Origin: Halobaculum limi
GTDB taxonomy: Archaea; Halobacteriota; Halobacteria; Halobacteriales; Haloferacaceae
Length of the DNA stretch: 64,000 nt
Direction: 5' to 3'
NCBI RefSeq assembly: GCF_029490015.1
Contig: NZ_CP120469.1
Location: forward strand, 124,001-188,000
The translations under genes were made by a program, and so were the position numbers. Below, piece after piece: positions 1 to 64,000 of the stretch; position 1 is the stretch's first letter, and each line of letters begins with the position of its first letter. The notes beneath the pieces are model-generated. The model was given only the letters and a program-made list of their open reading frames with translations. It was not told where the DNA came from and ran no database searches.

Positions 1-2
1 CG

Positions 3-569
3 AGTGGCTTCTACGCGTATCAAGGCAAGAAGTACCAAGACGCGGACGGCACGTATTGGAATGCGGGTACGGGCTCCCGCCTTTCGTACCGGTTCTATAT
101 CGACCCTGCGTGGGAAACTGACGGCGAGGCGCACGAATCTGGTGTCTGGCCCGTCCTCGGTAATTCGGATGGAGCGATCAGCGCGTACCCGATCCTTGCG
201 TATCAGGACAGCGATGCGAGCGATACAGGTGAGGCCCGATTCCGTGCGTATGTCTACGAGGCTGATGAGGACGGCAACTTCGATACCGCGAAGTGGATCG
301 ACCTTGGCCTCCCGAAGAAACTCGGCATCGACCCCGAGGAGGGTGGTTGGGTGGATATCGAAGCGCAACTTCAGTCATACAGAGACGGTGCCGCCCTCAA
401 GTGGCGCATCAACAACAAACTCGTCGTCGACGAGCGGGGATACAACGTGTTCGCACCCAGTACGCAGTTCCTCGAGTTCATCATCAACAGCGTCAACTTC
501 GGGAACGACGCGACGTACTACTACGACGATTTCGCGCTTTCGACGCCTGGAAACGCCCGGAATAAGTGA
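3..569 (+). CDS. C-terminal part of a lectin/jelly-roll-like protein (5' end outside window)
   Basis: The frame is open from base 3 to TGA at 569 with no stop, so the start lies left of the window. The visible 188 residues are rich in Trp, Tyr and Gly (for example WNAGTGSRLSYRFYID near the start and YYYDDFALSTPG near the end), spaced like beta strands of a concanavalin-A/LamG-type jelly roll. No membrane helix is visible. Such domains are common in haloarchaeal secreted or tail-fibre-like proteins, but the missing N-terminus prevents a firmer call. The fold assignment is inference. Confidence 0.6.
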   Translation, partial: SGFYAYQGKKYQDADGTYWNAGTGSRLSYRFYIDPAWETDGEAHESGVWPVLGNSDGAISAYPILAYQDSDASDTGEARFRAYVYEADEDGNFDTAKWIDLGLPKKLGIDPEEGGWVDIEAQLQSYRDGAALKWRINNKLVVDERGYNVFAPSTQFLEFIINSVNFGNDATYYYDDFALSTPGNARNK

Positions 570-673
570 ACTCCCCTCCTGCTTGAACAAGCTACGTCCG
601 GAAGACGTGGGCAAGTTGTTCAACTATTTTTGAGCTGGTGAAGTACTGAGATGACCGAAGTTGTGTAGTTCGA

Positions 674-2056
674 CTACAGAATGGCATTCATCTCGCTCAG
701 CTCGTACAGCGACCAGTTCTCATCGACGTCGTCCGCGAGTCCATCGACGAACCCGCTTTTCGAGAACAACGCGAATTCCTCCTCGCGCGTGTCCGGCCCC
801 CATCGAACACGCCCGGCTTTCTCGCGGAGCTGCGTAACGAGGGCCGGGCCAACCGGCTCACTCGTCCATTTACACTCCGCGAACAAAATCCGGTCGGCGT
901 CCGGGGCGAGCCCAACGATGTCGATCTCGTCTTCCCCGTACCACCACCGTCCGACTTCGGAATACGGCTCAAGATGGCCTCGACGGATAGCTTCCCAGAC
1001 GGTTTCTCGACAGACCTCCTCGAAGGTCGTTGCGACGTAGTCGGGGAGATTCGGCTCGATCGTTCCGTCGTAGACGACGTCGGGGGCTTCTTGAATGCTG
1101 GAGCGATTCGGTTCAACGAATCGGAACCAGAACCGGAGGAACTCGTCGGCCACGTGGTATCGCGATCGCTTGGACTGTTTTGCGGATGCCATCACGGGGA
1201 CCTCGCGGTCGATCAACCGCAGTCGGCGGAGGGTCTGGAGGTACTTCGACAGCGGCCCGGAATCGATGCCGGTCACTCCCGAGATCTCGTTGGGCGTCGT
1301 GTGTCCGGTTGCGATCGCCTCGAGAATACTCATATATCTCGCGGGGTTCCGTAACTCAGTGCGGAGGAGGAATTCGGGTTCGTTGTAGAGGACTGCCGTC
1401 GGGGAGAGAATCTGTGTCCGAATGTTCTTCTCAAGGGGGTGGTCGTAGTCGAAGAGGGTGAGGTACAGCGGAGTGCCGCCCGTGACCGCAAACGACCGGA
1501 TTGCGTTCTCGATATCGTAGTCGATGACAGCCTGAGATTGGCGGAAGGAAAACGGCTGCACGTCGATCTGACCCGTACGACGACCATATAGCGGGCTCTC
1601 GTGACCGAGCACCTCCGACTCCATCGTGCTCACGCTCGAGCCACACAGCACGAGCATCGACTCGGTTTCTTGGAGCTGCTCATCGACGAACGATTGGAGA
1701 TACGACGGGAGGGAGTCGTTTTCTTCTACGAGGTAGGGGAACTCGTCGATGGCGACAACGATCCGTTCGTTCGCCAGTTTCTCGCCGAGGTACTCCAAAG
1801 CCTGGTCCCAGCTGTCGATACGGGGAACGCGGTCGTCGAAGTGGTCAGCGACTTTCTCGACGAACTTCTCGCGCTGCCGGTCCTCGGCTTCCTGGGCCGC
1901 TAGGAAGTAGATGTGTGGTCGATCAGCACAGAATTCTTTGAGGAGTTCTGTTTTCCCGACGCGACGCCGACCATAGATCACGTAGAAGTCGTGGCCCGGA
2001 GACTCGAACGCCGTGTCGAGGGCGTCGAGTTCGTCCGCCCGATCGTAGAAGGTCAT
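674..2056 (-). CDS. Archaeal-type AAA ATPase with DUF234 nuclease-like C-terminus
   Basis: This 460-residue protein has a P-loop near residue 29 (YGRRRVGKTELL), a Walker B-like segment IVVAIDEFPYL, and the sensor pattern LVLCGSSVSTME. These mark the archaeal ATPase clade of the STAND/MNS group. A winged-helix segment follows (SGVTGIDSGPLSKYLQTL). The C-terminus ends in the DUF234 domain, with EIDIVGLAPD then ILFAECKW, the D...ExK pattern of restriction-like folds. Family members are often encoded near mobile DNA, and their cellular role is mostly unknown. The gene stands alone on the minus strand with no obvious operon partner. Family call confident, biological role not. Confidence 0.85.
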   Translation of the reverse strand: MTFYDRADELDALDTAFESPGHDFYVIYGRRRVGKTELLKEFCADRPHIYFLAAQEAEDRQREKFVEKVADHFDDRVPRIDSWDQALEYLGEKLANERIVVAIDEFPYLVEENDSLPSYLQSFVDEQLQETESMLVLCGSSVSTMESEVLGHESPLYGRRTGQIDVQPFSFRQSQAVIDYDIENAIRSFAVTGGTPLYLTLFDYDHPLEKNIRTQILSPTAVLYNEPEFLLRTELRNPARYMSILEAIATGHTTPNEISGVTGIDSGPLSKYLQTLRRLRLIDREVPVMASAKQSKRSRYHVADEFLRFWFRFVEPNRSSIQEAPDVVYDGTIEPNLPDYVATTFEEVCRETVWEAIRRGHLEPYSEVGRWWYGEDEIDIVGLAPDADRILFAECKWTSEPVGPALVTQLREKAGRVRWGPDTREEEFALFSKSGFVDGLADDVDENWSLYELSEMNAIL

Positions 2057-2162
2057 ACTCTAGATAATGATTACTGCGATAATGACTTATATCTTCCTCG
2101 GGGCTCTCCCTCACCCCAGTATTAATGAGATGATGATGGCAGTGTACTCCCCGTACGTTCAC

Positions 2163-2396
2163 TCAGACGCTTGCCAACCGCCACCCGTCCATCGGCGGAC
2201 GCCAGACTAGTTCTGGGTCGATCCGTTCCAGCGAGGCAGTCGGTTGGTCGCCACCCCTCAAAAGGAAATCATCCGGTCCTCCTATATCGGCCGCCTCATA
2301 GCCTCCAGGGGAATCAGTCGTCACCCGAATAGAAGCCTGCAGCGTCCATCGCTTCTCGAAGAAGCCAAATCCGCTAGACGTGGGTCGGTCGTTCAT
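2163..2396 (-). CDS. Small hypothetical protein (77 aa)
   Basis: I do not recognise this frame. It starts with ATG preceded by a good ribosome binding site (AGGAGATAA directly upstream), which argues that it is or was translated. The product is mildly acidic, has no membrane helix, and carries several Trp residues near the C-terminus (LVWRPPMDGWRL). It lies between the DUF234 ATPase and a fragment of a membrane protein, so the stretch may be a decayed remnant region. It could also be spurious. Confidence 0.3.
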   Translation of the reverse strand: MNDRPTSSGFGFFEKRWTLQASIRVTTDSPGGYEAADIGGPDDFLLRGGDQPTASLERIDPELVWRPPMDGWRLASV

Positions 2397-2467
2397 TTAT
2401 CTCCTGTTGTGATGAGAGTGAGTTCGTTCGATAGGCGAACGGTTCCGAACGACGCGGCGTCGGTCGT

Positions 2468-2590
2468 GATCTCCCCTACGCCAATCCGCTGTTTGGCTAC
2501 GTCGCGTTCGCGATACTGCTCGCGCTCATCGGTGTCGTCGGCCTGGGTGCGCTGTACTCTGCCCGCCTGTGGGTGCGGGAGTTGGCGTGA
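2468..2590 (+). pseudogene. C-terminal fragment of a membrane transporter permease
   Basis: Forty codons ending in TGA at 2588-2590 read DLPYANPLFGYVAFAILLA and continue through one clear transmembrane helix to a basic end (SARLWVRELA). This is typical of the last helix of an ABC-2-type permease or similar protein. Upstream in this frame I see no start or further coding sequence, so this is a truncated remnant. The permease assignment is inference from one helix. Confidence 0.35.
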
Positions 2591-2653
2591 GCGACCGGGG
2601 GTCCGTCAGTTGACAAACCCTATGCTCCACTGCGTCACCACAGGAGGTGTGAT

Positions 2654-3310
2654 GTGCGAACTCCAACAGGGCGGGGTTATCTCGTGATTCGAGCTCGGTT
2701 TCGCCTGTGGCTCTCCGATGATCTCTGGATCAGCGACGTCTCCCGATCGTTTCCGAAGGCTAATCTGCGGCTGCTCGCGGGCGCCCCCGTTGACGACCGG
2801 ACGCTCGAACTCGGTGAGACCCGCGCCGAAGACCCTCGCGCGGTCGTAAGCGCAATCGAGGATCACCCCGATGTCCTCGTGCACGAACTCCTCTACTGCG
2901 ATTCGGACCGAGCGCTATCGAAGTACGAGACTCGTGACCAGGCGTTGTTCGAATTTCTTGGCGGGAGTTCGCTCCTCCCCGAGTTTCCCCTGCTCGTCGA
3001 GAACGGGACGATGACGTTCGGTATCACGGCGACGCGAGCGGACTTCGAGGAGTTCGGTGATCGACTCGACGCGAGCGAACTTCGGTACGACCTCCTGTCA
3101 GTTACCCAGCGCGAAGCAGGTAGTGACCTGCTCACAGACCGCCAATTGGAATGCCTCACTGTTGCCGAGCGAATGGGATATTTCGAGGTGCCACGCGAGT
3201 GTACACTCGCAGAGGTAGCTGACGCGTTAGACGTCGACACCTCGACAGTGAGTGAGACGATCCGGCGGGGCACCGGCCGTGTACTAAACGAGTTCCTGCT
3301 GGAACGGTAG
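2654..3310 (+). CDS. HTH-10 (bacterio-opsin activator type) transcriptional regulator
   Basis: 218 residues. The C-terminal 60 residues match the HTH-10 domain: LTDRQLECLTVAERMGYFEV, then TLAEVADALDVDTSTVSETI. The N-terminal 150 residues form the variable ligand-sensing part usual for this haloarchaeal family. The GTG start at 2654 is preceded by an almost perfect anti-SD match (AGGAGGTG at 2642-2649). A second possible start is GTG at 2684 (VIRARFRLWL). An ATG at 2652 in another frame would encode an 11-residue peptide overlapping the start. Target genes are unknown. It is monocistronic. Confidence 0.85.
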   Translation: MRTPTGRGYLVIRARFRLWLSDDLWISDVSRSFPKANLRLLAGAPVDDRTLELGETRAEDPRAVVSAIEDHPDVLVHELLYCDSDRALSKYETRDQALFEFLGGSSLLPEFPLLVENGTMTFGITATRADFEEFGDRLDASELRYDLLSVTQREAGSDLLTDRQLECLTVAERMGYFEVPRECTLAEVADALDVDTSTVSETIRRGTGRVLNEFLLER

Positions 3311-3550
3311 CGACCGACTCACGAACGAAAAACTGCAATCAGTTACGGATCCACTGTGCGCCGTCGACTGTTACTGGCGGTGACATCGAGTGGATTCCGA
3401 CTGCAGTTTGTTCTAAGGCCAACGCGTTGGTGGAAGTGACTTCCGCCTCCCGTACGACGTGCCGTTCAATGGTCTGTTCAGCACTCTGTTGCCCAGAAGC
3501 AGTACAAATCGTGGTACGGTCGACACGGTGTTGCCTAGGTGAGAGAGACG

Positions 3551-4075
3551 ATGCATAAGAGACGGATGACTGCGGAGAGAGACGAACCCTTCGTGGTATT
3601 CCTCATTGGAATGCGGATCAATCGGTATTGGAAAGTCCACAAGTGGCTTCCAGTGGCTGCAGCGATGCCTAAGATGCTTCGAGAACTCGAGGCGCAGGAG
3701 GACTCGGGACTGCTACACCACGAGCAAACGATCAACACTCGGACGATATTGATGGTACAGTACTGGGAATCCTTCGAGACCCTTCGCGACTACGCGAGAG
3801 AGATGGAGCGGGAGCACCTCCCTGCGTGGATCGAGTACAACCAGACGAGTGGGAAGAGCGGTGACGTCGGGATCTTCCACGAGACATACCTCGTCGACCC
3901 CGGGGACTACGAAACCGTCTACAACAACATGCCGGCGTTCGGTCTCGGTGCTGCGGCAGACCTCCGGCCAGCGACTGGCACGCTGGAGACTGCAGGTAGA
4001 CGACTCGGAACGGATGACGACGAGCCAGCCGTGACTGTGGAAGGTGAGACTGCCGACTCGGCCAGAGAGAACTGA
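3551..4075 (+). CDS. DUF4188 domain protein (monooxygenase-like ferredoxin-fold)
   Basis: 174 residues from ATG 3551. The core FVVFLIGMRINRYWKVHKWL, then AAMPKMLRELE and later MVQYWESFETLRDYARE, is the DUF4188 signature. The dimeric alpha-beta barrel resembles antibiotic-biosynthesis-type monooxygenases. The last 40 residues are an acidic, low-complexity tail. An upstream in-frame GTG at 3539 and a downstream ATG at 3566 are alternatives. I chose 3551 because it gives the usual leader length before VVFLIGM. No linked partner is seen, and the physiological reaction is unknown. Confidence 0.8.
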   Translation: MHKRRMTAERDEPFVVFLIGMRINRYWKVHKWLPVAAAMPKMLRELEAQEDSGLLHHEQTINTRTILMVQYWESFETLRDYAREMEREHLPAWIEYNQTSGKSGDVGIFHETYLVDPGDYETVYNNMPAFGLGAAADLRPATGTLETAGRRLGTDDDEPAVTVEGETADSAREN

Positions 4076-4233
4076 AAACCTGCCCTGATAAATACAAATT
4101 TCGATCACTGATTCGGGGCGTCGGTACGCCTGTTACTGTCAGAGGAAAACCACCGAGGGCCCCAACCCCCTCGAACCTCGGTCACCCAACATATTGGTAA
4201 AACCCTGATGCACACGGATACTGATTCTCGGGT

Positions 4234-4635
4234 GTGTTCAACGACAGTCGAAATCGTCGCGGTTCGGATGCCGGCACACCCGGTGGAGACACGGTTTCAC
4301 TGCTCGTCGTCAGCGGAGTGACCGCGGTGACGTTAGCGGTCGCCTTCGGGTTTTTGGCACTCGGCGTCAACAGTTTCTGGATCGCGTTTCCGGTCGGCTT
4401 CGGAGTGATCCTGCCCGGTGCTCTCGCAGTGGCGCACAATTATCGAGCTGAGGACCGCCGAAACGTCGATAATACGAGAACAGAGGAATCCCCGACAGAA
4501 CTAGAGGTGCTCAGACGCCGATACGCAGCGGGTGAACTCTCCGACGAGGAGTTCGAGCAGCGAGTCGAACACCTGCTTGAGAGCGAAGGAGACAGACCGG
4601 ATCTCAGTAGGGATGTCGATATCGAACGGCGGTGA
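4234..4635 (+). CDS. SHOCT-domain membrane protein
   Basis: 133 residues from GTG 4234. Two hydrophobic segments (about residues 20-42 and 48-66) are followed by a cytosolic acidic linker and a C-terminal SHOCT motif (ELEVLRRRYAAGELSDEEFE), the short oligomerisation domain found at the ends of many haloarchaeal membrane proteins. The topology suggests a two-helix hairpin with both ends inside. Function unknown. The 168 bp after it carry nothing I can identify. Confidence 0.75.
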   Translation: MFNDSRNRRGSDAGTPGGDTVSLLVVSGVTAVTLAVAFGFLALGVNSFWIAFPVGFGVILPGALAVAHNYRAEDRRNVDNTRTEESPTELEVLRRRYAAGELSDEEFEQRVEHLLESEGDRPDLSRDVDIERR

Positions 4636-4803
4636 CGGTCGGCTGAGATGCCGTCAACTCTCGTGTACTCAACCCACGGCGCCTGCGACGATACCGGCGC
4701 GTGTTCGGTTTGGTACGACCAGCATCGAACCTACCTTCCACGAGTGATACGTCGGCTGATCGCCACTCTGTAGGGTCCTCAGATCTGACTGCACTCCGAC
4801 GGC

Positions 4804-5409
4804 TCATTCCCCCTCGGCGGCTAATCCCCGCGCAAATGTGTCGATGACAAAGTCTCTGACCTCCGAATAGTGCTCCGAGCCGATGTCGTCCTCGTGGAGC
4901 GTGAGATACGGGATGGCGCCGACCGCACGGGCGACGAGTTCGGGGTCCTCCCCGTGAACTGCGCCAGTCTCGACAAACGGATCGGTGAACGCACGGATAG
5001 TCTCGACCTCCTCGGCCCGCTCTGCCTCGCGTTCCTCTTCCGTTCGGTACTCACGAAGTTTGTCGAGTTCGTCTGAGACGACGAGCTGACGGACCAGCGG
5101 GTTCGTCTCTATCTCATCGAACAGGAAGCGCAGGAACTCTCGGACGACGGTCTCCGGGTCGTCGCCCTCGATGACCGCTTCCTCGGATAGTCTGTGAGCG
5201 ATGGTCTCTCCCTCGCGGTCGAGGACAGCGAGGTAGAGGGCCTCCTTTGAGTCGTAGAACTGGTAGAACGTACTCGTCCCGATACCGACTTCTCCGGTGA
5301 GGTCAGCGACGGTCGTCTTGCTGAGACCGTACTGCGCGAACAGTTCGCGGCCAGCCTCTAGTAGGTCCGACCGGATACGGTCGCGCTGTTCGTCGGTAAA
5401 CCCCTTCAT
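4804..5409 (-). CDS. TetR/AcrR family transcriptional regulator
   Basis: 201 residues. The N-terminal HTH is clear: FTDEQRDRIRSDLLEAGREL, then LSKTTVADLTGEVGIGTSTF followed by YQFYDSKEALYLAVL. The C-terminal 140 residues form the usual helical ligand domain. It is the last gene of a minus-strand run behind an ABC-2 exporter (permease stop at 5477, 67 bp away), so it probably represses that exporter in response to a hydrophobic ligand. The regulation is inferred from position only. Confidence 0.85.
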   Translation of the reverse strand: MKGFTDEQRDRIRSDLLEAGRELFAQYGLSKTTVADLTGEVGIGTSTFYQFYDSKEALYLAVLDREGETIAHRLSEEAVIEGDDPETVVREFLRFLFDEIETNPLVRQLVVSDELDKLREYRTEEEREAERAEEVETIRAFTDPFVETGAVHGEDPELVARAVGAIPYLTLHEDDIGSEHYSEVRDFVIDTFARGLAAEGE

Positions 5410-5476
5410 AGCTCACTGCACGAATCAGGAACGGATATGTCCTGAGTTTTCGTCCGAAGGCTCGCTCGCCCCTGCA

Positions 5477-6946
5477 TCAGTCGGCCCGCCGAAGGAAGAG
5501 TCGGAGGAGAATGACTATTAACGCTACCTGTACGGCGACGCCGACAACGAGATACACTCCAACCGTGGCGAGTGACGCGCCGTCGAGTACCGCGATGGTG
5601 GCCTTCGCCGCCCAGAACGGCGGCAGGACACCGGCGAGGAACTGAAGGGGTTCGCCGACGAGGGCGATTGCCACGACCGGAGCGATAATGAGGAACCCGA
5701 GTAGCTTGCTGACGCCGACACCCTCGACGGTGTTGGCTGCGAGGCTCGCCATGAGCAGGCCCGCGACGGCAGTGTGCAGCGACGCGACGAGCGCGATTGC
5801 TAGGTACGGGACGAGTGGAAGTGTCCCGAGATCAACCAGCGGGACCATCACTAGGGTCGAACAGAACGCGAGACCGAGGAATACTGCACCGCGGTACGCG
5901 AGGTAGCCGCGACCGGTCAGCGGCGTCGACCGAAGTGCTCGGAGAACGCCCTGCTCACGGTCCTCAAGCATGAAGAATCCGGCCGCGAAGCCGAGTGTCC
6001 CGGCAGGCGTGAACAGAAAGGCGGCGAGTAGTTCCGGGGAGTAGGCCGCGAGGTCGACGAAGTCGACGGCGTTGTCGACGGGACCTATGCCAAAGCGGGC
6101 GAGTAACCCGAGCAGAAACGGCGAGAGGCCGATGTAGAGGAGCAATGGATCGCGGACCCAGTTCCGGATGTCGGTCACGGCTAGCGTGGCGACAGGGCCG
6201 AGCGAACGGTCAGCGAGTAGCCCGTTCCGCTTCACCTTGGCAGGTTGCTTCCGCTCGGTCTCCCGGACGATGTGGCGTTCGAAGGCTCGGCGAGCCAGCA
6301 CGTACGCGACTCCGATGCCGACCGCGAGGTAGCCGACAGCGTAGGCGAGTTCCCACGCGGGTGTCGCCTCGAACGCCGCGCCGATGAGCACGAGTGAGGC
6401 CTGTGTCGGGAACAGATAGAACAGAGGACTCTCGACGACCGCAAAGTGATCTAACAGCGGGAGTGACAGCGGAATGATGTAGACGATAGCAGTTAGGAAG
6501 TAGGCGTTCAGTGAGTCGAAGCGCGCGACCGCAGAGAAGCCGACAAGAACGAACAGGCCGGCGGTCAGGCTCAGTCCCAGGAGGAACCACACTGGTTGGA
6601 ATCCTGTACCGTGAACGAACAGTGCGATGACCAGTGCACCCAGCGTCGCGATGAATGAGAGCGACAGGGTCTTTGAGATGAGGTACTCGTCGGCCGACAG
6701 TGGCGAGGAGACCAGCGCGTGGAGTACCCCCTCGTTCTTCTCGAACAAGACGAGCGCGCCGACAAAGTAGAACCCGAGGAAGCCGGGGTCGGCGAACAGC
6801 ACCATCACGAGCGTGTCTGTCCGGACCGACGCGGGGAGTCCGCTCAGCCCCAGCCCGAACAGCACCGTCACGACGGCGTAGACGGCGTAGAAGCCGTAGC
6901 GGAACTGCAACCGGCTGTCCCAGCGCAGCATCGAGGCAACGGACAT
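5477..6946 (-). CDS. ABC-2 type exporter permease (fluoroquinolone-exporter-like)
   Basis: 489 residues with about twelve hydrophobic segments in two similar halves, each containing a half-transporter-like loop (FLGFYFVGALVLFEKNEGVL and GFAAGFFMLEDREQGVLRAL). This duplicated ABC-2 permease architecture occurs in haloarchaeal fluoroquinolone-type export permeases. The ATG lies directly against the stop of the ATPase gene (TAG at 6947-6949, ATG at 6944-6946), so the two are translationally coupled. Substrate unknown. The downstream TetR gene suggests drug- or lipid-responsive export. Confidence 0.85.
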   Translation of the reverse strand: MSVASMLRWDSRLQFRYGFYAVYAVVTVLFGLGLSGLPASVRTDTLVMVLFADPGFLGFYFVGALVLFEKNEGVLHALVSSPLSADEYLISKTLSLSFIATLGALVIALFVHGTGFQPVWFLLGLSLTAGLFVLVGFSAVARFDSLNAYFLTAIVYIIPLSLPLLDHFAVVESPLFYLFPTQASLVLIGAAFEATPAWELAYAVGYLAVGIGVAYVLARRAFERHIVRETERKQPAKVKRNGLLADRSLGPVATLAVTDIRNWVRDPLLLYIGLSPFLLGLLARFGIGPVDNAVDFVDLAAYSPELLAAFLFTPAGTLGFAAGFFMLEDREQGVLRALRSTPLTGRGYLAYRGAVFLGLAFCSTLVMVPLVDLGTLPLVPYLAIALVASLHTAVAGLLMASLAANTVEGVGVSKLLGFLIIAPVVAIALVGEPLQFLAGVLPPFWAAKATIAVLDGASLATVGVYLVVGVAVQVALIVILLRLFLRRAD

Positions 6947-7876
6947 CTACACCAACTCCCGACCGGTGACTGCGATGAAGACGTCTTCCAGGGTGGCCTC
7001 ACTAGAGTGGATACGCTCAACCTGCGTCTCAGCCAGCAATCGCTCGAACTCGGTGTCGCCCCCGATGGTCTCGAGATCGAACTGTGCAGTCTCCAGTGCG
7101 CCGTTACGGCGGAACTCAACTTCGACGAGCGGCGCACCGTGGCGCTTCTTCAACTCGGCGGGGGCGTCCGCGACGGGGATCGTTCCGTCTACAATGAACG
7201 CCACCTCGTCGCATAGATCGTCAGCGACGGTCATATCGTGTGTGGTAAGGAATACTGCCGTCCCGTTGGCCTGGAGGTCGCGGACGATGTCGCGGACGTT
7301 CCGGGCGTTCGTCGGGTCCAGCCCGGAGGTCGGTTCGTCGAGGAACAACAGATCCGGGTCGTGGAGTAACGCCCGGACGAAGTTCAACCGCATCCGCATA
7401 CCCTTCGAGTAGGCTTCGACACGCTGGTCTGCGGCGTCGAGGAGGCCAACCATCGAGAGGAGCTCCTCCGGGTCGCGCGTCTCGCCCTCGTATAGTGAGG
7501 CGAACAGTTCGAGGTTCTCGCGGCCGGTGAGCTTCAGGTACTGGTTCGGAGACTCCGAGGAGACGCCGACCCGTTGGTAGTACTCGCCACCCCAGTCACT
7601 CACCTCCCGATCGAACACGGTCGCGGTCCCGTCGTAGTCCTCAAGTAGTCCGATCAGCACCTTCTGTGCGGTACTCTTGCCTGCCCCACTCGGCCCGAGG
7701 AATCCGAACACATCTCCGGGGGATATCGTGAAATCCAGCCCTCGCAGCGTGGGTTCGTCGTTCCCCGGATACGTGAACTTGAGGTCCTCAACGACGACGG
7801 TTGGCGATCCCGCCGCCCCGTCATCGCTCGTCTTCTCTGCTGTCGCCGCCGTCACCTGTGCGTCGAGCATCGTCAT
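6947..7876 (-). CDS. ABC transporter ATP-binding protein
   Basis: 309 residues. Walker A is GPSGAGKST, the signature motif is YSKGMRMRL, Walker B is LLFLDEPTSGLDP, and the switch His is in LTTHDM. The C-terminal extension after about residue 230 is typical of DrrA/CcmA-like export ATPases. It is the first gene of the ATPase-permease-TetR run, with the permease start directly abutting. It energises export by the two-domain permease. Confidence 0.92.
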   Translation of the reverse strand: MTMLDAQVTAATAEKTSDDGAAGSPTVVVEDLKFTYPGNDEPTLRGLDFTISPGDVFGFLGPSGAGKSTAQKVLIGLLEDYDGTATVFDREVSDWGGEYYQRVGVSSESPNQYLKLTGRENLELFASLYEGETRDPEELLSMVGLLDAADQRVEAYSKGMRMRLNFVRALLHDPDLLFLDEPTSGLDPTNARNVRDIVRDLQANGTAVFLTTHDMTVADDLCDEVAFIVDGTIPVADAPAELKKRHGAPLVEVEFRRNGALETAQFDLETIGGDTEFERLLAETQVERIHSSEATLEDVFIAVTGRELV

Positions 7877-7929
7877 CTCTCTACGCTACGAATACAAAAT
7901 GATATTGTTTTTGAGTTCTTAAACTGACT
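7877..7929. promoter_or_regulatory. Divergent promoter region, ABC operon (-) / hydrolase (+)
   Basis: Only 53 bp separate the ATG of the minus-strand ATPase from the GTG of the plus-strand hydrolase. The spacer is strikingly AT-rich (runs such as AAAATGATATTGTTTTTGAG) against GC-rich coding DNA, so both TATA elements must lie here, or inside the opposing gene starts. A TetR site could sit here, but I see no convincing long palindrome. Confidence 0.4.
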
Positions 7930-8808
7930 GTGAAAATCGATATTCCCGTCCCCCGACTTCCGCATCGCGATGCCCTCTTGGATCGGTCGTTCCTTCTCGG
8001 TCTCCATCTCCTTACCTGGCGGCGGCGCTACTTTCGCGACGGCGTCACATCTCCCCAATTCTCGAGCCACCTCGCAGCTGTGGACCCAGATTGGCCAGCC
8101 GTCGATGGAGGCGGCACGCACGAACTGGCCGTCGAGACGCTTGCGGGCACGCTCCGTACCGCGGTCTCGATCCGAGCGTGGCACGGGACCGACGCACCGA
8201 CGCTCGTGTGGCATCACGGCGGTGGCGAGTATCCCTACGACACCATCTTCTCAGGGACGTTCCCCGACCCAGACACAGTGGGGGCGAATCTCGTTGTTAT
8301 CCGGGCACCGGGTCACGAGAGTCGCTTGGGCGTCCAGCGTGTTGGCGCGACGCTCTCACGATACCTCGCTACGCTGGCGGTAGCCGTTGCTGCCACCGAA
8401 CACATTCTCGATGAAGTCGACGGCCGAACTATCGTCTCCGGCTACAGCCTCGGCGGCTTCGTCACCAACCGACACCATGTCCATCACGACACGGCCGACG
8501 TGTACGTGCCGCTGATGGCCGGGACCGCTCACGGGGAGATCTTTCTTTCGAGCGTCCCGGCCGCTCCAGCAGCCCGTGACCGACCCGAGTACCTCCGTCG
8601 ACGTCTGAACTTCACCGACTCGTGGGGTAACCGCGACCACGACCACGTTCATCCGGTATTGGGTCGCCACGATCGTCTCAACCACCTCGGCACCCAGCGC
8701 TCTTCGTATCCCGGCGTCAGCCCAGCGGTGTGGCCAGTCGGCCATCTCAGCGGAATCGGAGCGCACGAGCGAATTCGACAGACCCTCGAACCACACCTGC
8801 GGCGATGA
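7930..8808 (+). CDS. Alpha/beta hydrolase
   Basis: 292 residues from GTG 7930. The nucleophile elbow GYSLGG is at about residues 174-179, an oxyanion-type segment LVWHHGGGEYPYDT is further upstream, and a candidate catalytic His lies near the end (GHLSGIG). A His/Asp-rich stretch around residue 235 (DHDHVHPVLGRHDRLN) resembles that of close haloarchaeal relatives and probably carries the acidic triad member. Cytosolic, with no signal peptide. Substrate unknown. The gene is divergent from the ABC exporter. Confidence 0.8.
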   Translation: MKIDIPVPRLPHRDALLDRSFLLGLHLLTWRRRYFRDGVTSPQFSSHLAAVDPDWPAVDGGGTHELAVETLAGTLRTAVSIRAWHGTDAPTLVWHHGGGEYPYDTIFSGTFPDPDTVGANLVVIRAPGHESRLGVQRVGATLSRYLATLAVAVAATEHILDEVDGRTIVSGYSLGGFVTNRHHVHHDTADVYVPLMAGTAHGEIFLSSVPAAPAARDRPEYLRRRLNFTDSWGNRDHDHVHPVLGRHDRLNHLGTQRSSYPGVSPAVWPVGHLSGIGAHERIRQTLEPHLRR

Positions 8809-8860
8809 GTCACTGGCAGACTATCGCTCGACTGCAATCGCTCGTCGGCCTGTTGTCCCC

Positions 8861-8884
8861 GTATCCCCAACATCGTGGGGATAC
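8861..8884. terminator. Perfect stem-loop between two hydrolase genes
   Basis: GTATCCCC (8861-8868) and GGGGATAC (8877-8884) form a perfect 8-bp stem with an 8-nt loop, 52 bp after the upstream hydrolase stop and 67 bp before the next start. It may mark the end of the first transcript or a leader structure of the second. No U-tract follows, so it is not a canonical terminator. Confidence 0.35.
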
Positions 8885-8951
8885 ACATACTTCATCTGAT
8901 ACCAACTGTCGGCTATGAACACGAGTACCCAGTTGGAGGAGGGCCGCCAAT

Positions 8952-10148
8952 ATGTCGGCTCGTAATCCACCCGTTGGTGGGCGAGTCAAACCTGGTTTCG
9001 AAGCGGTCGAGTCGGCTTTTCAGGAGACCCTGCGTGAATCAGGCGAATTCGGAGCCGCTTGCGCAGTCTCCCACCGGGGTGAACTCGTCGTCGACCTCTG
9101 GGGAGGATACCGCGACGCCCGTCGAACCAAACCGTGGGACGAGGATACGCTCGTCCTCGTCTTCTCCACGACGAAGGGTGTCGCTGCAGCGGCGATGGCC
9201 CACGCTCGCTCACGCGGATACTTCGAGTACGACGACCGAGTGGCGGACTACTGGCCTGCCTTCGGCCAGCACGGGAAAAACGATGTTACAATCCGCCAGT
9301 TGCTTGCTCACCAAGCCGGAGTCGCCGCCATCGGACGGAGTCTGACCTCCGCAGACGTCGCGGATTATGACTCGCTCGTCGACCGTCTCGCCACCAAAGA
9401 GCCGGACTGGATACCGGGAACACGACACGGCTACCATGCGTGGTCGCTCGGGTGGTACGAGAACGAACTGCTTCGTCGGACCGACCCCGACAGTCGGACA
9501 CTCGGAGCCTACGCGGCAGCGGAACTGTTCGATCCGCTCGGAGAGACGTTTCGCATCGGCGTCCCCGAATCGGTCGACGAACGTATTGCGTACGTCGAGC
9601 CGTTCAGCCCGCTCGACGCAGTCCGGAACCTCCGGTCGTTTCCCCCCAGATTGCTCCTCGGACTCGCCAATCCCTTCTCCACCGTGTCCCGGGCAATGAA
9701 CCCGTTCGACGTCTCGACACCCGCCGAGTTGAACGACCCCGAGTGGCGTTGCCTTGAGATCCCTGCAGGAAATGGGGTGGGCACTGCCCGTTCGCTCGCG
9801 CGACTCTACGGGGCGCTCGCAACAGACGGCGAACCGCTCGGCATCGACAGCGAGACGCTCGCGGCGCTGGCCGCGCCTGGGACGCCACCGACACGCGGTC
9901 GACGGGATGTGATTCTGGGTACCGAAACCTCCTATTCGCTCGGCTTCTGGAAGCCCTTCGAGGACTTTCAGTTCGGGAGCAGAGCCGCGTTTGGCGCACC
10001 TGGTGCGGGTGGCTCGTTCGCGTTCGCCGACCCCGAACGGGAACTCGGATTCGCTTACACGCCGAATCGGATGGGGACATATGTATGGGACGACCCACGA
10101 GAGCTTCGGCTCCGGCGGGCTGTCGAGCAGTCTCTGGTGGGACGATGA
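8952..10148 (+). CDS. Class C beta-lactamase-like serine hydrolase (EstB type)
   Basis: 398 residues. The catalytic S-x-x-K is FSTTKG with Ser72 and Lys75. The second motif Tyr161 is in GYHAWSLGW, as in EstB-type esterases rather than true beta-lactamases. A later Gly-rich segment (GAPGAGGSFAF) occupies the place of the KTG-like motif. There is no signal peptide, so the enzyme is probably cytosolic and acts on esters or amides. ATG 8952 has a purine-rich RBS (GGAGGAGGG) 7-15 bp upstream. Monocistronic. Confidence 0.88.
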   Translation: MSARNPPVGGRVKPGFEAVESAFQETLRESGEFGAACAVSHRGELVVDLWGGYRDARRTKPWDEDTLVLVFSTTKGVAAAAMAHARSRGYFEYDDRVADYWPAFGQHGKNDVTIRQLLAHQAGVAAIGRSLTSADVADYDSLVDRLATKEPDWIPGTRHGYHAWSLGWYENELLRRTDPDSRTLGAYAAAELFDPLGETFRIGVPESVDERIAYVEPFSPLDAVRNLRSFPPRLLLGLANPFSTVSRAMNPFDVSTPAELNDPEWRCLEIPAGNGVGTARSLARLYGALATDGEPLGIDSETLAALAAPGTPPTRGRRDVILGTETSYSLGFWKPFEDFQFGSRAAFGAPGAGGSFAFADPERELGFAYTPNRMGTYVWDDPRELRLRRAVEQSLVGR

Positions 10149-10217
10149 CCCGTCGAATATGCGGTACTGCAACTGATTGCAGGGACGGCTTTTCACCGGC
10201 CACTATGTGGTTCAACT

Positions 10218-10634
10218 ATGGACACTGATCCCCTCCGACCGGCCGACGTGGGGTCGATTGCCGCGATTGCGCTCTCGCTCGTCGTCGGACTCGTCGCGTT
10301 CCCCGCTCTCCCCGCCGAGGTAGCTATCCAGTGGGCGGCCGACGGTTCGCCGAACACCGTCTTGCCGGTGCTCCCTGGGATCTCTGTGATCCCCGCGTTC
10401 GCGTTGCTTGCATTCGTGTATTTACGCGGTGGCACATTTTTCAAAGGTCGCAACGCAGAACTGGAACCGACGACCGGTCTCGCCGTCGTCGCTGGCGTCG
10501 CCTACCTACAGGTGGCACTGATCACTCTCAACCTCGGGGTGGCGGTGAGCCCACTCGTTGCCGTCGCACCGGCGGTCGCCGTCATTCTCGTCGCAACCTA
10601 TGCCGGGCGGTTCGGAGCTGCTGGCGGAACGTGA
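10218..10634 (+). CDS. DUF1648-containing membrane protein
   Basis: 138 residues with four hydrophobic segments. The first loop LPAEVAIQWAADGSPNTVLP is the DUF1648 signature, known from SdpI-like immunity proteins and many haloarchaeal small membrane proteins. It probably folds as a four-helix membrane protein. Function unknown. It is convergent with the minus-strand ABC gene, with about 100 bp between. Confidence 0.75.
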   Translation: MDTDPLRPADVGSIAAIALSLVVGLVAFPALPAEVAIQWAADGSPNTVLPVLPGISVIPAFALLAFVYLRGGTFFKGRNAELEPTTGLAVVAGVAYLQVALITLNLGVAVSPLVAVAPAVAVILVATYAGRFGAAGGT

Positions 10635-10737
10635 CGGAGAGGCTCCCGACCAGTCCCAGTACGTCGTCGAACTGGGCTCGCAGGGAGGTTCTCAGTCGAC
10701 TCACGAGCCGTTCCTCGTAACGCAGTGCAACCCCCGA

Positions 10738-11628
10738 TTATGGCTGGATGTGGACATAGTAGTTGAACACGTCTGGAGCCGTCGCCGCTTCGACGGCGCG
10801 GACGCCCGGCCGATCAGCGACGGCCTCGGGATCGGCGTCAGCCTCGAGGAACCCTCGGCGGCCGGCGTCGGTGTCGAACAGTCGATCCTCACGGAGAACC
10901 GGTCGGAGTTCGTCACCCGGCCCGTCCTCGACGACGACCACAGGTGGGGTGGCTTCACGGAGCGCGCTCGGCTCACCATCGGCGACGATGCCGTCCGAGT
11001 CGAAGAACACCAGTCGGTCGGCCGCCCTGAGGTCGCGGGGCGAGTGACTGGTGGCGACGACGGTCCGTCCAGCGTCGGCCAGGTCGTCGAGCATCGCGTG
11101 GAACCGCTCGACGGTCGTCGGATCGAGTGCGGCGGTCGGTTCGTCCAGTAGGTAGAGCGGGACATCGACTGAGAGCGTCAACGCGAGTTCGAGCTTTCGA
11201 CGCATCCCGCCTGAGTAGTCCGCGACGCGACGATCAAGCGCGTCGAGTTCGAGACTGTCAGCCACCTCCCGCCACCTGTCGGTGGCACCCGGGTGGAGCG
11301 CGGTGTAGAACGCCGCGTTCTCGCGACCAGAGAGGTCGTCGACTGCAAGCCCGTCTTGGAGCATAAACACGAGCTGTGACCGGGCATCGGGTGGCTGCTC
11401 GCCGAACACCGATATCGATCCAGCCGATGGGTACAGTCCCCCCGCGAGACAGGAGAGCAGGACAGTCTTCCCCGAACCGTTCGGGCCCATCAACAGGGTG
11501 GTCTCACCGCGCTGGAACGTCAGGTCGACCCCTGAAAACACAGGAGGACCATCGCCGAACGACTTGGCGAGGCCACGGGCCTCGACCGCCGGGTCGGCGT
11601 CACTCGACAACTCACTCACCTCCCTCAC
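10738..11628 (-). CDS. ABC transporter ATP-binding protein
   Basis: 296 residues. Walker A is GPNGSGKTVLL, the signature is YSGGMRRKLE, Walker B is LYLLDEPTAALDP, and the switch His is in ATSHSPRD. The start overlaps the end of the permease gene by 17 bp, indicating translational coupling. The C-terminal 70 residues (from about 225) form an extra alpha/beta domain seen in exporters of the CcmA/NodI kind. Substrate unknown. Confidence 0.9.
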   Translation of the reverse strand: MREVSELSSDADPAVEARGLAKSFGDGPPVFSGVDLTFQRGETTLLMGPNGSGKTVLLSCLAGGLYPSAGSISVFGEQPPDARSQLVFMLQDGLAVDDLSGRENAAFYTALHPGATDRWREVADSLELDALDRRVADYSGGMRRKLELALTLSVDVPLYLLDEPTAALDPTTVERFHAMLDDLADAGRTVVATSHSPRDLRAADRLVFFDSDGIVADGEPSALREATPPVVVVEDGPGDELRPVLREDRLFDTDAGRRGFLEADADPEAVADRPGVRAVEAATAPDVFNYYVHIQP

Positions 11629-12508
11629 CGTCGTAGATGCGACGGCGCATCACGACCGCTCCGAGCACGACGCCAGCAACAGCGTACCCACCCAGGAGGA
11701 GGGCCGACTCCACGCCCGTCGGGAGTGCAGGTGGGGTCAGTGGGGTGCCGGCGCCGGAGCCGACCGGAACGAGGTGGTACACCGCCAGCCGCGTCGCCAG
11801 CGAGTTCGGGAGGACGTTTACCCACTCGCCGAGCGGCCCCGGCGCCATCGACGGGAGCAGCCCGTTGTAGCCGGTGAGGAAGAACAGCGCCAGCGTGAGC
11901 ATATTGGTGACGCCGACAACGTACTCGCCGTCGTCGAGGACTGAAGCGACGAAGACGGCTGCCCCCATTGCCAACAGGCAGAACAGCACCAGTGCGACGA
12001 ACACGACGGGGACCGAGACGGCCGAACGGACCGCGAGCGTCCCGTCGGTCACGACGCCGACCGCCAGCACGAGCACGAACGAGACGAGCGCGAGTACCAG
12101 TCCGCCCGTGAACCGCCCGAGTAGGTCCGCCGTGGGTGAGATCGGGAGCGAACGAAGCTTCCGATAGCGTTTGGCCTTGAGGTCCGCGCTCAGCGCGGTT
12201 GCGAAGATGACGAGTGAGACGCTGAACGCACCGAATACCCCAAAGACGACCGCATTTGCCCCCCGCTGGATGCCCGGGTCACCGAGCAGGACGCCGAATA
12301 CGACGAAGAAGAACGCTGGCGCGGCCAGCCCCCACACCAGTGCCGCGCGGTTGCGGAACAGCTCTTTGAGTGTTCGCGTTGCAAACGCACCGGCCTGTTG
12401 GGGCCAACGAACGCCCGCCCCCGTCGCTTCCGTGGCTGAATTCTCGGTCAGAGACCGCTTGGTCGAACCGACGGCGGGAGTTGCATCCGTGTGGTCCACG
12501 TCGGTCAT
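11612..12508 (-). CDS. ABC-2 type transporter permease
   Basis: 298 residues. A 45-residue polar N-terminus is followed by six hydrophobic segments. The loop KAKRYRKLRSLPISPTADLL is the conserved ABC-2 cytosolic loop, and LFFLTGYNGLLPSM precedes the last extracellular loop. It is the first gene of a two-gene exporter operon with the overlapping ATPase. Promoter elements must lie in the 210 bp upstream, where I recognise no specific operator. Confidence 0.85.
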   Translation of the reverse strand: MTDVDHTDATPAVGSTKRSLTENSATEATGAGVRWPQQAGAFATRTLKELFRNRAALVWGLAAPAFFFVVFGVLLGDPGIQRGANAVVFGVFGAFSVSLVIFATALSADLKAKRYRKLRSLPISPTADLLGRFTGGLVLALVSFVLVLAVGVVTDGTLAVRSAVSVPVVFVALVLFCLLAMGAAVFVASVLDDGEYVVGVTNMLTLALFFLTGYNGLLPSMAPGPLGEWVNVLPNSLATRLAVYHLVPVGSGAGTPLTPPALPTGVESALLLGGYAVAGVVLGAVVMRRRIYDGEGGE

Positions 12509-12718
12509 GCGTGGACCCCTCGACAGTGATCGGTGTTAGTGTTGCTCGGACTGTGGCTAAGAGGGTCAGAACTAGTCGAGTTGAGTCTCCAGCGTGAGAC
12601 ACGTGGGGTTAGCTGTCCCGAGAGAACGAACGGGGTAGGCCGCTGCAGCGCGCGTGGCGATGACATACTACTGAGCATCTCCGTTGACTGCTTCAAAATT
12701 CGCCCAAGCTGTTGGGTT

Positions 12719-13441
12719 TCATCCGATACTCGCAGGGGTAGTGACGACTGCACTCGCGTTGAGGCCGGTCGGAATTGGAGGGTGACACTCGGTGTCGACC
12801 GGGAAAGTCCCGGATTGGGTCCCATACCGCTGCGGCTCCCCCAGGGATACCTGCCAGCGATCGTAGGTGAGACGGACCCACTCGGACGCATCCACCTCCG
12901 CAGAGTCGTTCGCCGCCACAGCGAGGCGGTAGGCGAGTTCGAAGTGTGCTGGACAGGTGCCGTGCTGGAGAACGACCGCAGCGTCGAACAACTCGTCGGG
13001 CCCCTCCACCCGTTCGGCCGCGATCAGCGAGAGGACACGTTCGGCCCGCCGGTAGTCCCGGCTCCGGTCGACCATCGCGCCAGTCTCCCGGTCCCGCTGG
13101 TCGCTCCGCTCGAGGTAGCTCAACTGCCGGTCGGCGGGCCAGTCAGCAGGAGGGACGGCGGGCGCAGCGACTGCGACGGCGAGCACCGACCCGCCGACTG
13201 TCGCGACGAGCAACACACCGGCGAGGAACAGTCCGCGTCGTGTGAGAGCGCGTGAGGGGAGGCTTCGGAGTCGGTCGCCCCCGAACCGCTCCACGAGCAG
13301 TCGGATGAGTACACCGGCGGCGACGATGTACGGCAAGAAGACCAGCGGGAACAGCGTCACGACAGTGAGGATGCCCCCGGCGGCTCCGACCGCGTCACGG
13401 ACGGCGACGAGCGCCACCGCGACCGTGGCGCCGGTGATCAC
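12719..13441 (-). CDS. DUF6624-like membrane protein, 5' end cut by an IS element
   Basis: From GTG 13441 the frame gives 240 residues: two membrane helices, a linker, another helix near residue 75, then an outside domain with AAVVLQHGTCPAHFELAYRL and RWQVSLGEPQRYGTQ. The latter is the DUF6624 pattern (HG ... R ... G-x-P-Q-x-x-G-T-Q). In-frame coding of membrane character continues upstream of 13441 (LVAVTAPSRSRRWV) to an in-frame TAG at 13565-13567, exactly where the IS1341-type element begins. The natural start is therefore probably lost, or lies beyond the insertion. I keep 13441 as the only usable start. Function unknown. Confidence 0.55.
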   Translation of the reverse strand: MITGATVAVALVAVRDAVGAAGGILTVVTLFPLVFLPYIVAAGVLIRLLVERFGGDRLRSLPSRALTRRGLFLAGVLLVATVGGSVLAVAVAAPAVPPADWPADRQLSYLERSDQRDRETGAMVDRSRDYRRAERVLSLIAAERVEGPDELFDAAVVLQHGTCPAHFELAYRLAVAANDSAEVDASEWVRLTYDRWQVSLGEPQRYGTQSGTFPVDTECHPPIPTGLNASAVVTTPASIG

Positions 13442-13630
13442 CCACCGTCGGGAGCGTGACGGGGCAGTGACAGCGACAAGGGTCGCCCCGAAGGCGGTTA
13501 TCAGCAGGGAGTACGCGAGAGAGGAGCTTCCGACTGTGGCCAGCGAGTTAGCTGAAAGTAGGCGCTAAGCCCCCTTCCTCAGCGAGCGCCGACCGAAGGG
13601 AAGGCGCGAGCAGGGAGGGGATACAGCGTT

Positions 13631-13677
13631 CACAAGAGCTGCGCTCTTGTGCGCGAACGAGACGCTTCGCGTCTCGT
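13631..13677. repeat. Two tandem perfect hairpins at the IS left end
   Basis: CACAAGAGC-tgc-GCTCTTGTG (13631-13651) and ACGAGACGC-ttc-GCGTCTCGT (13657-13677) are perfect 9-bp stems with 3-nt loops. Subterminal hairpins of this kind are the single-strand recognition sites of IS200/IS605 transposases, so they support this as the left end of the element. Confidence 0.7.
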
Positions 13678-13772
13678 CAACGCCGCATAATTTCCAATCA
13701 CGTTCGGCGCTCGGCCCACAGGCCCACGCCACCGAAGATCTTATACGTGTAACGTGCATACCGTGCATTACA

Positions 13773-13892
13773 GTGAAACGGAAGACAATCACCATCCGCG
13801 AAGACCAAGACGAGTGGATTGAGGACCACCACCTCAACCTCTCGTCGTTCATCCGTGAGCAACTGGATGAGCTAATCGAGGAACGAGAGTAA
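13773..13892 (+). CDS. Small RHH-like protein preceding tnpB (39 aa)
   Basis: GTG 13773 gives MKRKTITIREDQDEWIEDHH and 19 more residues ending in DELIEERE, a beta strand followed by two helices as in ribbon-helix-helix DNA-binding proteins. Such a mini-gene is a regular companion just upstream of haloarchaeal tnpB. The stop at 13892 lies 3 bp before the tnpB ATG. Codons upstream of 13773 are open but unlikely to be translated. It probably regulates the element. The function is inferred from position and fold. Confidence 0.65.
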   Translation: MKRKTITIREDQDEWIEDHHLNLSSFIREQLDELIEERE

Positions 13893-13895
13893 CGG

Positions 13896-15172
13896 ATGTA
13901 CTACGCCTACAAGTACCGTCTCAAGCCGTCCGACGCCCACTGCGAGGAGTTGGACCGCCACCGAGACATTTGTAGGCAACTGTACAATCACGCGCTCTAC
14001 CGCTTCAACCAAGTCCCCGAGGACACAGGCACACTCAACCAGCGTGTTCGGTCCATCCGTGACGAAATTCCGTCCCTGAAAGACTGGTGGGGCGACCTCT
14101 TGGACGTGTACTCGACAGTTCTGCAAACAGCAGTTATGCGAATCGAGCAGAAAGTCAAGTCACTCGGAGGACTCAAGGAGAACGGCTACGGTGTGGGTCA
14201 ACTCAACTCAACTGGAAGCCGCCACGGGAGTTCCGCAGTTTCACCTACAGTCAGTCTGGCTTCAAGCTCGACAAGAAGGGCGGTCAGACTGTCTTGTCAC
14301 TCTCGAAACTCGCGGACATCCCGATTCGGCTCCACCGCGCCATCCCCGACGACGCGACACTCAAGCAGGTTACGCTCAAGAAAGAGCCGACGGGCAAATG
14401 GTTCGCCACGTTCGGTGTCGAAATGGACCGTGAAGCGCCTGAACCGCCTGAGAACCCCGAGAAGTGCGTCGGAATCGACGTTGGGATTTGCAAGTACGCC
14501 CACGACACTGATGGCACAGCGGTCGGGTCGCTCGACCTCTCGGATGAGCGTGAACGCTTAGAACGAGAACAACGGAAGCTCTCGCGGAAGGAACACGGGT
14601 CGAACAACTACGAGAAGCAACGGCATCGAGTAGCAGAGTATCACGCCTCTCTCCGACGGAAGCGCCGCGACTTCCTGCACAAACTCTCAGCGTACTACGC
14701 TCGGGAGTACGACCTTGTGGCAGTCGAAGACCTGAATGTCATGGAGATGATGGAGTCACCGTCGAATAGCCGTAACACCGCGTCTGCCGCGTGGCGAACG
14801 TTCCTCTCGATGCTCGAATACAAGTGCGAGCGTGAGGGGACGCATTTCGTGGCGGTCAACCCGAGCGGGACGACCAAGGAGTGTGCGTCGTGCGGCGTTT
14901 CGACGGAGAAGCCATTGTGGGTCCGTGAACACTCCTGTCCCGCCTGTGGGTTTGAGGCGGATAGGGACGCGAACGCGGCGTGGAACATCCTTTCTCGCGG
15001 CCTCGAAGATGTAGGAGTGGGACACTCCGAAGGAACGCCTGTGGAGACTGCGCTCCCTACGGGTGCGGACGTGGACGACGATTTGTCGTTCCGTCTCGTG
15101 CCTGCAAAGCGCGTCGTGGAAGCAGGAAGCCCTCCCCTCAAGGAGCGAACGGCGTCAGCCGTGAGCGAGTAG
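13896..15172 (+). pseudogene. tnpB: TnpB RNA-guided nuclease gene, frameshifted
   Basis: The N-terminal part (MYYAYKYRLKPSDAHCEELD onward) is in one frame. The RuvC-like core and zinc ribbon are in another: GIDVG (first Asp), VAVEDLNVM (Glu), CASCGVS...CPACG, and ADRDANAAWN (last Asp). The frames part at 14199-14213, where CAACT occurs three times in a row (CAACTCAACTCAACT). Two copies would restore GYGVGQLNWKPPREF in one frame. All catalytic residues survive in the second frame, so the lesion looks recent. A C-terminal product from an internal start would lack the N-terminal half of the nucleic-acid-binding lobe. Confidence 0.85.
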
Positions 15173-15179
15173 GGGAGGG
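15130..15179 (+). ncRNA. Right end / omegaRNA (reRNA) 3' region of the TnpB element
   Basis: CCCTCCCCT (15130-15138) pairs perfectly with AGGGGAGGG (15171-15179), enclosing a smaller hairpin (ACGGCGTCAGCCGT). In TnpB elements the RNA guide is made from the 3' end of tnpB and runs past the right end, and the position here fits. The guide would start at about 15180, so its 5' portion would read AGTTCACCTGAACCGCGCTC. The guide boundary is inferred. Confidence 0.5.
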
Positions 15180-15183
15180 TAGT

Positions 15184-15387
15184 TCACCTGAACCGCGCTC
15201 GTAGTCGGTGTCCGTTCCATATGAGCAGTCCAGAGAGGACGAGCGACGGGAACACCAACGCCTGCACCGCGAGTTCGACGCTCGCAATCTCGTTCAGCGG
15301 GGAGTAGAGGTACACTCCAAGCGTCGTCGCCAGCACGACGTGGACGAGGCGCTGTGTCGACCGCGACCAGATCCGACCCGAGCTCAT
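15184..15387 (-). CDS. Small two-helix membrane protein (67 aa)
   Basis: MSSGRIWSRSTQRLVHVVLA begins a basic N-terminus followed by two hydrophobic segments (about 14-30 and 38-57) and a basic end (HRLRARFR). This resembles the short membrane proteins scattered through haloarchaeal genomes. The stop lies 4 bp from the IS right end, so the element landed just behind the gene without cutting it. Function unknown. An AT-rich promoter-like stretch lies around 15450-15480. Confidence 0.55.
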   Translation of the reverse strand: MSSGRIWSRSTQRLVHVVLATTLGVYLYSPLNEIASVELAVQALVFPSLVLSGLLIWNGHRLRARFR

Positions 15388-15485
15388 GTTTTCACGCCCG
15401 CCGTGTCGCCATACTCGATTACCATGGTATTCGGTCGGGGAGACGTGTGGTTACAGCTTTACCCAATAAGTTGGGGTCGTCTCAC

Positions 15486-16258
15486 TTACTCCGTCGCATC
15501 CAAGGAAGGTGTCGGCTTGGAACCCGTCGAGGTCCACGTGCCGTCCGGAGCGAGCGTCCGGTGGCCGTACGTGAACACGAGCGCAGCCACCACGGTCCAG
15601 AGGATCAGTAGCTTTGCGTCAGGCGCGACGGCGCGCACGAGCGCAGCTACTTCGATAGCATCCTCACCGAGCGGTCTGAACGCGTTTACTGAGTTGTTCG
15701 CGGCGTAGTAGAGCATCGCGACGACGACGCTCCCCTCGTGGCGTTGAACAGCCAGGTCAAGACGATACTCACACCGATGATAGAGCCGACGTACGCCACG
15801 AAGGAGCTGCTCGTCGGTGCCATCGTACCGTCACCGAGTACGAACAGTGGCCTATGCCAGAGCGCCCAGTGGAGGCCGACGATGACAAACGCAAGCAGCG
15901 CACTGAGACGCTGCTGAAGGCGCGGAAGGAGGAACACTCGCCATCCGACCTCCTCTTGAGCGCCACAGATGGTCAGCGCGAGCAGGAAGTGGACGGTGAC
16001 GGCGCCGAGTGGTGGCGAGGGAATCCCCACCTGAACGCCTGAGAGCACGAATAGTGGCGCGCCGGCGACGACAATCGCGATGGGCAACGCAAGCGCCAGA
16101 CCGTACCACCACAAACTGATACGAGGAGCAAACGAGCGCACCCAGTCGGAAACACTTTCTCTAGCACCGCGCACGCAGACGGCGGCTGCGGCGGCCGGCC
16201 CGAACGCACCGAGGAGGACTAGCGGGCCGGGCGGAAGACCATCGCTCACTACGAACAA
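15486..16258 (-). pseudogene. CPBP intramembrane protease, frameshifted and start-less
   Basis: The first frame carries the CPBP/CAAX protease motifs EEVGWRVFLLPRLQQRL and HWALWHRPLFVLG in a protein with about seven helices. At the C-run 15732-15735 the frame breaks: FNATRG continues as MLYYAANNSVNAFRPLGEDA in the next frame, as expected if one base were lost from the run. The last helix ends at 15486. Coding similarity also extends upstream of the TTG at 16258 (FLDFGLTWGLWILL) to about 16306 without ATG or GTG, so the natural start seems mutated (ATT where ATG is expected). Probably dead, unless the base loss is a sequence error. Confidence 0.75.
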
Positions 16259-16396
16259 GAGTATCCACAGTCCCCACGTCAGGCCGAAGTCGAGGAAGCT
16301 GAATGTCAGAATTAAGTGGTGACGAATGAGTGTCGATGTACGTCAGTCAGCGACTTACCTGCGCGTTCGGGTGTCCGGATCTGGTTCCCGAGCCAG

Positions 16397-16415
16397 AGTT
16401 TCCAACTCAGAAACT
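16397..16415. promoter_or_regulatory. Operator candidate, imperfect copy of the 19-bp palindrome
   Basis: AGTTTCCAACTCAGAAACT matches the perfect palindrome at 18042-18060 at 16 of 19 positions and keeps both half-site tips AGTTTC/GAAACT. It lies upstream of the minus-strand CPBP protease gene, so the same regulator (probably the winged-helix protein encoded at 18101) may bind both sites. Confidence 0.5.
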
Positions 16416-16508
16416 GGTTGAGAACGTGAGGGAGTGTGATTTTCACCGCACGCTTGCTCGATCAACGAACCATCTTCGTCGTCTCTCATCGCTACACGAC
16501 GTTCGACT

Positions 16509-17264
16509 TCAGCTACTAATGGACCGGGCGTGTTGGAGTACTGTTGCTGTTATTAGGCCCAGACCCCGAGCGATGGCGTTCAGGACGTGCAGCGAGATGA
16601 TAAACAGGACCACACCAAAGGCGGCGACGACGAGCGCCTCACCCAGCGTATCGACGTTCCACTCGGAGAGCGTGATGACAGGGGCGAACGTGACCGACCA
16701 CAGGTCCTGCACGAATCGAATCTTGGGCGCGAACGTCAACGTCGTGTCGTAGAAAACGCGATACGACCCGGGCCGGTCGTACACCAACGGAGCCACCAGT
16801 AACGCCCCGGTCAGGCTGACTAGAAACGTCAACACGGTGAACGTGACGATGCCGACGGCGAGTTTCGAGAGCAGAAACACGAGGCTGACGTACGTCCCGG
16901 TGTCGAGAACGAGTTCCTTCGCGTACTCAGTGATCCCGTCGGGCGCTGTAAGCGGGACCGCTCGTGCCGTGACTTGGCGCGACAGCAGTGTGTTGGCTAA
17001 GAGGACCTCCACTCGAGTGAGGCCCGTCACGAACACGAGTGTTGCGAGGAGCAGCGGAACACCGACGGCGACGACCGAGAGACCGACACCAAGTGCCAAC
17101 AGCGTGGCCAACAGGGTCACGTACGCGATGCCGAGCGGGAACTGTAGCGCGAGATATGCGATGTTGCCGTACGTCTCTCGACGGAACGGGACGCCGAAGA
17201 CGGCCCAGAGGCCGTCGGTAAGGCGCTCGATCGGATCAGAACGGGAAGTGGAGGACGTAGACAT
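16509..17264 (-). CDS. Sensor-domain (PF13796-like) membrane protein
   Basis: 251 residues from ATG 17264 (MSTSSTSRSDPIERLTDGLW). The segment FRRETYGNIAYLALQFPLGI followed by a four-helix core matches the putative sensor domain found at the N-terminus of actinobacterial and archaeal kinases, but here no kinase follows. The neighbouring gene at 17296-17997 is a paralog with the same start pattern (LQTYKNLAYLALQFPLGVAY). Both are probably membrane sensors or regulators of the adjacent transcription factor. An upstream in-frame GTG would add 20 residues of unlikely character. Confidence 0.7.
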   Translation of the reverse strand: MSTSSTSRSDPIERLTDGLWAVFGVPFRRETYGNIAYLALQFPLGIAYVTLLATLLALGVGLSVVAVGVPLLLATLVFVTGLTRVEVLLANTLLSRQVTARAVPLTAPDGITEYAKELVLDTGTYVSLVFLLSKLAVGIVTFTVLTFLVSLTGALLVAPLVYDRPGSYRVFYDTTLTFAPKIRFVQDLWSVTFAPVITLSEWNVDTLGEALVVAAFGVVLFIISLHVLNAIARGLGLITATVLQHARSISS

Positions 17265-17295
17265 ACGTGATAGTCTTGGTGGGGGTAATTCGTGT

Positions 17296-17997
17296 TTACG
17301 CCTGGTTCGACACGGTCGGTGCACTGCCGAGGACTCGGGCGCGTCGGCACGCGATCGCGGTCGCGTTACCGAGCAGCCACGCGAGTGCGTTCCACAGGTT
17401 CACGACGACGAACAGACCGACGACGCCGACGACGGCAAGCGAGAGTGCCTCGGGAAGCGTGTCAACCACGGCTGTCCCGCCGCCGAGCCAACTCGGGAGG
17501 GGGAACGTGTAGTTCCCCATCGGAGAGGTGTACAGGAACGGGGCAGCGATAGCCACTGCGACGAGCGATCCCGTGACGGTCAGCACGACGAACGTCGAGA
17601 CGCCGACGACGAACTTCGCGAGGACGAACCCGACGCTCAGGTACGTTCCCGGGTCGAGCAGGAGGTCCTTCGCGTAGGTGACCGCACCGTCGTCAATCGA
17701 CGCAGTCGCCGTGTGTCTGTCGAGTTCCACCGGCAGCAAGAGGCCGGTTACCGCGCGGTCAACGGTCATCGTTGCGACGCCGAGGAGGAGTGCACCGATG
17801 ACCGGCAGTCCGAACAGTACCAACAGCGGGAGCGAGCCAGCTCCCACTGTCAACGCCGGGATCAACAGCGAAAAGTACGCCACCCCGAGCGGGAACTGCA
17901 ACGCGAGATACGCGAGGTTCTTGTAGGTTTGGAGCCTGACTGGGGCAGTCAGGAACGCCGTCGCAACCGAGTGCGGTGTTTTGTGGGCAGGTTGCAT
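17296..17997 (-). CDS. Sensor-domain membrane protein, paralog of the next gene
   Basis: 233 residues from ATG 17997 (MQPAHKTPHSVATAFL). The same layout as the downstream gene: basic N-terminus, FPLGVAYFSLL helix, and paired helices around an outside loop (YTSPMGNYTFPLPSWLGGGT). The two genes are 31 bp apart and clearly arose by tandem duplication. The gene starts 45 bp from the perfect palindrome at 18042-18060 and is divergent from the winged-helix regulator, so negative regulation is likely. Confidence 0.7.
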   Translation of the reverse strand: MQPAHKTPHSVATAFLTAPVRLQTYKNLAYLALQFPLGVAYFSLLIPALTVGAGSLPLLVLFGLPVIGALLLGVATMTVDRAVTGLLLPVELDRHTATASIDDGAVTYAKDLLLDPGTYLSVGFVLAKFVVGVSTFVVLTVTGSLVAVAIAAPFLYTSPMGNYTFPLPSWLGGGTAVVDTLPEALSLAVVGVVGLFVVVNLWNALAWLLGNATAIACRRARVLGSAPTVSNQA

Positions 17998-18041
17998 TAC
18001 GAGTCCCACTCAGATTGGGAAAGTGATAACTGATGAAGCCG

Positions 18042-18060
18042 AGTTTCTGAGTCAGAAACT
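18042..18060. promoter_or_regulatory. Perfect 19-bp palindromic operator candidate
   Basis: AGTTTCTGA-G-TCAGAAACT is a perfect inverted repeat with a single central base, placed between the divergent sensor gene (start 17997) and the winged-helix regulator gene (start 18101). Position and symmetry indicate a binding site for a dimeric regulator, most simply the product of 18101-18448. A related site lies at 16397-16415. Confidence 0.65.
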
Positions 18061-18100
18061 GTGCCGTATCAGATAACTTCCCCCCGTCCGTTCACCCGCT

Positions 18101-18448
18101 GTGAGTGAGGACGTGGACCGCGTTGAGGTACTTCGACTCCTCGACGATGAGTACGCCCGTGCCATCCTCACAGCGACTAGTAGAGAGCCTATGTCAGCAA
18201 AGGAACTCGCGGCAGCCATCGACGCCTCACCCCCGACTGTCTACCGTCGGGTAGACGACTTGCAAGCGGCTGGGCTCATCGTAGAAGAACTCCAGTATGA
18301 GTCGAGTGGCCACCACTACGGCGAGTATCGCATCTGCGTCGACCGAGTAACGGTCACATTTGAAAACGGCGAGTACACCCTCCAACTAGATCCTACCGAG
18401 GAGACCACGGCAGACCGCTTCACCAGACTCTATGAGGGACTCAGATGA
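18101..18448 (+). CDS. ArsR-like winged-helix transcriptional regulator
   Basis: 115 residues from GTG 18101. The winged helix is plain: DDEYARAILTATSREPMSAK, then LAAAIDASPPTVYRRVDDLQ and AAGLIVEELQYESSGHHYGE as the wing. The last 35 residues form a short beta/helix extension. The stop overlaps the next ATG by 4 bp (ATGA). In haloarchaea this type of regulator is regularly coupled to a DUF7521-type membrane protein, as here. It probably controls the divergent sensor genes through the palindrome at 18042. Confidence 0.85.
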   Translation: MSEDVDRVEVLRLLDDEYARAILTATSREPMSAKELAAAIDASPPTVYRRVDDLQAAGLIVEELQYESSGHHYGEYRICVDRVTVTFENGEYTLQLDPTEETTADRFTRLYEGLR

Positions 18449-18777
18449 TTACGCTCCAGGTGACCCAGACTGGCGACACCGTACAAGTGTTCGTGGTTCT
18501 TGCGACGTTCCTACTCTCGGCGTTGCTCGGCCTCGTTATCGCACGGAAGGCGTACCAGGGCTATCGCCGGAACGCCTCGATGCCTATGCTGTATCTCGCG
18601 GCCGGCATCGTCCTGTTGACAGCCATCCCCGCAGTGCTCTCGTTGTTCCTCTCGACGTTCACCACACTGCCAAATTATCTCGTCGTCGTGGTGACGAACG
18701 GCACCGAACTGCTCGGCCTCACCGCCATCGCCTACTCGCTGTACGGCCGCTTCGGATCGGCGGAGGAGCGCGGATGA
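18445..18777 (+). CDS. DUF7521-like membrane protein (110 aa)
   Basis: Three hydrophobic segments (about 17-35, 48-70 and 77-97), with the RKAYQGYRRNASMPMLYLA loop between the first two, are typical of the small membrane partner of haloarchaeal winged-helix regulators. It overlaps the regulator gene by 4 bp and the next small gene by 4 bp, so all three are translated as a coupled unit. Probably a membrane-based co-sensor. The role is inferred. Confidence 0.7.
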   Translation: MITLQVTQTGDTVQVFVVLATFLLSALLGLVIARKAYQGYRRNASMPMLYLAAGIVLLTAIPAVLSLFLSTFTTLPNYLVVVVTNGTELLGLTAIAYSLYGRFGSAEERG

Positions 18778-18923
18778 GTGGACCAGCGTTAGTCGGGTCT
18801 TCCCGCATATCGCTCCAATCTCGCCCGCTGGCGGTCGGGGTCGGCCTCTCGGTGGTGATTGTCGCCGTTAGTGAACTCCTCTCCTCGGCGTTCGCCGACG
18901 ACCTCCACGCGATGGTGCTGTAG
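18774..18923 (+). CDS. Small single-helix membrane peptide (49 aa), third gene of the operon
   Basis: ATG 18774 overlaps the upstream TGA (18775-18777). The product reads MSGPALVGSSRISLQSRPLA, then one hydrophobic helix (VGVGLSVVIVAVSELL) and a short polar end. The overlap argues for translation. It is too small for confident family assignment, but membrane location is clear. It belongs to the regulator-DUF7521 unit. Confidence 0.5.
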   Translation: MSGPALVGSSRISLQSRPLAVGVGLSVVIVAVSELLSSAFADDLHAMVL

Positions 18924-19150
18924 CCGAGAGCGTCTGCTGCCATTCGCGTCTCCCTTCTTCTGACAGCAATCGGTGGCCGTGGTGAACTCAGGGCGCAAGT
19001 CGATCACTGGTTGGTATTTGGCCGGGACACAGGGCGATGGATACAGTGTATTAGCCAATCGGCCAACCAGTCGCTGGGGTACGTTCTCGGTCTTATAGAG
19101 CACTCGTGGAGTGATGTGCTATCGTCACGCCATCCAGCAAGGTGGATGGC

Positions 19151-19771
19151 TCAACAGTGGTTGGTATCGTTCTCACGAACGATACTCACCGCACCTGTCT
19201 CGTGGTTGAACTCAAACTCATTAATCGAGCAGTTCGCTTGTGACTGCTCCAGAATCGTGTCGACGATATCGAGGTCTTTCAGATGTCCAAGAACCAGGCG
19301 AATGGGGCCACCGTGAGTCACGATGAGTATGGTCTCTGTCGATTCAAACTCGGCCAGTGTTGTCTCCCACCGCTCGATGACACGTTCGCGAACATCAGCA
19401 AGGCTCTCACCGCTTTCCGGTTGTCTGTGTGCTGCTTCCGCGCCAGCCTCACCAAGCCCGTACTCAGGGAACCGCTCTATCATCTCGTCGAACGCTACGC
19501 CTTGGTAGACGCCAATGTCACGTTCGCGCCACGCCGAATCTAGCGTGACGGGTGCGTCGAAGTGTTCAAGTAAGATTTCTAGCGTCTCCTCCGTCCGATG
19601 AAGGTCCGACGATAAAATGCGGTCGATCTCATATCTCTCCGTGAGTGCTGCGCCGAGCTGGTCGGCTTGCTCTCGACCGAGGCTGGTGAGTGGGGCAGGT
19701 GCCCAGCCTTGCAATCGGTGCTTTCGGTTCCACGTGGTCTCCCCATGTCGGACTGCCACTATGGTTGTCAT
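19151..19771 (-). CDS. Histidine phosphatase family protein
   Basis: 206 residues. The phosphoglycerate-mutase-like core has the RHG motif VRHGETTWN, LSSDLHRTEETLEILLE, the Glu of RERDIGVYQG, and the second His in IVTHGGPIRLVLG. All four catalytic positions (Arg-His, Arg, Glu, His) are present, so it should be active as a phosphomonoesterase with a phosphohistidine intermediate. Substrate unknown (sugar phosphate or phosphoprotein). Monocistronic. Confidence 0.9.
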   Translation of the reverse strand: MTTIVAVRHGETTWNRKHRLQGWAPAPLTSLGREQADQLGAALTERYEIDRILSSDLHRTEETLEILLEHFDAPVTLDSAWRERDIGVYQGVAFDEMIERFPEYGLGEAGAEAAHRQPESGESLADVRERVIERWETTLAEFESTETILIVTHGGPIRLVLGHLKDLDIVDTILEQSQANCSINEFEFNHETGAVSIVRENDTNHC

Positions 19772-20154
19772 TCTTATTGGTAGACCAACTAGTGAGAATG
19801 GAAAGTTGTTCCTCTGTCCTCCTGAGTTGTATCAGGTATCTATTCCAAGCACGGGTTGTCGAGTATACAATCTCTTTCTAACGTATGAGTCAGGAGAAAG
19901 AAGTGAGATAAACGGACTCGTTATGCTGAACCCACCCCTCTGAGTGTTGCACGCCGCTATTGACAATGACTGGTGAGGTTTTTGCGGTCGTGCTGAACTC
20001 AGTTGGCCTGAATCTCGCCATAGAGTATGAACCAGCTGTCCGCGGACGTGAATAAGTGCAGGTAGTCATTGTCATAGTCGTCATCCACCGTCGCTGGAAT
20101 GGTGCCTGTTAACTATAGTCACTACTCGCGAACGCACAAGTAGTGGAGGACGGT
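19772..20154. other. Intergenic region with a 29-codon remnant or mini-gene
   Basis: No confident gene lies here. On the minus strand at 19999-20088, a GTG-initiated frame of 29 codons (MDDDYDNDYLHLFTSADSWF, then ILYGEIQAN) has a protein-like composition and directly follows in-frame stops. It may be the tail of a lost gene or a mini-protein. The rest holds the promoter regions of the divergent phosphatase and ligase genes. Confidence 0.25.
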
Positions 20155-21555
20155 ATGAGACAGAGTCCGATAACCAAAGGAAAGCTCGTACTCGACACTT
20201 GGCGGCAGAAGCGAGCGGATGCTGCGACGATTGCATCTCGTCAACGACATCGACTCGAATCCCATCTCGCGTTCGTCCGGCGGCAATCCCGATTCTACAA
20301 ACAACGATACGCGGATATCCCCCAGTGGACGACAGATCTCCAACGCTACCCACCAGTGACGAAGGCGATGCTTATGGAGCACTTCGACGACGTCGTCACG
20401 GATACGGCGATTACAAAAGCCGAGATCGACGCGTTCGTCGCCGATGAGACGAAGATTGGCGAGCGCTTCCTCGGAACGTATCCAGTTTGGACCACATCTG
20501 GGACGACCGGGGAACCAGGGGTGTTCGTACAGGATGAGACCGCTTGGACCGTTTCAGACGTGGTGGGTGACCGGTGGATCCTGCCCGCACTGGCCGACCG
20601 TTCGCCACTGTCCCGACTCATCACGCAGAATCTCCGCATCGCGCTCGTCGCTGTCTCGGGCGGTCACTTCGCCGGTGCAGCCGGTCTTGAGCTGATGCGT
20701 CGAGAATCCGTCTATGGCGAGCGTCGCCTTCGGCTCTTTTCGCCGAAAAGCCCGATCAACGACCTGATTTCCGATCTGAACCAGTATCAGCCCGCTATCC
20801 TCGAAGGCTACTCAACCGTCCTCGTCGAGCTGGCGCGCGCCCAGCAGAATGGTCGACTCAACATCAGCCCCGCACTCATTCTTCCCACGGCAGAACCCAT
20901 CTCTGCGACTCAAAAGCGAATGCTCCGGGACACCTTCGATTGTGTGGTCCGAGAACTCTACGGGGCGACGGAATTCGTCCCGATTGCCGTCGAGTGCGAA
21001 CACGGGAATCTCCACGCCAACACCGACTGGGTCGTCCTCGAGCCGGTCGACAAGGACTATCAGCCAGTTGAACCCGGGACGCCCTCAGACACCGTCCTCA
21101 TCACGAGCCTCGCGAATCGAGTGCAACCGCTCGTCCGGTACGACCTCGGAGACAGCATCACCATCTACGAAGAACCGTGTCCCTGCGGGAGCGCATTCCC
21201 CATAATGGAAGTCGGCGGTCGGCAAGGAGACGTCCTCAAGTTCGAAACCGACGACGGAGAGGCGGTGCCAATCTTCCCGCTTGCATTATCGAGTGTTGTC
21301 GAAGAAGTACCGGGAGTCTATCGAACCCAGATTATCCGCACCGCCCCCACGAAACTAGCGGTCCGCTTTGAAGTCACGCCTGATGCAACCGAGGAGGAAG
21401 TCTGGAAGCAGATCGAGCGGGAGCTCGAATCGTTCCTTCGTACTCACGAGATTAGCCGCATAACTGTCGAAGCAGCACCCGAGCCCCCACAACGGGAGGA
21501 ACGGAGTGGGAAATTCCGGCACGTCTGGTCCGAAGTGGAAGAGCCATCCACCTGA
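20155..21555 (+). CDS. Phenylacetate-CoA ligase family adenylate-forming enzyme
   Basis: 466 residues from ATG 20155, chosen because GGAGG lies 7 bp upstream (GTG 20143 is an alternative). PaaK-type motifs are in order: SRFYKQRYADIPQWTTDL, the P-loop TTSGTTGEPGVF, LYGATEFVPIAVECE, and RYDLGDSI. A CPCGSAFP segment occupies the usual place before the C-terminal domain. The enzyme should activate a carboxylate as acyl-AMP. Haloarchaeal members sit in capsule, lipid or aromatic pathways, and nothing nearby identifies the substrate. Confidence 0.8.
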   Translation: MRQSPITKGKLVLDTWRQKRADAATIASRQRHRLESHLAFVRRQSRFYKQRYADIPQWTTDLQRYPPVTKAMLMEHFDDVVTDTAITKAEIDAFVADETKIGERFLGTYPVWTTSGTTGEPGVFVQDETAWTVSDVVGDRWILPALADRSPLSRLITQNLRIALVAVSGGHFAGAAGLELMRRESVYGERRLRLFSPKSPINDLISDLNQYQPAILEGYSTVLVELARAQQNGRLNISPALILPTAEPISATQKRMLRDTFDCVVRELYGATEFVPIAVECEHGNLHANTDWVVLEPVDKDYQPVEPGTPSDTVLITSLANRVQPLVRYDLGDSITIYEEPCPCGSAFPIMEVGGRQGDVLKFETDDGEAVPIFPLALSSVVEEVPGVYRTQIIRTAPTKLAVRFEVTPDATEEEVWKQIERELESFLRTHEISRITVEAAPEPPQREERSGKFRHVWSEVEEPST

Positions 21556-21698
21556 TTTCGCCGGCCTCCCAGCCTCTAACGAGAATCGTTCGTCCGTCGA
21601 ACAGAAGCCTGCAGCGTGCGCCCTCGCTTTATGAACTTGCTTCGGGCAGCACGTTGTGAGCACATTTCGGCAGCTGGCGATTCGGATCCACAAAACGA

Positions 21699-22538
21699 TT
21701 AGCTCAGATCGGCTTGTCGGAACGAGAGATATCCGACGAACAGCGGGATGACAGCCCAGGCAAACAGGATGAGTACGAACACCAATGGGTCGAGGTAACT
21801 GGGTACTGGACCACCGATTCGCGCTTCCACAGCAGTTCCGCCACCGAGCAACAACCGCTGGACGAGCGCATTGTACGCCCCGGTTGGACTGAATCCTTGT
21901 ACGAGCAGGAACCAGGCTGGGACCACTCTCCCCGGCATCTCGCCGGTGACAAGCAAGTGCACCCCATTAGGAGCTAGATCCCACAGCAGCGTCAGGCCGA
22001 GGTATGCCGTAATTGCCAGGATCATCGCACGAGCTCGTGTCGCCGTGACGGCCGAAATCCCGATCGCAATCCCGACGAACGAAACGCCGAGAAGGACAGT
22101 CAACGCTATCGTTCCAAGGAATGCTCCCACGGGGAGGCCACCGTAGAGCGCCGCTGCGACCAGACCTGCTACCAGGAACCCCAATGAGAGACCGATCGCG
22201 ACCACACCGCTGCGACCAATGAACTTCCCGAAGAGCACTTCACCTCGCGACGGCGGGAGTCCGAGTATCACTTTCAGGCTTCCCGACTCTCGTTCGCCAG
22301 CAATCGCAAGGTACGCTGCAATCAGCGCCATAATCGGGACGAGGAGTCCAGCGAACTGCGAGGCACCGCCAATCGCCATCTCGACACCACCTTCCACATC
22401 CGGGATAAGTAGTGAGATACCCGTCGACAGCGACGTCATCACGGCAATGATGACGACGATGCCCCAGATCATTCGCGACCGGAGGGCGTCGGCGAATTCC
22501 TTCCGAGCGATCTTCAGCCAGATTGTAGAACGCGTCAT
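21699..22538 (-). CDS. ABC-2 type transporter permease (NosY-like)
   Basis: 279 residues with six helices. KIARKEFADALRSRMIWGIV is the conserved N-terminal amphipathic start, and AYLAIAGERESGSLKVILGL is the ABC-2 loop with the SGSLK motif of NosY-type permeases. The 5' end overlaps the ATPase stop by 4 bp, so it is the second gene of a coupled pair. Substrate unknown. Confidence 0.88.
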   Translation of the reverse strand: MTRSTIWLKIARKEFADALRSRMIWGIVVIIAVMTSLSTGISLLIPDVEGGVEMAIGGASQFAGLLVPIMALIAAYLAIAGERESGSLKVILGLPPSRGEVLFGKFIGRSGVVAIGLSLGFLVAGLVAAALYGGLPVGAFLGTIALTVLLGVSFVGIAIGISAVTATRARAMILAITAYLGLTLLWDLAPNGVHLLVTGEMPGRVVPAWFLLVQGFSPTGAYNALVQRLLLGGGTAVEARIGGPVPSYLDPLVFVLILFAWAVIPLFVGYLSFRQADLS

Positions 22539-23530
22539 CCCTTCACCTCCGACGTATCGACTGTTGGGGGAGCTTCGCCAGTGTAGGCGCTGAACATATC
22601 CTCCAACGACGACTCCTCGATTGTCACGTCGAGAATTGAAGCGCCATCATCGCGTATGCGGTCGATCACGTCGACTTTCGCTGTAGCCTCACCGACGCGG
22701 ACGCGAATTGTTCGGCCATCGACTGCGACGTCGGAGACTCCGGCTAGCTCTCCGATGGTCAGCGAGTCTGGGATGGCATCGACTGAGAGCGTTACCGTCG
22801 ACCCCGTTCCGAGTGTGTCGCGAAGGCCGTCAATCGAGTCGACGGCGACGAGTCGCCCACGGTTGAGAATCGCGACGCGGTCGCACACAGCTTCGACTTG
22901 GCTGAGAATGTGGCTCGAGAAGAAGACAGTTTTCCCCCGGTCAGCGTGGCTTCGGGCAATCTCACGGACGAGGCGAACGCCGTTGGGATCGAGTCCCGAA
23001 GATGGCTCGTCGAGAATCAACAGATCGGGATCACCGACAAGGGCAATCGCGAGAGCCAATCGCTGCATCATTCCTTTCGAATAGCCACCGACGACTCGGT
23101 CGGCAGCTGCAGCATCAAGACCAACTCGATCAAGAAGATCGCCGACAGTATCGTCAGATTGCTTCAACGCGATTGCGTACTCGAGGTGTTTGCGACCGGT
23201 GAGTCGGTCGTAGAGTCCGTAGCCATCCGGGAGAATGCCGACTCGCTCGTGGATTTCTCGTGTCTCATCCTGAGCATCGTATCCAAGGACAGTTGCGCTC
23301 CCGGCCGATGGGCGGACATAGTCCATAATCACATCGATCGTCGTCGATTTCCCGGCACCGTTTGGTCCGAGAAAGCCGAATACTTCGCCCTCGTAGATTG
23401 TCAGATTGAGATCATCAACAGCGAGAACGTCCGTTCCATATTGCTTTGTCAGCCCTGAGGTTTGGATGGCTATCGACCTGTCATCGGTCGTATCCTTCGA
23501 ATTCGATAGAGACTGAGAGGGAGGTTCCAT
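22535..23530 (-). CDS. ABC transporter ATP-binding protein (NosF/CcmA-like)
   Basis: 331 residues. Walker A is GPNGAGKSTTID, the signature is YSKGMMQRLALA, Walker B is LLILDEPSSGLDPNG, and the switch His is in FSSHILSQ. A C-terminal regulatory extension of about 90 residues follows. It is first in the ATPase-permease operon, and the 4-bp overlap with the permease implies coupled translation. The IS-like inverted repeat at 23582 lies only 50 bp upstream, within the promoter region. Confidence 0.92.
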   Translation of the reverse strand: MEPPSQSLSNSKDTTDDRSIAIQTSGLTKQYGTDVLAVDDLNLTIYEGEVFGFLGPNGAGKSTTIDVIMDYVRPSAGSATVLGYDAQDETREIHERVGILPDGYGLYDRLTGRKHLEYAIALKQSDDTVGDLLDRVGLDAAAADRVVGGYSKGMMQRLALAIALVGDPDLLILDEPSSGLDPNGVRLVREIARSHADRGKTVFFSSHILSQVEAVCDRVAILNRGRLVAVDSIDGLRDTLGTGSTVTLSVDAIPDSLTIGELAGVSDVAVDGRTIRVRVGEATAKVDVIDRIRDDGASILDVTIEESSLEDMFSAYTGEAPPTVDTSEVKG

Positions 23531-23581
23531 ACTGTCCGTACGAATACACTTGTGAAAATTCTATGGCATATTTGATATCTT

Positions 23582-23653
23582 GGCTCTGTTTAAACCCTCA
23601 GCCGCTGATAGTTTGTTGGGCTCGTGCTGAATATGGGGGATTTCAACAGAGCC
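23582..23653. repeat. 72-bp MITE-like element with IS-type terminal inverted repeats
   Basis: GGCTCTGTT (23582-23590) and AACAGAGCC (23645-23653) bound a 72-bp unit with no coding capacity. The right end extended inward reads GGCTCTGTTGAAATCCCCC in reverse complement, and the same terminus occurs at 25485-25500 and, with changes, at 58219 and 58672. It looks like an internally deleted DDE-type IS or a MITE. The family is not identified. Confidence 0.55.
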
Positions 23654-23700
23654 GCCCAGCACTAAACCACTCCTCCTAGAAGGCACGAAAAATTGCTAAA

Positions 23701-24135
23701 CTAATCGCTGTCGAATATGCTGGCAATTTCGTCTTCGTCGAAGACGGCTCCGTCCAACATCTCCCAGAACTCTTCAGCTGAGTCAAGGCTACCGAATTTC
23801 CCCTGTAGTTTTCTAGCCTGTCCCCTTGACACACCAGCCTGATCGTAGTCGTGTTCAGATACTTCGAGGAGGAGTACGAGATGGTCGAAACCGATGCCGT
23901 CGATGTCGATGTTCTCGAGGATCACACCAAACAGTCGCATCTCACCCCCACACCGGAATACCTTGAGATCACCGTACTGCTTGTAGACAAAGTGCGTTGG
24001 TGAGTGATCTGCAGCGGTAAGCTTCGTCAGTTCCGTCTGGACGTGCTCGCTTTGTGATCGGGTTAGCGCAGCGATTTCACCCAGTACTGAGCGGGGGATT
24101 GACACACAACAAGTTTCGTCCAGCGGGATTGCCAC
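23701..24135 (-). CDS. RelE-like toxin candidate
   Basis: 144 residues from GTG 24135, directly after an in-frame stop. The middle of the protein (FVYKQYGDLKVFRCGGEMRL, then FGVIL and LVLLLEVSEHDYD) resembles the central strands of RelE/ParE-fold toxins. It sits 51 bp behind a 43-codon gene, the usual antitoxin-toxin order. The acidic C-terminal tail (DEDEIASIFDSD) is unusual for a RelE toxin, so the assignment is moderate. Confidence 0.5.
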   Translation of the reverse strand: MAIPLDETCCVSIPRSVLGEIAALTRSQSEHVQTELTKLTAADHSPTHFVYKQYGDLKVFRCGGEMRLFGVILENIDIDGIGFDHLVLLLEVSEHDYDQAGVSRGQARKLQGKFGSLDSAEEFWEMLDGAVFDEDEIASIFDSD

Positions 24136-24186
24136 TCAAACGATTCCACTGAGGCATCGATAATAAACGAATCGCAAGCAGGAGGG

Positions 24187-24318
24187 CTACTGGCGGAAGG
24201 CTTCTTTAATTTCGTCCAGCGTCGCAAACTCGAATTCCATTGCGTCGTCAACAGCCTGGTCGATGTTCTCTTGAACATCTTCTTCGGACTTGCCGTCTCT
24301 CCAGGCGCCTTTACTCAT
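24187..24318 (-). CDS. Putative antitoxin (43 aa) paired with the RelE-like gene
   Basis: ATG 24318 encodes MSKGAWRDGKSEEDVQENID and 23 more residues ending in LDEIKEAFRQ. It is small, acidic and helical, and lies just upstream of the toxin candidate on the same strand. Size and position fit a type II antitoxin without a recognisable DNA-binding domain. The assignment rests on context. Confidence 0.5.
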   Translation of the reverse strand: MSKGAWRDGKSEEDVQENIDQAVDDAMEFEFATLDEIKEAFRQ

Positions 24319-24417
24319 TATGCTACATCACGTGAGGGGGGATAATCATACTTTCGCACGGGCTGATTCCACTGGTAACGGACTATGGCAGCCGAATTTC
24401 ACAGTCTCACCGTGAGA

Positions 24418-25437
24418 TCAGAGTTGGATGTTTCGTAATCCACAAGCAGTGCAACGTGATCCTCTCTGGTCTCCGCTCCAAAAATGCGGACAGAGTTGGG
24501 GATTGGACGTGAGCTCGGACAGATCATACATATCGTGATCAGGAGACAGGAGAACATCTGACTGTGGGAATCCCGACCCGAGTTGGAAATACCCACATTT
24601 CGCACACCGAAACACGTGCTCTTCGTATCGTTCCCAACGATGGCCGTCATTTGGGTTGCAAACGTCTGGAGGAGGCTCAACACTCGGGCCTAACAGCTCA
24701 TAATTGTCGTACAGAAACCGAGTTCGGCTCTCGCTATACCGTTTGTTAGTCCCACACCACGGGCAAGACTGATACTGACGCCTCTTATGTTTCGTCTCCT
24801 TCCACTCGTGTTCACAAGATGGGTGAGGGTCATTCCACTCCAGTGAAGATTCGATATCGGTCGAGAAATCACTTGGACCATTGTCATAGATCGCGATGCC
24901 TCGATTATCTTCCGGATCGCTGAATGTGGACTCGACTACGTCGAACGGAAGCGACTCCTCGGAGAAATCAGCTGGTTCTGCCCAGAAGACACTATATCCG
25001 AGTGATAAGTAGTCGTGAGTTGTGGCGAACTTGTCTTTTGAGTGATTCCGATATTGGACTTCGATGATCACTCCCTTACCGTAGTATCGGTTCTCACTCT
25101 GGAACTCCGCTAATGCATCTGCATATCGTGTTTCTGGGAGAGTCTCTGTCTCTTGCGTTGAGAGGGCAACTTCAGGGGCACACTGCGACAATTGATCTGC
25201 AAACGCCTGTTTGAGAGTTGAGACGGCTATCGACTTGAGCCGAGCATGAGTGTTCGATTCACCCCCACCACCCTCACAAGCAGTGTTTGATTCGTGGACA
25301 AAATGTCGCGCCCGCCCATCAGCGAACGGGCCCCGAGGGTACATCGCTTCCGCGCACTCAATGCATTTGACTTCTGTGCTATCTTCGACCTCCTCTGGGA
25401 GCACTTGTTCACCTCGGATCTGTGCGACGAACGGCAT
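24418..25437 (-). CDS. CoiA-like nuclease with zinc ribbons
   Basis: 339 residues from ATG 25437 (MPFVAQIRGEQVL). An N-terminal zinc finger VKCIECAEAMYPRG leads into RHFVHESN, then THARLKSIAVSTL, ending in the core motif GVIIEVQYRNHSKDK with the E-x-Q catalytic pattern of CoiA-type endonuclease folds. The C-terminal third contains two more ribbon-like Cys pairs (CPWCG, CAKCG) and a last CTACG. CoiA proteins take part in DNA uptake or recombination in bacteria. The archaeal role is unknown. In-frame codons upstream of 25437 run into the IS-type terminus at 25485 and are unlikely to be translated. Confidence 0.65.
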   Translation of the reverse strand: MPFVAQIRGEQVLPEEVEDSTEVKCIECAEAMYPRGPFADGRARHFVHESNTACEGGGGESNTHARLKSIAVSTLKQAFADQLSQCAPEVALSTQETETLPETRYADALAEFQSENRYYGKGVIIEVQYRNHSKDKFATTHDYLSLGYSVFWAEPADFSEESLPFDVVESTFSDPEDNRGIAIYDNGPSDFSTDIESSLEWNDPHPSCEHEWKETKHKRRQYQSCPWCGTNKRYSESRTRFLYDNYELLGPSVEPPPDVCNPNDGHRWERYEEHVFRCAKCGYFQLGSGFPQSDVLLSPDHDMYDLSELTSNPQLCPHFWSGDQRGSRCTACGLRNIQL

Positions 25438-25484
25438 TAGATGTCTGGGGAGGCCTTGGGACCTACGTATATTAACAATTGGCT

Positions 25485-25500
25485 GGCTCTGTTGAAATCC
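25485..25500 (+). repeat. Solo IS-type terminus
   Basis: GGCTCTGTTGAAATCC is identical to the deduced outer end of the element at 23645-23653 extended inward. Its partner end is missing and the sequence to the right carries a TnpB right-end remnant, so this is a leftover of an older insertion. Confidence 0.5.
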
Positions 25501-25540
25501 TCGATAGAGCAATGAAGCGTCCTGCCTACAAGTCACACGA

Positions 25541-25585
25541 ATGCGAGGAGGAAGCCCACGGCTTTAGCCGTGGGAGGAATCTGAC
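25541..25585 (+). mobile_element. Solo right end of an IS200/IS605 (TnpB) element
   Basis: CCCACGGC (25555-25562), loop TTTA, GCCGTGGG (25567-25574) make a perfect hairpin flanked by GAGGAAG and AGGAATCTGAC. This is the common right-end/omegaRNA hairpin of haloarchaeal IS200/IS605 elements. No tnpA or tnpB lies nearby, so only the end remains. It overlaps the end of the HalOD1-like fragment. Confidence 0.55.
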
Positions 25586-25823
25586 TCTTCTCTGCCGACG
25601 ACCGCAACTCCGTCTGGACTTACACGAATTCTTAGTCCCTCCCAGACGAATTCGACCTCTACAGGTGTTGCCGTGTTGCTGACCAGCGCTTGAAGTGCAT
25701 CTGTGTCCACCACGCCATACAGTGGTGACAGCTCCATATCACCCACGCCATTTTCGTTCGCAACGACTGTGACGATTCTGTGGAGAATGTCGTCGATGTC
25801 CGATCCGCGGTTTGATATGATAT
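25564..25823 (-). pseudogene. HalOD1-like output-domain protein fragment
   Basis: In-frame codons from just below two tandem TAG codons (25824-25829) read SDIDDILHRIVTVVANENGV, then MELSPLYGVVDTDALQALV and IRVSPDGVAVVG. This matches the HalOD1 domain layout, but there is no ATG or GTG before the domain, and the last residues (DSSHG) are encoded by the TnpB right-end hairpin. Both ends therefore look damaged. Internal ATG 25746 or 25737 would yield only half a domain. Confidence 0.5.
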
Positions 25824-25937
25824 CTACTAATCGACTTGTAGCGTATATAAATAGATCGCGGTTGGGATCTGTTGACAGGAAACTAACACACGCCGACTAC
25901 CTTACCTTGCTCACGATCCGTGTCGAGCGCCGAGCGA

Positions 25938-26444
25938 TCAGCCCCACTCGAATGTCTGTGGGTCCGACGACGACTCACCGGTGAGGACGCCCAGCGACGC
26001 AACAAACGTCACGACGCCGTCTACTGCCTCCTGAGCGAATGGTGTGTCAGGCACCGTAACCGCATATGGGTCGACGGCGCGGCCCGCGGCGTCGGTGAGG
26101 TCTTCATACAGCGCTTCGTGAGCCGCTGAAAGTTGAACGAACCCCGTGGGTATCTCACCCTGTGAGACGAGCGATGAGTCGTCGTCGACTGGACCGGTGA
26201 TGACGACCGGACCAGGGAGTTCGCTCGTGTCGTAGTGCAATGTGACCTCGAGGTGGTCGTGTTCGGCGCGGACGAACGAGGCGACACATCCTGGGAACGT
26301 CGTCCACGTACTCGACTCCAGGCCCGGCCCGCCGTATTTGATCATCCCGTCGAGTTCGCGAACCATCTCGCGTTTTTGATCGACCGACAGCGGCGACTCA
26401 TCGCGCACGGTGACGGGCGAATCACCCTCTTCAGAGGAGCCCAT
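25938..26444 (-). CDS. Hypothetical cytosolic protein (168 aa)
   Basis: From ATG 26444 (MGSSEEGDSPVTVRDESPLS) the product is acidic and without membrane segments. Recognisable stretches are KREMVRELDGMIKYGGPGLE, SFVRAEHDHLEVTLHYDTSE and VQLSAAHEALYEDLTDAAGR. I cannot assign a family. It is divergent from the DoxX-like gene, with 95 bp between starts. An upstream in-frame start would overlap that divergent gene's 5' end and is less likely. Confidence 0.55.
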   Translation of the reverse strand: MGSSEEGDSPVTVRDESPLSVDQKREMVRELDGMIKYGGPGLESSTWTTFPGCVASFVRAEHDHLEVTLHYDTSELPGPVVITGPVDDDSSLVSQGEIPTGFVQLSAAHEALYEDLTDAAGRAVDPYAVTVPDTPFAQEAVDGVVTFVASLGVLTGESSSDPQTFEWG

Positions 26445-26539
26445 AGCCGCTCGTTCGCCTCCCGGGGCATAACAGTTCGTGCGGCTCGCCGTTGTGTCGG
26501 CGGGCACAACCCTTTGTCTCAGGGGGGTGAGTTGTATGT

Positions 26540-26962
26540 GTGTCAACTCCTCCATCCGGGCTGCGCCGGTTCAAGCGGCCCTTGTTGTTCTTGATGGGAC
26601 CGATCTACGTCATCGCTGGCGTCTCCCACTTCCTGGTCCCGAAGGCATTCGAACGGGTCGTCCCGCCATCGTTACCGCGACCGCGCGCACTGGTGTACCT
26701 CTCTGGCCTCGCAGAGATCGCACTTGGAATCGGCGTGTTGCTCCCCCAAACGCGTCGGCGGTCTGCGTGGGGTCTCATCGTGCTGTTGGTGGCCGTCTTC
26801 CCCGCGAACGTCTATATGGCGACTGGCGACGTCGAGGACGGGCTGCCCGAAGAGGTTGCTGCGGTTCCTGACTGGCTGTTGTGGGCGAGACTCCCGATGC
26901 AGGCTGTGCTCATCGCGTGGGCGTGGTGGTACACCGACTCCTCGGACGACCAGCCAAAGTGA
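26540..26962 (+). CDS. DoxX-like membrane protein
   Basis: 140 residues from GTG 26540. Four helices, with the first being LLFLMGPIYVIAGVSHFLVP (the DoxX start pattern with GxxHF), then LVYLSGLAEIALGIGVLLP. DoxX-type proteins are four-helix bundles with varied roles, including quinone-linked ones. Monocistronic, and convergent with ribokinase 31 bp away. Confidence 0.8.
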   Translation: MSTPPSGLRRFKRPLLFLMGPIYVIAGVSHFLVPKAFERVVPPSLPRPRALVYLSGLAEIALGIGVLLPQTRRRSAWGLIVLLVAVFPANVYMATGDVEDGLPEEVAAVPDWLLWARLPMQAVLIAWAWWYTDSSDDQPK

Positions 26963-26993
26963 GGTAAGCAGCTGATTGTCTGCAGGCCAATGC

Positions 26994-27917
26994 TCATCGC
27001 GAGCGGATAGCCTGCACCTCTTCGGGCGTTGGTATCCGCCCACGAGCGCCTTCTCCTTCTGTTGATAGTGACGCAGCGATCGTTGCGGTCTCGACGGCTG
27101 CTCTGAGTGTGGCCCCTGACGCACGTCCTGCAGCGAACACGCCGTTGAACACGTCGCCCGCACCCGTTGTGTCGACGGGGTCGACAGGCGGCGTCGAGAC
27201 CACTTCATCCCCAACGATGACCCCATCTGAACCCACCGTTCGGAGTACCGTCCCCTCGAATGACGTGAGTGCGTCCTGAAGCTCCCGATACTCGCTTTCA
27301 TTTGGCGTGAGGTACTTGATGACGGGGCAGTCAATCAGTGGTCGAACCCCTGCTACCGGCGACGGGTCGAGGATTACACACGGCGGGTTCTGCTCGGTTT
27401 CGAATCGCTGGAGCAGGGACGTGACTGGGTCGACAGGGATCTCGTTTTGGAGAAGCAGGCAGTCGGCGTCAACGAGGCGGTCGTAGTGATGGAGCACGTA
27501 CTCACGGTCGACATCGCCATTCGCGCCGGCCGTGATGACGATTCGGTTGTCCCCGGCGGGGTCGACAAACACGTGCGCCGACCCAGTCTTCGACGCTGCC
27601 ACTCCGATTGCATCGACAGAGACCCCCGCTCGCTTCAACTCATTGCGCACACCGAACTTCTCGGCGTCGGGTCCGTACTTCCCGAACAGCGCAACATCAG
27701 CGCCCATCGCCGCCGCGGCAACAGCTTGGTTCGCCCCTTTCCCACCGTGTTCGATCTGATCTGGTGATGGAAACTCGGATGGGATCGTCTCAACCGCGAC
27801 AGTTTGTCCACGGGAGGGAAACCAGTCGTAACGCTGCTCAAGTGTTTGGAGCTCAGCGGTTGTTGGCAGATGGACCCGGTCGACGTTGATGCTGCCAAGA
27901 CTACAGACTGTTCCCAT
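26994..27917 (-). CDS. rbsK: Ribokinase (PfkB family)
   Basis: 307 residues. PfkB signature 1 is HGGKGANQAVAAAAMGADVA and signature 2 DTTGAGDVFNGVFAAG contains the catalytic Asp. The substrate-binding start GSINVDRV is at the N-terminus, and a 25-residue insert (TLEQRYDWFPSRGQTVAVET) forms the lid. ATP-dependent phosphorylation of ribose or a related sugar or nucleoside is expected. The gene symbol is by family resemblance, since the substrate is not provable here. Confidence 0.82.
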   Translation of the reverse strand: MGTVCSLGSINVDRVHLPTTAELQTLEQRYDWFPSRGQTVAVETIPSEFPSPDQIEHGGKGANQAVAAAAMGADVALFGKYGPDAEKFGVRNELKRAGVSVDAIGVAASKTGSAHVFVDPAGDNRIVITAGANGDVDREYVLHHYDRLVDADCLLLQNEIPVDPVTSLLQRFETEQNPPCVILDPSPVAGVRPLIDCPVIKYLTPNESEYRELQDALTSFEGTVLRTVGSDGVIVGDEVVSTPPVDPVDTTGAGDVFNGVFAAGRASGATLRAAVETATIAASLSTEGEGARGRIPTPEEVQAIRSR

Positions 27918-28127
27918 TGAGCGTCACCTTGAAAGACAGGATCACATTGCGGGGAGGAAGTGGTTCCGGCGGAATTTGATCTCTGATGATGATGAATGTG
28001 TATGGCTATTCGTAGCACGAAAGCTTATCTCGAGGAGACAAGGCATATTTTGAGACAGGGCTTTGACGTGGGGGCGTCCCAGCCGCCGTAGAGATATTGT
28101 GATAGACGACACAACCTGTGTGCAACC

Positions 28128-28571
28128 GTGCTGTTTCCCACCCACCTGGCGGCCGCCGCACTCGTTGGCGTTCGCTCACGGCTGTCACCGCTGTGGTTAG
28201 TGGTGGGCGCTACAATCCCGGACGCTGTAGACAAGCCGCTTGCGGCGGTCGGCGTCGTGGAACTGTTCCACACCGTTGGGCACTCAGCACTCGTGCTCGC
28301 TCTCGCCCTTCCACTCATCCGAGTTGGCCCTCGTTCGCGTGCAGTAGTGGCAGGGTGGGCCTCGCACCTGTTTCTCGACGCGTTCCATATAGTGCTCAAC
28401 GGCCGTGCCGAGGACACGCTGTTTCTTGGATGGCCGGTGACGTCACCGCCGACGCCACTCGGGATCCCGCCCGGTGAGTTCTTCTTGTACTATCTGTGGA
28501 GTCCATCGTTTTTCGTCGAACTCGGCATTTGGGCGGCGCTCGCTGTTGTCCTCGCACAGTGGCTGCGCTGA
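28128..28571 (+). CDS. YdjM-like membrane-bound metal-dependent hydrolase
   Basis: 147 residues from GTG 28128. MLFPTHLAAAALVGVRSRLS starts with the conserved His of this family. Asp in ATIPDAVDK, HTVGHSALVLAL, and the second His-Asp pair in HLFLDAFHI follow, which together suggest a metal site in four helices. Function unknown. The preceding 210 bp contain the ribokinase promoter. Confidence 0.7.
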   Translation: MLFPTHLAAAALVGVRSRLSPLWLVVGATIPDAVDKPLAAVGVVELFHTVGHSALVLALALPLIRVGPRSRAVVAGWASHLFLDAFHIVLNGRAEDTLFLGWPVTSPPTPLGIPPGEFFLYYLWSPSFFVELGIWAALAVVLAQWLR

Positions 28572-28770
28572 TACGGTGAACACGGCGATCGCACACCGTC
28601 GTCGAGGTCCTCGAAATGAACACACGCTCGTTCGATCGGAGGTCGATGCTGACCCGCAGTCAAGCTGTAAGCTGATTAGAGTCAACCCCCGACACAATCG
28701 TCTCGCTTGTCTGTCGGTGAGCTACGGATCCGCTACCAGAATTTAATTTATTGTGTGTCGTGTCGAGGTA

Positions 28771-28777
28771 TTTTATA
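28771..28777 (+). promoter_or_regulatory. TATA box of the receiver-PAS gene (leaderless transcript)
   Basis: TTTTATA at 28771-28777 is centred 25 bp upstream of ATG 28799 in an AT-rich patch. This spacing places transcription start at or next to the ATG, the usual haloarchaeal leaderless arrangement, and it supports the chosen start. Confidence 0.5.
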
Positions 28778-28798
28778 CTAGACCTACATTATAGATCT

Positions 28799-29581
28799 AT
28801 GATCGGTCGGTCATCGAACCGTCTCCTCGTGGTGGAAGATAATGCGGACTTTGCCACGCTTACGAAAATTCATTTGGAGAAACATGGTGAGTTCGAGGTC
28901 GACGTGACGACGGATGCGGGGGAGGCGGTCGAACAACTGGAGGCTAACGACTACGACTGTGTCATCAGCGATTATGATATGCCACAGCGGAATGGACTTG
29001 AACTGCTGAAGGACGTTCGCGAGACCAATCCCAATCTTCCGTTCATTCTTTTTACTGGTCGCGGATCGGAGGAAGTCGCGAGCCAAGCGATTTCGGCAGA
29101 CGTCACAGACTATATTCAGAAGGGAGGCGGCTCAAACACGTTTGAGTTGCTCACCAATCGTGTACAAAACGCTGTTCAGGGATTTCAGGCAGAACGAGAA
29201 CTACGATTGGAGAAACAGCTTTCTGAGCGAATCGTTCAGTCGCTCCCGATCGGGCTTGTCGTCCACGATCAAGATGGGGATGTTCTGTTGAGAAACGACC
29301 GCGCGAACGAAATTCTGAGCACGACTGAAATCGAACTGCGTGCAGACACATACGAATCTAGTTCGTGGGAACTCTATGAGGAAGATGGTGAGTTGGTTTC
29401 ATATGAGCGCCTTCCATTTACACGGGCCGCGGCTGGAGAAGAGTTGCGAGACGTATCGTATACCGTTCACACCGACGACGGCAGGGTCAAGCCGATCATC
29501 GTCTCAGGCACCCGCCTTTGTAACGACGATGGGGATACTGAGGCTGTCATCATCCCATTCGAAACCGTGACAGAGGACTAA
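28799..29581 (+). CDS. Response regulator with PAS-like domain
   Basis: 260 residues. Receiver domain at residues 1-125: acidic pair in LVVEDN, phospho-acceptor Asp58 in CVISDYDMP, Thr in LFTGRGS, and Lys in YIQKGGG. A short coiled linker follows (FQAERELRLEKQLSERIVQ), then a PAS-like domain (LPIGLVVHDQDGDVLLRNDR) to the end. There is no histidine kinase or DNA-binding domain, so it probably acts by protein contacts. No cognate kinase lies nearby. Confidence 0.88.
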   Translation: MIGRSSNRLLVVEDNADFATLTKIHLEKHGEFEVDVTTDAGEAVEQLEANDYDCVISDYDMPQRNGLELLKDVRETNPNLPFILFTGRGSEEVASQAISADVTDYIQKGGGSNTFELLTNRVQNAVQGFQAERELRLEKQLSERIVQSLPIGLVVHDQDGDVLLRNDRANEILSTTEIELRADTYESSSWELYEEDGELVSYERLPFTRAAAGEELRDVSYTVHTDDGRVKPIIVSGTRLCNDDGDTEAVIIPFETVTED

Positions 29582-29887
29582 TCTGCTAACTGTTGGTACT
29601 GTACGTGAGATCGCCGTTGCGGACGCATCGGGTTCTGTGAGATTCCGTACGCTGATCAGTACTATGTGTACGAATCAGAAGACGCAGTCTCGGAGGTCGA
29701 TCGATGCGAATGTACCTGAGGTGTGATAGCTACCTAAGCCACATATTCGATAATTGCTTGGAGCCACACAGAGTGAACCATATCACGTGACCGCCCCACG
29801 GTTTGTATTTAAAAAACGGCCTCAAAAACAGTCACAACTCCCGAAGGTTACTCACCGCCACATCAACCTCTGATTTTGCCACCAGCT
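29582..29887. other. 306-bp gap, nothing recognised
   Basis: I see no coding frame, tRNA or convincing repeat. The segment 29800-29840 is AT-rich (GTATTTAAAAAACGGCC) and could hold promoter or terminator elements of flanking genes. Confidence 0.4.
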
Positions 29888-31060
29888 CTACCGGGCATAG
29901 CTCACTGGGTGTCCAGCGTCAATGCTAATCACACAACTCTCATCCACGATCTCGTAGCTAACCAGCATTGGAGGCCGCGGACCGATTTGTGCCTTAGCAA
30001 TCCGAACTGCATCCTCAGAGAAATCACGCGCTATCAAAATTGGCTGAATCAGACTACTATCCCCGTCGGCAAGGAAATTTGATACCCATCGTGCATACCC
30101 CATCACCTGGTTGAGTGCTGAGGTTCCTGCTTTTCCTCGTTTTAGTTCGATAGTAGAGATCTTATATTGAATTCCATCCCTAGAATGGAACGCCAGCCCA
30201 TCCATATTTTTCCCCGATACACCATAGGGGATGTAGTTGCTAAACCATTCGAGCTCCTCAACTGGTCCGAATACTTGACGAAGCCCTTTGTGCTCGGAGT
30301 CAATCATTTCCATTAGCCAGGCCTCAAGCGTCTTCTCGACTTTGAATCGGCTTCCACTTACGATCGGTATCTCGTCAAGCGACAAGTCTGCGATTGAGTC
30401 TGGCGGCCCAGACCGTACACCTGTGCTTCCGTCTTCTTGTCCAAGCCGGTCGTTGATGCTGATCTCTTGTGAGGCATCCCCAGGGTACGATTGTCCGGTA
30501 ACTTTGTATTCTCGATCGTTTGCTCCGTTGATGAGTTCTAATAGTTGGTCGCCTTCCGATGGTGTAATCGACGTAAGGCTCTTCGCCCCCCGAATGGTTT
30601 TCTTGTATTTCGGATTCCACAACTCAGTGGAATCGTGCTTGTAGCTTAATGCACGCTCCTCGGAGACTGGATTCGGGAGATATCGATTGCAGTCTATCGG
30701 CACTCGAAGCGGAAGGCTATCGGGGACTTTAGCTTCGTGACCGACCGCAGTCGGGTCAAAAAACGGTGGCCCACTTACCTCGGCTACGCCAGTAAATCCG
30801 TTTCCAGATGGTGCATCAGAGGGGCTGGGTGAGAGGTCGATGTGCTCAAGATAGTTATTGAGATTGGCTGGAACACCTCCGGGATTCCGTCCAGTCAGCT
30901 GAAAAAACACCCTATCTCCAGGCCGAGTACTTAGTGCGTCAGCAAAGAGGTCTGCAATCGTCTTGTACCACTGTGTGCCCATACTTCCGGTTGTCGCAAG
31001 AAATCCATAGGTAATCGCGGGTGGAAGCGTTCGGTTGTTGACCGTCGTGATGTGCGGCAC
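29888..31060 (-). CDS. EVE/PUA-like domain fused to a NucS/DUF91-type nuclease
   Basis: 390 residues from GTG 31060. The N-terminal 135 residues (YGFLATTGSMGTQWYKTIAD, then PGDRVFFQLTG and GFTGVAEVSGPPFFD) resemble EVE/PUA-type folds that read modified bases. The C-terminal 150 residues carry a PD-(D/E)XK nuclease of the NucS/DUF91 kind: Glu246, Asp287 (KNMDGLAF), Glu305-Leu-Lys307 (ELKRGKAG), then Gln318 in NQVMGYARW. Such a fusion suggests modification-dependent cleavage, as in type IV restriction. No partner gene is linked. The nuclease call is good, the EVE call moderate. Confidence 0.6.
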   Translation of the reverse strand: MPHITTVNNRTLPPAITYGFLATTGSMGTQWYKTIADLFADALSTRPGDRVFFQLTGRNPGGVPANLNNYLEHIDLSPSPSDAPSGNGFTGVAEVSGPPFFDPTAVGHEAKVPDSLPLRVPIDCNRYLPNPVSEERALSYKHDSTELWNPKYKKTIRGAKSLTSITPSEGDQLLELINGANDREYKVTGQSYPGDASQEISINDRLGQEDGSTGVRSGPPDSIADLSLDEIPIVSGSRFKVEKTLEAWLMEMIDSEHKGLRQVFGPVEELEWFSNYIPYGVSGKNMDGLAFHSRDGIQYKISTIELKRGKAGTSALNQVMGYARWVSNFLADGDSSLIQPILIARDFSEDAVRIAKAQIGPRPPMLVSYEIVDESCVISIDAGHPVSYAR

Positions 31061-31244
31061 TGCATATTGCCATCAAGAGAGACGACATAGTTCTATGCCA
31101 ACAAGTGGGGCTGTCGAGGGTAGCACCGGTCCCGAATACACTCTCAGTAATTGTTCGAAACAAGCGGTTTTGACACCGGTCGCACACAATGCAGATGTGA
31201 TCTAGTCGCCCGCTCCAGACACGAGCAACGGCGTCTCAATTGAT

Positions 31245-31457
31245 ATGTTTCGCTTCCAATTGGGGGCAAAGGCTGATATCAATCGCCAGTGTGGCTGCTC
31301 TGTGCCAGACTGTACCAATTGTGAAGGGTTCGTCACCCAACAGTACGTCAATGTGTTTGCGCCGACAGGCGAAACCTCAGTTCGAGTGTGTCCAAACTGT
31401 GAGGACTTGGTTCGGGAGGGGAATGGCGTCCGCGAGGCGCGAAGCAAGCGGCAATAA
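31245..31457 (+). CDS. Small zinc-binding protein (70 aa)
   Basis: MFRFQLGAKADINRQCGCSV then DCTNCEGFVTQQYVNVFAPT and VCPNCEDLV: Cys pairs C-x-C, C-x2-C and C-x2-C are spaced for one or two zinc sites. Haloarchaea have many such micro-zinc proteins, some needed for lipid or adaptation functions. Start by the only ATG. The role is unknown. Confidence 0.55.
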   Translation: MFRFQLGAKADINRQCGCSVPDCTNCEGFVTQQYVNVFAPTGETSVRVCPNCEDLVREGNGVREARSKRQ

Positions 31458-31519
31458 CGCCTCACCGACAACAAGCGCGTTCAGCAGGTGTGTGAGTTAG
31501 TACTGCTTCGCGTACGCCA

Positions 31520-31685
31520 CTTGGGTGTTGTACTGGAGCGACGATGATGAGCCCGGCAGCAATCATCAATTCGCACCCTTCGAAGTACTGATTGGGCACC
31601 GTGAACAGCGCAATCGGGAGGGTGTACATCTCCGAGTCGTTCGCACTGGTAACTTGCGAGTCGACGTAGATTTCTTCTTTACCTC
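31520..31685 (-). pseudogene. Fragment of a carbohydrate ABC transporter permease
   Basis: On the minus strand, codons read SANDSEMYTLPIALFTVPNQ, then YFEGCELMIAAGLIIVAP. This matches the penultimate helix region of MalG/UgpE-type sugar permeases (TLPVAL ... LMAA ... P). The frame has no start, stops upstream, and runs into unrelated sequence after VAP. It is a remnant of a lost sugar transporter. Confidence 0.5.
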
Positions 31686-31806
31686 AGGGAACTTCACCGA
31701 CGTATCGTCTTTCTACCGCACCGATTCTGATTCAGATCGGTGGCGGTACTGCTGTGGCCAGGGTTCATCTTGATTCCAGAGTTTCGAGGGAGTCACCGAG
31801 GGGAAA

Positions 31807-31844
31807 CATATTAGTGTTCACTTGTATAAGATAGTGCTAATATG
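31807..31844. promoter_or_regulatory. arsR promoter with flanking 8-bp inverted repeat
   Basis: CATATTAG (31807-31814) and CTAATATG (31837-31844) are exact inverse copies flanking the TATA-like GTATAAG (31824-31830). The ATG of arsR is inside the right copy. A dimeric ArsR bound here would block TATA recognition, so autoregulation is likely. The leaderless start fits the spacing. Confidence 0.6.
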
Positions 31845-32201
31845 ATGGATGATGCGGTCACTGACGGAACCACCGAAGAGACAGATATCTGCTGCACACC
31901 ACCCGGACACGTCGACTCGGATGCGATGGCGACAGACCTCCAAGTACTGACCGCGATGGGGAATGACACACGATACGAACTACTTCGCCGAATCTCGAAC
32001 GCCAATGACGGCGTCTGCGTCTGCGATCTCGAAGCCACAGTCGGCGTCAGTCAGAGCGCCGTCAGCCAAGCGCTGTCCCGATTGTACACCGCAGGACTTG
32101 TGACGCGCCGCAAAGATGGATCTTGGCGGTACTACGAACCGACTGAAACGACCGCGGCCCTCCTCGAAACCCTCGACAATTTGCGGGGTTCCTATGAGTA
32201 A
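31842..32201 (+). CDS. arsR: ArsR-family transcriptional regulator
   Basis: 119 residues. Winged helix with LTAMGNDTRYELLRRISNAN, then the metalloid-binding signature VCVCDLEATVGVSQSAVSQA, and LVTRRKDGSWRYYEPTE as the wing. Two N-terminal Cys (ICCTPPGHVDSD) may add to the site. The stop overlaps the arsM start by 8 bp, so both genes are co-translated. It should release DNA on binding arsenite. Confidence 0.88.
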   Translation: MMDDAVTDGTTEETDICCTPPGHVDSDAMATDLQVLTAMGNDTRYELLRRISNANDGVCVCDLEATVGVSQSAVSQALSRLYTAGLVTRRKDGSWRYYEPTETTAALLETLDNLRGSYE

Positions 32202-33039
32202 CGATACTCATACGGTGGCCGGTGACCGCGACCCCGAGGAGACCCGCGAGATGGTGCGCGAACGGTACGGGTCTATCGCTTCGGACAGTCAAAACTGCTG
32301 TGGCGACGTCGGCATCGATACCACCGACGACGGTGGATGCTGTGACGGCACCGAAGGACCGTCCGGGAGCGAACGGCTTGGCTATGACGCCGATGATGTC
32401 GCGTCGGTCGCCGGGGGCGCAGACCTTGGCCTGGGGTGTGGAAATCCGAAGGCGTTCGCCGAGATGACGCCCGGCGAGACAGTACTCGACCTCGGCTCGG
32501 GGGCGGGCTTCGACTGTTTCCTCGCTGCAGAGGAGGTCAGCCCGGACGGCCACGTTATCGGCGTCGATATGACACCGGAGATGGTCTCGAAGGCGAGGGA
32601 GAACGTTTCGAAGAACGACGCCGACAACGTCGAGTTTCGCCTCGGCGAGATCAGCCATCTCCCCGTTGCAGACGCGACCATCGACGTCGTTATCTCGAAC
32701 TGCGTCGTCAACCTCGCTCCGGAGAAACAGTTCGTGTTCGACGACGCCTACCGCGTTCTCAAGCCCGGCGGCCGCGTCGCCATCTCAGACGTCGTCCAAA
32801 CCGCGCCGTTCCCCGAAGACGTAGCGATGGACCCGGACTCGCTAACCGGCTGCGTCGCCGGTGCGTCGACAGTTGCGGAGCTTGAAGCGATGCTCGACAG
32901 TGCCGGCTTCGAAGCAATCGAGATAGCACCCAAGGATGAGAGCACCGAGTTCATCAGCGATTGGGACGCCGATCGTGATCTCGGTGAGTATCTCGTCTCT
33001 GCCACTATCGAGGCCCGAAAGCCTCCACAAAACCCCTAG
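32194..33039 (+). CDS. arsM: Arsenite methyltransferase
   Basis: 281 residues from ATG 32194. SAM-binding motif I is VLDLGSGAGFDCFLAAEEV, followed by GVDMTPEMVSKARENV and post-motif DVVISNCVVNLAPEK, which is the ArsM signature with its Cys. Other conserved Cys lie in QNCCGDVG, GGCCDG and TGCVAGA. The gene overlaps arsR and should methylate As(III) to volatile forms under arsenite control. Confidence 0.9.
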   Translation: MSNDTHTVAGDRDPEETREMVRERYGSIASDSQNCCGDVGIDTTDDGGCCDGTEGPSGSERLGYDADDVASVAGGADLGLGCGNPKAFAEMTPGETVLDLGSGAGFDCFLAAEEVSPDGHVIGVDMTPEMVSKARENVSKNDADNVEFRLGEISHLPVADATIDVVISNCVVNLAPEKQFVFDDAYRVLKPGGRVAISDVVQTAPFPEDVAMDPDSLTGCVAGASTVAELEAMLDSAGFEAIEIAPKDESTEFISDWDADRDLGEYLVSATIEARKPPQNP

Positions 33040-33269
33040 CTCACCGAAAATCACTGACGGGCCTGTCCAGAGGAGAATTTTGCGATTGGAGGGACCAACA
33101 AATCCTCTGATTTGTTCTCAAATACGCTTCCGTGGTCCTCGGAGAACATCCCTCTGCATAGTTACGCCCGTTGATCCCACTGGACGACGATAGTCAGTCG
33201 AATGAATTTACACACGGTCGAGAACCTCCACATCATCTTCGTGGCTTTCGAGAGGATAATCTGTCCCCC

Positions 33270-33443
33270 TCACATCGGATTCATCTCACCGGTGGGTTCG
33301 ACTGTGAGTGTAGTTGGAGCGGGAGCGTCCATCCGGACTGCAGCGCGGTCATCCAATCGTTCGTGGGCGCGATAGTCATCGCGAGCAGCAGCGTGAGTGG
33401 TCTGTCGTGCCTGCTCGGTGGTGGCTTCGCTCGTGAACTCATT
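33270..33443 (-). pseudogene. Truncated duplicate of the coiled-coil gene at 36210-37127
   Basis: In one frame the minus strand reads EQARQTTHAAARDDYRAHER, then LDDRAAVRMDAPAPTTLTVE and PTGEMNPM before TGA at 33270. The intact gene has EQARQTAHAAAREAQRAHSR and LDDRAAVRMDAPDPTTLTVE at the same place. Nucleotide similarity continues past the stop to about 33230. The remainder of the gene is missing. The rest of 33040-33528 holds nothing else I can identify. Confidence 0.65.
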
Positions 33444-33528
33444 ACGCAATATCGAATACCAGTTCTGCCTACAGCGGACGACCTCCGTCCATCCTTCTAT
33501 GTCCCTATTTTCACGAAGGGGGGGCCAG

Positions 33529-35787
33529 TCAGATGAGGTCTAATCCACGGCGTGCGACATCTCGTCGTGATACGATTGCTGCCCGGTCGGGGAACGTTGT
33601 CGTCCCCTGATCATCAAACCAGACTTGAACAGCCAATCGACGTAGGGGGGAGAGTTTGGCTATGTCCTCCTCCGTAGCCTCGACATACGCGTCCTCGGAA
33701 TCAATGCCAGCCTCATCAAGTGTTGAGCCCTCACCTTGCTCAAGCTCGTCAACGATGCTCGGATCCTGCGGGACTGTGTCCGAACTTGTGTCGAAGGTGA
33801 CAGTGATTCCGCTTTCGCCGAAGGGATCAATATCTAATGTATCCAACTGTTCTAATGCATCTTCGTACTGGTCGCGTGCTTGCCGATAGCGCAACTTCAC
33901 AATGGTCTGTTGGCCATTGCCGTGTTCGGTGACAGCCGTTCGAAGGCTTTGTTCAGCCGCGAGGAGTGCTTCTGTGAGCTTCTCAACCGCCGTTTGGTGA
34001 TCGCGAGCGGTCTGCAGTTTCGCACGCGCTGTTGCAAGCCGCTCTTCGATCTCCTCGCGCTGGTCATCCCCTCGTGGAAGTGATTCTTGTGCAGTGGTGA
34101 GTGAGGCGATTGCGGCTTCATAACAGGAAATGGCTGTCTCATAGTCCTGGTCAGCCAATGCTTGATTTCCTTCCTCGAGTGCGTGGTTGCCCTCAGCATC
34201 AGCCGTCTGTTGGACCGCTTCGGTCGATTGCTGGTCATCACCGCTCGCTGAATCTGACCCACCAGTTTCTGCATCCGGTTCTGGGTTTCGGCGATGTCGA
34301 CGATACAACAATCCTGTGCCTGCTATCAATCCCGCACCTGCTATCGCTCGTGCGCCATTTCCGATGTGTACATTGACCTCTCGTGTCGACGTCGCTGTAT
34401 TGCCGTTTGTATCCCGGACAGTGAGTGAAAGCGTCTGCGCCCCCGGGAGATACAATCGAGTGCTCAATTGAGGACCTGATCCGAGTGACAGGTCCATCTC
34501 TTCCCATCGCCATTCAAACGACTCGATAGATCCGCTTGGGGTGGCCGAGCCGTCTGCGGAAAAGCTCAGTTCTTCAAGCGAGTCCCCGCTACGTGGGCCC
34601 TTGATCACTGCTTTCGTCTGCGCTGACAGTGCATACACTCCCCCGTATTCATCGCGTGCAAAGATGGTACCATCAGCGATGACGGGTGATTCGATTCCCG
34701 TTCCGTACTGATCGCCGTGTTGCGTATAATCGGGGTTGAACGAAGCGAACACCGATCCCGTCTCAGCATCAAGCGCGACCAGTCGGTCTCCACCAACGTA
34801 GACAACACCGTCTGCGACGATGGGTTGGCGTCCAACGACACCGGGAACTCCACTGTATGTCCAGCGTTCTGTCCCGTCATCTGCATCGTAGGCCGTCAAG
34901 CCGGAACGGTGTGTGACGAATACAGTCTGGTTTGCTACTGCAGGCGCACCGAACCGACCCGCGCCTGTAACCCGCCACTGCTCATACCCTCCAGTGGTAG
35001 AATACGCCACCAGATCACTATTGTAGCCACCTGCGACTACAATTTCGTCAGTAACAACCGGCGGCGTGTCAAGAAATGCCTTTGTCTCTGCCATCCATTC
35101 TTCTTCCCCGTCATCTACGTTTAAGGCGTGAATCCTACCAGTATGTGTCGGGATGAACACCGTCCCCTCGTGGACCGCAGGCGAATTATTAGGCCACGAG
35201 CCACGCCCCTCTTCTGTTGAAAACGTCCAATCTTGACTCCCACTATCTCGCTCTACAGCGTAGAATATGTCCGCGCTACTACTGGCGAAAATATGACTCT
35301 CAGTAACCGTGGGTGACCCAATGATATTCGGTTCGAGTTGCAATCTCCATTGTCGTGCTCCCGTCTGTGCATCGAGAGCGCCGAGTTGTCCCTGGTTCGT
35401 GACAAAATAGACTTCTCCGTCACGTACAGCCATTGATCCAGTAACCTGCCCAACAGACTGGGACCACTCAATCGACCCACTACCTATCGCTACGGAGTGA
35501 ATTGACTCAGCGTCGGTAAAAAGCAGGTTGCCGTCCGCTATCGTTGGTTCTGCTCGGGCATCTCCACCGGCTACTTCTGTATTGACGTACCAATCGTACC
35601 AGATCGACTCTTTGGGCCCTGATTCATCTGGGGCAAATGCAGTATTTTGAGAATTATACCTGAACTGTGGCCAGTCTGATTCTACGGCTTGCGTTGCTCC
35701 GGCGGACTGGACTATCCCCTTGCTTGTCACACCAATGCTGGCAAGCAGTTGTGCGAACGACCGCCGCGACAAGCCTTCACAAACCAT
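33529..35787 (-). CDS. Tat-exported PQQ-type beta-propeller, PKD and membrane-anchored coiled-coil protein
   Basis: 752 residues. A twin-arginine signal is at the start (LSRRSFAQLLASIGVTS). Residues about 45-400 are a beta-propeller of PQQ-like repeats (for example GSIEWSQSVGQVTGSMAV, AVERDSGSQDWTF, LTAYDADDGTERWTYSG). A PKD-like domain follows (SFSADGSATPSGSIESFEWR), then one helix near residue 480 (IAGAGLIAGTGLLYRRHRRN) and a cytosolic tail of about 250 residues with tandem helical repeats (QALADQDYETAISCYEAAIA). The outside propeller thus faces the medium while a long helical tail faces the cytosol, as in a receptor. Ligand unknown. Confidence 0.72.
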   Translation of the reverse strand: MVCEGLSRRSFAQLLASIGVTSKGIVQSAGATQAVESDWPQFRYNSQNTAFAPDESGPKESIWYDWYVNTEVAGGDARAEPTIADGNLLFTDAESIHSVAIGSGSIEWSQSVGQVTGSMAVRDGEVYFVTNQGQLGALDAQTGARQWRLQLEPNIIGSPTVTESHIFASSSADIFYAVERDSGSQDWTFSTEEGRGSWPNNSPAVHEGTVFIPTHTGRIHALNVDDGEEEWMAETKAFLDTPPVVTDEIVVAGGYNSDLVAYSTTGGYEQWRVTGAGRFGAPAVANQTVFVTHRSGLTAYDADDGTERWTYSGVPGVVGRQPIVADGVVYVGGDRLVALDAETGSVFASFNPDYTQHGDQYGTGIESPVIADGTIFARDEYGGVYALSAQTKAVIKGPRSGDSLEELSFSADGSATPSGSIESFEWRWEEMDLSLGSGPQLSTRLYLPGAQTLSLTVRDTNGNTATSTREVNVHIGNGARAIAGAGLIAGTGLLYRRHRRNPEPDAETGGSDSASGDDQQSTEAVQQTADAEGNHALEEGNQALADQDYETAISCYEAAIASLTTAQESLPRGDDQREEIEERLATARAKLQTARDHQTAVEKLTEALLAAEQSLRTAVTEHGNGQQTIVKLRYRQARDQYEDALEQLDTLDIDPFGESGITVTFDTSSDTVPQDPSIVDELEQGEGSTLDEAGIDSEDAYVEATEEDIAKLSPLRRLAVQVWFDDQGTTTFPDRAAIVSRRDVARRGLDLI

Positions 35788-36209
35788 CGTGTTGGGATGT
35801 GCAAACTAGAGTCAGTGTCACTCTACTTTTTGTAATAAATAGCATATGTACTGGATGAAATTGGATTGAAAATGTAACAGTATAATCCTATTGAAGCTCT
35901 GAGTCGTCGCCAGGCGATCTGGACACCCGTTGCTCGATAATATGCTCACGGCTCCGTGGTCAACACGAGTGTACCGGGCGATCTCGGCTGACACCTGCTG
36001 TCAGTCGGTTCAGCTGCACCCTCGACACACATACCACCGCCGACCACCGCTCTTCTCGATGGACCCGCAGGTACTCGACACCCGTACAGCGGGTATCTAT
36101 TCGGACACAGCGGCCGTCGTGTCTGGAGTGTAGCGAGTGGAGGGCGGTCAGCTGGTGTGCAACCGCCGAGGGTGACAGGGGTGGCGCTTGGGTGGGCTGA
36201 CACCACCCG
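35788..36209. other. 422-bp gap with an AT-rich promoter segment
   Basis: 35810-35890 is AT-rich (TTTTTGTAATAAATAGCATA) and is the likely promoter region of the minus-strand propeller gene. The GC-rich part 35930-36200 shows no frame with family likeness on either strand and no repeat I can recognise. Confidence 0.4.
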
Positions 36210-37127
36210 TCAGTTGAGTCTGTTCACCTCCGCGTCCGTGAGGTAGATGACGAGTCGGTTCTGACCGCGACCGCCGGTGTCTGCAACCACCTTCCGTGGT
36301 GAGTCACTCGCAAGCGATTCGAGTTTCTCGAAGACACGTCGGATCTCCGTTGAGGATAACTGCTCACTGCGAGCTAACCCAAGCCGCTCTTTCACCCCTG
36401 AGCCAGTCAGTGTGATTCGCGTCCCCAGTTTGTCCGCTGTTGTCCGTCCCCACTTTCCGGCGTGTTCGAGCAGTGTTTTGGCTCGCTCGTGGACCTTATG
36501 TACCCGATCAACGACGTCACTGGGGCCGTACTTGAGTAAGCGATTCAGCTTGTCCTGTTCGGCTGCGGCGTCGGTTGTTTCACTCGTGGAAAGTCCTGCC
36601 TGCTCAACGACTGAGTGAAGCTTCCGTCTGAGTTTCGCCGTCTCGTGTGTGACTCGTTCCACGGCCCCGTCTGTCCCCTGGCTGGTTGTGTTGGATTGAT
36701 CCGTTGTTAGGTACTCCAGCACGCTTCCGTGGGCTTCGATGAACGCCGCCTGTGCGGGTGTGAGCCCACTGAGTTCATCAGACGGAGTCTCGCCTGTCGA
36801 ATCAATCAGCACGCGCCTGAGCGCATTCACATCACTATGAGTGGCTTTCGAGGAGAGAATCGTCCCCAGTGGCATTGGATTCGCCTCACAGGTGGGTTCG
36901 ACTGTGAGTGTTGTTGGGTCGGGTGCGTCCATCCGGACTGCAGCACGGTCATCCAAGCGGCTGTGAGCGCGTTGGGCCTCACGAGCAGCAGCGTGCGCGG
37001 TCTGTCGTGCCTGCTCGGCGGCCGCTTCTGCCTCACGACGGGCTTCGCGTTCGGTCGCGAGTTGGGCTTCGAGGTCGCTGACACGGTCGGCTAACGCCGA
37101 TAGTCTGTCGTCGATGCTGTCGGTCAT
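36210..37127 (-). CDS. Coiled-coil protein of plasmid/provirus type (305 aa)
   Basis: Residues 1-65 form a heptad-rich coiled coil (LADRVSDLEAQLATEREARR, then EAAAEQARQTAHAAAREAQR). The rest is helical and ends with a possible winged helix (EIRRVFEKLESLASDSPRKV, then GRGQNRLVIYLTDAEVNRLN). Such proteins are common on haloarchaeal plasmids and integrated elements. It overlaps the PadR-like gene by 4 bp. A decayed second copy is at 33270-33443. Function unknown. Confidence 0.6.
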   Translation of the reverse strand: MTDSIDDRLSALADRVSDLEAQLATEREARREAEAAAEQARQTAHAAAREAQRAHSRLDDRAAVRMDAPDPTTLTVEPTCEANPMPLGTILSSKATHSDVNALRRVLIDSTGETPSDELSGLTPAQAAFIEAHGSVLEYLTTDQSNTTSQGTDGAVERVTHETAKLRRKLHSVVEQAGLSTSETTDAAAEQDKLNRLLKYGPSDVVDRVHKVHERAKTLLEHAGKWGRTTADKLGTRITLTGSGVKERLGLARSEQLSSTEIRRVFEKLESLASDSPRKVVADTGGRGQNRLVIYLTDAEVNRLN

Positions 37128-37711
37128 TGGGGTTCACCGTGAGCGTCAGCGAGGCGATCGGCGTGTGTGGCCAGTAGGTGAGTACCAGCGTCGGTCAGCT
37201 CGTAGTGGTTCGACCGACCATCGGCTTTGGATTTCGTGATGAGTCCAGCCGCAACGAGGGTATCGAGGGCGGGATACAGTCGGCCGTGATTGATCGACTC
37301 TTCATACCACGTCTCGAGTTCAGCTTTGATCGTGAGCCCCTTGACGAGGCTGTGGCGAGTGTTGCAGCGCGCAATAGCGGGGAGGCAATCGCGTTGGAAT
37401 GCGGTCAGGCCGAAAATGCTGACCCCACCGTCGGGGATGAGATCCTCAGGATCAGTGTGGCGCAGTTGTGCAGGGATGCGGGTGTAGTCGGTGTCTGTTG
37501 GGGTTGGGGCACACCACTGACATCGTGGGTGATCTGTGTCAGTTGGGATGCGGTGAAATGCTGTGGTGGGTTGGGTGGTGACCTGACAGGCTGGCTCGTC
37601 GGGGTTGTCTGGGTCGGGATCGTGTGCTTTGGCATCGCGGCTAGTCGTAGCGAGGTAGTACTCTTGGTCGGCTCCGGCACGTTCAAGCCGGTGTGTGTTT
37701 GTATTAGACAT
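37124..37711 (-). CDS. PadR-like winged-helix protein with a Cys-containing N-terminal domain
   Basis: 195 residues. The C-terminal half is a PadR-type winged helix (LTAFQRDCLPAIARCNTRHS, LETWYEESINHGRLYPALDT, then LVAAGLITKSKADGRSNHYE). The N-terminal half has HRLERAGADQEYYLATTSRD and an acidic linker with Cys-pair RCQWCAP. The stop overlaps the start of the coiled-coil gene (ATGA), so the two act as a unit. Probably the repressor of an integrated element. The role is inferred. Confidence 0.65.
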   Translation of the reverse strand: MSNTNTHRLERAGADQEYYLATTSRDAKAHDPDPDNPDEPACQVTTQPTTAFHRIPTDTDHPRCQWCAPTPTDTDYTRIPAQLRHTDPEDLIPDGGVSIFGLTAFQRDCLPAIARCNTRHSLVKGLTIKAELETWYEESINHGRLYPALDTLVAAGLITKSKADGRSNHYELTDAGTHLLATHADRLADAHGEPQ

Positions 37712-37835
37712 GTCGTTGGGATAAACGACCCCACTCGGCGGTGCGGTGTCCTAAGCACCGCGTCGCCATTCCTCGTGGGCGGACCTGCCGCGTAGCGTCG
37801 CTGGGACCTACTCGAAACCGTAGACACTTAGCTCC

Positions 37836-37847
37836 TTCCACGTGGAA
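37836..37847. promoter_or_regulatory. 12-bp palindrome TTCCACGTGGAA
   Basis: TTCCACGTGGAA is a perfect palindrome between the divergent PadR-like gene (start 37711) and the winged-helix gene (start 37916). It could be an operator for either. The evidence is symmetry and position only. Confidence 0.35.
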
Positions 37848-37915
37848 ACTAGTTCCCGTGCGTGTTCTTTTGGGAGACAACTGCTATTTTGTTCTGGGGT
37901 TGCAACGAAGGCTCA

Positions 37916-38158
37916 ATGGCGGGCCGGAAGCGAGAGACGACAGACGATCAAATACTACGAGCAATAGCTCTCTCACCTCATCCCGTCGTAGTTGCGTCCG
38001 AACTTGGGGATGAGCTAGATATGTCTCGGCAGGGTGTATTTGTTCGACTCCAGGACTTGGAAACTGAAGGCCTCGTTAGAAGCGCTAAGAAGGCTTCTGC
38101 AAGGGTATGGTGGCTCACGGAAGAAGGCCGAATTTCGCTTTCTCAAGGGGCTGAATGA
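37916..38158 (+). CDS. Winged-helix DNA-binding protein (80 aa)
   Basis: From ATG 37916: TTDDQILRAIALSPHPVVVA, then LGDELDMSRQGVFVRLQDLE and TEGLVRSAKKASARVWWLTE, a complete winged helix without extra domains. The 3' end overlaps the convergent gene at 38143 by 16 bp. This resembles short regulators of haloarchaeal plasmids and proviruses. Target unknown. Confidence 0.7.
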   Translation: MAGRKRETTDDQILRAIALSPHPVVVASELGDELDMSRQGVFVRLQDLETEGLVRSAKKASARVWWLTEEGRISLSQGAE

Positions 38159-38370
38159 CCTTCTATCCACCAAACGTACCCGCTCCCAACTGATTTTCGG
38201 CAGACTGACCCACTGTCGAATAACGAGTTTAGACGCTTTGCAACACCAGTGCGAGTCATAGAGAAGGTCTGAGCAATTTCAGCTGTTGATGCGACTGGCT
38301 CGTCGATGTCTTTGATTGCAGCAATCAACTGATCATCACTGACCCTAGTATTGCCGTGTTCACTTACCAT
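38143..38370 (-). CDS. Winged-helix DNA-binding protein (75 aa)
   Basis: MVSEHGNTRVSDDQLIAAIK then TAEIAQTFSMTRTGVAKRLN and SVGSGYVWWIEG form a short winged helix that is a distant paralog of the convergent protein at 37916 (both end in a VWW wing). The two genes overlap tail to tail. Probably an element-encoded regulator. Confidence 0.65.
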   Translation of the reverse strand: MVSEHGNTRVSDDQLIAAIKDIDEPVASTAEIAQTFSMTRTGVAKRLNSLFDSGSVCRKSVGSGYVWWIEGHSAP

Positions 38371-38472
38371 CAGCTCCGTTATTAGTTTCCGCGTGGCAAA
38401 AAGTTAATGACCCCTCATTGTGTAGGATCTGTTGAGAACAACAATCGCTCATTGGAGCTATTTAGTCCAAAA

Positions 38473-38494
38473 CTCGCCTGGTAGGACAGGCGAG
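38473..38494. repeat. Perfect 8-bp stem-loop before the mini-gene operon
   Basis: CTCGCCTG (38473-38480) and CAGGCGAG (38487-38494) pair perfectly around the loop GTAGGA, 28 bp before ATG 38523. A weaker 5-bp stem follows (GGTTC/GAACC at about 38502-38520). The structure could be a leader element or the end of an upstream transcript. Confidence 0.35.
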
Positions 38495-38522
38495 CGGTTG
38501 GGGTTCTCAGGAAGCTGAACCC

Positions 38523-38711
38523 ATGTCAGCACACACGACGTCAACAGATAACGGTACTGTTCGCAACCACGACTGGCTCGGCCCGATGCCTGAGTTCGAC
38601 TGCTACGGCAATCCCACGGGAGAGATGTACGTCGAATGCAGTGATTGCGGGATCGAAGTCTTGGCTGAATACACGGCGAGTGCAACCCACCGGCAGGGGT
38701 GTTCACTGTGA
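38523..38711 (+). CDS. Small Cys-pair protein (62 aa), first of three coupled mini-genes
   Basis: MSAHTTSTDNGTVRNHDWLG, then DCYGNPTGEMYVECSDCGIE and HRQGCSL: a C-x2-C pair plus His/Cys near the end could bind zinc. The stop overlaps the next start as GTGA. This trio is the type found on haloarchaeal plasmids and proviruses. Function unknown. Confidence 0.55.
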   Translation: MSAHTTSTDNGTVRNHDWLGPMPEFDCYGNPTGEMYVECSDCGIEVLAEYTASATHRQGCSL

Positions 38712-38821
38712 GGCTGTACGGGCGGACCTGCACTGGATGTGGCTCACCACTCCTGTGTGGGCGGCTTGACGCAGCGATCTGTATCACGTGTATCGGATCG
38801 GCCAGTGGAGTCCTGCAGTGA
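38708..38821 (+). CDS. Mini zinc-ribbon protein (37 aa)
   Basis: GTG 38708 overlaps the previous TGA (38709-38711). The 37 residues MRLYGRTCTGCGSPLLCGRL and on to AAICITCIG hold two C-x2-C pairs, a minimal zinc ribbon. The stop overlaps the next GTG at 38818 in the same GTGA manner, strong evidence for real translation despite its size. Confidence 0.5.
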   Translation: MRLYGRTCTGCGSPLLCGRLDAAICITCIGSASGVLQ

Positions 38822-39072
38822 CCTGTACTGCACGCGATCGCATCCGTGCACACGAGCTCGGTGCTGCACTCGCTGCAAGTGACCACGTGCTTGGGGTCTC
38901 CGTCCAGTCTCCAGATATTGGCCACCGCTCGGGGTGGACACTCGAGGTGACGCTGAACCAAGCAGTCGCCCAACCTGCAGTGTTGCGTATCTTAGAACGA
39001 CACAATGCATCGCTAGTGTGTGCGATGACGCGGGGAGGGCCAGAGCGAATGGAGGTAAGTATCCGAGTGTAA
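38818..39072 (+). CDS. Hypothetical protein (84 aa), third of three coupled mini-genes
   Basis: From GTG 38818: MTCTARDRIRAHELGAALAA, then SVQSPDIGHRSGWTLEVTLN and CAMTRGGPERMEVSIRV, an alpha/beta domain without Cys pairs. It is coupled to the zinc-ribbon gene by a GTGA overlap. No family recognised. It is the last gene before the left repeat of the integrated element. Confidence 0.5.
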   Translation: MTCTARDRIRAHELGAALAASDHVLGVSVQSPDIGHRSGWTLEVTLNQAVAQPAVLRILERHNASLVCAMTRGGPERMEVSIRV

Positions 39073-39173
39073 TCAGAAGAATAGACGGGTGTGACAGCCA
39101 AATTACCAGTTCTGCCGCTATCGAGTGAATCCCAAAGAAGGACCACGTTAGGGAGTTAAACAATATTGTCTAG

Positions 39174-39411
39174 AAGGCCAGGCCGGAATTTGAACCCGGT
39201 CTCTCGTCTTTCAAGAAGTTGACACGTCCCGAGGCCTGGAAACGGCGTTTTGACCGTCATCAGAGGACAGGTTTTCACTCTGTTTCTCTGATCGCCGTTC
39301 CGTCTTGGACTTCCCTGTTTTCTCCGGTGTCAGAGGGTTTCTGCGTAGGAGTAGTATTGTAGCGCACCCCCTTGAAACACCGGGCAAGCAGGCTCTCGGC
39401 CTGAGTCATAA
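39174..39411. repeat. Left direct repeat with tRNA-like T-arm (attL candidate)
   Basis: AGGCCGGAATTTGAACCCGG is, on the minus strand, a T-arm (CCGGG-TTCAAAT-TCCGG) followed by an acceptor-like CCTGGCC. About 185 bp further, GAAACACCGGGCAAGCA (39374-39390) and CTCTCGGCCTG follow. The same order and spacing recur at 55414-55655. The D-arm half of a tRNA is absent, so this is a tRNA fragment or mimic, not a gene. Confidence 0.6.
39275..39409 (-). CDS. 44-residue peptide inside the left repeat
   Basis: ATG 39409 starts 21 bp after the stop of the 441-residue gene and reads MTQAESLLARCFKGVRYNTT and on to DGTAIRETE. In the right repeat the same strand reads VIEQAERVLARCFEKDER before a stop, so the stretch QAE-S/R-x-LARCF is kept at protein level. 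It may be a real small protein or simply part of the repeat. Confidence 0.3.
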   Translation of the reverse strand: MTQAESLLARCFKGVRYNTTPTQKPSDTGENREVQDGTAIRETE

Positions 39412-39430
39412 TACTAGTCCAATTCAGACG

Positions 39431-40756
39431 CTATATCCAACCTGCCTGAATCGCTAACGAAATAGCACTTGATACCGCGATAACCAATGTGAGAATCCCA
39501 CCAATCTTCTGTAAGCTCTTGGCCGATTCATTCTGAGACTGAATCTTATTTTGCAGATCAACAGTTTCGATGGTCGAATTTAACTCTATGTTAGAACGGA
39601 CTAACTCAATCGAGTCATTGTACTTCTCAACGAGGTCTTCATACTCTTCTTTAGCGTAATCCTCGACCTCACCGGCGCTATCCACAAGTGTAGCTATGAA
39701 GCCCTTACGTTTACCAAACGGTTCAGATTCTTTAAACGAGTGCTGGATACTATCACTTTGTCTCGATATCTGTCTCCAATTCTCCTTCATCTCTTGCCGA
39801 TCTTTCTGTAATCCTTTCAATAAGTCATACTGAGCTTCGTAGTCTATAGAGTCCTCTAATGGTTCGTGCTCAGGATTCTTCTCGTTGTGAAAGTTGTAGT
39901 ACCCATAGAGAGACCACATTAGCTTTTCAAAAATCATAGAGAGACTACTGTATCCTTGACGAGTATACGTAGATCCAATTGGATCACCATCCCTGCTGTA
40001 CCGGCTTCCAGATCCTTCGGAGTGGAAGTTCGTAAGTATACTTCTGAATCTGAAGCTGCCTACAGAACTCTCAAACTTTCTGCGACCTGCGAAAACATAT
40101 CTCTCCTTGTCACCATATTGCTGAATTTCTTCACTCAGATTAGAGACGTGAATATCGTCTATCCCGTACCAGAAGAGATCGTCTTCGCTCATAAAATCTT
40201 CAAGAGAATCAAGACTAGATTCTGAGAAATCAAATGACCAGAAACTTGGGTGGTACAATGACAGCCTGCCTGTATTCCAGGACTCTCTGTTCTTTGTGAA
40301 TATACCAACTTCCAACTCGTCCGCTATCAGGTCACTAAGAGCCTCAACAATCTCTTCAATCAAAACTTCGCCCGCAGACTGGTACTGATGTCCAATATAG
40401 TCTATGTCATCATCACGCTTCTCCTGTAACTTCTCCTCAAACCCCTTTTGGTCGATAACGCCGTACATAATACACCGGACTAACTCGTTTGTTGACGAAT
40501 TCCCTCGAAAGTAAACTGCTTCTAAGACTTCATCCAGAAGACCACTGACGGAGATCTCGTGGCGTGTCGTCCCAGTGGTGCCTGTGACTCGTTGATGTGT
40601 CTCTCTATCTGTTCCTGGTAAATCTTCTCGTGAATCTACCGCGAGATTGTTGAAATTTTCAACAAATTCATCTTCCTCATCTTTGCGGATCACTTCGACA
40701 ACTCCGATAGCCTCCAAGACTTCGGGATAATCGATAGGAGGAGTATTGTCTGGCAT
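39431..40756 (-). CDS. Hypothetical protein with coiled coil and C-terminal membrane helix
   Basis: 441 residues of no known family. N-terminal half: charged, with LLDEVLEAVYFRGNSSTNEL and IDYIGHQYQSAGEVLIEEIV. Residues about 310-415 are heptad-like (LLKGLQKDRQEMKENWRQIS, YEDLVEKYNDSIELVRSNIE, NKIQSQNESAKSLQKI). The last 20 residues form one hydrophobic helix (ILTLVIAVSSAISLAIQAGW). A single C-terminal anchor with a large cytosolic part is a layout seen in membrane-acting defence effectors. It follows the chimeric ATPase by 53 bp on the same strand. The effector role is inference. Confidence 0.55.
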   Translation of the reverse strand: MPDNTPPIDYPEVLEAIGVVEVIRKDEEDEFVENFNNLAVDSREDLPGTDRETHQRVTGTTGTTRHEISVSGLLDEVLEAVYFRGNSSTNELVRCIMYGVIDQKGFEEKLQEKRDDDIDYIGHQYQSAGEVLIEEIVEALSDLIADELEVGIFTKNRESWNTGRLSLYHPSFWSFDFSESSLDSLEDFMSEDDLFWYGIDDIHVSNLSEEIQQYGDKERYVFAGRRKFESSVGSFRFRSILTNFHSEGSGSRYSRDGDPIGSTYTRQGYSSLSMIFEKLMWSLYGYYNFHNEKNPEHEPLEDSIDYEAQYDLLKGLQKDRQEMKENWRQISRQSDSIQHSFKESEPFGKRKGFIATLVDSAGEVEDYAKEEYEDLVEKYNDSIELVRSNIELNSTIETVDLQNKIQSQNESAKSLQKIGGILTLVIAVSSAISLAIQAGWI

Positions 40757-40809
40757 ATTCTAACGTTTAAGCCGACAAATAAATATCTTGGAGCGAAAGG
40801 ATCTGGCAG

Positions 40810-41664
40810 TCAGTCTGAATCCCCAAGAACAGCGTCTTTGTGAGTGAGCTTACTTCGACTCTCTGAATCTGCCTTTCTTCCGGCTCTTAGTAGTGTTTCG
40901 AGTGCTTCCCTACAGTCTCCACTGTTCTCTGCCACCTGTTCCGCGATCTCCTCAATAACCTCGTCGGGTACTGTTCCGGGTTTGAAGGCCTGTTCCACTC
41001 GTTTAGATAGTATGTCTTGTAGTTGTGGTGCGTTGTAGGAGTTGAACTGGAGTGTCTGGCAGTTCAAACGCGATTGGCTTCGTGGATCTAGCTGTACCTT
41101 TTGAGGTGGTTGATTCGACACCATTACGATTCCCAGGCTGTTTTCGGCTTCCTGGTTCAGCATTTGCAGGTCGTAGATGATCTCCGTTTTCTCCTGCAAC
41201 TGGTCGAACTCATCAATCGCTACTGCGACTCCACGGTTCTTGTCCAACCATTCCTTGAGCTTGGAGAGTAGTTCGTCGATTGGTTTTCCTTTTCGCGGCG
41301 CAGGATATCCGAGTTGAATCAGTAACTCAGTCAATAGTGATGAACGGGTGTTGTACTGCCAGGCGTTGATGTAGACTGACTTCGCCCGCGTATTCTCTTC
41401 CAAACGGTCGAATACATGTTTGACACAGGTGGTCTTCCCGACTCCAGCAGGCCCGTACAGCAACAGATTCTCCGGTGTCTTCCCTCGTGTTAGCGGTCGG
41501 ACTGCGTCCGCTATTCTCTGTATCTCTGTTTCTCTGCCGACTGGTTCATCTGGGCTCATCTCTCTCTTAATGTACATCTCGTAAATCTGCTCCGCAGAGA
41601 CACGAGTACCCTCGACTCGCGGCTTACCGCCTAAAACACCCTCCGTTTCGATTATCTCCGACAT
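40810..41664 (-). CDS. Chimera: DUF433 antitoxin N-terminus fused to Orc1/Cdc6-like AAA+ ATPase
   Basis: 284 residues. Residues 1-40 (MSEIIETEGVLGGKPRVEGT, then RVSAEQIYEMYIKREMSPDE) match the DUF433 protein encoded at 49115-49333 at 29 of 40 positions. From PVGRETEIQRI (41) on, the protein is an Orc1/Cdc6-like AAA+ core: Walker A GPAGVGKT (71-78), Walker B AVAIDEFDQL with Asp151-Glu152, and a lid region ending in NSGDCREALETLLRAGRKAD. The C-terminal winged helix of replication initiators is missing. The Walker motifs are intact, so ATPase activity is plausible. Origin binding is doubtful. Confidence 0.8.
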   Translation of the reverse strand: MSEIIETEGVLGGKPRVEGTRVSAEQIYEMYIKREMSPDEPVGRETEIQRIADAVRPLTRGKTPENLLLYGPAGVGKTTCVKHVFDRLEENTRAKSVYINAWQYNTRSSLLTELLIQLGYPAPRKGKPIDELLSKLKEWLDKNRGVAVAIDEFDQLQEKTEIIYDLQMLNQEAENSLGIVMVSNQPPQKVQLDPRSQSRLNCQTLQFNSYNAPQLQDILSKRVEQAFKPGTVPDEVIEEIAEQVAENSGDCREALETLLRAGRKADSESRSKLTHKDAVLGDSD

Positions 41665-41859
41665 ACTATACTAATTTTATTCATTTATTGATTTGAGAGT
41701 GTATGGTGGAGGATATATTTAATTACATACATCATATGTTACGTATTCCAACTCTCACCGTTAGTTCCTCGCAAGTGACGGGCTCGCCATCCCTTCCTCA
41801 TACTCCAAAGTACGTTTCTAGAATAACACAAGGAGAGAATTTCTAAGACTGATCGAATA

Positions 41860-44800
41860 CTAGACTCCAGAGTCAGCCAGAACCCCCCACTTCTGTATCC
41901 GATCCTGATGGGGCCACATTAATCTCCTAGTCCAACTCATTACGTTGGAAAAGAATTCTTCAGCGGCTATCTCTCCTTCAGTTCTCTTCACAATCCATAA
42001 CAACTGAGGGAATATGGACTGATATCCTTGAGTATCGAGACGGCTCTTATTCCAACCATTCAGCACACTCTGCAAGGCTTTCTCCTCATCTATATCTAAG
42101 AGAGCATCGGCAACTCTCTCAAACCTGTTACTGCCTCCTCCCAGCCACGAGTTAATTAGATCACGCTCAGCGATCACATTCTCCAACAATAGAATAGCCT
42201 GTTCCTCGTTTCCCCTCTCTGCCAAGAGCCGGGAGATAGGAGCTGCAGCTGTCGGATTATACCTCGTAGAATCTACTGAATTGTTCTGAAGTAGATCACC
42301 AGCTGTAGAGAGCTCCTCTGATGTTAGATCGTCAAAATCACTCATCGTAAGAGGATCTTCTTCTGAATGTTGAGAAAGAATCTCGTGAATACGTTCATCC
42401 TCTGGTTCCACTCCCTCTGATTCCGTTTCATATTCACTAGACCCGTTTTCTGAATCCAGATCTTCAGGGAGATCTACACAGTATTCCGATTCCAACTCTC
42501 GGAGTTTCTCTTTTTGATCATCGCTGATGCCGTCTCGGACATAGTCGCCCCAACTCAAAGCCCGCAGAGCCTTCATAGCTAGTTCCTCCCATCCAAATTC
42601 ATCGGCAACTTCAGCAGCCTTAGAGAAGAACGGTAGCTCCATCTGTGAGGTGGGACCGCTACGGACTCTCATCTCTTTGGAGTCTATCAGTTGATACAGT
42701 TCCTCTTCAGTCATTTCTCCAGGATTCTCTAAACGCCATTTCCATAGCTTGCGTACCGTCGTAGGTTGTTGAGCGTTATTCTCGGCTACGTGATAATTGA
42801 TAGCACCTGAATCGAGGAGAGATTTCAGGAATATACCCTCAAAATGTTCGGTCCCCTTTCCATCTGTCATCTTATGTAGAAGATTTGCCCAGTTGATTAA
42901 CTGGATAGCTGTACCGAGATATTGATCCCATTCATCGTCTGCAATATCTTCCAACCCTTCCCAGACATCATCCAAGAACCCATCTTTCCTATACCCATAT
43001 CGGAAACAACGCTCAATTGCTTTCTCTGTATAATTTTCACCCCGGCTATTATATCCTGCTCTAGCCGCTCTAACAGCTAAATTCATAAGATCTCTTGACG
43101 GCGGCTCCTCCATAGGTGGCCTATTCAATAGCTCCTCATAACGACGATCCAAATTCTCAGGAAGAGCTTCTTCTGGAGGTAATTCCTCCCACGCCTGATT
43201 CAGACTCCTAGTAATTGTATCGAAGAACCGATCTCCAGAACCAATCTCCTCCGCAAATTCAAGAACCCGTCTCACAAGATCTTCTGACCCTTGATCAGCG
43301 ACTTCACCGAATGCTTCTGACACCTGAGAAACTGCTTGCCAATACCAGGTCTCAGCTACAGTCCTAGCACTCTCATCCAACAAGTACCCTTCCTCAAGCC
43401 GCTCTTCTAAGTATTCCAGGGTAGCATCCACCCAAACCTGCTTTTGGTCCGAAGATTCACGGGTTGCGGCTGCTCCCATCAATGCGAGAAGTTTCTGAGT
43501 TTTCGGTTGCTCTACAGCAATTTCGTCTACAATATCCTGCAGGTCTTCGGGTGATTCAACCAAGCTCGCTACTATAGAACCGACGTAATAGGCATCAGTA
43601 AACCGAACACCGCCCTCACTTGAAGTATCAAGAGGCTCACCTAATTCACGAGCTTCAACGATCTCACGAATTTCCTCCTCCACGCCTCCACATCTAAGCA
43701 GGGTGTGCAGTGCGGCAAAAGATAATTCTGAGTAGTCAGGTGCATTAGCTCTAAGTTCTTCACGCCAACCCTCAGGTAGATCGTAGATTAATCCTTCACA
43801 GGATTCTAATGCTGCAGATTTGTCCTCGAAAAACCATTCCGGTGGCTCAGGTTGACTATCAAATAATTCAGGTTTTCTCTGAACAGCAGAGAGAACTTCT
43901 CGTGGAAAATGTTGTCCCGTATCTAACCGTTTGATCTGTTCTGCTACCTCCCAGAACTCCTCAGTATCTAAAACTTCAGAAACGACTTCGAAGTACGCCT
44001 CAGGGTTCATATCTGGCTGTTCGGATTCCTGATAATCCTCTTCCCACGACGCGAGCCAGTTTCGATCTAATTCACTTTCCCAGTTCCGCGCCACAGTCTG
44101 CATCGCTTCAAGCGCCTCCTCACTACCACCATTATATCCGCGAATCTGATCCACTAAGCGAAGAGCGTCATCACGTCTATCTTGAGCGGCATAGTATGTG
44201 AGACGCAAGTCGTCGCCTGTGTAAATATCAAGCATATTTCGAGCGACACCACCAAGGATTACACAGTCAAAAGCCGTGACGTAGTCTCCTTGTTGAAGCG
44301 AGGCCTCGAAAGCCAGATCTAGAGTATTGGAAAGATGGTCTAGTTGAATTCCTTTCTGCCACCATTGTAGAAGATTATCGAGAGTCGCTAGATCCTTGAG
44401 TATGGCCCGCCCTGGACCATTCTCGGCGTGGTATCTCAGACTCTCCAGATTTTGAGGAAAACTGATACACTGGTCAAACAGGTAGTCGAATAACCGTTTA
44501 TGACCTTGAACAATTTCTTCTTGATCTAACAGCTCCTTTGTGTACTTCCTGAAGCTGTCGTGAAACACTCGAAACCGATCTCCTTCCAAGGACTCTAGAA
44601 TATGAGCAAGAGGGGCATCCTCAAGACGTGTGCTTTCTAGCGTATACGGTAAATCAATCACAGAATCTATAGTCTCTTCACGCAATCCGGTAGGATTCAG
44701 CGCAACTAACGTGACCGCATCTCTCTCATACGGTTCTAGTGGCTCCCAGATCGTATCATAATACTCCTCCAGCTCTCCATCGACATGTGATGCCTCATCA

Positions 44801-46332
44801 ATTACCTCCTCTATATCTACACCCTGGATTTCAGCTTTCGTTACAAGATGCGAAATAATAACAGGAAGGCCTCCAGAGACACCTGATACCCGTCCAACAA
44901 GATCATCATCCAGCGATACATCTCTTCTCTCAAGATACTCTCTAATTTCTTCTGGACTCCAAGAAGGTACCTCAATCTGCTGATCAACTCGAAGAGTGTC
45001 GTGAGACTCTGAAATTTCACGGCTCACCATGAATAACCCCAATGGATCAGGAAAGTCAAGCATCCCAATCTCTTCAAGAGCAGAACCCTCCGCAGACTCT
45101 GTAGCTTTAGTACCTCCAAACGGCCGCAATGCGTGATCTAACCCGTCGAAAATAAATAGAACTCTTTGATTTTCTTGATCTGCCCAGTGGGCCACGTTGT
45201 CAATATATTCTTGCAAATCCTCTGTCCCCGTCCAGACGGGAATCGAAGTATCCTCTCCAAACGCTTCTGAAAATGTTGAATAGATTTGATATGCGAGTTG
45301 ATGTCTAAACCATTTAGGATCACTCCACTTCATCTCCAGCGAATCGGCGTCCTCAGGTATATAGAAATAAAACCGGAGTGTTCGACAATCTTCTGAGTCC
45401 CCCCACGCCCTGTGAAACAGTTCTATACCCACTGATTTTCCGCTTCCTGGAGCACCTTCAACTAAAAATCGATCACTTGGGTCATCATACGCCTCCTCAA
45501 GATCTTCAAGCCATCTTGGGTGAATATATTCATCAGGGAGTTCAAACTTCTGAGGAAATTGTTCTGACGGAATTAATTCTAAACGCTGTATGATCTCTTC
45601 ACGGTCCAACCTTCGTATATCAGTTGGTTGATTTCTGGCCCATCTCGCTAACCCAACCGCTTTTTGTGTAAGTGACTCCGGATCATCAATCTCAGGATTC
45701 TCCCTAACATCCAAACGCGGAGCAACACCCCCTACAATACGTTCAAACAACTCTGTATTTCGAGGTGACTCAATTTCTTCTTCGTCCGTAGTTGTCCCTA
45801 TACCAGGCACCCCTAGTACGAATTCTATCCCTTCGTCTTCTACGTATCCTCCTCTAAATTCAGTAAGCTTCTTTGCCTCAAACTCAAGACTTCCGAACAG
45901 TGAGAGGTTTTCTGTTTCATCTGAAAACTCAATTCCAGATCCAGTTTCATCTTCGAATGAAGTTAGAACCACAAAGCGTGACCCTTCATCTGCCACCCTA
46001 CGAGCTTCCGCAGATTCGGATAAGTCGGTGAAATCTAATCCTCTTTCATTGGATCCTGTGAGGTCGCTAGAAATAAGCCTGTGTTCCGGCCCGTTTTTAA
46101 CTTGAAGACAGGTTTTCTCACCAGATTTTTCTAGGACAATATCGTCGAATTTGTCGCTATTATATAACTTTGATTCTATAGCAACGGCATTCGCGTCTTC
46201 AAAGAAAACTGATAGAATACAAGCTCCAGCGAGAACATCTTGGAAAGTGTATCCCCTAGCCAGACCTGCCAACCGTTTTGTACTGGCGGAAACCTCAGCA
46301 TTGTCGGATGTAGTGTCCGTTTCTTCTGGCAT
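41860..46332 (-). CDS. Avs-like STAND NTPase with Cap4-type nuclease domain
   Basis: 1490 residues from ATG 46332, preferred over ATG 46350 because GGAGGG lies 8 bp upstream. Residues 20-175: Cap4/DUF4297-type nuclease, RGYTFQDVLAGACIL, Glu53 (AIESK), Asp63-Asp64 (KFDDIVLE), Gln77-Val-Lys79 (CLQVKN). Residues 270-600: STAND NTPase with Walker A GAPGSGKS (293-300) and Walker B VLFIFDGLDHA (391-401). The remaining 850 residues are helical repeats, the sensor region in such proteins. Bacterial Avs proteins of this build recognise viral proteins and then cleave DNA. It follows an AAA-TPR gene by 55 bp and probably shares its transcript. Function by homology of architecture only. Confidence 0.72.
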   Translation of the reverse strand: MPEETDTTSDNAEVSASTKRLAGLARGYTFQDVLAGACILSVFFEDANAVAIESKLYNSDKFDDIVLEKSGEKTCLQVKNGPEHRLISSDLTGSNERGLDFTDLSESAEARRVADEGSRFVVLTSFEDETGSGIEFSDETENLSLFGSLEFEAKKLTEFRGGYVEDEGIEFVLGVPGIGTTTDEEEIESPRNTELFERIVGGVAPRLDVRENPEIDDPESLTQKAVGLARWARNQPTDIRRLDREEIIQRLELIPSEQFPQKFELPDEYIHPRWLEDLEEAYDDPSDRFLVEGAPGSGKSVGIELFHRAWGDSEDCRTLRFYFYIPEDADSLEMKWSDPKWFRHQLAYQIYSTFSEAFGEDTSIPVWTGTEDLQEYIDNVAHWADQENQRVLFIFDGLDHALRPFGGTKATESAEGSALEEIGMLDFPDPLGLFMVSREISESHDTLRVDQQIEVPSWSPEEIREYLERRDVSLDDDLVGRVSGVSGGLPVIISHLVTKAEIQGVDIEEVIDEASHVDGELEEYYDTIWEPLEPYERDAVTLVALNPTGLREETIDSVIDLPYTLESTRLEDAPLAHILESLEGDRFRVFHDSFRKYTKELLDQEEIVQGHKRLFDYLFDQCISFPQNLESLRYHAENGPGRAILKDLATLDNLLQWWQKGIQLDHLSNTLDLAFEASLQQGDYVTAFDCVILGGVARNMLDIYTGDDLRLTYYAAQDRRDDALRLVDQIRGYNGGSEEALEAMQTVARNWESELDRNWLASWEEDYQESEQPDMNPEAYFEVVSEVLDTEEFWEVAEQIKRLDTGQHFPREVLSAVQRKPELFDSQPEPPEWFFEDKSAALESCEGLIYDLPEGWREELRANAPDYSELSFAALHTLLRCGGVEEEIREIVEARELGEPLDTSSEGGVRFTDAYYVGSIVASLVESPEDLQDIVDEIAVEQPKTQKLLALMGAAATRESSDQKQVWVDATLEYLEERLEEGYLLDESARTVAETWYWQAVSQVSEAFGEVADQGSEDLVRRVLEFAEEIGSGDRFFDTITRSLNQAWEELPPEEALPENLDRRYEELLNRPPMEEPPSRDLMNLAVRAARAGYNSRGENYTEKAIERCFRYGYRKDGFLDDVWEGLEDIADDEWDQYLGTAIQLINWANLLHKMTDGKGTEHFEGIFLKSLLDSGAINYHVAENNAQQPTTVRKLWKWRLENPGEMTEEELYQLIDSKEMRVRSGPTSQMELPFFSKAAEVADEFGWEELAMKALRALSWGDYVRDGISDDQKEKLRELESEYCVDLPEDLDSENGSSEYETESEGVEPEDERIHEILSQHSEEDPLTMSDFDDLTSEELSTAGDLLQNNSVDSTRYNPTAAAPISRLLAERGNEEQAILLLENVIAERDLINSWLGGGSNRFERVADALLDIDEEKALQSVLNGWNKSRLDTQGYQSIFPQLLWIVKRTEGEIAAEEFFSNVMSWTRRLMWPHQDRIQKWGVLADSGV

Positions 46333-46387
46333 TAGATGTCCCTCCACCATTCGTAGCAGATTTTTATCGAACTACTCATCTCAGGCC

Positions 46388-48937
46388 TCACTCTTCCTCC
46401 TCTTGTGCGGAATTTTCTTCTTCCAGTTCTAAAGGGGTGGAAAGCTGTTCTATCTCAGATTCTGAAAGCTCAGGTAGATCTGCGTCAAGGGCGTCCGTAA
46501 TACCTGTCTGCTTCAGTGACTCAATCGCTTCTTCACCCTTCCCTAGCTCCATCTCGGCCATCGCCTTATTGTACCACGCCTGATTATTTCCGGGCTGTTC
46601 CTCGACCACCTTTTGGTAGTATTCCAAAGCCTCCTCATACTCTCCCACCTCAGATAAGGCAATAGCGTAGTTATGATTGACTTCAGACATCGGAGGAAAA
46701 CTAGAATGATCCTGATCTCGATCTTCTAAGAGTGTTTCAAAGTGCGGGATAGCCCGGTTAAAATCACCTAAGTTTAGATGGCAGAGAGCTTCCGCATAGA
46801 CTGGAATAGGGCTCTCTGAGTTGAGCTTCTTCGCCCTCTCAAATGAGTCTACGGCGTCCTCAAATCTACCTAGATTCATCAAAGCTCTACCTTTGTTGTG
46901 CCATGAGTTCCAGTCCCCGGAATTCTCGTCCGTAGCTTGCTCTAGAAGACTCAGTGCTTCCTCTGGTCTCTCCTCATCGACAAGTATGATACCTTTTTGT
47001 TTCAGCACCTGAGCCCAGCTCGGGCGTAGTTCAAGAGCTTCATCGTAGCAATTGAGGGCTTCCCCTGTCTCACCTATGTTCTGATGCATCAAGCCCTTGT
47101 TTGCCCATGCTCGTGCAAACGAAGAGTTGATTTCCAGCGCCTCTTCATACAGTTGAATAGCCGCTTCCAGATTGCTACTCTCTGATGCCTCAACAGCTTC
47201 AGCATAATACTGTACCTCCTCTTCCAGCAAAATGTCGTAACCCAAGTATTCCAGTTTATTTCCAAGGGTATTCAATCGGTCTTCCAGACGTTCTGACTGA
47301 CTTTCTCCCTCATCAACAAACCTTACCTGTGAAACAAATCCCTGATCCATCCACTCTACATCACAGCGAAATCGTGTAGCATTGGAGAGATTTTGATAGA
47401 ACTTCTCTCTTTCATCGGGACTAAACTCTACTATAGCCCTGCTTTCTCCCGCAGGAACAGTCAGATTAGCTGTTAGCATAAAGAGCTGCTTCCCTTCACC
47501 TACATCCATTTCTTCGCCAAGCCTCTCCCCTACCTCAGCTCCTCGATCAAAAACGGTGTGTACTCTGTACTCTGAGAACTCGTCGGTTAGAAATATCTCC
47601 TCCACGAGCTTTTGATAGAGATTCTGAACAGTACTCCCCATCATACCCGGTCTGAATTCACCGACGTCATCGATGACTCCTTCAGAAGCTGCGTAGTACT
47701 TCAGATAGGTCTTATCAAACTCACTGCCGGCAAAAGATAGGTTCCCATCTTCATCTTCCTGGATCATTCCCTGATTGGAAAGAGAGTCGATAGTGTGTTC
47801 CTTGCTACTTCTCACCGAAGACAGGTTGTCGGGTTCTATCGTCTCCACCCTATCAAGGAGGCAGAACTCAACCAACCACTCCTTAGGAACCCTAGGGAAC
47901 TCCAGAAGAGATACGAGAACCTGAAGTTGGTTTGGGAGTAACCGCTTGACATCGTCAGCTATCTCGTGATGACCTGACTCGCGGATTCTATCCAGTTCCT
48001 CTGCTACGTCATCCAAGACTTCCGGAGTAAGCGTGATTTCATCCGCACCCTCGTTGTAACGCCTGTACATATGGTGCGCTATGAGATTGATTTCGTAGGG
48101 TGAACCACCCGTTATACCGTGAATCTCGCCGACACATTGATCGTCTAAATCTTCTTCTTCGTCCTCTGAAAGCGGCTTTGTGATACACTCCTTGGTCTTT
48201 TCCTGTGATTCAAACGGTCCAAGAGAAATCCTCTTGAAAAGTCTTGACATAGGAGAGAACACCTCATCTGTTCGCTCGAATAGCTCTTCAGTTCCTGAAA
48301 GAACTAGATTATACCCATCGATATCAGAGAACACATTTCGGATCTTCTGTAGGATGGCATCGTTCTTAGACAGCAAATCAGCTTCATCTAAAAGCAGGAC
48401 AATTGATTTCTTCCCATTGGATGCCACTTTTTCATATAGATCTTCCAAGTCGTCTGACAAAACTCTCTGGGGGATATCAGGATCGGGGTTTTGGCTCTGC
48501 ATTGCTCGAAGATAGGTAGATCCGTATCCAAGTGAGACCTCAACGTCTGGATCTAGACTTTCAACCTTATTTCGAAAGCTATCAAGAAGAGAGTCTCCAA
48601 TCACGCCTTTATCGGCCCCTTCAGCCATAATGCTGTCTAGAAGTTCTTTGAAGAATTTGAGCTGATCCTGCACTATCTGAGAGTCGAGAGAAATCTTAAC
48701 AGCAAGATGGTCTCCCTCGTCTGCAACTTCTTCTACTCGGTTGAGTAGGCTTGATTTGCCCGCTGCTCTGTTACCGGTTATCCCGATGTGATAGTAGTTG
48801 TCGGCTGCTGCCTGCGAGAGGTACCGTCTAATTTCCTGAAGCTCCTCTTCCCGATCTGCAAACCTTTGCTCTTCAGAAACAGGATTGAGAAAATTGTATG
48901 GATTGGGTGTGAAACCATCTCCGTCTGATCCTGACAT
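46388..48937 (-). CDS. AAA/ORC-type ATPase with C-terminal TPR array
   Basis: 849 residues from ATG 48937 (MSGSDGDGFTPNPYNFLNPV). Residues 20-330: P-loop ATPase with GITGNRAAGKSSLL (about 53-66), Walker B SIVLLLDEADLL (about 178-189), and sensor LVLSGTEELFERTDEVFSPM. A helical middle follows. From about residue 570 there are six or more TPR motifs (for example AAIQLYEEALEINSSFARAW, ALNCYDEALELRPSWAQV, EALEYYQKVVEEQPGNNQAW). It resembles STAND sensors, but no effector domain is apparent, so it may act with the Avs-like protein encoded 55 bp downstream. An upstream start would add 28 unlikely residues. Confidence 0.75.
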   Translation of the reverse strand: MSGSDGDGFTPNPYNFLNPVSEEQRFADREEELQEIRRYLSQAAADNYYHIGITGNRAAGKSSLLNRVEEVADEGDHLAVKISLDSQIVQDQLKFFKELLDSIMAEGADKGVIGDSLLDSFRNKVESLDPDVEVSLGYGSTYLRAMQSQNPDPDIPQRVLSDDLEDLYEKVASNGKKSIVLLLDEADLLSKNDAILQKIRNVFSDIDGYNLVLSGTEELFERTDEVFSPMSRLFKRISLGPFESQEKTKECITKPLSEDEEEDLDDQCVGEIHGITGGSPYEINLIAHHMYRRYNEGADEITLTPEVLDDVAEELDRIRESGHHEIADDVKRLLPNQLQVLVSLLEFPRVPKEWLVEFCLLDRVETIEPDNLSSVRSSKEHTIDSLSNQGMIQEDEDGNLSFAGSEFDKTYLKYYAASEGVIDDVGEFRPGMMGSTVQNLYQKLVEEIFLTDEFSEYRVHTVFDRGAEVGERLGEEMDVGEGKQLFMLTANLTVPAGESRAIVEFSPDEREKFYQNLSNATRFRCDVEWMDQGFVSQVRFVDEGESQSERLEDRLNTLGNKLEYLGYDILLEEEVQYYAEAVEASESSNLEAAIQLYEEALEINSSFARAWANKGLMHQNIGETGEALNCYDEALELRPSWAQVLKQKGIILVDEERPEEALSLLEQATDENSGDWNSWHNKGRALMNLGRFEDAVDSFERAKKLNSESPIPVYAEALCHLNLGDFNRAIPHFETLLEDRDQDHSSFPPMSEVNHNYAIALSEVGEYEEALEYYQKVVEEQPGNNQAWYNKAMAEMELGKGEEAIESLKQTGITDALDADLPELSESEIEQLSTPLELEEENSAQEEEE

Positions 48938-49114
48938 ACAAGCAATCTTGTCTGTAACCTTGTTATAACTGAGGGAGCAATCGGAGTGAACCGTTGAGCA
49001 GCCAGTAGTATGTAGGAGCAAAGAACCAATCAGCTGAACTTGGATTAGGTGACGGAATTATTCGGTGTTCACCAGACATTCTTAAATCAGTTCAGTGATA
49101 ATTTTGGGATAGTT

Positions 49115-49333
49115 ATGTCAAAGGTCGTTGAGACAGAGGGTGTTTTAGGCGGTAAGCCTCGGATTGAGGGAACCCGTGTCTCTGCAGAGCAGGTATACGA
49201 AATGCACACTCAGAAGGATATGAGTCCGGAAGAAGTAGCTGATATTCTACCCACTGTCGCTGTTGAAGATGTGAAGGCTGCTATCCAGTATATGAAGGAT
49301 AGAGATGATTCTGAAGCTGATGTACTGGCTTAG
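49115..49333 (+). CDS. DUF433 antitoxin
   Basis: 72 residues from ATG 49115: MSKVVETEGVLGGKPRIEGT, then RVSAEQVYEMHTQKDMSPEE and VADILPTVAVEDVKAAIQYM. This is a complete DUF433 domain (VapB-like antitoxin paired with DUF5615 PIN-like toxins). Its first 40 residues recur at the start of the chimeric ATPase at 40810-41664. The toxin remnant lies tail to tail with 4 bp overlap, not in the usual same-strand order. Confidence 0.85.
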   Translation: MSKVVETEGVLGGKPRIEGTRVSAEQVYEMHTQKDMSPEEVADILPTVAVEDVKAAIQYMKDRDDSEADVLA

Positions 49334-49685
49334 AAACGACCATAGAAATTGGAGATAAAGACTACGTTCTCCTCTAATTCTTCTTCGTGTTCTTGTAGAA
49401 GATTTGAGACGGTTTTCGCTACCAGTGATTTGTCTCGAAGGTGCATCTGCTTGTCAATCAGAACACCTGGATGATCCATCTGCGTATCCATTGCGATGAA
49501 ATCTCCCTGGTCTCGTGTGAGAACCGGTGCGTCTTCACTGACCGCGTACTGCATAACCTCCTGATCAGAAATACCGGGCTTTGGCCGTAGCGTATTGATG
49601 CCTCGTCCCTCTAATTTCTCTTCGATTATTTTATCTATGCTTTCGTCAAGTACAATCGTTGAAACGGCTTCAGCACCCTGTATAG
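49330..49685 (-). pseudogene. DUF5615 PIN-like toxin, no start codon found
   Basis: The open frame from below TAA at 49686-49688 reads EAVSTIVLDESIDKIIEEKL, then RPKPGISDQEVMQYAVSEDA and PVLTRDQGDFIAMD. This is the DUF5615 (Mut7-C/PIN-like) layout with acidic residues in LDES and RDQGD. No ATG or GTG precedes IVLDES. The first Met (49554) lies inside the domain. The toxin is therefore probably inactive, unless an unusual start (ATT) is used. It overlaps the antitoxin gene tail to tail. Confidence 0.6.
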
Positions 49686-49753
49686 GTTATTGTGTAGCTT
49701 TCTTTTTCAATACTATGACATTCGGGTATAACCGGTTGTAACCCAGTCGAATT

Positions 49754-51496
49754 TCAATTAGAATCTTCTTCAATCAGAGTGATTATTTCTTTCAGGGAGG
49801 CTGCGGATTGTCTCATAGCGTCTCGGTACATATCTCGGTATGCCTCTGAGTCTTCTTCGTACCCCAATGCGTCGACTGCTCGTGGCCAACCACCGCTACT
49901 AACGGTCATGTGGCTATCCTCTTTCCGGAAATCGTGTACAGCGTTGATTGGATCTAGAATCTCGGCCGCAGTACTGGTATCAGAGAGATCTTTTACCAGC
50001 TCGAATAATGCGGATTTCTTTCCTTCAACGTCCTCTGAGACCTCTTCGGGTAATTGAGACTCCAAGTTACCTCTATCAAGGTTTTCTACGATCACCTGGT
50101 GTGCCTCCGACATCACATTGAGTAGCTCATGTTTCTCGTTTCGGGGGAGGCTCAGCATGCGATCTGCGTCGATTTCATCGTCTGTCTCCCGGTATAGCCG
50201 GACTCCGTATTTTGCTTCGAAGGCTTCGTTCAACTCTGTTACAGCGTTGATGACTGCGTCAGATGGTGATTCAGAGTCGACCCAATCTGCTTCAATGTAA
50301 TTTGTAATCATCTCCTCCGGGATTTCGCCGGCAGGGGACGTGTTGTAGTGGTACCAGTGGGAGAGTTCTTCATCTGGTATATCTATCAGATCATCTACGA
50401 TAATGAGGATTAGATCCTCGTTGTTTCTGTAGGCCCGGAGCTTCATTTTGTCCAGCCAGTTCACCTGGAGGCCTTGTCTTGACCACTCGGAAACCGTGCC
50501 TCGGCTATCGTTCTTGTATTTCTCCAAGACTTCCGGCTCGAAATATGTCCATCCAAAGAAGCTGATGGCTTCCTCCAGATCTTCGGCTCCTATTGCTGGA
50601 CGTCTGTAACCAGCTTCGTCGAATCCGATTTCATTTACGGCTTCTTCTTTGGAGAAGCGGTATCCTTGCTTGGTTTCGAACTTGAGGTTTTCTCGATCCT
50701 CCTGTAATCGTTCCTCGCGTCCATACGGGATGTCATCGGCTCTTATCGGGCAGAACCAGTGCAGTTCGTATCCTGGCTGGTTCCGTCTGACTCCTCGAAC
50801 TGCCTTACCACCACGTACAGTGAACTCCTCCCGGTCATCGTCCAGCAGCGAAATGTCTTCCTGAGTCTCTCTTACGTCCCGTGATTGGAAGTAAGCGAGT
50901 ACGAGGGCGCATCCTCGTTGTTTGAGATAGTCCTTGAGAAACTCCGCTCGTACCTCTAAACTTCTTATCGTATTTGCTAAGCCAAAATGACTAGATTGCG
51001 AGGATAGGTATTCCCACTTCTCATGAGGGAATCGTACAACGGTTTCGTCAGTGTCGTAGGTCTCGAAGTTACGCTTCTCTCTTTCAATCAAGTTGTGGTA
51101 TTCGATGAATCCTGTATCGGGTAGCGGAGCATCCTTCCTGAAATCCATTACAAAACGCTTGGCCTCGACGCCGTCAACGCTCCTTGTGAGATCTTCTTCC
51201 CAGTATTGGCCATCTCCTCTTCTCGAACCATAGGCCATCGGATTGAAGTCAAAAGTCCCGACCTCTCCGAACGGATCCGTGTCTACGATTGTATCTAAGT
51301 CGTCTTCGTCGACTAAGAAAGCGTGAATGCGAAAACCCTGCTCAACAGTTCCGATGCTTGTTTCTGATCTGTGGTGACCGTGCCGGTTTACGGTAATCCA
51401 GCCATCCTGAATAGGATCAAACCTGTCTCTGTCCTCGAAAGCAAGCCACGAGTTTAGATTACCGATGTCGTCTGCATCCTCGACCAAGTCGTACAT
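49754..51496 (-). CDS. Orphan 580-residue protein, last gene of the RadC operon
   Basis: No family recognised. There is no membrane helix. The N-terminal half is rich in aromatic and charged residues (WLAFEDRDRFDPIQDGWITV, GYELHWFCPIRADDIPYGRE). In the middle lie FFGWTYFEPEVLEKYKND and LILIIVDDLIDIPDEELSHW. The last 170 residues are helical with AHQVIVENLDRGNLESQLPE and NAVHDFRKEDSHMTVSSGGW, a pattern that could be a HEPN-like RNase helix bundle, although the R-x4-6-H motif is not certain. Position behind the kinase-like gene (68 bp) suggests joint expression. A novel effector or an element-specific protein is possible. Confidence 0.5.
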   Translation of the reverse strand: MYDLVEDADDIGNLNSWLAFEDRDRFDPIQDGWITVNRHGHHRSETSIGTVEQGFRIHAFLVDEDDLDTIVDTDPFGEVGTFDFNPMAYGSRRGDGQYWEEDLTRSVDGVEAKRFVMDFRKDAPLPDTGFIEYHNLIEREKRNFETYDTDETVVRFPHEKWEYLSSQSSHFGLANTIRSLEVRAEFLKDYLKQRGCALVLAYFQSRDVRETQEDISLLDDDREEFTVRGGKAVRGVRRNQPGYELHWFCPIRADDIPYGREERLQEDRENLKFETKQGYRFSKEEAVNEIGFDEAGYRRPAIGAEDLEEAISFFGWTYFEPEVLEKYKNDSRGTVSEWSRQGLQVNWLDKMKLRAYRNNEDLILIIVDDLIDIPDEELSHWYHYNTSPAGEIPEEMITNYIEADWVDSESPSDAVINAVTELNEAFEAKYGVRLYRETDDEIDADRMLSLPRNEKHELLNVMSEAHQVIVENLDRGNLESQLPEEVSEDVEGKKSALFELVKDLSDTSTAAEILDPINAVHDFRKEDSHMTVSSGGWPRAVDALGYEEDSEAYRDMYRDAMRQSAASLKEIITLIEEDSN

Positions 51497-51564
51497 ATTA
51501 TGACGACCTTCCGACTCAACTTATTAATCGGTTTCTCAAATCAGAGATAGGTAAGTCTTAGAAA

Positions 51565-52179
51565 TCAATTCTCACTCCCCATCCAATCTGGTATGTCTAT
51601 AGAATTATTATTTCTGTCGACTCCGCCATAGTCCATCATACAGACACCGTCGTCAAGAACTCCGACATTCATTTCGACGTCTTCAACTGTCCAACCGAGT
51701 TCGTTCAATCTCTCTTCTAATTGTGCTGGGGCGTCAGGATCGTACAAGAATTCCTGACCTGAGAGAAGGTAAGCTATATCGTCTCGATGAGGCGAGATCG
51801 GAGTCACTCTCCGCATTATCAACCACTTGTACTCCTCCTCATCCCAAGCGTGTACCGGAGCGAATAGAGATTCGTGCTCCCAGCCGAGTTCACAGGCCTT
51901 CTCCCACACTTTGATTTCCCGATAGTTGTGCGACAATGGTTCACCAGACACCTTGACAACGAAGTACGACTCAGAATCAGGTTCACCCAGCGAATCGTCC
52001 TTTACCAGGGAATCGGGGAGCGGTAGGATCTCTCGACCACCTGAGCCACCTTGAAACTCGGTAATGCCGTGTTCCTCGACAATAGGCTCAATAGAGTCTC
52101 TGTTCTTGAGAGCTGTAGAAAGCTCTTCTATGAATTCCTTCCCCTCCTCAGTGAGAAGATTGCTGTAATTCTGACTCAT
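51565..52179 (-). CDS. Kinase-fold-like protein of mobile elements (204 aa)
   Basis: The order YFVVKVSGEP (Lys strand), NYREIKVWEKACELG (Glu helix), LFAPVHAWDEEEYKWLIMRR (hinge), and MNVGVLDDGVCMMDYGGVD (catalytic/metal loop with N...DYG) follows the small protein-kinase-like fold found in haloarchaeal viruses and plasmids. Its last part is short, so activity is uncertain. The start overlaps the KOW-like gene by 4 bp (ATGA). Confidence 0.55.
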   Translation of the reverse strand: MSQNYSNLLTEEGKEFIEELSTALKNRDSIEPIVEEHGITEFQGGSGGREILPLPDSLVKDDSLGEPDSESYFVVKVSGEPLSHNYREIKVWEKACELGWEHESLFAPVHAWDEEEYKWLIMRRVTPISPHRDDIAYLLSGQEFLYDPDAPAQLEERLNELGWTVEDVEMNVGVLDDGVCMMDYGGVDRNNNSIDIPDWMGSEN

Positions 52180-52436
52180 TTTTCCAGTTTCTCCAGATCG
52201 TGTCTTCGGAAATGGATCTCGGGTATTTCGCCGTTACTGAGTTTGACCTTGTACATAAAGTTGTCTTCACTGTCGCCAGTGATGCTGCCAGCGTCGTCAA
52301 ACTGTACGTCGATGATTTCGCCGGTCTTGCCGTGGAGGTGGTTGTCTGGCCCTGTTTCTTTGTCGAGTATGAGTTTGACTCGGTCGCCTATCTGGTATGC
52401 CTGCGCGATAGAGGGATCACTCTGTGACTTGGTCAA
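52176..52436 (-). CDS. SH3/KOW-like small protein (86 aa)
   Basis: Sequence IGDRVKLILDKETGPDNHLH, then GKTGEIIDVQFDDAGSITGD and FMYKVKLSNGEIPEIHFRRH has the barrel pattern of KOW or L21e-like domains (G-x-x-V, HGKTG, Y-x-V-x-L). It overlaps the upstream HTH gene by 20 bp and the kinase-like gene by 4 bp. Possibly a nucleic-acid-binding accessory. The exact role is unknown. Confidence 0.6.
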   Translation of the reverse strand: MTKSQSDPSIAQAYQIGDRVKLILDKETGPDNHLHGKTGEIIDVQFDDAGSITGDSEDNFMYKVKLSNGEIPEIHFRRHDLEKLEK

Positions 52437-52647
52437 GGAGTTTTTCCTGGGTTAGAGTAGAGATGAGAAGTAGTCGTTCCTGCGCGTGCATTTCTGAGAA
52501 GGCGTTCTTGTATCGGTTGATTGTGTCGCGCGAGACATCGAGTTCTTCCGCGGTCTGTGTTTGATTGGAGCGAGTGATTGCGTCTATGTAGTTGGCCGCT
52601 GTTTCGCGGGATAGCCCGTATTCTTCAAGTACATCTTTTGTGTTCAT
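52417..52647 (-). CDS. HTH DNA-binding protein (76 aa)
   Basis: From ATG 52647: MNTKDVLEEYGLSRETAANY, then IDAITRSNQTQTAEELDVSR and DTINRYKNAFSEMHAQERLL. A helix-turn-helix is seen at QTAEELDVSRDTINRYKNAF. Probably controls the operon or the element. It overlaps the KOW-like gene by 20 bp. Confidence 0.65.
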   Translation of the reverse strand: MNTKDVLEEYGLSRETAANYIDAITRSNQTQTAEELDVSRDTINRYKNAFSEMHAQERLLLISTLTQEKLLDQVTE

Positions 52648-52735
52648 CCTGCCTCTATGGAGGTAGTTGGGAGATTGATTTTTATTAGAGAACCTCATTG
52701 GCCGCAGATCTAGAAACGGGAAAGGAAGGTCGTGT

Positions 52736-53170
52736 TTAGAATGGTCCATCTTTTGACTGCCTCATACTGTAGTTCTCTGTTTGTGAGATGATGACGTGGT
52801 CAAGTAGTTCGACGTTGATTTTCTCCAGTATTTTCCGGGCTTCCTGCGTGACTTCTACGTCTTTGGTTGTGGCCTCTGCTTTGCCTGAGGGGTGGTTGTG
52901 TACGAGGATGACTGCGCCGGCGTTGGTGAGTGCGGCGGTTCTGACCACGTCCTGTAGGTCTGTTTCGACGGTGTCACGGCTTCCTAATCCGATTATTTTG
53001 TCTCCGATGAACCGGTTGCCGTTGGTGAGGAAGACGGCGTATAGGTGCTCCTTTTGCTCGTATTTCAGGGATTCGTACCTGTTGATGACGTCGTGAAGCG
53101 ATTTTACCGTGTCCGGGTCCTGTTCCTGTACTTCGGCTTTGACCGTGAGGTTGCCGAGTTCCTGCTTCAC
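52736..53170 (-). CDS. radC: RadC/JAB-domain protein
   Basis: 144 residues from GTG 53170. The JAMM metal site is complete: Glu in KYEQKEHLYAVFLTNGN, then ILVHNHPSGKAEATTKDVEV with His-x-His and Asp. RadC proteins are typical of mobile elements and anti-restriction or recombination islands, and their activity is unsettled. It sits 6 bp behind the 53177 gene and 88 bp ahead of the HTH gene. The family call is firm. The symbol is by family. Confidence 0.85.
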   Translation of the reverse strand: MKQELGNLTVKAEVQEQDPDTVKSLHDVINRYESLKYEQKEHLYAVFLTNGNRFIGDKIIGLGSRDTVETDLQDVVRTAALTNAGAVILVHNHPSGKAEATTKDVEVTQEARKILEKINVELLDHVIISQTENYSMRQSKDGPF

Positions 53171-53176
53171 TCCGTG

Positions 53177-53473
53177 TCACCCCTCGATTGCTTCCTTGAC
53201 ATTTGAAGGGTTTCGGTTCACCAGTTTGTCCAGCTTCTGTTTCAGAGCATCTGGTGAGTCGAAGGCTGTGATGGTGTAGCTCTCTACTACTTTGCCATCC
53301 TGGTTTTTGATGTTGTATTCGTCGTGCTCTGGATGGCTCCAGTCGACTTTCTCCAATGTGTAGCCTCGGTATTCTACGGTGTGGCCGCACGGACGATTCA
53401 GTGCGTAGTTGTACAGCTTTTCGAGTTTTCCGTGTCCGGTTTCGGTCTTACGTTTTCCGACAATACAATCACA
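53177..53473 (-). CDS. Small hypothetical protein with unresolved start
   Basis: The frame is open from 53473 to TGA at 53177-53179 and reads KLEKLYNYALNRPCGHTVEY, then RGYTLEKVDWSHPEHDEYNI and ITAFDSPDALKQKLDKLVNR. It is protein-like, acidic-basic mixed, with no family known. There is no ATG or GTG in the open stretch. TTG 53356 would give 59 residues but cut a continuous domain. It directly precedes radC (6 bp), so it is probably the first gene of that operon, with an unusual or damaged start. Confidence 0.45.
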   Translation of the reverse strand, partial: CDCIVGKRKTETGHGKLEKLYNYALNRPCGHTVEYRGYTLEKVDWSHPEHDEYNIKNQDGKVVESYTITAFDSPDALKQKLDKLVNRNPSNVKEAIEG

Positions 53474-53571
53474 TTATCTTACATATTGTTTACAACTTTT
53501 AAATAAGTATCTTACACTTGGGCGGATATGCCGAGTTAAGAATTTAAAAGCGGATACAGAATCTAAACATA

Positions 53572-53898
53572 ATGGAATGTGCATTTGGAAACTGCGGAAA
53601 CGAACACGACCTCTGGGTCAAACCCCACGCAGACAGCGACGTCGTACCGATATGCAACGGCTGCGCCGAAAATGAAAGCGAAAAATACCACCTCAGCTAC
53701 CAAGACAGCAAACCTCCCGAAGAGGTAGAAGACTACATCGTCGCCTACGACCCAGACACCGCCCTTGCCGAGCAACTAATCGATATCTCCGACGAACTCG
53801 AAGAAATCCTCACACAATACGAAGGCGACAACCAAGAACAAATACAGAAAGTAGTCAACGCGAAGGACAGCATCGAGAAAGCCATCACCAACCTATAG
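53572..53898 (+). CDS. Small zinc-finger protein (108 aa)
   Basis: MECAFGNCGNEHDLWVKPHA, then VPICNGCAENESEKYHLSYQ: C-x4-C and C-x2-C pairs make a zinc ribbon of the kind found in haloarchaeal element proteins. The C-terminus is acidic and helical (LAEQLIDISDELEEILTQYE). It is divergent from the radC operon, with AT-rich promoter DNA between (53480-53520). Function unknown. Confidence 0.6.
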   Translation: MECAFGNCGNEHDLWVKPHADSDVVPICNGCAENESEKYHLSYQDSKPPEEVEDYIVAYDPDTALAEQLIDISDELEEILTQYEGDNQEQIQKVVNAKDSIEKAITNL

Positions 53899-54094
53899 CC
53901 AACAGGTGTGAAAAATCAGCACCAGAAACAGCCCCGGACACTTCACCAGGTTCAGAAAACCGGGTCTGAATCAGGTCACATCACTACTCCTCTGCTTGGA
54001 ATATACGGTTTGAATCAGGCTCTAAACCCGAACGACTTACTGCCGTGTACGGGTTCACGCAAACGAGGGAAAGGAAAAGTGAGAGAGGAGGGTT

Positions 54095-55217
54095 TCAGTC
54101 TATGTTGTTGACTGCGTCTTGTTGCCGGGTGGTGGAGCTGTGTTCGTATTTTTCAGTGGTGCGTTTGGATTTGTGGCGGCATTGTGCGGCGGCTACTGCG
54201 AGTCCTTCTTGTTCGGCTACGTAGGTCGCAGTACTGTGTCTGATGCTGTATGGTGTTAGGTCTCGGTTTTCGAGGTCGAGTCCGGCTTCTGAGGCGATTT
54301 TCCGGAAGACGTCTCTGAAGCTGTCTTTGTTGTAGCGGTTGCCGTACATTGTGAGCCAGAGCGCGTTCCGACCGTCGTACTTCTCCCGAGTCTCCCTCTC
54401 GTCGAGCCACCTTTTCAGGATTTGACTGGTTTCTTCTTTGAGTGCGACTATCCAGTTCTCCCGGTTCTTGCTGCTTTCTTCTCGGGGTATTCTGAGTACT
54501 CAGTTTTCGGTGTCGACCCAGTGAACGTTCGAGCGTTTGATTTCGATAGGACGTAGACCTGCATCGAGTGCGACGTGGATCATTGAGGTGTATTTGAAGG
54601 AATTGGCTTTCTCCCAGTCTTTCATCGTGACTTCCGCTTTCGGTTTCTGCAGCCGCTGGGAGAGGTATGTATTCCACTTGTCGCGTTCACTGGGTGTTAC
54701 ACTGTTGTAGTGGTGTACACTTCCGTATTCCATGGCGGCTTCCCTCATTTCCGCCGATCTTCCTTGGTCAGGTAATCCCGTGGAGTATAAGTCGTAGATG
54801 GGTCGCTGTACTGGATTTCGGGATCCCACTCCACATCCTTGTTCCGGGCTTCACGTTTCCACTTGAACAACGTCTTCGCGGCTTTCTGGTAGTGGTTCTT
54901 TGTAGATTCTTTCATCTCCTCGGTGGTGAGGTGACGCATCCAGGTATCCGCGTCGTCCGTAGTCAGTTCTTTGACTTACCGACCTCTACGATCCCAGATG
55001 AAACGGTAGAACAGGTCAAGCCGATTCATCCTGTTCTTTGTCGTTGAGTGGCTGTAGCCGTGGCTTTGTCCGGGTTTTTGCCGAGGGCCAGCATCCACTC
55101 TGCGAGTTCGCGTCGGTGCTCGCGGTAGGTAACTTCCTGTCTCGGGTTTAGATACTCGCGCGCGTCTTCGGAGACGAGGACGATCCCGTCTACTTTGTTG
55201 TCTTCGCTGTACGTCAT
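54095..55217 (-). pseudogene. Tyrosine recombinase/integrase with several lesions
   Basis: Pieces of one integrase lie in order: SAM-like N-terminus (YREHRRELAEWMLALGKNPD; RHLTTEEMKESTKNHYQKAA), middle with Arg (LDAGLRPIEIKRSNVHWVDT), and catalytic end (LTPYSIRHSTATYVAEQEGL, CRHKSKRTTEKYEH with the Tyr). Lesions: frameshift after GKNPDKA near 55070, TAA after FIWDRRGR near 54975, frameshift near 54760 (DYLTKEDR / EMREAAMEYG), and TGA at about 54501 after VDTEN. At least four breaks make it inactive. Its place next to the right repeat marks it as the element's own integrase. Confidence 0.85.
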
Positions 55218-55413
55218 TTTCGACACCTCTGTCTAGAAACTAGATCGTTTACGCGACAATTTTAAATATATAATGTAATATGATTGTCTTTCCTCGAAAA
55301 CGCGTGACTGCGTCGGGGTACCGGAAATATCATCGGGTACTCGTTCTTGCGTGGTGCTCATTGTTTCACCGACGAAGAACCCGGTAACTACCGGACGTAG
55401 CAACGAGAGACAG

Positions 55414-55655
55414 CCCAGGCCAGGATTTGAATCCGGGCTCTCGCACTTACCAAGTCAACACCCGATTCCGAGGCCTGAAACACCGATTCTGGCTTTTTAC
55501 AGAAAACCAATCTAAATCCCTGATTCCCCGGGTGAATGCTGTCTTGCGATTCCCTGGTAAATCCGACAGATGAGCTTTGTCTCCGTCGATGTGATATTAC
55601 CGCTCATCCTTCTCGAAACACCGGGCAAGCACTCTCTCGGCCTGCTCAATAACAC
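55414..55655. repeat. Right direct repeat with tRNA-like T-arm (attR candidate)
   Basis: AGGCCAGGATTTGAATCCGG is the counterpart of the left repeat. GAAACACCGGGCAAGCA recurs exactly at 55615-55631, then CTCTCGGCCTG. Distance between the two landmarks is 189 bp here and 184 bp on the left. In the T-arm one pair is mismatched, so it is degenerate. Minus-strand text around 55450 looks like remains of an anticodon arm. Confidence 0.6.
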
Positions 55656-55683
55656 GAGCTCTACGAGGAACGACAGCGTCCGA

Positions 55684-55968
55684 TCAGAAAGTCCGGATCG
55701 ACTCCACCGCCTCTCCAGAGTTCATTGGGTCACCATCCTTCGGGCGAATCCAGACCTCTTCAAGTGTGTGTCCTTCGGACCACGCTATCTCGTACTCCGA
55801 TGAGTCTTGTTCGAGGAAAATGTGGTTCACATACTCTCCTGGAGATGGGGAGCGTTGCTCTTTCCCTGAAACGGTGTATTCAGAAGCATTAATTTCCAGC
55901 TTGTCTCCGTGACTGAGTTCGTTGAAACTCGGACCACTCTCCTTCAGTTCGTCGACGGTAACAGGCAT
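55684..55968 (-). CDS. Hypothetical acidic protein (94 aa)
   Basis: From ATG 55968 (MPVTVDELKESGPSFNELSH). It contains LEINASEYTVSGKEQRSPSP, then EYVNHIFLEQDSSEYEIAWS and EEVWIRPKDGDPM, a beta-rich small domain. No family recognised. After its TGA the same frame continues into the repeat peptide VIEQAERVLARCFEKDER. It lies between the right repeat and the cdc6 remnant, mirroring the left side layout. Confidence 0.5.
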   Translation of the reverse strand: MPVTVDELKESGPSFNELSHGDKLEINASEYTVSGKEQRSPSPGEYVNHIFLEQDSSEYEIAWSEGHTLEEVWIRPKDGDPMNSGEAVESIRTF

Positions 55969-56026
55969 AATGAACGGATCAATATCCACTCATGTAAATT
56001 ACTACCCCTCACACAGCCTGGGGCTA

Positions 56027-56197
56027 TTACTCTAAGTCACCGAATACAACTTGACGTTCGCCTGCACGGTCTGCATTTCTCCCGGCTCGAAGTAGATCGC
56101 TCAGTGCCTGTCTACAGTCTCGGCTGTCCCGTGAGACCTCGGTAGCGATTTTATCGATTATTTCGTCGATTACGGTTCCACTGAAATGCCTGTCAAT
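56027..56197 (-). pseudogene. C-terminal remnant of an Orc1/Cdc6-like gene
   Basis: The minus frame reads RHFSGTVIDEIIDKIATEVS, then RDSRDCRQALSDLLRAGRNA, and ends VVFGDLE before TAA at 56027. The chimeric ATPase at 40810-41664 has VPDEVIEEIAEQVAENSGDC and REALETLLRAGRKAD in the same place. Everything upstream of this lid segment is gone. A second cdc6-like gene therefore once stood here. Confidence 0.65.
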
Positions 56198-56253
56198 TCA
56201 AAAACTGACCGGACAGCAAGCCATTATAACCCCAGCTTCGCTGGAAGGTGTAT

Positions 56254-58053
56254 ATGGGATATCAGTCTCGGACGATCAAACAAGTCCTTCCGGACATCAA
56301 CGAGTCCATCTACTTGCCTGCAATCCAGCGTGAGTTTGTCTGGGAGACCGATCAGATCGTGCAACTGTTTGATTCAGTCCTCAGAGAGTACCCAATTGGC
56401 TCGTTCATCTTTTGGAATATTAACGGCGACTTCGCTGATGAGCAGATTAAGTACTACTTCGTTCGCAACTACATCGAGGATACGATCCATCCGAGTGAAT
56501 TCGATAACGTCCACCACCGGAATCCTAAGGTTCCAGAGTACGAGTCTGTCCCAGATTCGATCAGTCTTGTTGTCGATGGTCAACAGCGATTGACCTCGTT
56601 TTTGATCGGATTCAACGGGACATACGTAGAGAAACAAAAGTATCGCCAACGGCAGAATCCAGATGCTTGGACACGCAAGCAGTTGTATCTCAACCTGCTC
56701 TCCAATCCGAATGTCCAGTCGGAGGATAGACTGAACCTCCGGTATGAGTTCCAATTCAAGCCTCTCAATCCGGAACAATCGAGTGACGAATACTGGTTCC
56801 GGGTGAGTGATATTCTCGATGTGACCGATCTCAACGAGACGATGGCACTCCAAGAGGAGATTGAAGCCTCGATAGATGGGCTGACTGACGGCCAATCCAG
56901 CTATATTTTCAAGAATCTCCACGCACTCTACACAGCAATCCACGACCGAGAGGTCATCAACTACTACGAGGAAGACAAACAAGACAACGAACGGACGCTG
57001 GATATCTTTGTTCGGGCAAATGAAGGAGGCACCCAGCTCAGCCGGTCTGAGATTCTCCTGTCGATTGCAACGTCGTATTGGGGCAGTGATGAAGACAATC
57101 CAATCGACGCGAAAGAAGAGATCAATACATTCGTCAACGACCTGAACAAGGACTATCTGGATGAAGGGTATGACTTTGGTAGCGATTTCGTATTGAAGAA
57201 TCTGCTCGTCGCATCCGATCTCGACACCCAATACCGGATTCGGAACTTCACCCGCGAAAACCTCGAGCGGATGAAACAGGTTTGGGCGGATGGTGACGTG
57301 CAAGCGTCAATCGAGGGGGCTGTAGAGCTGTTGAGCCAATTTGGAATCACAGGGCGCAGCCTGACGTCTCGCAACGCGGTAATCCCGATTGCGTACTATC
57401 TGTATGCGAATGGGAATCCCCCGCTCACAACGGATTCGATACAGGGCGACAGCGTCCGCCCAAAGATCCTGGAGTGGCTCTGTTCGTCGATGCTGAACAG
57501 CAATTTCAATTCACGGCCTGATGAGATTCTCCAAGATGCTCGTGATGCAATCAAGGATGCAGATCCCGATGAGTTCCCGTTAGACCGAATTCAGCGTGAG
57601 ATTCGGGCACGTGGGAAGGCAGTCGGCTTCAGCGATGAGATCGTAGAGGACCTGTTTGACGAAACAGACTACAATTCAGTAAAGATCTACCTTCTATTGT
57701 CGGTGTTGTACTTCCCCGAGCCAGCGCTTGATGACTCCCACCAAGTGGACCATATCTTCCCACAGAAACTGCTCGAGAAAGACCATCTAATCGAAGAGCA
57801 CGGATTCTCTCCACAGAGGGCGGAGGAATACGAATCACTGCGGGATCACGTAGCGAATCTCCAGTTGATTCAGGAGAACCAGGAAAAGGGGTCGATGGAG
57901 TTCACCGAGTGGATCGAAACCCGTAGTAATCGTTACTTCGAGCGACACCACATTCCACGAGATGAGAGCCTCTATCAGGTTGAGCGATTCCCGGAATTCG
58001 TCGAGGCGCGGGACCAATTGTTGCGACAACACATTCGAGAGACGTTTGAGTAG
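56254..58053 (+). CDS. GmrSD/DUF262-type restriction-like protein
   Basis: 599 residues from ATG 56254 (RBS GGAAGGTG; GTG 56248 is an alternative). DUF262 start: YLPAIQREFVWETDQIVQLF, YPIGSFIFW, and the key DGQQR in SLVVDGQQRLTSFLIGF (108-112). The C-terminal HNH-like domain (DUF1524 type) has HQVDHIFPQKLL and later HVANLQLIQENQEKGSMEF. This is the single-chain form of GmrSD type IV restriction, which cleaves modified (glucosylated) phage DNA in bacteria. Monocistronic. Substrate here unknown. Confidence 0.85.
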   Translation: MGYQSRTIKQVLPDINESIYLPAIQREFVWETDQIVQLFDSVLREYPIGSFIFWNINGDFADEQIKYYFVRNYIEDTIHPSEFDNVHHRNPKVPEYESVPDSISLVVDGQQRLTSFLIGFNGTYVEKQKYRQRQNPDAWTRKQLYLNLLSNPNVQSEDRLNLRYEFQFKPLNPEQSSDEYWFRVSDILDVTDLNETMALQEEIEASIDGLTDGQSSYIFKNLHALYTAIHDREVINYYEEDKQDNERTLDIFVRANEGGTQLSRSEILLSIATSYWGSDEDNPIDAKEEINTFVNDLNKDYLDEGYDFGSDFVLKNLLVASDLDTQYRIRNFTRENLERMKQVWADGDVQASIEGAVELLSQFGITGRSLTSRNAVIPIAYYLYANGNPPLTTDSIQGDSVRPKILEWLCSSMLNSNFNSRPDEILQDARDAIKDADPDEFPLDRIQREIRARGKAVGFSDEIVEDLFDETDYNSVKIYLLLSVLYFPEPALDDSHQVDHIFPQKLLEKDHLIEEHGFSPQRAEEYESLRDHVANLQLIQENQEKGSMEFTEWIETRSNRYFERHHIPRDESLYQVERFPEFVEARDQLLRQHIRETFE

Positions 58054-58218
58054 GTATCTGACTCTACTTGGAACGGTATTTTGCCTGTGTCGAACCAAAG
58101 ATGACACCGTTCGTCGTCGTTCGGGCAACTATGGCCTTCCTCAAGCTGTACGCTGAGTTCCCCCACTGATGAGTGAGTGCTTCGATGGCCCAGACTACTG
58201 ACCCGAATACTCAATTCT

Positions 58219-58672
58219 GGCTCTGTCGGAATCCTCAGAATTTGGTGGATATGGCGTGATACAGACAGAGGTTATAATGGTAATCAATGTACGAGGTAGA
58301 GTGTCTCACTGCCATCTCACGAGCTCGCAAATTCACTTCGTTGTTGGAGGATAGCGACGCCAATAAGCGTCAACGCAACCCCACCAATCGCTCCTGAAAT
58401 ACTTGTAAGCCCAGAGAGGATCCGCCACACGAACGAATACCCGAAGCGTGTTTGTATAGACGACCCATCGGTAGCATACCGAGTACCAGTGCAGGAAGAC
58501 CAATCGCTCGAGGAGTTTCCATACGAATTGTTTGCAGAGCATCAGAATAATCGATACTGGAACGAGATGGTGTGTCCAAGTAGCGAGGCCAAACAATTGC
58601 TCCGGCCGACTCGTGCTCTACATTCGGCACGGTCTCGAGAATCTAACAGCATCTGAAGATTTCAACAGAGCT
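58219..58672. mobile_element. IS-like remnant (about 454 bp) bounded by degenerate terminal repeats
   Basis: Left end GGCTCTGTCGGAATCC (58219-58234) and right end GATTTCAACAGAGCT (58658-58672, inverse) resemble the IS termini at 23582 and 25485. No transposase is inside. The interior carries only a tail of a membrane protein. Target duplication is not evident. Confidence 0.4.
58317..58541 (-). pseudogene. C-terminal tail of a membrane protein within the IS-like remnant
   Basis: The frame open from 58541 reads CSANNSYGNSSSDWSSCTGT, then TRFGYSFVWRILSGLTSISG and one hydrophobic helix (AIGGVALTLIGVAILQQRSE) ending FASS before TGA. There is no start codon for the full stretch. The layout (Ser-rich outside part, one terminal helix, short basic end) suggests the end of a secreted, membrane-anchored protein. 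Confidence 0.35.
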
Positions 58673-58709
58673 ATTAATTGATAAAACGCTACACTCAATT
58701 GAGAGATAT

Positions 58710-60455
58710 ATGAGCCTGGACTGGAAGAACCTCAGCTCACTAATCATATGGGGCGTCCCCGCCGTCACCTTCGTGACTGGCATCCTCGCCGCAGTCGTCC
58801 CGAGCCTGTTCGCCGTTGACCAATCGGTCCAGGGCCTTCTTCAAACACTGGTCACCGCCCAGGCGAGCATCCTCGCAATCGTCGTCTCGGTTACACTCCT
58901 AGCGACCCAACTGGTGGCGACGAACTATGCCCCGCGGATGTCAACTCTCCTCCTGCGTACGGACCAGTTCAGGCAAACCTTCGGCCTCTTCATCGGCTCG
59001 ATTAGCCTCGATCTTCTTGTGTACCTTGCCTTGGGCCAAGCCCAACACCCGGTGCTCTCTGGCCTATTTTACAGTACGCTAGTGCTGTTTCTCCTGGCGC
59101 TCTACTCGATTTATGTCTTCTCGATCAAGATGGTCGCGCAATCGATTCCGGAACGTCTAGTGGGACTGTTCACTCAGATTATCTCCGTCGACGAGTACAT
59201 CGACGATGTCGAAGCCTACGCCGAGACACTGGAGGCGAACACCCACCCGCTGCAACCGCTCTTCCGCTATACTATGACAGCGTTGTCGAAAGGCGAGTAT
59301 TCGGCTGCTGCCTCGGCGTTGGAACACTACCTCACGTACACGGCTGACACCCTCGCCGAGGTCGAGGAGAGAGGATTGCTGGCCGATCAAGACTTCGGAG
59401 CAAGTGAAGAAGTGTTCGGCCCGGTCCTGGAAGACCATCTCCATCTCATCGCTCAGCACGCCGCCGAGAACGACGAATCACAAATACGGAATACGGCGAT
59501 TCAAGGGCAGGTTGAGATTGGCACACAAGGGGTTGGAATCGGGCCACAGTCGCGAGTCACGAATCAGGCCTTGAGGGGGCTCAAGAACACGATTCGCGAC
59601 GGACCGTACACCGACCGCGGGTATCCCTCACTGAACCAGTGCTGGAAAGGAGTGGGCGAGTTGGCCAAAGCTGCCTCTAAGGTCGAATCGAGCAGGACTA
59701 TGCTTACAGCTCGTGGGATCGTACGCCAGAGGCTGCGCCATTCCGTCAGAACTGTCGAAGAACCTGGATGGATGTCTGACTCGTCTCGTGTCTTGTTCGA
59801 TCACCTCTGTGAGGCGCATACAAATACACTCGATTTAATTGGTGAGAGCCAGCTCCTCGAACAGTTCGGGCCCGACGACCTGCAAGGCGACGGCAGACAA
59901 ACACCACCTGATGCAGTCGAACAACTGCGATATTGTCAGCAAGCACTCTTCGAGTACACGAGCGTTTTTCTTGAGTACCGAATCCAAAATGGGCGGTGGA
60001 TACCAACGGAAGGCAATTACAAGCGAGCCTGGCAGAACCTTGTAATCGATACTGCTGACACCAGTGCCACTGGCTTAGCCGTTGACCTGTGCGAGGTGCT
60101 GATCCAGATGGCCTTTATCGAGAACACAGCCAAGCTCCCATCTGTTGATCGGCCCACAGCCAGGGGGATCGACCCTGTGGATCTGAACGAGGTCAACCAC
60201 TGGGTCAGAGAACTTCAGAGAATCGAGGAAAAAACTGACTCCGATGTCGTCTCTCAGGCCTTCGCGAACCTCCTGTCGTACGAACCAGTGGACCCGTCGC
60301 GAAACCACTTCATTAAGACAGGTGAAGAAGAACCTGAACGGCAAGAGCTCTACCAGTTCGATGTGAGCGTCGACGACTACTATGAGCTCAACACGCGAGA
60401 TGAGTACCCGGATGCCTTACGCCAGTTGCGCGATGAGGTTCTCAGGCCCGCATAG
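58710..60455 (+). CDS. DUF2254-like membrane protein
   Basis: 581 residues. Four helices in the first 140 residues (IWGVPAVTFVTGILAAVVPS; AQASILAIVVSVTLLATQLV; GLFIGSISLDLLVYLALG; FYSTLVLFLLALYSIYVFS) precede a large soluble helical part of 440 residues. The segment VSVTLLATQLVATNYAPRMS with PRM is characteristic of DUF2254. Function unknown. It lies between GmrSD and a nuclease operon, a typical setting for accessory defence genes, but no direct link is shown. Confidence 0.65.
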   Translation: MSLDWKNLSSLIIWGVPAVTFVTGILAAVVPSLFAVDQSVQGLLQTLVTAQASILAIVVSVTLLATQLVATNYAPRMSTLLLRTDQFRQTFGLFIGSISLDLLVYLALGQAQHPVLSGLFYSTLVLFLLALYSIYVFSIKMVAQSIPERLVGLFTQIISVDEYIDDVEAYAETLEANTHPLQPLFRYTMTALSKGEYSAAASALEHYLTYTADTLAEVEERGLLADQDFGASEEVFGPVLEDHLHLIAQHAAENDESQIRNTAIQGQVEIGTQGVGIGPQSRVTNQALRGLKNTIRDGPYTDRGYPSLNQCWKGVGELAKAASKVESSRTMLTARGIVRQRLRHSVRTVEEPGWMSDSSRVLFDHLCEAHTNTLDLIGESQLLEQFGPDDLQGDGRQTPPDAVEQLRYCQQALFEYTSVFLEYRIQNGRWIPTEGNYKRAWQNLVIDTADTSATGLAVDLCEVLIQMAFIENTAKLPSVDRPTARGIDPVDLNEVNHWVRELQRIEEKTDSDVVSQAFANLLSYEPVDPSRNHFIKTGEEEPERQELYQFDVSVDDYYELNTRDEYPDALRQLRDEVLRPA

Positions 60456-60659
60456 AGACGGTTGCTTCCGATTGTCCACACGAATCTTGGCTTGCTTGAG
60501 TCAATAGCTCTATGACTACCTAATAACGAGAGATTCCGGTCTTTCTCTTCATCAAGAATGCCGTCCGGTGAGCCGAGTGCTCTAGCGAAGACGATATGAG
60601 CACATCGACAAATCTGACTCGAGAGAGATTTTATATGAGAACTCTGTCAACATTACAAG

Positions 60660-61736
60660 ATGGGCGTAGAACCAGGTGCTGACCACTGGCCTGTGGTTGA
60701 TCAGTGGTGGGACGCTTATACTGGGACTCCGTTAGGAATCCAGCTGGCAGAGAGTGCACCTGCGCTGGATGAAAAACGGATGGCTCCTATTTTCACTGAG
60801 ATCGATAATTGGTGGGAGTCATACGCAGATTTGAATCCGGTGTTCAGGCCGAGCTTGCTTGACTTCGACTCAACAGGAAGTCAGTGGCGTGAACTCGCGA
60901 CGTGGTGGGATACGTACCAGAAGGCCCGAGGGGACGACGTTGCTGATCTGGCTCAGGTTCTCGAAGCAAGCAATGCACTGTGGAAGCGACAGGATGGACT
61001 CTTTGATGCAGATCCACTTTCAGCAGACTTAGGCAAAAGTATCCGACCTGGCGACCCACTAAATCCAGGTAGAGAAGAAGGGTGGTCTGATTGGCTTGCC
61101 CAATTGCTCCGTGGCGACAGTGGAGAGTTTCATCACCAACTGTTCGGTGGGCCGTTTGAGAAAACACCGCAGCGTGTAGTGCGAGAAGCCCACTTACCGA
61201 GTCCAGCTGGGACAGACAGGTATGCCGATATCATCTCGCTGTACGGGTCGGATGGACTCTCTATCGAGGTGAAAGTTGGAGATACAAATCTCAAGAAGAC
61301 ACCTGACACGACGGCGCTGATTGAAGATCAGCACTACCGTGATTGGCATCATTATCTACTGCTTCCAGAACAGGATCTCTGGGCTGTCAAGGAGAGCTTT
61401 GGCAACGATGTTATCGCTGGAGATGCTGAGCGCGGGACAATTCCATCAAAGGACAGTGAGCCAATCTCACTGCTCTATTGGTCAGATGTGAGTCGGGCAC
61501 TCCGCGCAGTTTTGATCGATGAAAATTCGCAGACACCACATTGGTCGGCGAGCGCGTACCTATTCTGTGCCCGAATCGAACAAGACATCCTCGGCTTTGT
61601 CCCCAGACCAGTCATTGACCGAATCAGATCTGAAGAACGCGTACCCCAAGCACTCCAGTCAGTAACAGTCGCCCTTGGCGACATCACCGAACAGTACGCG
61701 TACCTGACAGCGCTCATAGAGGCCACCAATGAATGA
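60660..61736 (+). CDS. PD-(D/E)XK nuclease of unknown family
   Basis: 358 residues. Residues 1-125 have three similar Trp-Trp helical units (VVDQWWDAYTG, EIDNWWESYAD, ELATWWDTYQK). The nuclease core follows: Glu139/Glu140 in GREEGWSDWLAQLLR, Asp190 in DRYADIISLYG, and Glu203-Val-Lys205 in LSIEVKVGDTN. The C-terminal 110 residues are alpha/beta. It overlaps the partner gene at 61729 by 8 bp. The repeat array could bind protein or DNA. Restriction or other defence use is inferred. Confidence 0.6.
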   Translation: MGVEPGADHWPVVDQWWDAYTGTPLGIQLAESAPALDEKRMAPIFTEIDNWWESYADLNPVFRPSLLDFDSTGSQWRELATWWDTYQKARGDDVADLAQVLEASNALWKRQDGLFDADPLSADLGKSIRPGDPLNPGREEGWSDWLAQLLRGDSGEFHHQLFGGPFEKTPQRVVREAHLPSPAGTDRYADIISLYGSDGLSIEVKVGDTNLKKTPDTTALIEDQHYRDWHHYLLLPEQDLWAVKESFGNDVIAGDAERGTIPSKDSEPISLLYWSDVSRALRAVLIDENSQTPHWSASAYLFCARIEQDILGFVPRPVIDRIRSEERVPQALQSVTVALGDITEQYAYLTALIEATNE

Positions 61737-62301
61737 CGACTTCATCACCCAAGCAATCGCGGAGGATCGCTATCTGAAAGCCCTGCGGCTGATCGATCGG
61801 TTCGAGATGGAGATAGAGGGGGAGCTGAAGCGTGTGGCTGAGGAGTTCATCAGCGGAACTGAGTCGTTGTTTGCGGATGGCGTCAGCCGGCGGTTCAAAT
61901 TCGCGAGAGATTCCGGAGCGGTACTCGCCCACGCTAGAGTCAACACAGGTATGAATCGCGTAGCATCGGCGGAATCGGGCGCTGACACGCTTACTCTCAA
62001 CATCACGCTGCGGTGGCTTGACCCAGCGGAGTATGGTATTTCACACGTCGACGGGGCTCTCTGTGTTGCGGGATACAAAATCAACGGTGCGACGAGTGAG
62101 GATCATACTAGAGTAAAACAATACACAGAAGAGTCAGATACTGAGATCCAGTTTTGTCGGGATGCATACAACAACGCACCAGGACTGATCTACGTGCCCG
62201 TAGAGACTGCCGAAGATATCAGAGAAGGATTCGAACTCCTGAAGAAGCACTTCTGGGACTACGGAGCAGAGTATGGTGTTGATCCAGATTCGGTAGAATA
62301 A
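61729..62301 (+). CDS. Partner protein of the PD-(D/E)XK nuclease (190 aa)
   Basis: ATG 61729 overlaps the nuclease gene by 8 bp. Features: helical N-terminus (LKALRLIDRFEMEIEGELKR), a beta-rich middle (SGADTLTLNITLRWLDPAEY), and LIYVPVETAEDIREGFELLK at the end. No family recognised. The overlap indicates stoichiometric partners. It could be a recognition, immunity or specificity subunit. Confidence 0.55.
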   Translation: MNDDFITQAIAEDRYLKALRLIDRFEMEIEGELKRVAEEFISGTESLFADGVSRRFKFARDSGAVLAHARVNTGMNRVASAESGADTLTLNITLRWLDPAEYGISHVDGALCVAGYKINGATSEDHTRVKQYTEESDTEIQFCRDAYNNAPGLIYVPVETAEDIREGFELLKKHFWDYGAEYGVDPDSVE

Positions 62302-62431
62302 GCCTCTGGGTGGGTGACATCGAGACCAATGTCAATCCGAAAACCTCAGTTCCAATCTGAGCGAGGTTACATTGCTGGCCCTCTTGGAATCCTCATACAG
62401 AGAGTGGTTTCGTAGTTATAGTGCAGCCAGG

Positions 62432-62445
62432 GTGCAATATTGCAC
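62432..62445. promoter_or_regulatory. Perfect 14-bp palindrome before a two-gene operon
   Basis: GTGCAATATTGCAC is a perfect palindrome, preceded by a half site GTGCA at 62421-62425, and lies about 80 bp before ATG 62524. It is a likely operator for the pair of genes that follows, possibly autoregulated as in toxin-antitoxin operons. Confidence 0.5.
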
Positions 62446-62523
62446 TAGTTGTCAAAGACTATCGAGGCTGTTTCAGGAGTCATTACAAAGATATCAAGTG
62501 CTAGTGCTTTCGTTATGTTGTAA

Positions 62524-62832
62524 ATGGACGCTGCAGACTATATTCGTTCTATCCGGGAACAACTCAAAGCGTATGATTTTGAGGAAGTTGACATTATTGA
62601 GCAATCTGGATACCTCTGTTTCCGTCGAAAGCGGAGTCGAGTACGGGCGGTTGCGTCAAAGCACGGACTCGACGAAGGCGAACTGTCGAAGCGGGAGCTC
62701 CATGATGCGGAGTTGAGCGTGCTTCAATCGATGGACGACTGGGATATCGCCGTCGCGCTGGAGGTGCTGGAGCGACGTGGGGTCGACGTTGACGAAGAAA
62801 CTGTGCGCTCAGTGTACGAAATACTCCGGTGA
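62524..62832 (+). CDS. Hypothetical protein (102 aa), first of a coupled pair
   Basis: MDAADYIRSIREQLKAYDFE, then EVDIIEQSGYLCFRRKRSRV and VLQSMDDWDIAVALEVLERR. Mixed alpha/beta with a helical C-terminus, no family recognised. The stop overlaps the next GTG (GTGA). Order, size and the upstream palindrome suggest a toxin-antitoxin-like unit, without motif evidence. Confidence 0.5.
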   Translation: MDAADYIRSIREQLKAYDFEEVDIIEQSGYLCFRRKRSRVRAVASKHGLDEGELSKRELHDAELSVLQSMDDWDIAVALEVLERRGVDVDEETVRSVYEILR

Positions 62833-63068
62833 CCAAACAAGGCCCGCTGTCGTGGTATCGTCCACTGAATTCCGATATGGGGACCCGGCTTTCGGTGACG
62901 GTCCTCGACGAGGAGCCGGGTGCGCGGATCGTCGTCGTGATCAGCGCCGAGTCGTTTGAGGGAGAACTCGCGGGCGCACATCCCAGTGTGCGCGAGCGTA
63001 TTGTCTCTTCCCAGAGCTTCCGAGCCCGCCGTTTTGTCAATATGATACTTTCTCCATCAGATAATTAA
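62829..63068 (+). CDS. Hypothetical protein (79 aa), second of a coupled pair
   Basis: GTG 62829 overlaps the previous stop. Sequence WYRPLNSDMGTRLSVTVLDE, then EPGARIVVVISAESFEGELA and RARRFVNMILSPSDN. Small alpha/beta protein with a basic C-terminus. No family recognised. It depends on the upstream gene for translation by its overlap. Confidence 0.5.
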   Translation: MTKQGPLSWYRPLNSDMGTRLSVTVLDEEPGARIVVVISAESFEGELAGAHPSVRERIVSSQSFRARRFVNMILSPSDN

Positions 63069-63242
63069 TTATTCTACTGACCAACAGTGGAACTCGGTGC
63101 CCCAGCGCGAATACGTCCGGAATATAATCGGTGTGCCAGTTCCAGCCAAAACCTACCAGAATGCATACATTAAGAGATGATCTGAAGCCTAACCTAACAG
63201 AGTTGCAAGGATCTTCTTTTACTAGTGTCATTTGAAGGGTAA

Positions 63243-64000
63243 TATGGTCAGACTGTCAGTACTTGTGACGATACTCCTACTCGTGGTGAGTGTCGGAATA
63301 TCGTCTCAACCTGTCATCGCAGACGATCAGTGGAGTGATCGATGTAGTGAGGCCCAGGTAATTACGGAAGGGAATTACTCAGGGATGTTATCTCCGAATG
63401 ACTATGATGTGTTTAAAATTAAATTAGATGAGGGTGACTATATCCAGGGAAAATTATCATATGATATCGAAAGGTCAGATGGAATAAATTTCCGAGAAAG
63501 AGGTGCAAACGATGATGGCGGTCTATCTGAATTCTCGATGACGAGCGAGAACGAATGGACAAGGGTTGCTCAACCATATGATGTGTATGATCTGGTAATT
63601 GATGAAGAGAGACCGGAAGGTGAAGTTGGAGAATTCCGCTTGTTCAACGAGGGCCCCGGCGATGTTGTCTGTGTTGCATTGGAGTCGGACAATGACGGCT
63701 CGACTCCGTGGGAACTGTCTTTCTCAATGAATGATGCCGACCCTCCTGAGCTGGTGGCTCGCTCTGAAGTGTCAGAGCTGGAGTCACAAATTGAGGAGAA
63801 GGATCAACGGATTTCAGAGCTTCAATCACAGTTAGAGCAACAGAACCAGACGATTGCTGAGCTTAAGCAGGACTCTGGAGAGGTAGTTATCAATGTAAAT
63901 GTGGCTCCCGAGGACAGTCAGGAAAACTTCGTTGTCGGGAGTGAGGCGCGTATTACAGCGAACAGCGATACTGCTGAGTGGAATAAGTTTAGCATTGAGT
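63243..64000 (+). CDS. Secreted coiled-coil protein, 3' end outside window
   Basis: The frame is open from ATG 63243 to the window end (252 codons). A Sec-type signal is clear: MVRLSVLVTILLLVVSVGIS then SQPVIADDQW with cleavage near Ala26. Residues 30-170 form a beta-rich domain with VITEGNYSGMLSPNDYDVFK and GDVVCVALESDNDG, similar in layout to bacterial pre-peptidase C-terminal domains. A heptad coiled coil follows (SELESQIEEKDQRISELQSQ, LEQQNQTIAELKQD). A second domain begins at about residue 215. Codons are AT-richer than in most of the window. Anchoring at the unseen C-terminus is possible. Confidence 0.65.

Follow-up and report, generated by a model that had tools for sequence, protein, structure and literature searches.

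In the haloarchaeon Halobaculum limi, a perfect 19-bp palindrome separates the gene of a winged-helix (wHTH) regulator from a divergent pair of Sensor genes, and an imperfect copy lies beyond that pair, next to the remains of a protease gene. The locus raises the question of which protein reads the palindrome, which genes it controls and in which direction, and whether the second copy belongs to the same circuit. A sequence-only reading of the 64,000-nt stretch that carries both copies (contig NZ_CP120469.1, positions 124,001 to 188,000; hereafter the window, whose numbering is used throughout) had joined the regulator, its membrane partner, two sensor-domain proteins and a CPBP protease into one regulon of membrane sensing or proteolysis. 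The account that we prefer, with a probability of about 0.6, is that the perfect copy would serve the wHTH product of the 18101 gene as its operator, in autoregulation beside the BRE, probably by activation and with a DUF7521 protein as membrane partner, and that the second copy would be a relic.

Two palindromes and their genes

Site 1, AGTTTCTGAGTCAGAAACT (18042..18060, as read on the forward strand), is a candidate operator between divergent genes, with complementary arms of 9+9 bases flanking a single central base. To its right, on the forward strand, lie the wHTH gene (18101..18448; 115 amino acids), whose GTG start is 40 nt from the site and whose product matches Pfam HTH_20 at 45.6 bits (cut-off 27), and the gene of a DUF7521 membrane protein (18445..18777; 110 amino acids; PF24365 at 40.7 bits, cut-off 27), whose first 4 nt are the last 4 nt, stop codon included, of the wHTH gene. 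Divergent from these, to the left and on the reverse strand, are Sensor1 (17296..17997), with its ATG 44 nt from site 1, and Sensor2 (16509..17264); their products score 68.8 and 85.9 bits against PF13796 (gathering cut-off 28.2) and are the only matches to this family in the whole genome at E 0.001. Site 2 (16397..16415) follows, and then, also on the reverse strand, come a CPBP or Rce1-like protease remnant (15486..16327) and the gene of a small protein of 67 amino acids (15184..15387), membrane-like by eye and free of Pfam matches. A similar small protein is encoded behind Sensor2 in G108, a genome of the same genus. AT-rich elements occupy the TATA positions of both promoters that flank site 1: ATAACTT (18073..18079, forward strand) for the regulator, at +22 from the palindrome centre, and TTATCAC (18023..18029, reverse strand) for Sensor1, at an offset of 22 on the other side.

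Two features of the surroundings were recorded, under names given by eye, as was the ABC transporter name among the neighbours discussed below. At window positions 13896-15172, beside the locus, a TnpB-like gene runs through two different frames and has a short tandem duplication close to 14205. Similar hydrolase-like proteins are encoded near the locus both here (G000, window 8952-10148) and in G108 (L074:9440-10660), which suggests a common gene order.

Both copies lie exactly where the sequence-only reading had placed them, site 1 as a perfect palindrome and site 2, AGTTTCCAACTCAGAAACT, as a copy with 16/19 identity to it, in which the outer 6-bp arms are perfect and the centre is non-palindromic. 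Allowing up to three mismatches, the window contains four matches (the two sites on both strands) against 0.02 expected. A genome-wide search for AGTTTC-N7-GAAACT, which that reading had proposed, returned exactly two places in 3,478,749 bases, sites 1 and 2, and none for the reversed-pattern control. The further sites elsewhere in the genome that it had hoped for did not emerge: with two mismatches allowed, AGTTTCYN5RGAAACT gave 19 matches across the whole genome versus 17 for the control, with nothing beyond sites 1 and 2 above background. The idea of a wider regulon in this genome was dropped on this result, and any regulon of the exact motif would therefore be confined here to one locus.

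A one-mismatch site within Sensor2 (16861..16879) was rejected as a further regulatory site. In G108, Sensor2 likewise contains a one-mismatch site, equally far from the gene start (a distance obtained by arithmetic), so the match is probably set by the coding sequence.

Position and conservation of site 1

Seventeen of the compared loci face Sensor genes, seven with a wHTH identity of at least 57% and ten with 43-50%. All seven close loci (the present one, G000, together with G108, G022, G020, G116, G065 and G091) carry the palindrome just upstream of TATA-like DNA, 39-41 nt from the start of the wHTH gene, and in each the 6+6 arms contain no more than one mismatch. Among the ten distant loci (L127, L131, L134, L136, L151, L153, L163, L165, L167 and L169), one reaches 6 of 8 arm pairs and nine have no palindrome of that quality at the position, and after this check our conservation claim is confined to close relatives. 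Because position, spacing and promoter context are kept in the seven close loci, we read site 1 as a conserved operator, very probably of the wHTH protein beside it, and the comparison supports a role shared by the wHTH-DUF7521 operon and the divergent Sensor operon. This part of the sequence-only reading, which had named a lack of conservation in related strains as refuting, is supported.

Across the 11 genomes of the genus, G108 alone has a close locus (Sensor2 69% identical, versus 39-40% for the rest); a scan of genome contigs gave Halapricum hydrolyticum as the sole relative, at 40%, and a plasmid search gave 133 records with relatives below 60% identity.

We surveyed the exact pattern in 148 genomes, themselves a draw from the family, and found 34 matches in 29 of them, compared with 10 for the reversed control. 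Twelve matches have a relative of this wHTH downstream, at a distance of 40-58 nt in four cases and 271-333 nt in eight (40-333 nt overall). Two more are second sites, in G000 and in G139. The remaining 20 stand without such a relative within 1.5 kb. The occurrence of the pattern away from wHTH relatives would fit binding by some factor other than the 18101 protein, but the distance from palindrome to wHTH gene recurs across paralogues and the half-sites change with the wHTH recognition helix (below), and we regard another binder as very improbable.

The second exact site of G139 (L076:8849-8867) is placed 44 nt behind a gene that resembles an ABC permease by eye, that is, behind the divergent operon, and an AT-rich element accompanies it at roughly the usual offset.

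The same arrangement can be followed through the wider wHTH family. We assembled 98 distinct wHTH loci from the top 30 matches, the paralogues in this genome, four motif loci and 60 rows in rough rank order, an uneven sample from which L066 (no tblastn match) and one duplicate were left out and in which 97 loci had enough upstream sequence. Scoring a palindrome as at least 6 of 8 arm pairs with its centre 48-52 nt upstream, and using as controls the other genes of the same loci except those whose start is no more than 300 bp away from that of the wHTH gene, we found one in 48/97 wHTH loci versus 19/331 control genes (Fisher p 2e-21, relatedness ignored). No such palindrome was present at this position in the other 49 wHTH loci. 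At 30-34 nt the counts were 1/97 versus 23/331, and at 70-74 nt 8/97 versus 29/331. A stricter palindrome score, with the divergent partner genes still among the controls, gave a weaker contrast (36/97 versus 62/465). Where palindromes are clear (39 loci), the AT content on the wHTH side reaches 92-97% at +21 to +24 from the centre, from which it follows that the palindrome abuts the expected BRE; on the other side of the same loci it is 85-92% at +23/+24.

Some loci depart from this layout. In L081, L082 and L083 (G112, G047 and G007), a palindrome and a TATA-like element stand ~270-315 nt upstream of the wHTH gene, and the palindrome is followed by a partly conserved stretch with no clear coding sequence, possibly a leader or a small RNA. 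L049, L053 and L060 have two differing TTTTCTG-type palindromes in tandem upstream of a single wHTH gene. A paralogue in the present genome (G000:C1:123468-124359; L062, L206, L208) has the operator core TCGCTGGGCCAGCGA and two tandem DUF7521 matches.

The neighbours of these regulators are also recurrent. Downstream ORFs were scanned in 94 of the 98 loci (L032, L041, L065 and L081 were dropped as overlong or in the wrong frame), by an automatic choice that favours hydrophobic ORFs, and the gene after the wHTH gene encodes DUF7521 in 81 of the 94; all six DUF7521 matches in this genome sit behind wHTH relatives. Upstream, 59 loci have a divergent neighbour, 18 a same-strand one and 21 none called. 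Family assignment covered the 59 divergent neighbours, among which Sensor (n = 16) and Rce1/CPBP (n = 16) were commonest, followed by Copper-bind (n = 6) and CARDB (n = 6). These counts support membrane-protein targets in general. The proposed regulon is borne out at site 1 and, in outline, across the family, while the membership of the protease at this locus is unproven; the label of membrane sensing or proteolysis is taken from family names.

The second copy and the protease gene

Site 2 lies before the CPBP sequence, as had been claimed, but the CPBP gene lacks a conventional start codon around the expected position, and the listed ORF begins at TTG 16258. The main part, 15686-16327, matches the CPBP domain PF02517 at 40 bits (cut-off 22.4), and the presumed C-terminal part, recognized by eye in another frame at 15486-15716, has no Pfam match of its own. 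The gene looks broken, with the qualification that the frame breaks could be sequencing errors.

The sequence-only reading amounts to a working second operator at site 2, by which the Sensor proteins, regulator, DUF7521 protein and protease would form one present-day regulon. The exact outer arms speak for this, as do the CPBP genes that face wHTH relatives in 16 of the 59 divergent loci. Six of the nearest CPBP relatives (in G092, G002, G016, G077, G030 and G050) likewise face one. Homologous N-termini, hand-aligned on the RH motif, also put roughly 31-37 nt between site 2 and the lost CPBP start, near the usual spacing. Against it, site 2 has no counterpart in the six other close loci: apart from site 1, a scan for second sites returned nothing but the coding match of G108 and, in G022, a three-mismatch site 4.5 kb off, and a separate comparison found a two-mismatch site 3 kb away in G116. 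G065 is one of these six and has a CPBP relative ~2.5 kb beyond its Sensor gene, yet lacks site 2. Neither side of site 2 has an AT-rich element at the usual offset, the nearest being at +31 on the + side. Together with the broken appearance of the gene, these results make a working site 2 doubtful.

If site 2 is not in use, it may be either a remnant or an accident. Missing conservation, the missing promoter at the usual place and the missing intact gene would all suit a chance resemblance that leaves site 1 as the one functional copy, and exact matches with no wHTH relative nearby do occur in the family (20/34). However, the only other exact match in the genome sits 1.6 kb from site 1, and from the 10 reversed-control or 20 unlinked matches per 148 genomes we calculate, post hoc, a probability of ~1-2 in 10,000 for a chance match within 2 kb of site 1, which makes a chance origin unlikely. 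Our preferred explanation is that site 2 most likely once controlled, as its operator, a CPBP gene located behind the Sensor operon and has outlasted the decay of gene and promoter. A CPBP relative was not found within the 15 kb examined in G108, which leaves two histories for CPBP and site 2, gain in this genome or loss in G108.

Operator spelling, membrane partner and sign of regulation

Half-site spelling varies with the recognition helix of the neighbouring wHTH protein. We compared the two in the 39 of 98 loci with clear palindromes, including one (helix DPST) that is probably mis-registered and was kept. For helices of the form S-x1-x2-T, the third half-site base is C in 35/36 half-sites where x1 is D, G, E or Q and T in 30/34 where x1 is L or P, and the fifth base is G in 7/8 with V or I (and Ser). 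Across 480 pairs with dissimilar C-domains, operator similarity correlates with the helix (r 0.37, with 0/2000 permutations as high) and not with the C-domain (r -0.02), and the partial correlation with other protein parts controlled is 0.29; relatedness accounts for part of this correlation, and the permutations disregard the tree. Out of sample, in two other families, a palindrome was present in 24/58 loci (counted without control genes), and within these the SLPT class keeps T in 37/40 half-sites, whereas SRPT helices, which fall outside the classes, have T in 3/6 and G in 3/6; this set consists mainly of the one SLPT class and hardly samples the others. The computed support for site 1 thus consists of uniqueness in the genome, a maintained position and spacing, the promoter context and the covariation of half-site with helix.

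On this basis, we infer that the 18101 protein is the binder of site 1: a wHTH dimer on the 19-bp palindrome, which directly adjoins the BRE/TATA of both divergent promoters on their upstream side, would jointly govern the wHTH-DUF7521 operon, which encodes it, and the Sensor1-Sensor2 operon. Bound there, the dimer would most likely activate by aiding TFB/TBP recruitment, in the manner of TFB-RF1 at the equivalent position, and the DUF7521 protein, with its GYRR motif, may be a membrane partner passing an envelope signal on to the regulator.

TFB-RF1 (PF1088) of Pyrococcus furiosus is the nearest precedent, likened here by its features and not by descent. In the parts of PMC5937170 that concern it, its palindrome lies just upstream of the BRE/TATA at a conserved distance, it shares an operon with PF1089, a small membrane protein with four predicted TM segments, and it activates its own operon and an ABC exporter by recruiting TFB to a weak BRE, within a very small regulon. 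Site 1 and its 39 clear relatives are likewise just upstream of the BRE/TATA at a fixed distance (48/97 loci overall), the wHTH gene here also shares its operon with the gene of a small membrane protein, the regulon would again be very small, and TCTG/CAGA occurs within site 1 too. The differences are that the TFB-RF1 consensus in those parts of PMC5937170 is TCTGAANTTCAGA, whereas site 1 reads TTTCTG-N3-CAGAAA and departs from that motif; that DUF7521 is modelled with three helices in place of four predicted segments; and that the second target is an ABC exporter there and the Sensor genes here, activation being shown for TFB-RF1 only.

A geometry of this kind does not dictate the outcome of binding. 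CsmR of Haloferax volcanii, in another haloarchaeon, binds a semi-palindrome adjoining the BRE/TATA; one passage of PMC13286277 calls it a positive regulator, and passages of the same source have its targets rising in the deletion strain. It differs from our case in its motif, TATCA-N4-TGATA, and in its many sites, the motif being reported in a passage there for 50/65 ChIP peaks. By this analogy, the placement of palindrome and BRE would leave the sign of regulation unfixed.

The wHTH protein could instead repress both operons, its own included, with DUF7521 taking it to the membrane upon a signal. This is how SdpI sequesters the autorepressor SdpR in Bacillus subtilis, where, in the sections of PMC1626106 that describe the pair, a two-gene operon also encodes a small regulator and a membrane protein. 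The shared operon layout of small wHTH and membrane protein, the weak SdpR-family matches of 35/56 members and the abutment of palindrome and expected BRE, through which a dimer could block TFB, are consistent with such a scheme. The fold lends it some further weight. The AlphaFold2 model of the wHTH protein (pLDDT 86.8) is closest in Foldseek to Phr (2p4w, E 3.5e-5), which is a repressor, followed by PH1932 (2cwe, E 4.8e-4), at 18-21% identity in the structure alignments, and a profile search matches PH1932 (1uly, 2cwe) at E 6.5e-9; both are ArsR-like archaeal wHTH proteins of the same fold. At family level the wHTH protein scores 25.6 bits against a curated cut-off of 100 for the SdpR autorepressor family (NF033789) and 24.4 bits against one of 55 for the ArsR/SmtB metalloregulators (NF033788), reaching neither. 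The site overlies neither the start, which is ~50 nt downstream of its centre, nor the TATA position, ~22 bp from the centre, and this also speaks against repression. The partner protein, too, matches DUF7521 and no SdpI family, and SdpI is absent among the 23 families listed for the 94 downstream partners. We consider autorepression with membrane sequestration rather unlikely. Given TFB-RF1 as a precedent for activation, alike in geometry and in having a membrane partner, we put activation at a little better than even odds, and repression appears less probable.

DUF7521 itself is modelled as three helices (pLDDT 80.6) and had no structural match in a fold search (best E 0.7). Residues G39, Y40 and R41 of its GYRR motif occur in at least 90% of 94 sequences, and across the phylum the family is present in 82/246 genomes, 60 of them over the cut-off. 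Haloferax volcanii also has DUF7521. A narrow search of the open literature found no paper on DUF7521, and the terms used there found no description of the wHTH-DUF7521 module.

Taken together across the family, the loci tentatively point to a set of parallel, membrane-coupled one-component systems in haloarchaea, a picture to which we give somewhat less than even odds. Each wHTH-DUF7521 pair would form a separate channel, reading an operator of its own whose spelling depends chiefly on the two residues that follow the helix serine, and would drive a divergent envelope gene (a Sensor, a CPBP protease, a copper-binding or surface protein or, in some loci, an ABC transporter), with DUF7521 sensing envelope stress and freeing or holding the wHTH protein. 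If true, this would be an archaeal counterpart of bacterial membrane-held regulators. Archaeal regulators for which operator, membrane partner and target are all known are few, and the wHTH-DUF7521 family would supply several such systems per haloarchaeal genome. A readable link between helix and operator would allow operators to be predicted for uncharacterized haloarchaeal wHTH proteins, and DUF7521 would gain a testable role.

Follow-up and report, generated by a model that had tools for sequence, protein, structure and literature searches.

Haloarchaea are infected by tailed viruses that share homologous packaging proteins with bacterial phages. Bacterial Avs-type sensors read viral packaging proteins. 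The nuclease-bearing Avs1-4 recognise the terminase or portal and then degrade DNA (PMC12931631). Avs3 and Avs4 (PDB 8DGC and 8DGF) consist of a nuclease, a STAND NTPase and a long C-terminal sensor, and the protein analysed here has the same order, but it is archaeal, shows no match to them at the level of sequence and carries a sensor without a specific match. The fold of its nuclease is also like those of Cap4 (CBASS), LmuA (Lamassu), the DUF4297 protein of HerA-DUF4297 and HamA (Hachiman), with Z-scores of 8.0-10.2, whereas the sensing modules of these systems are unlike its own.

The gene lies in a window of 64,000 nucleotides (the whole stretch of DNA that was analysed) from Halobaculum limi, on a replicon of 429 kb. 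It was found as an uninterrupted open reading frame (ORF) of 1496 codons on the minus strand, running from 46350 to 41860. The gene, its domains and the features of the surrounding element are as follows:

41860-46350, minus strand: gene for an Avs-like Cap4 nuclease-STAND-sensor protein of 1496 aa; alternative ATG at 46332; seven full-length orthologues
45553-46275, minus strand: predicted Cap4/DUF4297-type PD-(D/E)XK nuclease domain, residues ~26-266, with E59, D69-D70 and Q83-x-K85; from VIA-align and a weak Pfam match
44431-45543, minus strand: STAND/NACHT-like NTPase and the helical/winged-helix region after it, residues ~270-640, with Walker A at 299-306 and Walker B at 398-406 (FIFDGLDHA)
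41863-44373, minus strand: C-terminal all-helical solenoid, putative sensor, residues 660-1496; AF2 model, almost all helix by DSSP, pLDDT 65
42781-43035, minus strand: conserved sensor island, residues ~1106-1190, with Y1118-x3-K1122-D1123 and T1162-D1163-G1164-x2-T1167; found in bacteria and archaea
39175-39208, minus strand: left att-like repeat, tRNA 3'-end (T-arm), imperfect, differing from the 34-nt core at 4 positions and matching the right copy at 27/34
55412-55445, minus strand: right att-like repeat, tRNA 3'-end (T-arm), with 5 mismatches to the core
54095-55208, minus strand: decayed tyrosine integrase of the element, in three reading frames with one further stop

The sequence-only reading had ended the gene at 46332; the ORF was confirmed, but it extends to 46350, and 46332 is its second ATG, six codons in from this start. 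Glu53, Asp63-64, Lys79 and Lys299 of that reading are therefore numbered E59, D69-D70, K85 and K305 in the 1496-aa protein, in which all motifs listed there were recovered: E59, D69, D70, Q83, K85, GAPGSGKS (G299-x-P-G-x-G-K-S306) and D402-G-L-D-H406. In the seven-row haloarchaeal alignment, E59, D69-D70, Q83, K85, the Walker A sequence GxPGxGKS and DGLDH are invariant, and D69, D70, Q83, K85, K305, D402, D405 and H406 are still invariant when seven bacterial relatives are included. Compared to an orthologue of 68% identity, the differences at the three codon positions amount to 0.229/0.155/0.579, the pattern expected of a constrained coding gene. Because of the orthologues, the invariant residues and these codon-position differences, the ORF is not a chance observation.

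In a Pfam scan, no model covered the N-terminus of the window's protein; Cap4_nuclease matched weakly in three of the eight family members (best E 0.04) and had no match across 292 haloarchaeal genomes, a scan that is uninformative since the control genomes were likewise silent. The NTPase matched Pfam NACHT with an E of 1e-5 and 25.9 bits, the cut-off being 26.7. Residues 20-660 were modelled from a four-sequence alignment with a mean pLDDT of 45, i.e. with low confidence, and the fold matches therefore depend on partly confident stretches. The top PDB match of this model in Foldseek was Avs3 bound to terminase (8DGC; E 6e-7, probability 1.0, 608 columns), and Avs4 was among the matches (E 8e-3). 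VIA-align gave a Z of 10.2 to Avs3 over model residues 4-438, with 340 residues aligned and an rmsd of 14.3, so the domains are not superposable as a single unit. Restricted to the nuclease, the alignment gave Z-scores of 10.2 for LmuA, 9.6 for the HerA-DUF4297 nuclease, 8.6 for HamA and 8.4 for Cap4, at an rmsd of 4 to 5, and the structure matches of the NTPase region (Foldseek/VIA) comprised Avs3, ORC/Cdc6 and Apaf-1. An AF2 model of the C-terminal 897 residues (pLDDT 65) is nearly all helix according to DSSP; in structure searches with this low-confidence model the sensor matched only generic helical solenoids, the VIA list being without an Avs entry, an absence that does not speak against one, and no TPR family was significant for the C-terminus. 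The expected helical C-terminus was recovered as a predicted solenoid. The matches of the low-confidence N-terminal model to PD-(D/E)XK-type nucleases (Avs3, LmuA, HerA-DUF4297, HamA and Cap4) and to NTPases, along with the weak Pfam Cap4_nuclease match, agree with the proposed build, in which a Cap4-type nuclease is joined to a STAND NTPase followed by a helical sensor. There is strong support for an N-terminal PD-(D/E)XK fold of the Cap4/DUF4297 type, for the STAND NTPase and for the long solenoid of helices, the three being kept as one unit.

The protein did not fall into any of the Avs families tested. The PADLOC 2.0 models of Avs2-4 gave no match at E<=1 for the window's protein, nor were they among the tallied matches of the seven orthologues. 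The Avs1b model (PDLC02159) matched weakly and in the NTPase region alone, in five of the seven orthologues (best E 5e-10); the similarity is confined to residues ~294-623 of the window's protein, and no Avs1a/Avs1c partner was identified among the neighbours examined. NCBIfam gave no match for the window's protein, and PDB sequence searches with family profiles returned no Avs3 or Avs4 chain. With the PADLOC Avs2 models, 6 of 194 haloarchaeal genomes proved to contain Avs2-type proteins, and Haloferax volcanii matches as well, so that Avs in haloarchaea is not new in itself. These Avs2-type proteins (PDLC02163; L034-L037) are also STAND proteins of the same archaeal class, but their sensors are unrelated to that of the window's protein, hhalign giving no profile-profile match (probability 0.3%, E 0.21; C-termini E 0.12). 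In two of the genomes (G087 and G003), the N-termini of the Avs2-type copies look HNH- and Mrr-like by eye. As to other Cap4-containing systems, a Pfam scan of the whole protein gave no match for SAVED, the C-terminus being all-helical, and neither a SAVED nor a HerA partner was found. Since the PADLOC Avs2-4 models do not match and Avs1b matches in the NTPase only, we describe the protein as Avs-like in its working and do not file it as an Avs member. By profile comparison it appears to lie outside every Avs family tested (PADLOC Avs1b and Avs2-4; haloarchaeal Avs2). Of the suggested Avs-like haloarchaeal counterpart, the fold architecture held, but membership of a known Avs family was not supported, the PADLOC Avs2-4 models and the haloarchaeal Avs2 profile being unmatched.

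Orthologues were searched in overlapping samples of 391 (class) and 392 (order) genomes. The seven found, at 34-68% identity, are all haloarchaeal, in line with the occurrence proposed earlier, and each is from a different genus, Halorubrum halophilum, Halorutilus salinus and Halorussus halobius being among the hosts; the distribution is rare and patchy. Searches of genome contigs gave no match with the single protein as query and three loci with the alignment, and no relatives were found in viral contigs and phage records. A weak tblastn match to a Pseudoalteromonas plasmid protein was the first lead to bacteria and to a set of plasmid-borne Cap4-STAND proteins from Klebsiella, Serratia, Pseudoalteromonas, Pseudanabaena, Cupriavidus and P. 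aeruginosa, the collection searched consisting of plasmids only. In hhalign, the haloarchaeal family matched three bacterial groups with E-values of 1.3e-23, 2.9e-15 and 1.1e-12, covering in all three the NTPase together with the part that follows, and in two the nuclease as well. Relatives were also found in two other archaea, which belong to the same phylum but to different families: one is a full nuclease-STAND-sensor protein (2035 aa), and the other starts at the NTPase and adjoins a transposase-like ORF. When a tree was built from the NTPase region, a branch with full support separated the eight haloarchaeal proteins from the rest. Judged by these comparisons, the plasmid-borne bacterial proteins and the two proteins of other archaea appear to be the closest kin, and all of them have the sensor island YGxRKD...TDGKxT in common with the haloarchaeal family. 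Nuclease, NTPase and sensor island together in one protein are common to the haloarchaeal and bacterial forms, but several bacterial proteins have an extra C-terminal part of ~450 aa, fused or separate, which the haloarchaeal form lacks. A second gene (458-481 aa) follows the Cap4-STAND gene in Cupriavidus, Azonexus, Roseibium and P. aeruginosa; it corresponds to the C-terminal ~450 residues of the fused form of 1907-1922 aa in Klebsiella, Serratia and Pseudoalteromonas, and a search for a homologue of it in the six frames of the window and the seven loci gave none. We came across no description of this family in the open-access papers retrieved. A nuclease-STAND family thus occurs in both domains, outside the tested Avs models and with a conserved sensor patch.

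An integrative element of 16.3 kb carries the gene as cargo; it is bounded by two tRNA-3'-end-like repeats of 34 nt in the same orientation, one at either end. The loci of Halorussus and G317 contain exact copies of the 34-nt core, and no matches were obtained in shuffled sequence. The decayed integrase lies just inside the right repeat, its pieces being 65-75% identical to an intact Halorussus integrase (L015:3338-4459); in Halorussus, two exact core repeats enclose that integrase, an LmuB-like gene, the orthologue and a second integrase. The repeats, the decayed integrase and this Halorussus counterpart confirm the integrated element predicted from the sequence and give its boundaries. The gene's segment has a GC content of 47%, compared to 58.5% to its left. 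Such sensors travel among haloarchaea via integrase-bearing elements, and the neighbourhoods of the relatives contain integrases, a Lamassu LmuB-like gene and a QatC-like gene. A HEC-05 GmrSD-type gene lies in the window 10 kb from the gene. A gene for an 877-aa STAND-TPR protein 37 nt upstream, a gene for a 284-aa Cdc6-like protein and a downstream gene for a 441-aa protein were considered as partners; they were not counted as parts because they have no relatives beside the other orthologues, save a general Cdc6 similarity.

We consider it likely that the gene encodes a single-protein Avs-like (NLR-like) STAND immune sensor, carried on an integrative element, which cuts DNA once its sensor is triggered. 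In the resting cell, the solenoid would keep the protein inactive. Once the sensor binds a molecule specific to infection, in all likelihood a protein of the virus, ATP binding would drive oligomerisation through the NTPase; the clustered nuclease domains (E59, D70, K85) would then be activated and cut viral and probably host DNA, and the infection would abort. Ligand-triggered oligomerisation and subsequent DNA degradation, as established for Avs1-4 (PMC12931631), are the most likely action because of the anatomy of the protein, and the ligand may be the terminase, the portal or another molecule.

Only a little short of an even chance is given to a NACHT/NLR-like defence nuclease with a trigger other than terminase or portal, such as foreign nucleic acid, a viral protein made early in infection or a host chaperone that has been disturbed. 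The NTPase is nearest to the Pfam NACHT model by score, the Avs2-4 sequence profiles are unmatched and the sensor has no detectable relation to that of haloarchaeal Avs2; a precedent is bNACHT25, which is reported to sense phage via the host chaperone DnaJ (PMC12169576). Avs3 as the top structural match over nuclease and NTPase speaks for the terminase or portal, although the ligand is not set by that part of the protein. The place of the gene in a tRNA-bounded element with its own integrase would also suit a system that protects its carrier, the integrative element or plasmid, from rival plasmids and elements and not from viruses. Two orthologues near ParA genes and Orc1/Cdc6 or transposase genes fit such a role, as do the bacterial relatives on plasmids, albeit from a collection of plasmids only. 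Defence genes, however, are often cargo of elements, so location alone cannot separate the two roles, and the Avs3-like architecture is known for virus sensing; we regard element protection as improbable. STAND proteins include regulators too, and a non-immune STAND regulator, or a toxin the nuclease of which acts on host DNA under stress, has to be weighed as well. The patchy occurrence on mobile elements with defence genes nearby argues against this, and the loci compared showed no linkage to a housekeeping operon, a linkage that would have spoken against the earlier proposal of a defence gene; such a regulator or toxin seems very improbable.

The C-terminal halves of the haloarchaeal and bacterial proteins are unrelated in sequence save ~90 residues around 1106-1190 (YGxRKD...TDGKxT). 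A match between profiles of the C-termini only gave an E of 2.6e-7, compared to 0.13-0.45 with reversed bacterial C-termini and 0.41 with the island deleted. In an alignment of 15 rows (eight haloarchaeal and seven bacterial), Y1118, K1122, D1123, T1162, D1163, G1164 and T1167 are invariant. In the low-confidence model, the two motifs are located at the turns following helix 502-518 and helix 542-562 (model numbering), and both are predicted to lie on the same edge of the solenoid. The turn pair K1122-D1123 / D1163-G1164-T1167 may be part of the ligand-binding face or a latch coupling the sensor to the NTPase. That the island is a ligand-contact site reading a viral feature common to both domains, e.g. 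a fold element of a tailed-virus packaging protein, is a doubtful proposition; if it were true, it would represent a pattern-recognition epitope conserved across the divide between bacteria and archaea. The conserved patch offers a concrete route to ask whether a single sensor recognises one and the same feature of viruses in both archaea and bacteria. In five further relatives, the KD of the island is kept and other positions vary, with F in place of Y in Azonexus, TDQDHT in a further locus (L058) and TEDGKGI in Moraxella as variants.

The gene for the Avs-like protein is accompanied on the same strand by a gene for a second STAND-like ATPase, which ends 37 nt upstream of it and encodes at least six TPR repeats. 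A counterpart of this ATPase was sought beside the other orthologues of the Avs-like gene and was not found there. Genes of note in and next to the 16.3-kb integrated element are:

39431-40756, 441-aa protein, left end of the element
40810-41664, Cdc6/Orc1-like ATPase with chimeric N-terminus
46388-49021, STAND-like ATPase with TPR repeats, strand of the Avs-like gene
49049-49333, DUF433 antitoxin-like protein
49330-49554, short ORF oriented towards the DUF433 gene
52736-53170, short protein with HNHPSG motif, inside the element
56248-58053, GmrSD-type protein, immediately beyond the element

The Cdc6/Orc1-like ATPase lacks the C-terminal winged helix, and its first ~40 residues are DUF433 antitoxin-like sequence. 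Since the start of its gene forms a 121-nt inverted repeat with the DUF433 gene at 49049, this chimera looks, from its sequence, like a product of recombination. The short ORF facing the DUF433 gene resembles, as judged by eye, part of a DUF5615/Mut7-C-type toxin, and the two genes are possibly a truncated toxin-antitoxin pair. In a family search, no match was obtained for the 441-aa protein, whose C-terminus is hydrophobic. The HNHPSG motif, typical of RadC/JAB-type proteins, was recognised by eye, and the GmrSD-type (type IV restriction-like) protein matched PADLOC HEC-05 with 592 bits.

At four bacterial loci (L028, L029, L046 and L047), the Cap4-STAND protein is encoded in a two-gene operon. 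In Klebsiella, where the protein is fused, its C-terminal ~450 aa correspond to the second product of this operon. PADLOC models gave no match to either product beyond the nuclease/NTPase part.

In two haloarchaeal loci, Avs2-type proteins (L034 325-4365; L035 919-4521) carry N-termini that resemble nucleases, one of the HNH type and one Mrr-like, which suggests that effectors are swapped on one sensor type. Near orthologues of the Avs-like gene, a Lamassu LmuB-like gene and a QatC-like gene lie at L015 (Halorussus) 5764-7473 and L008 4142-5569.
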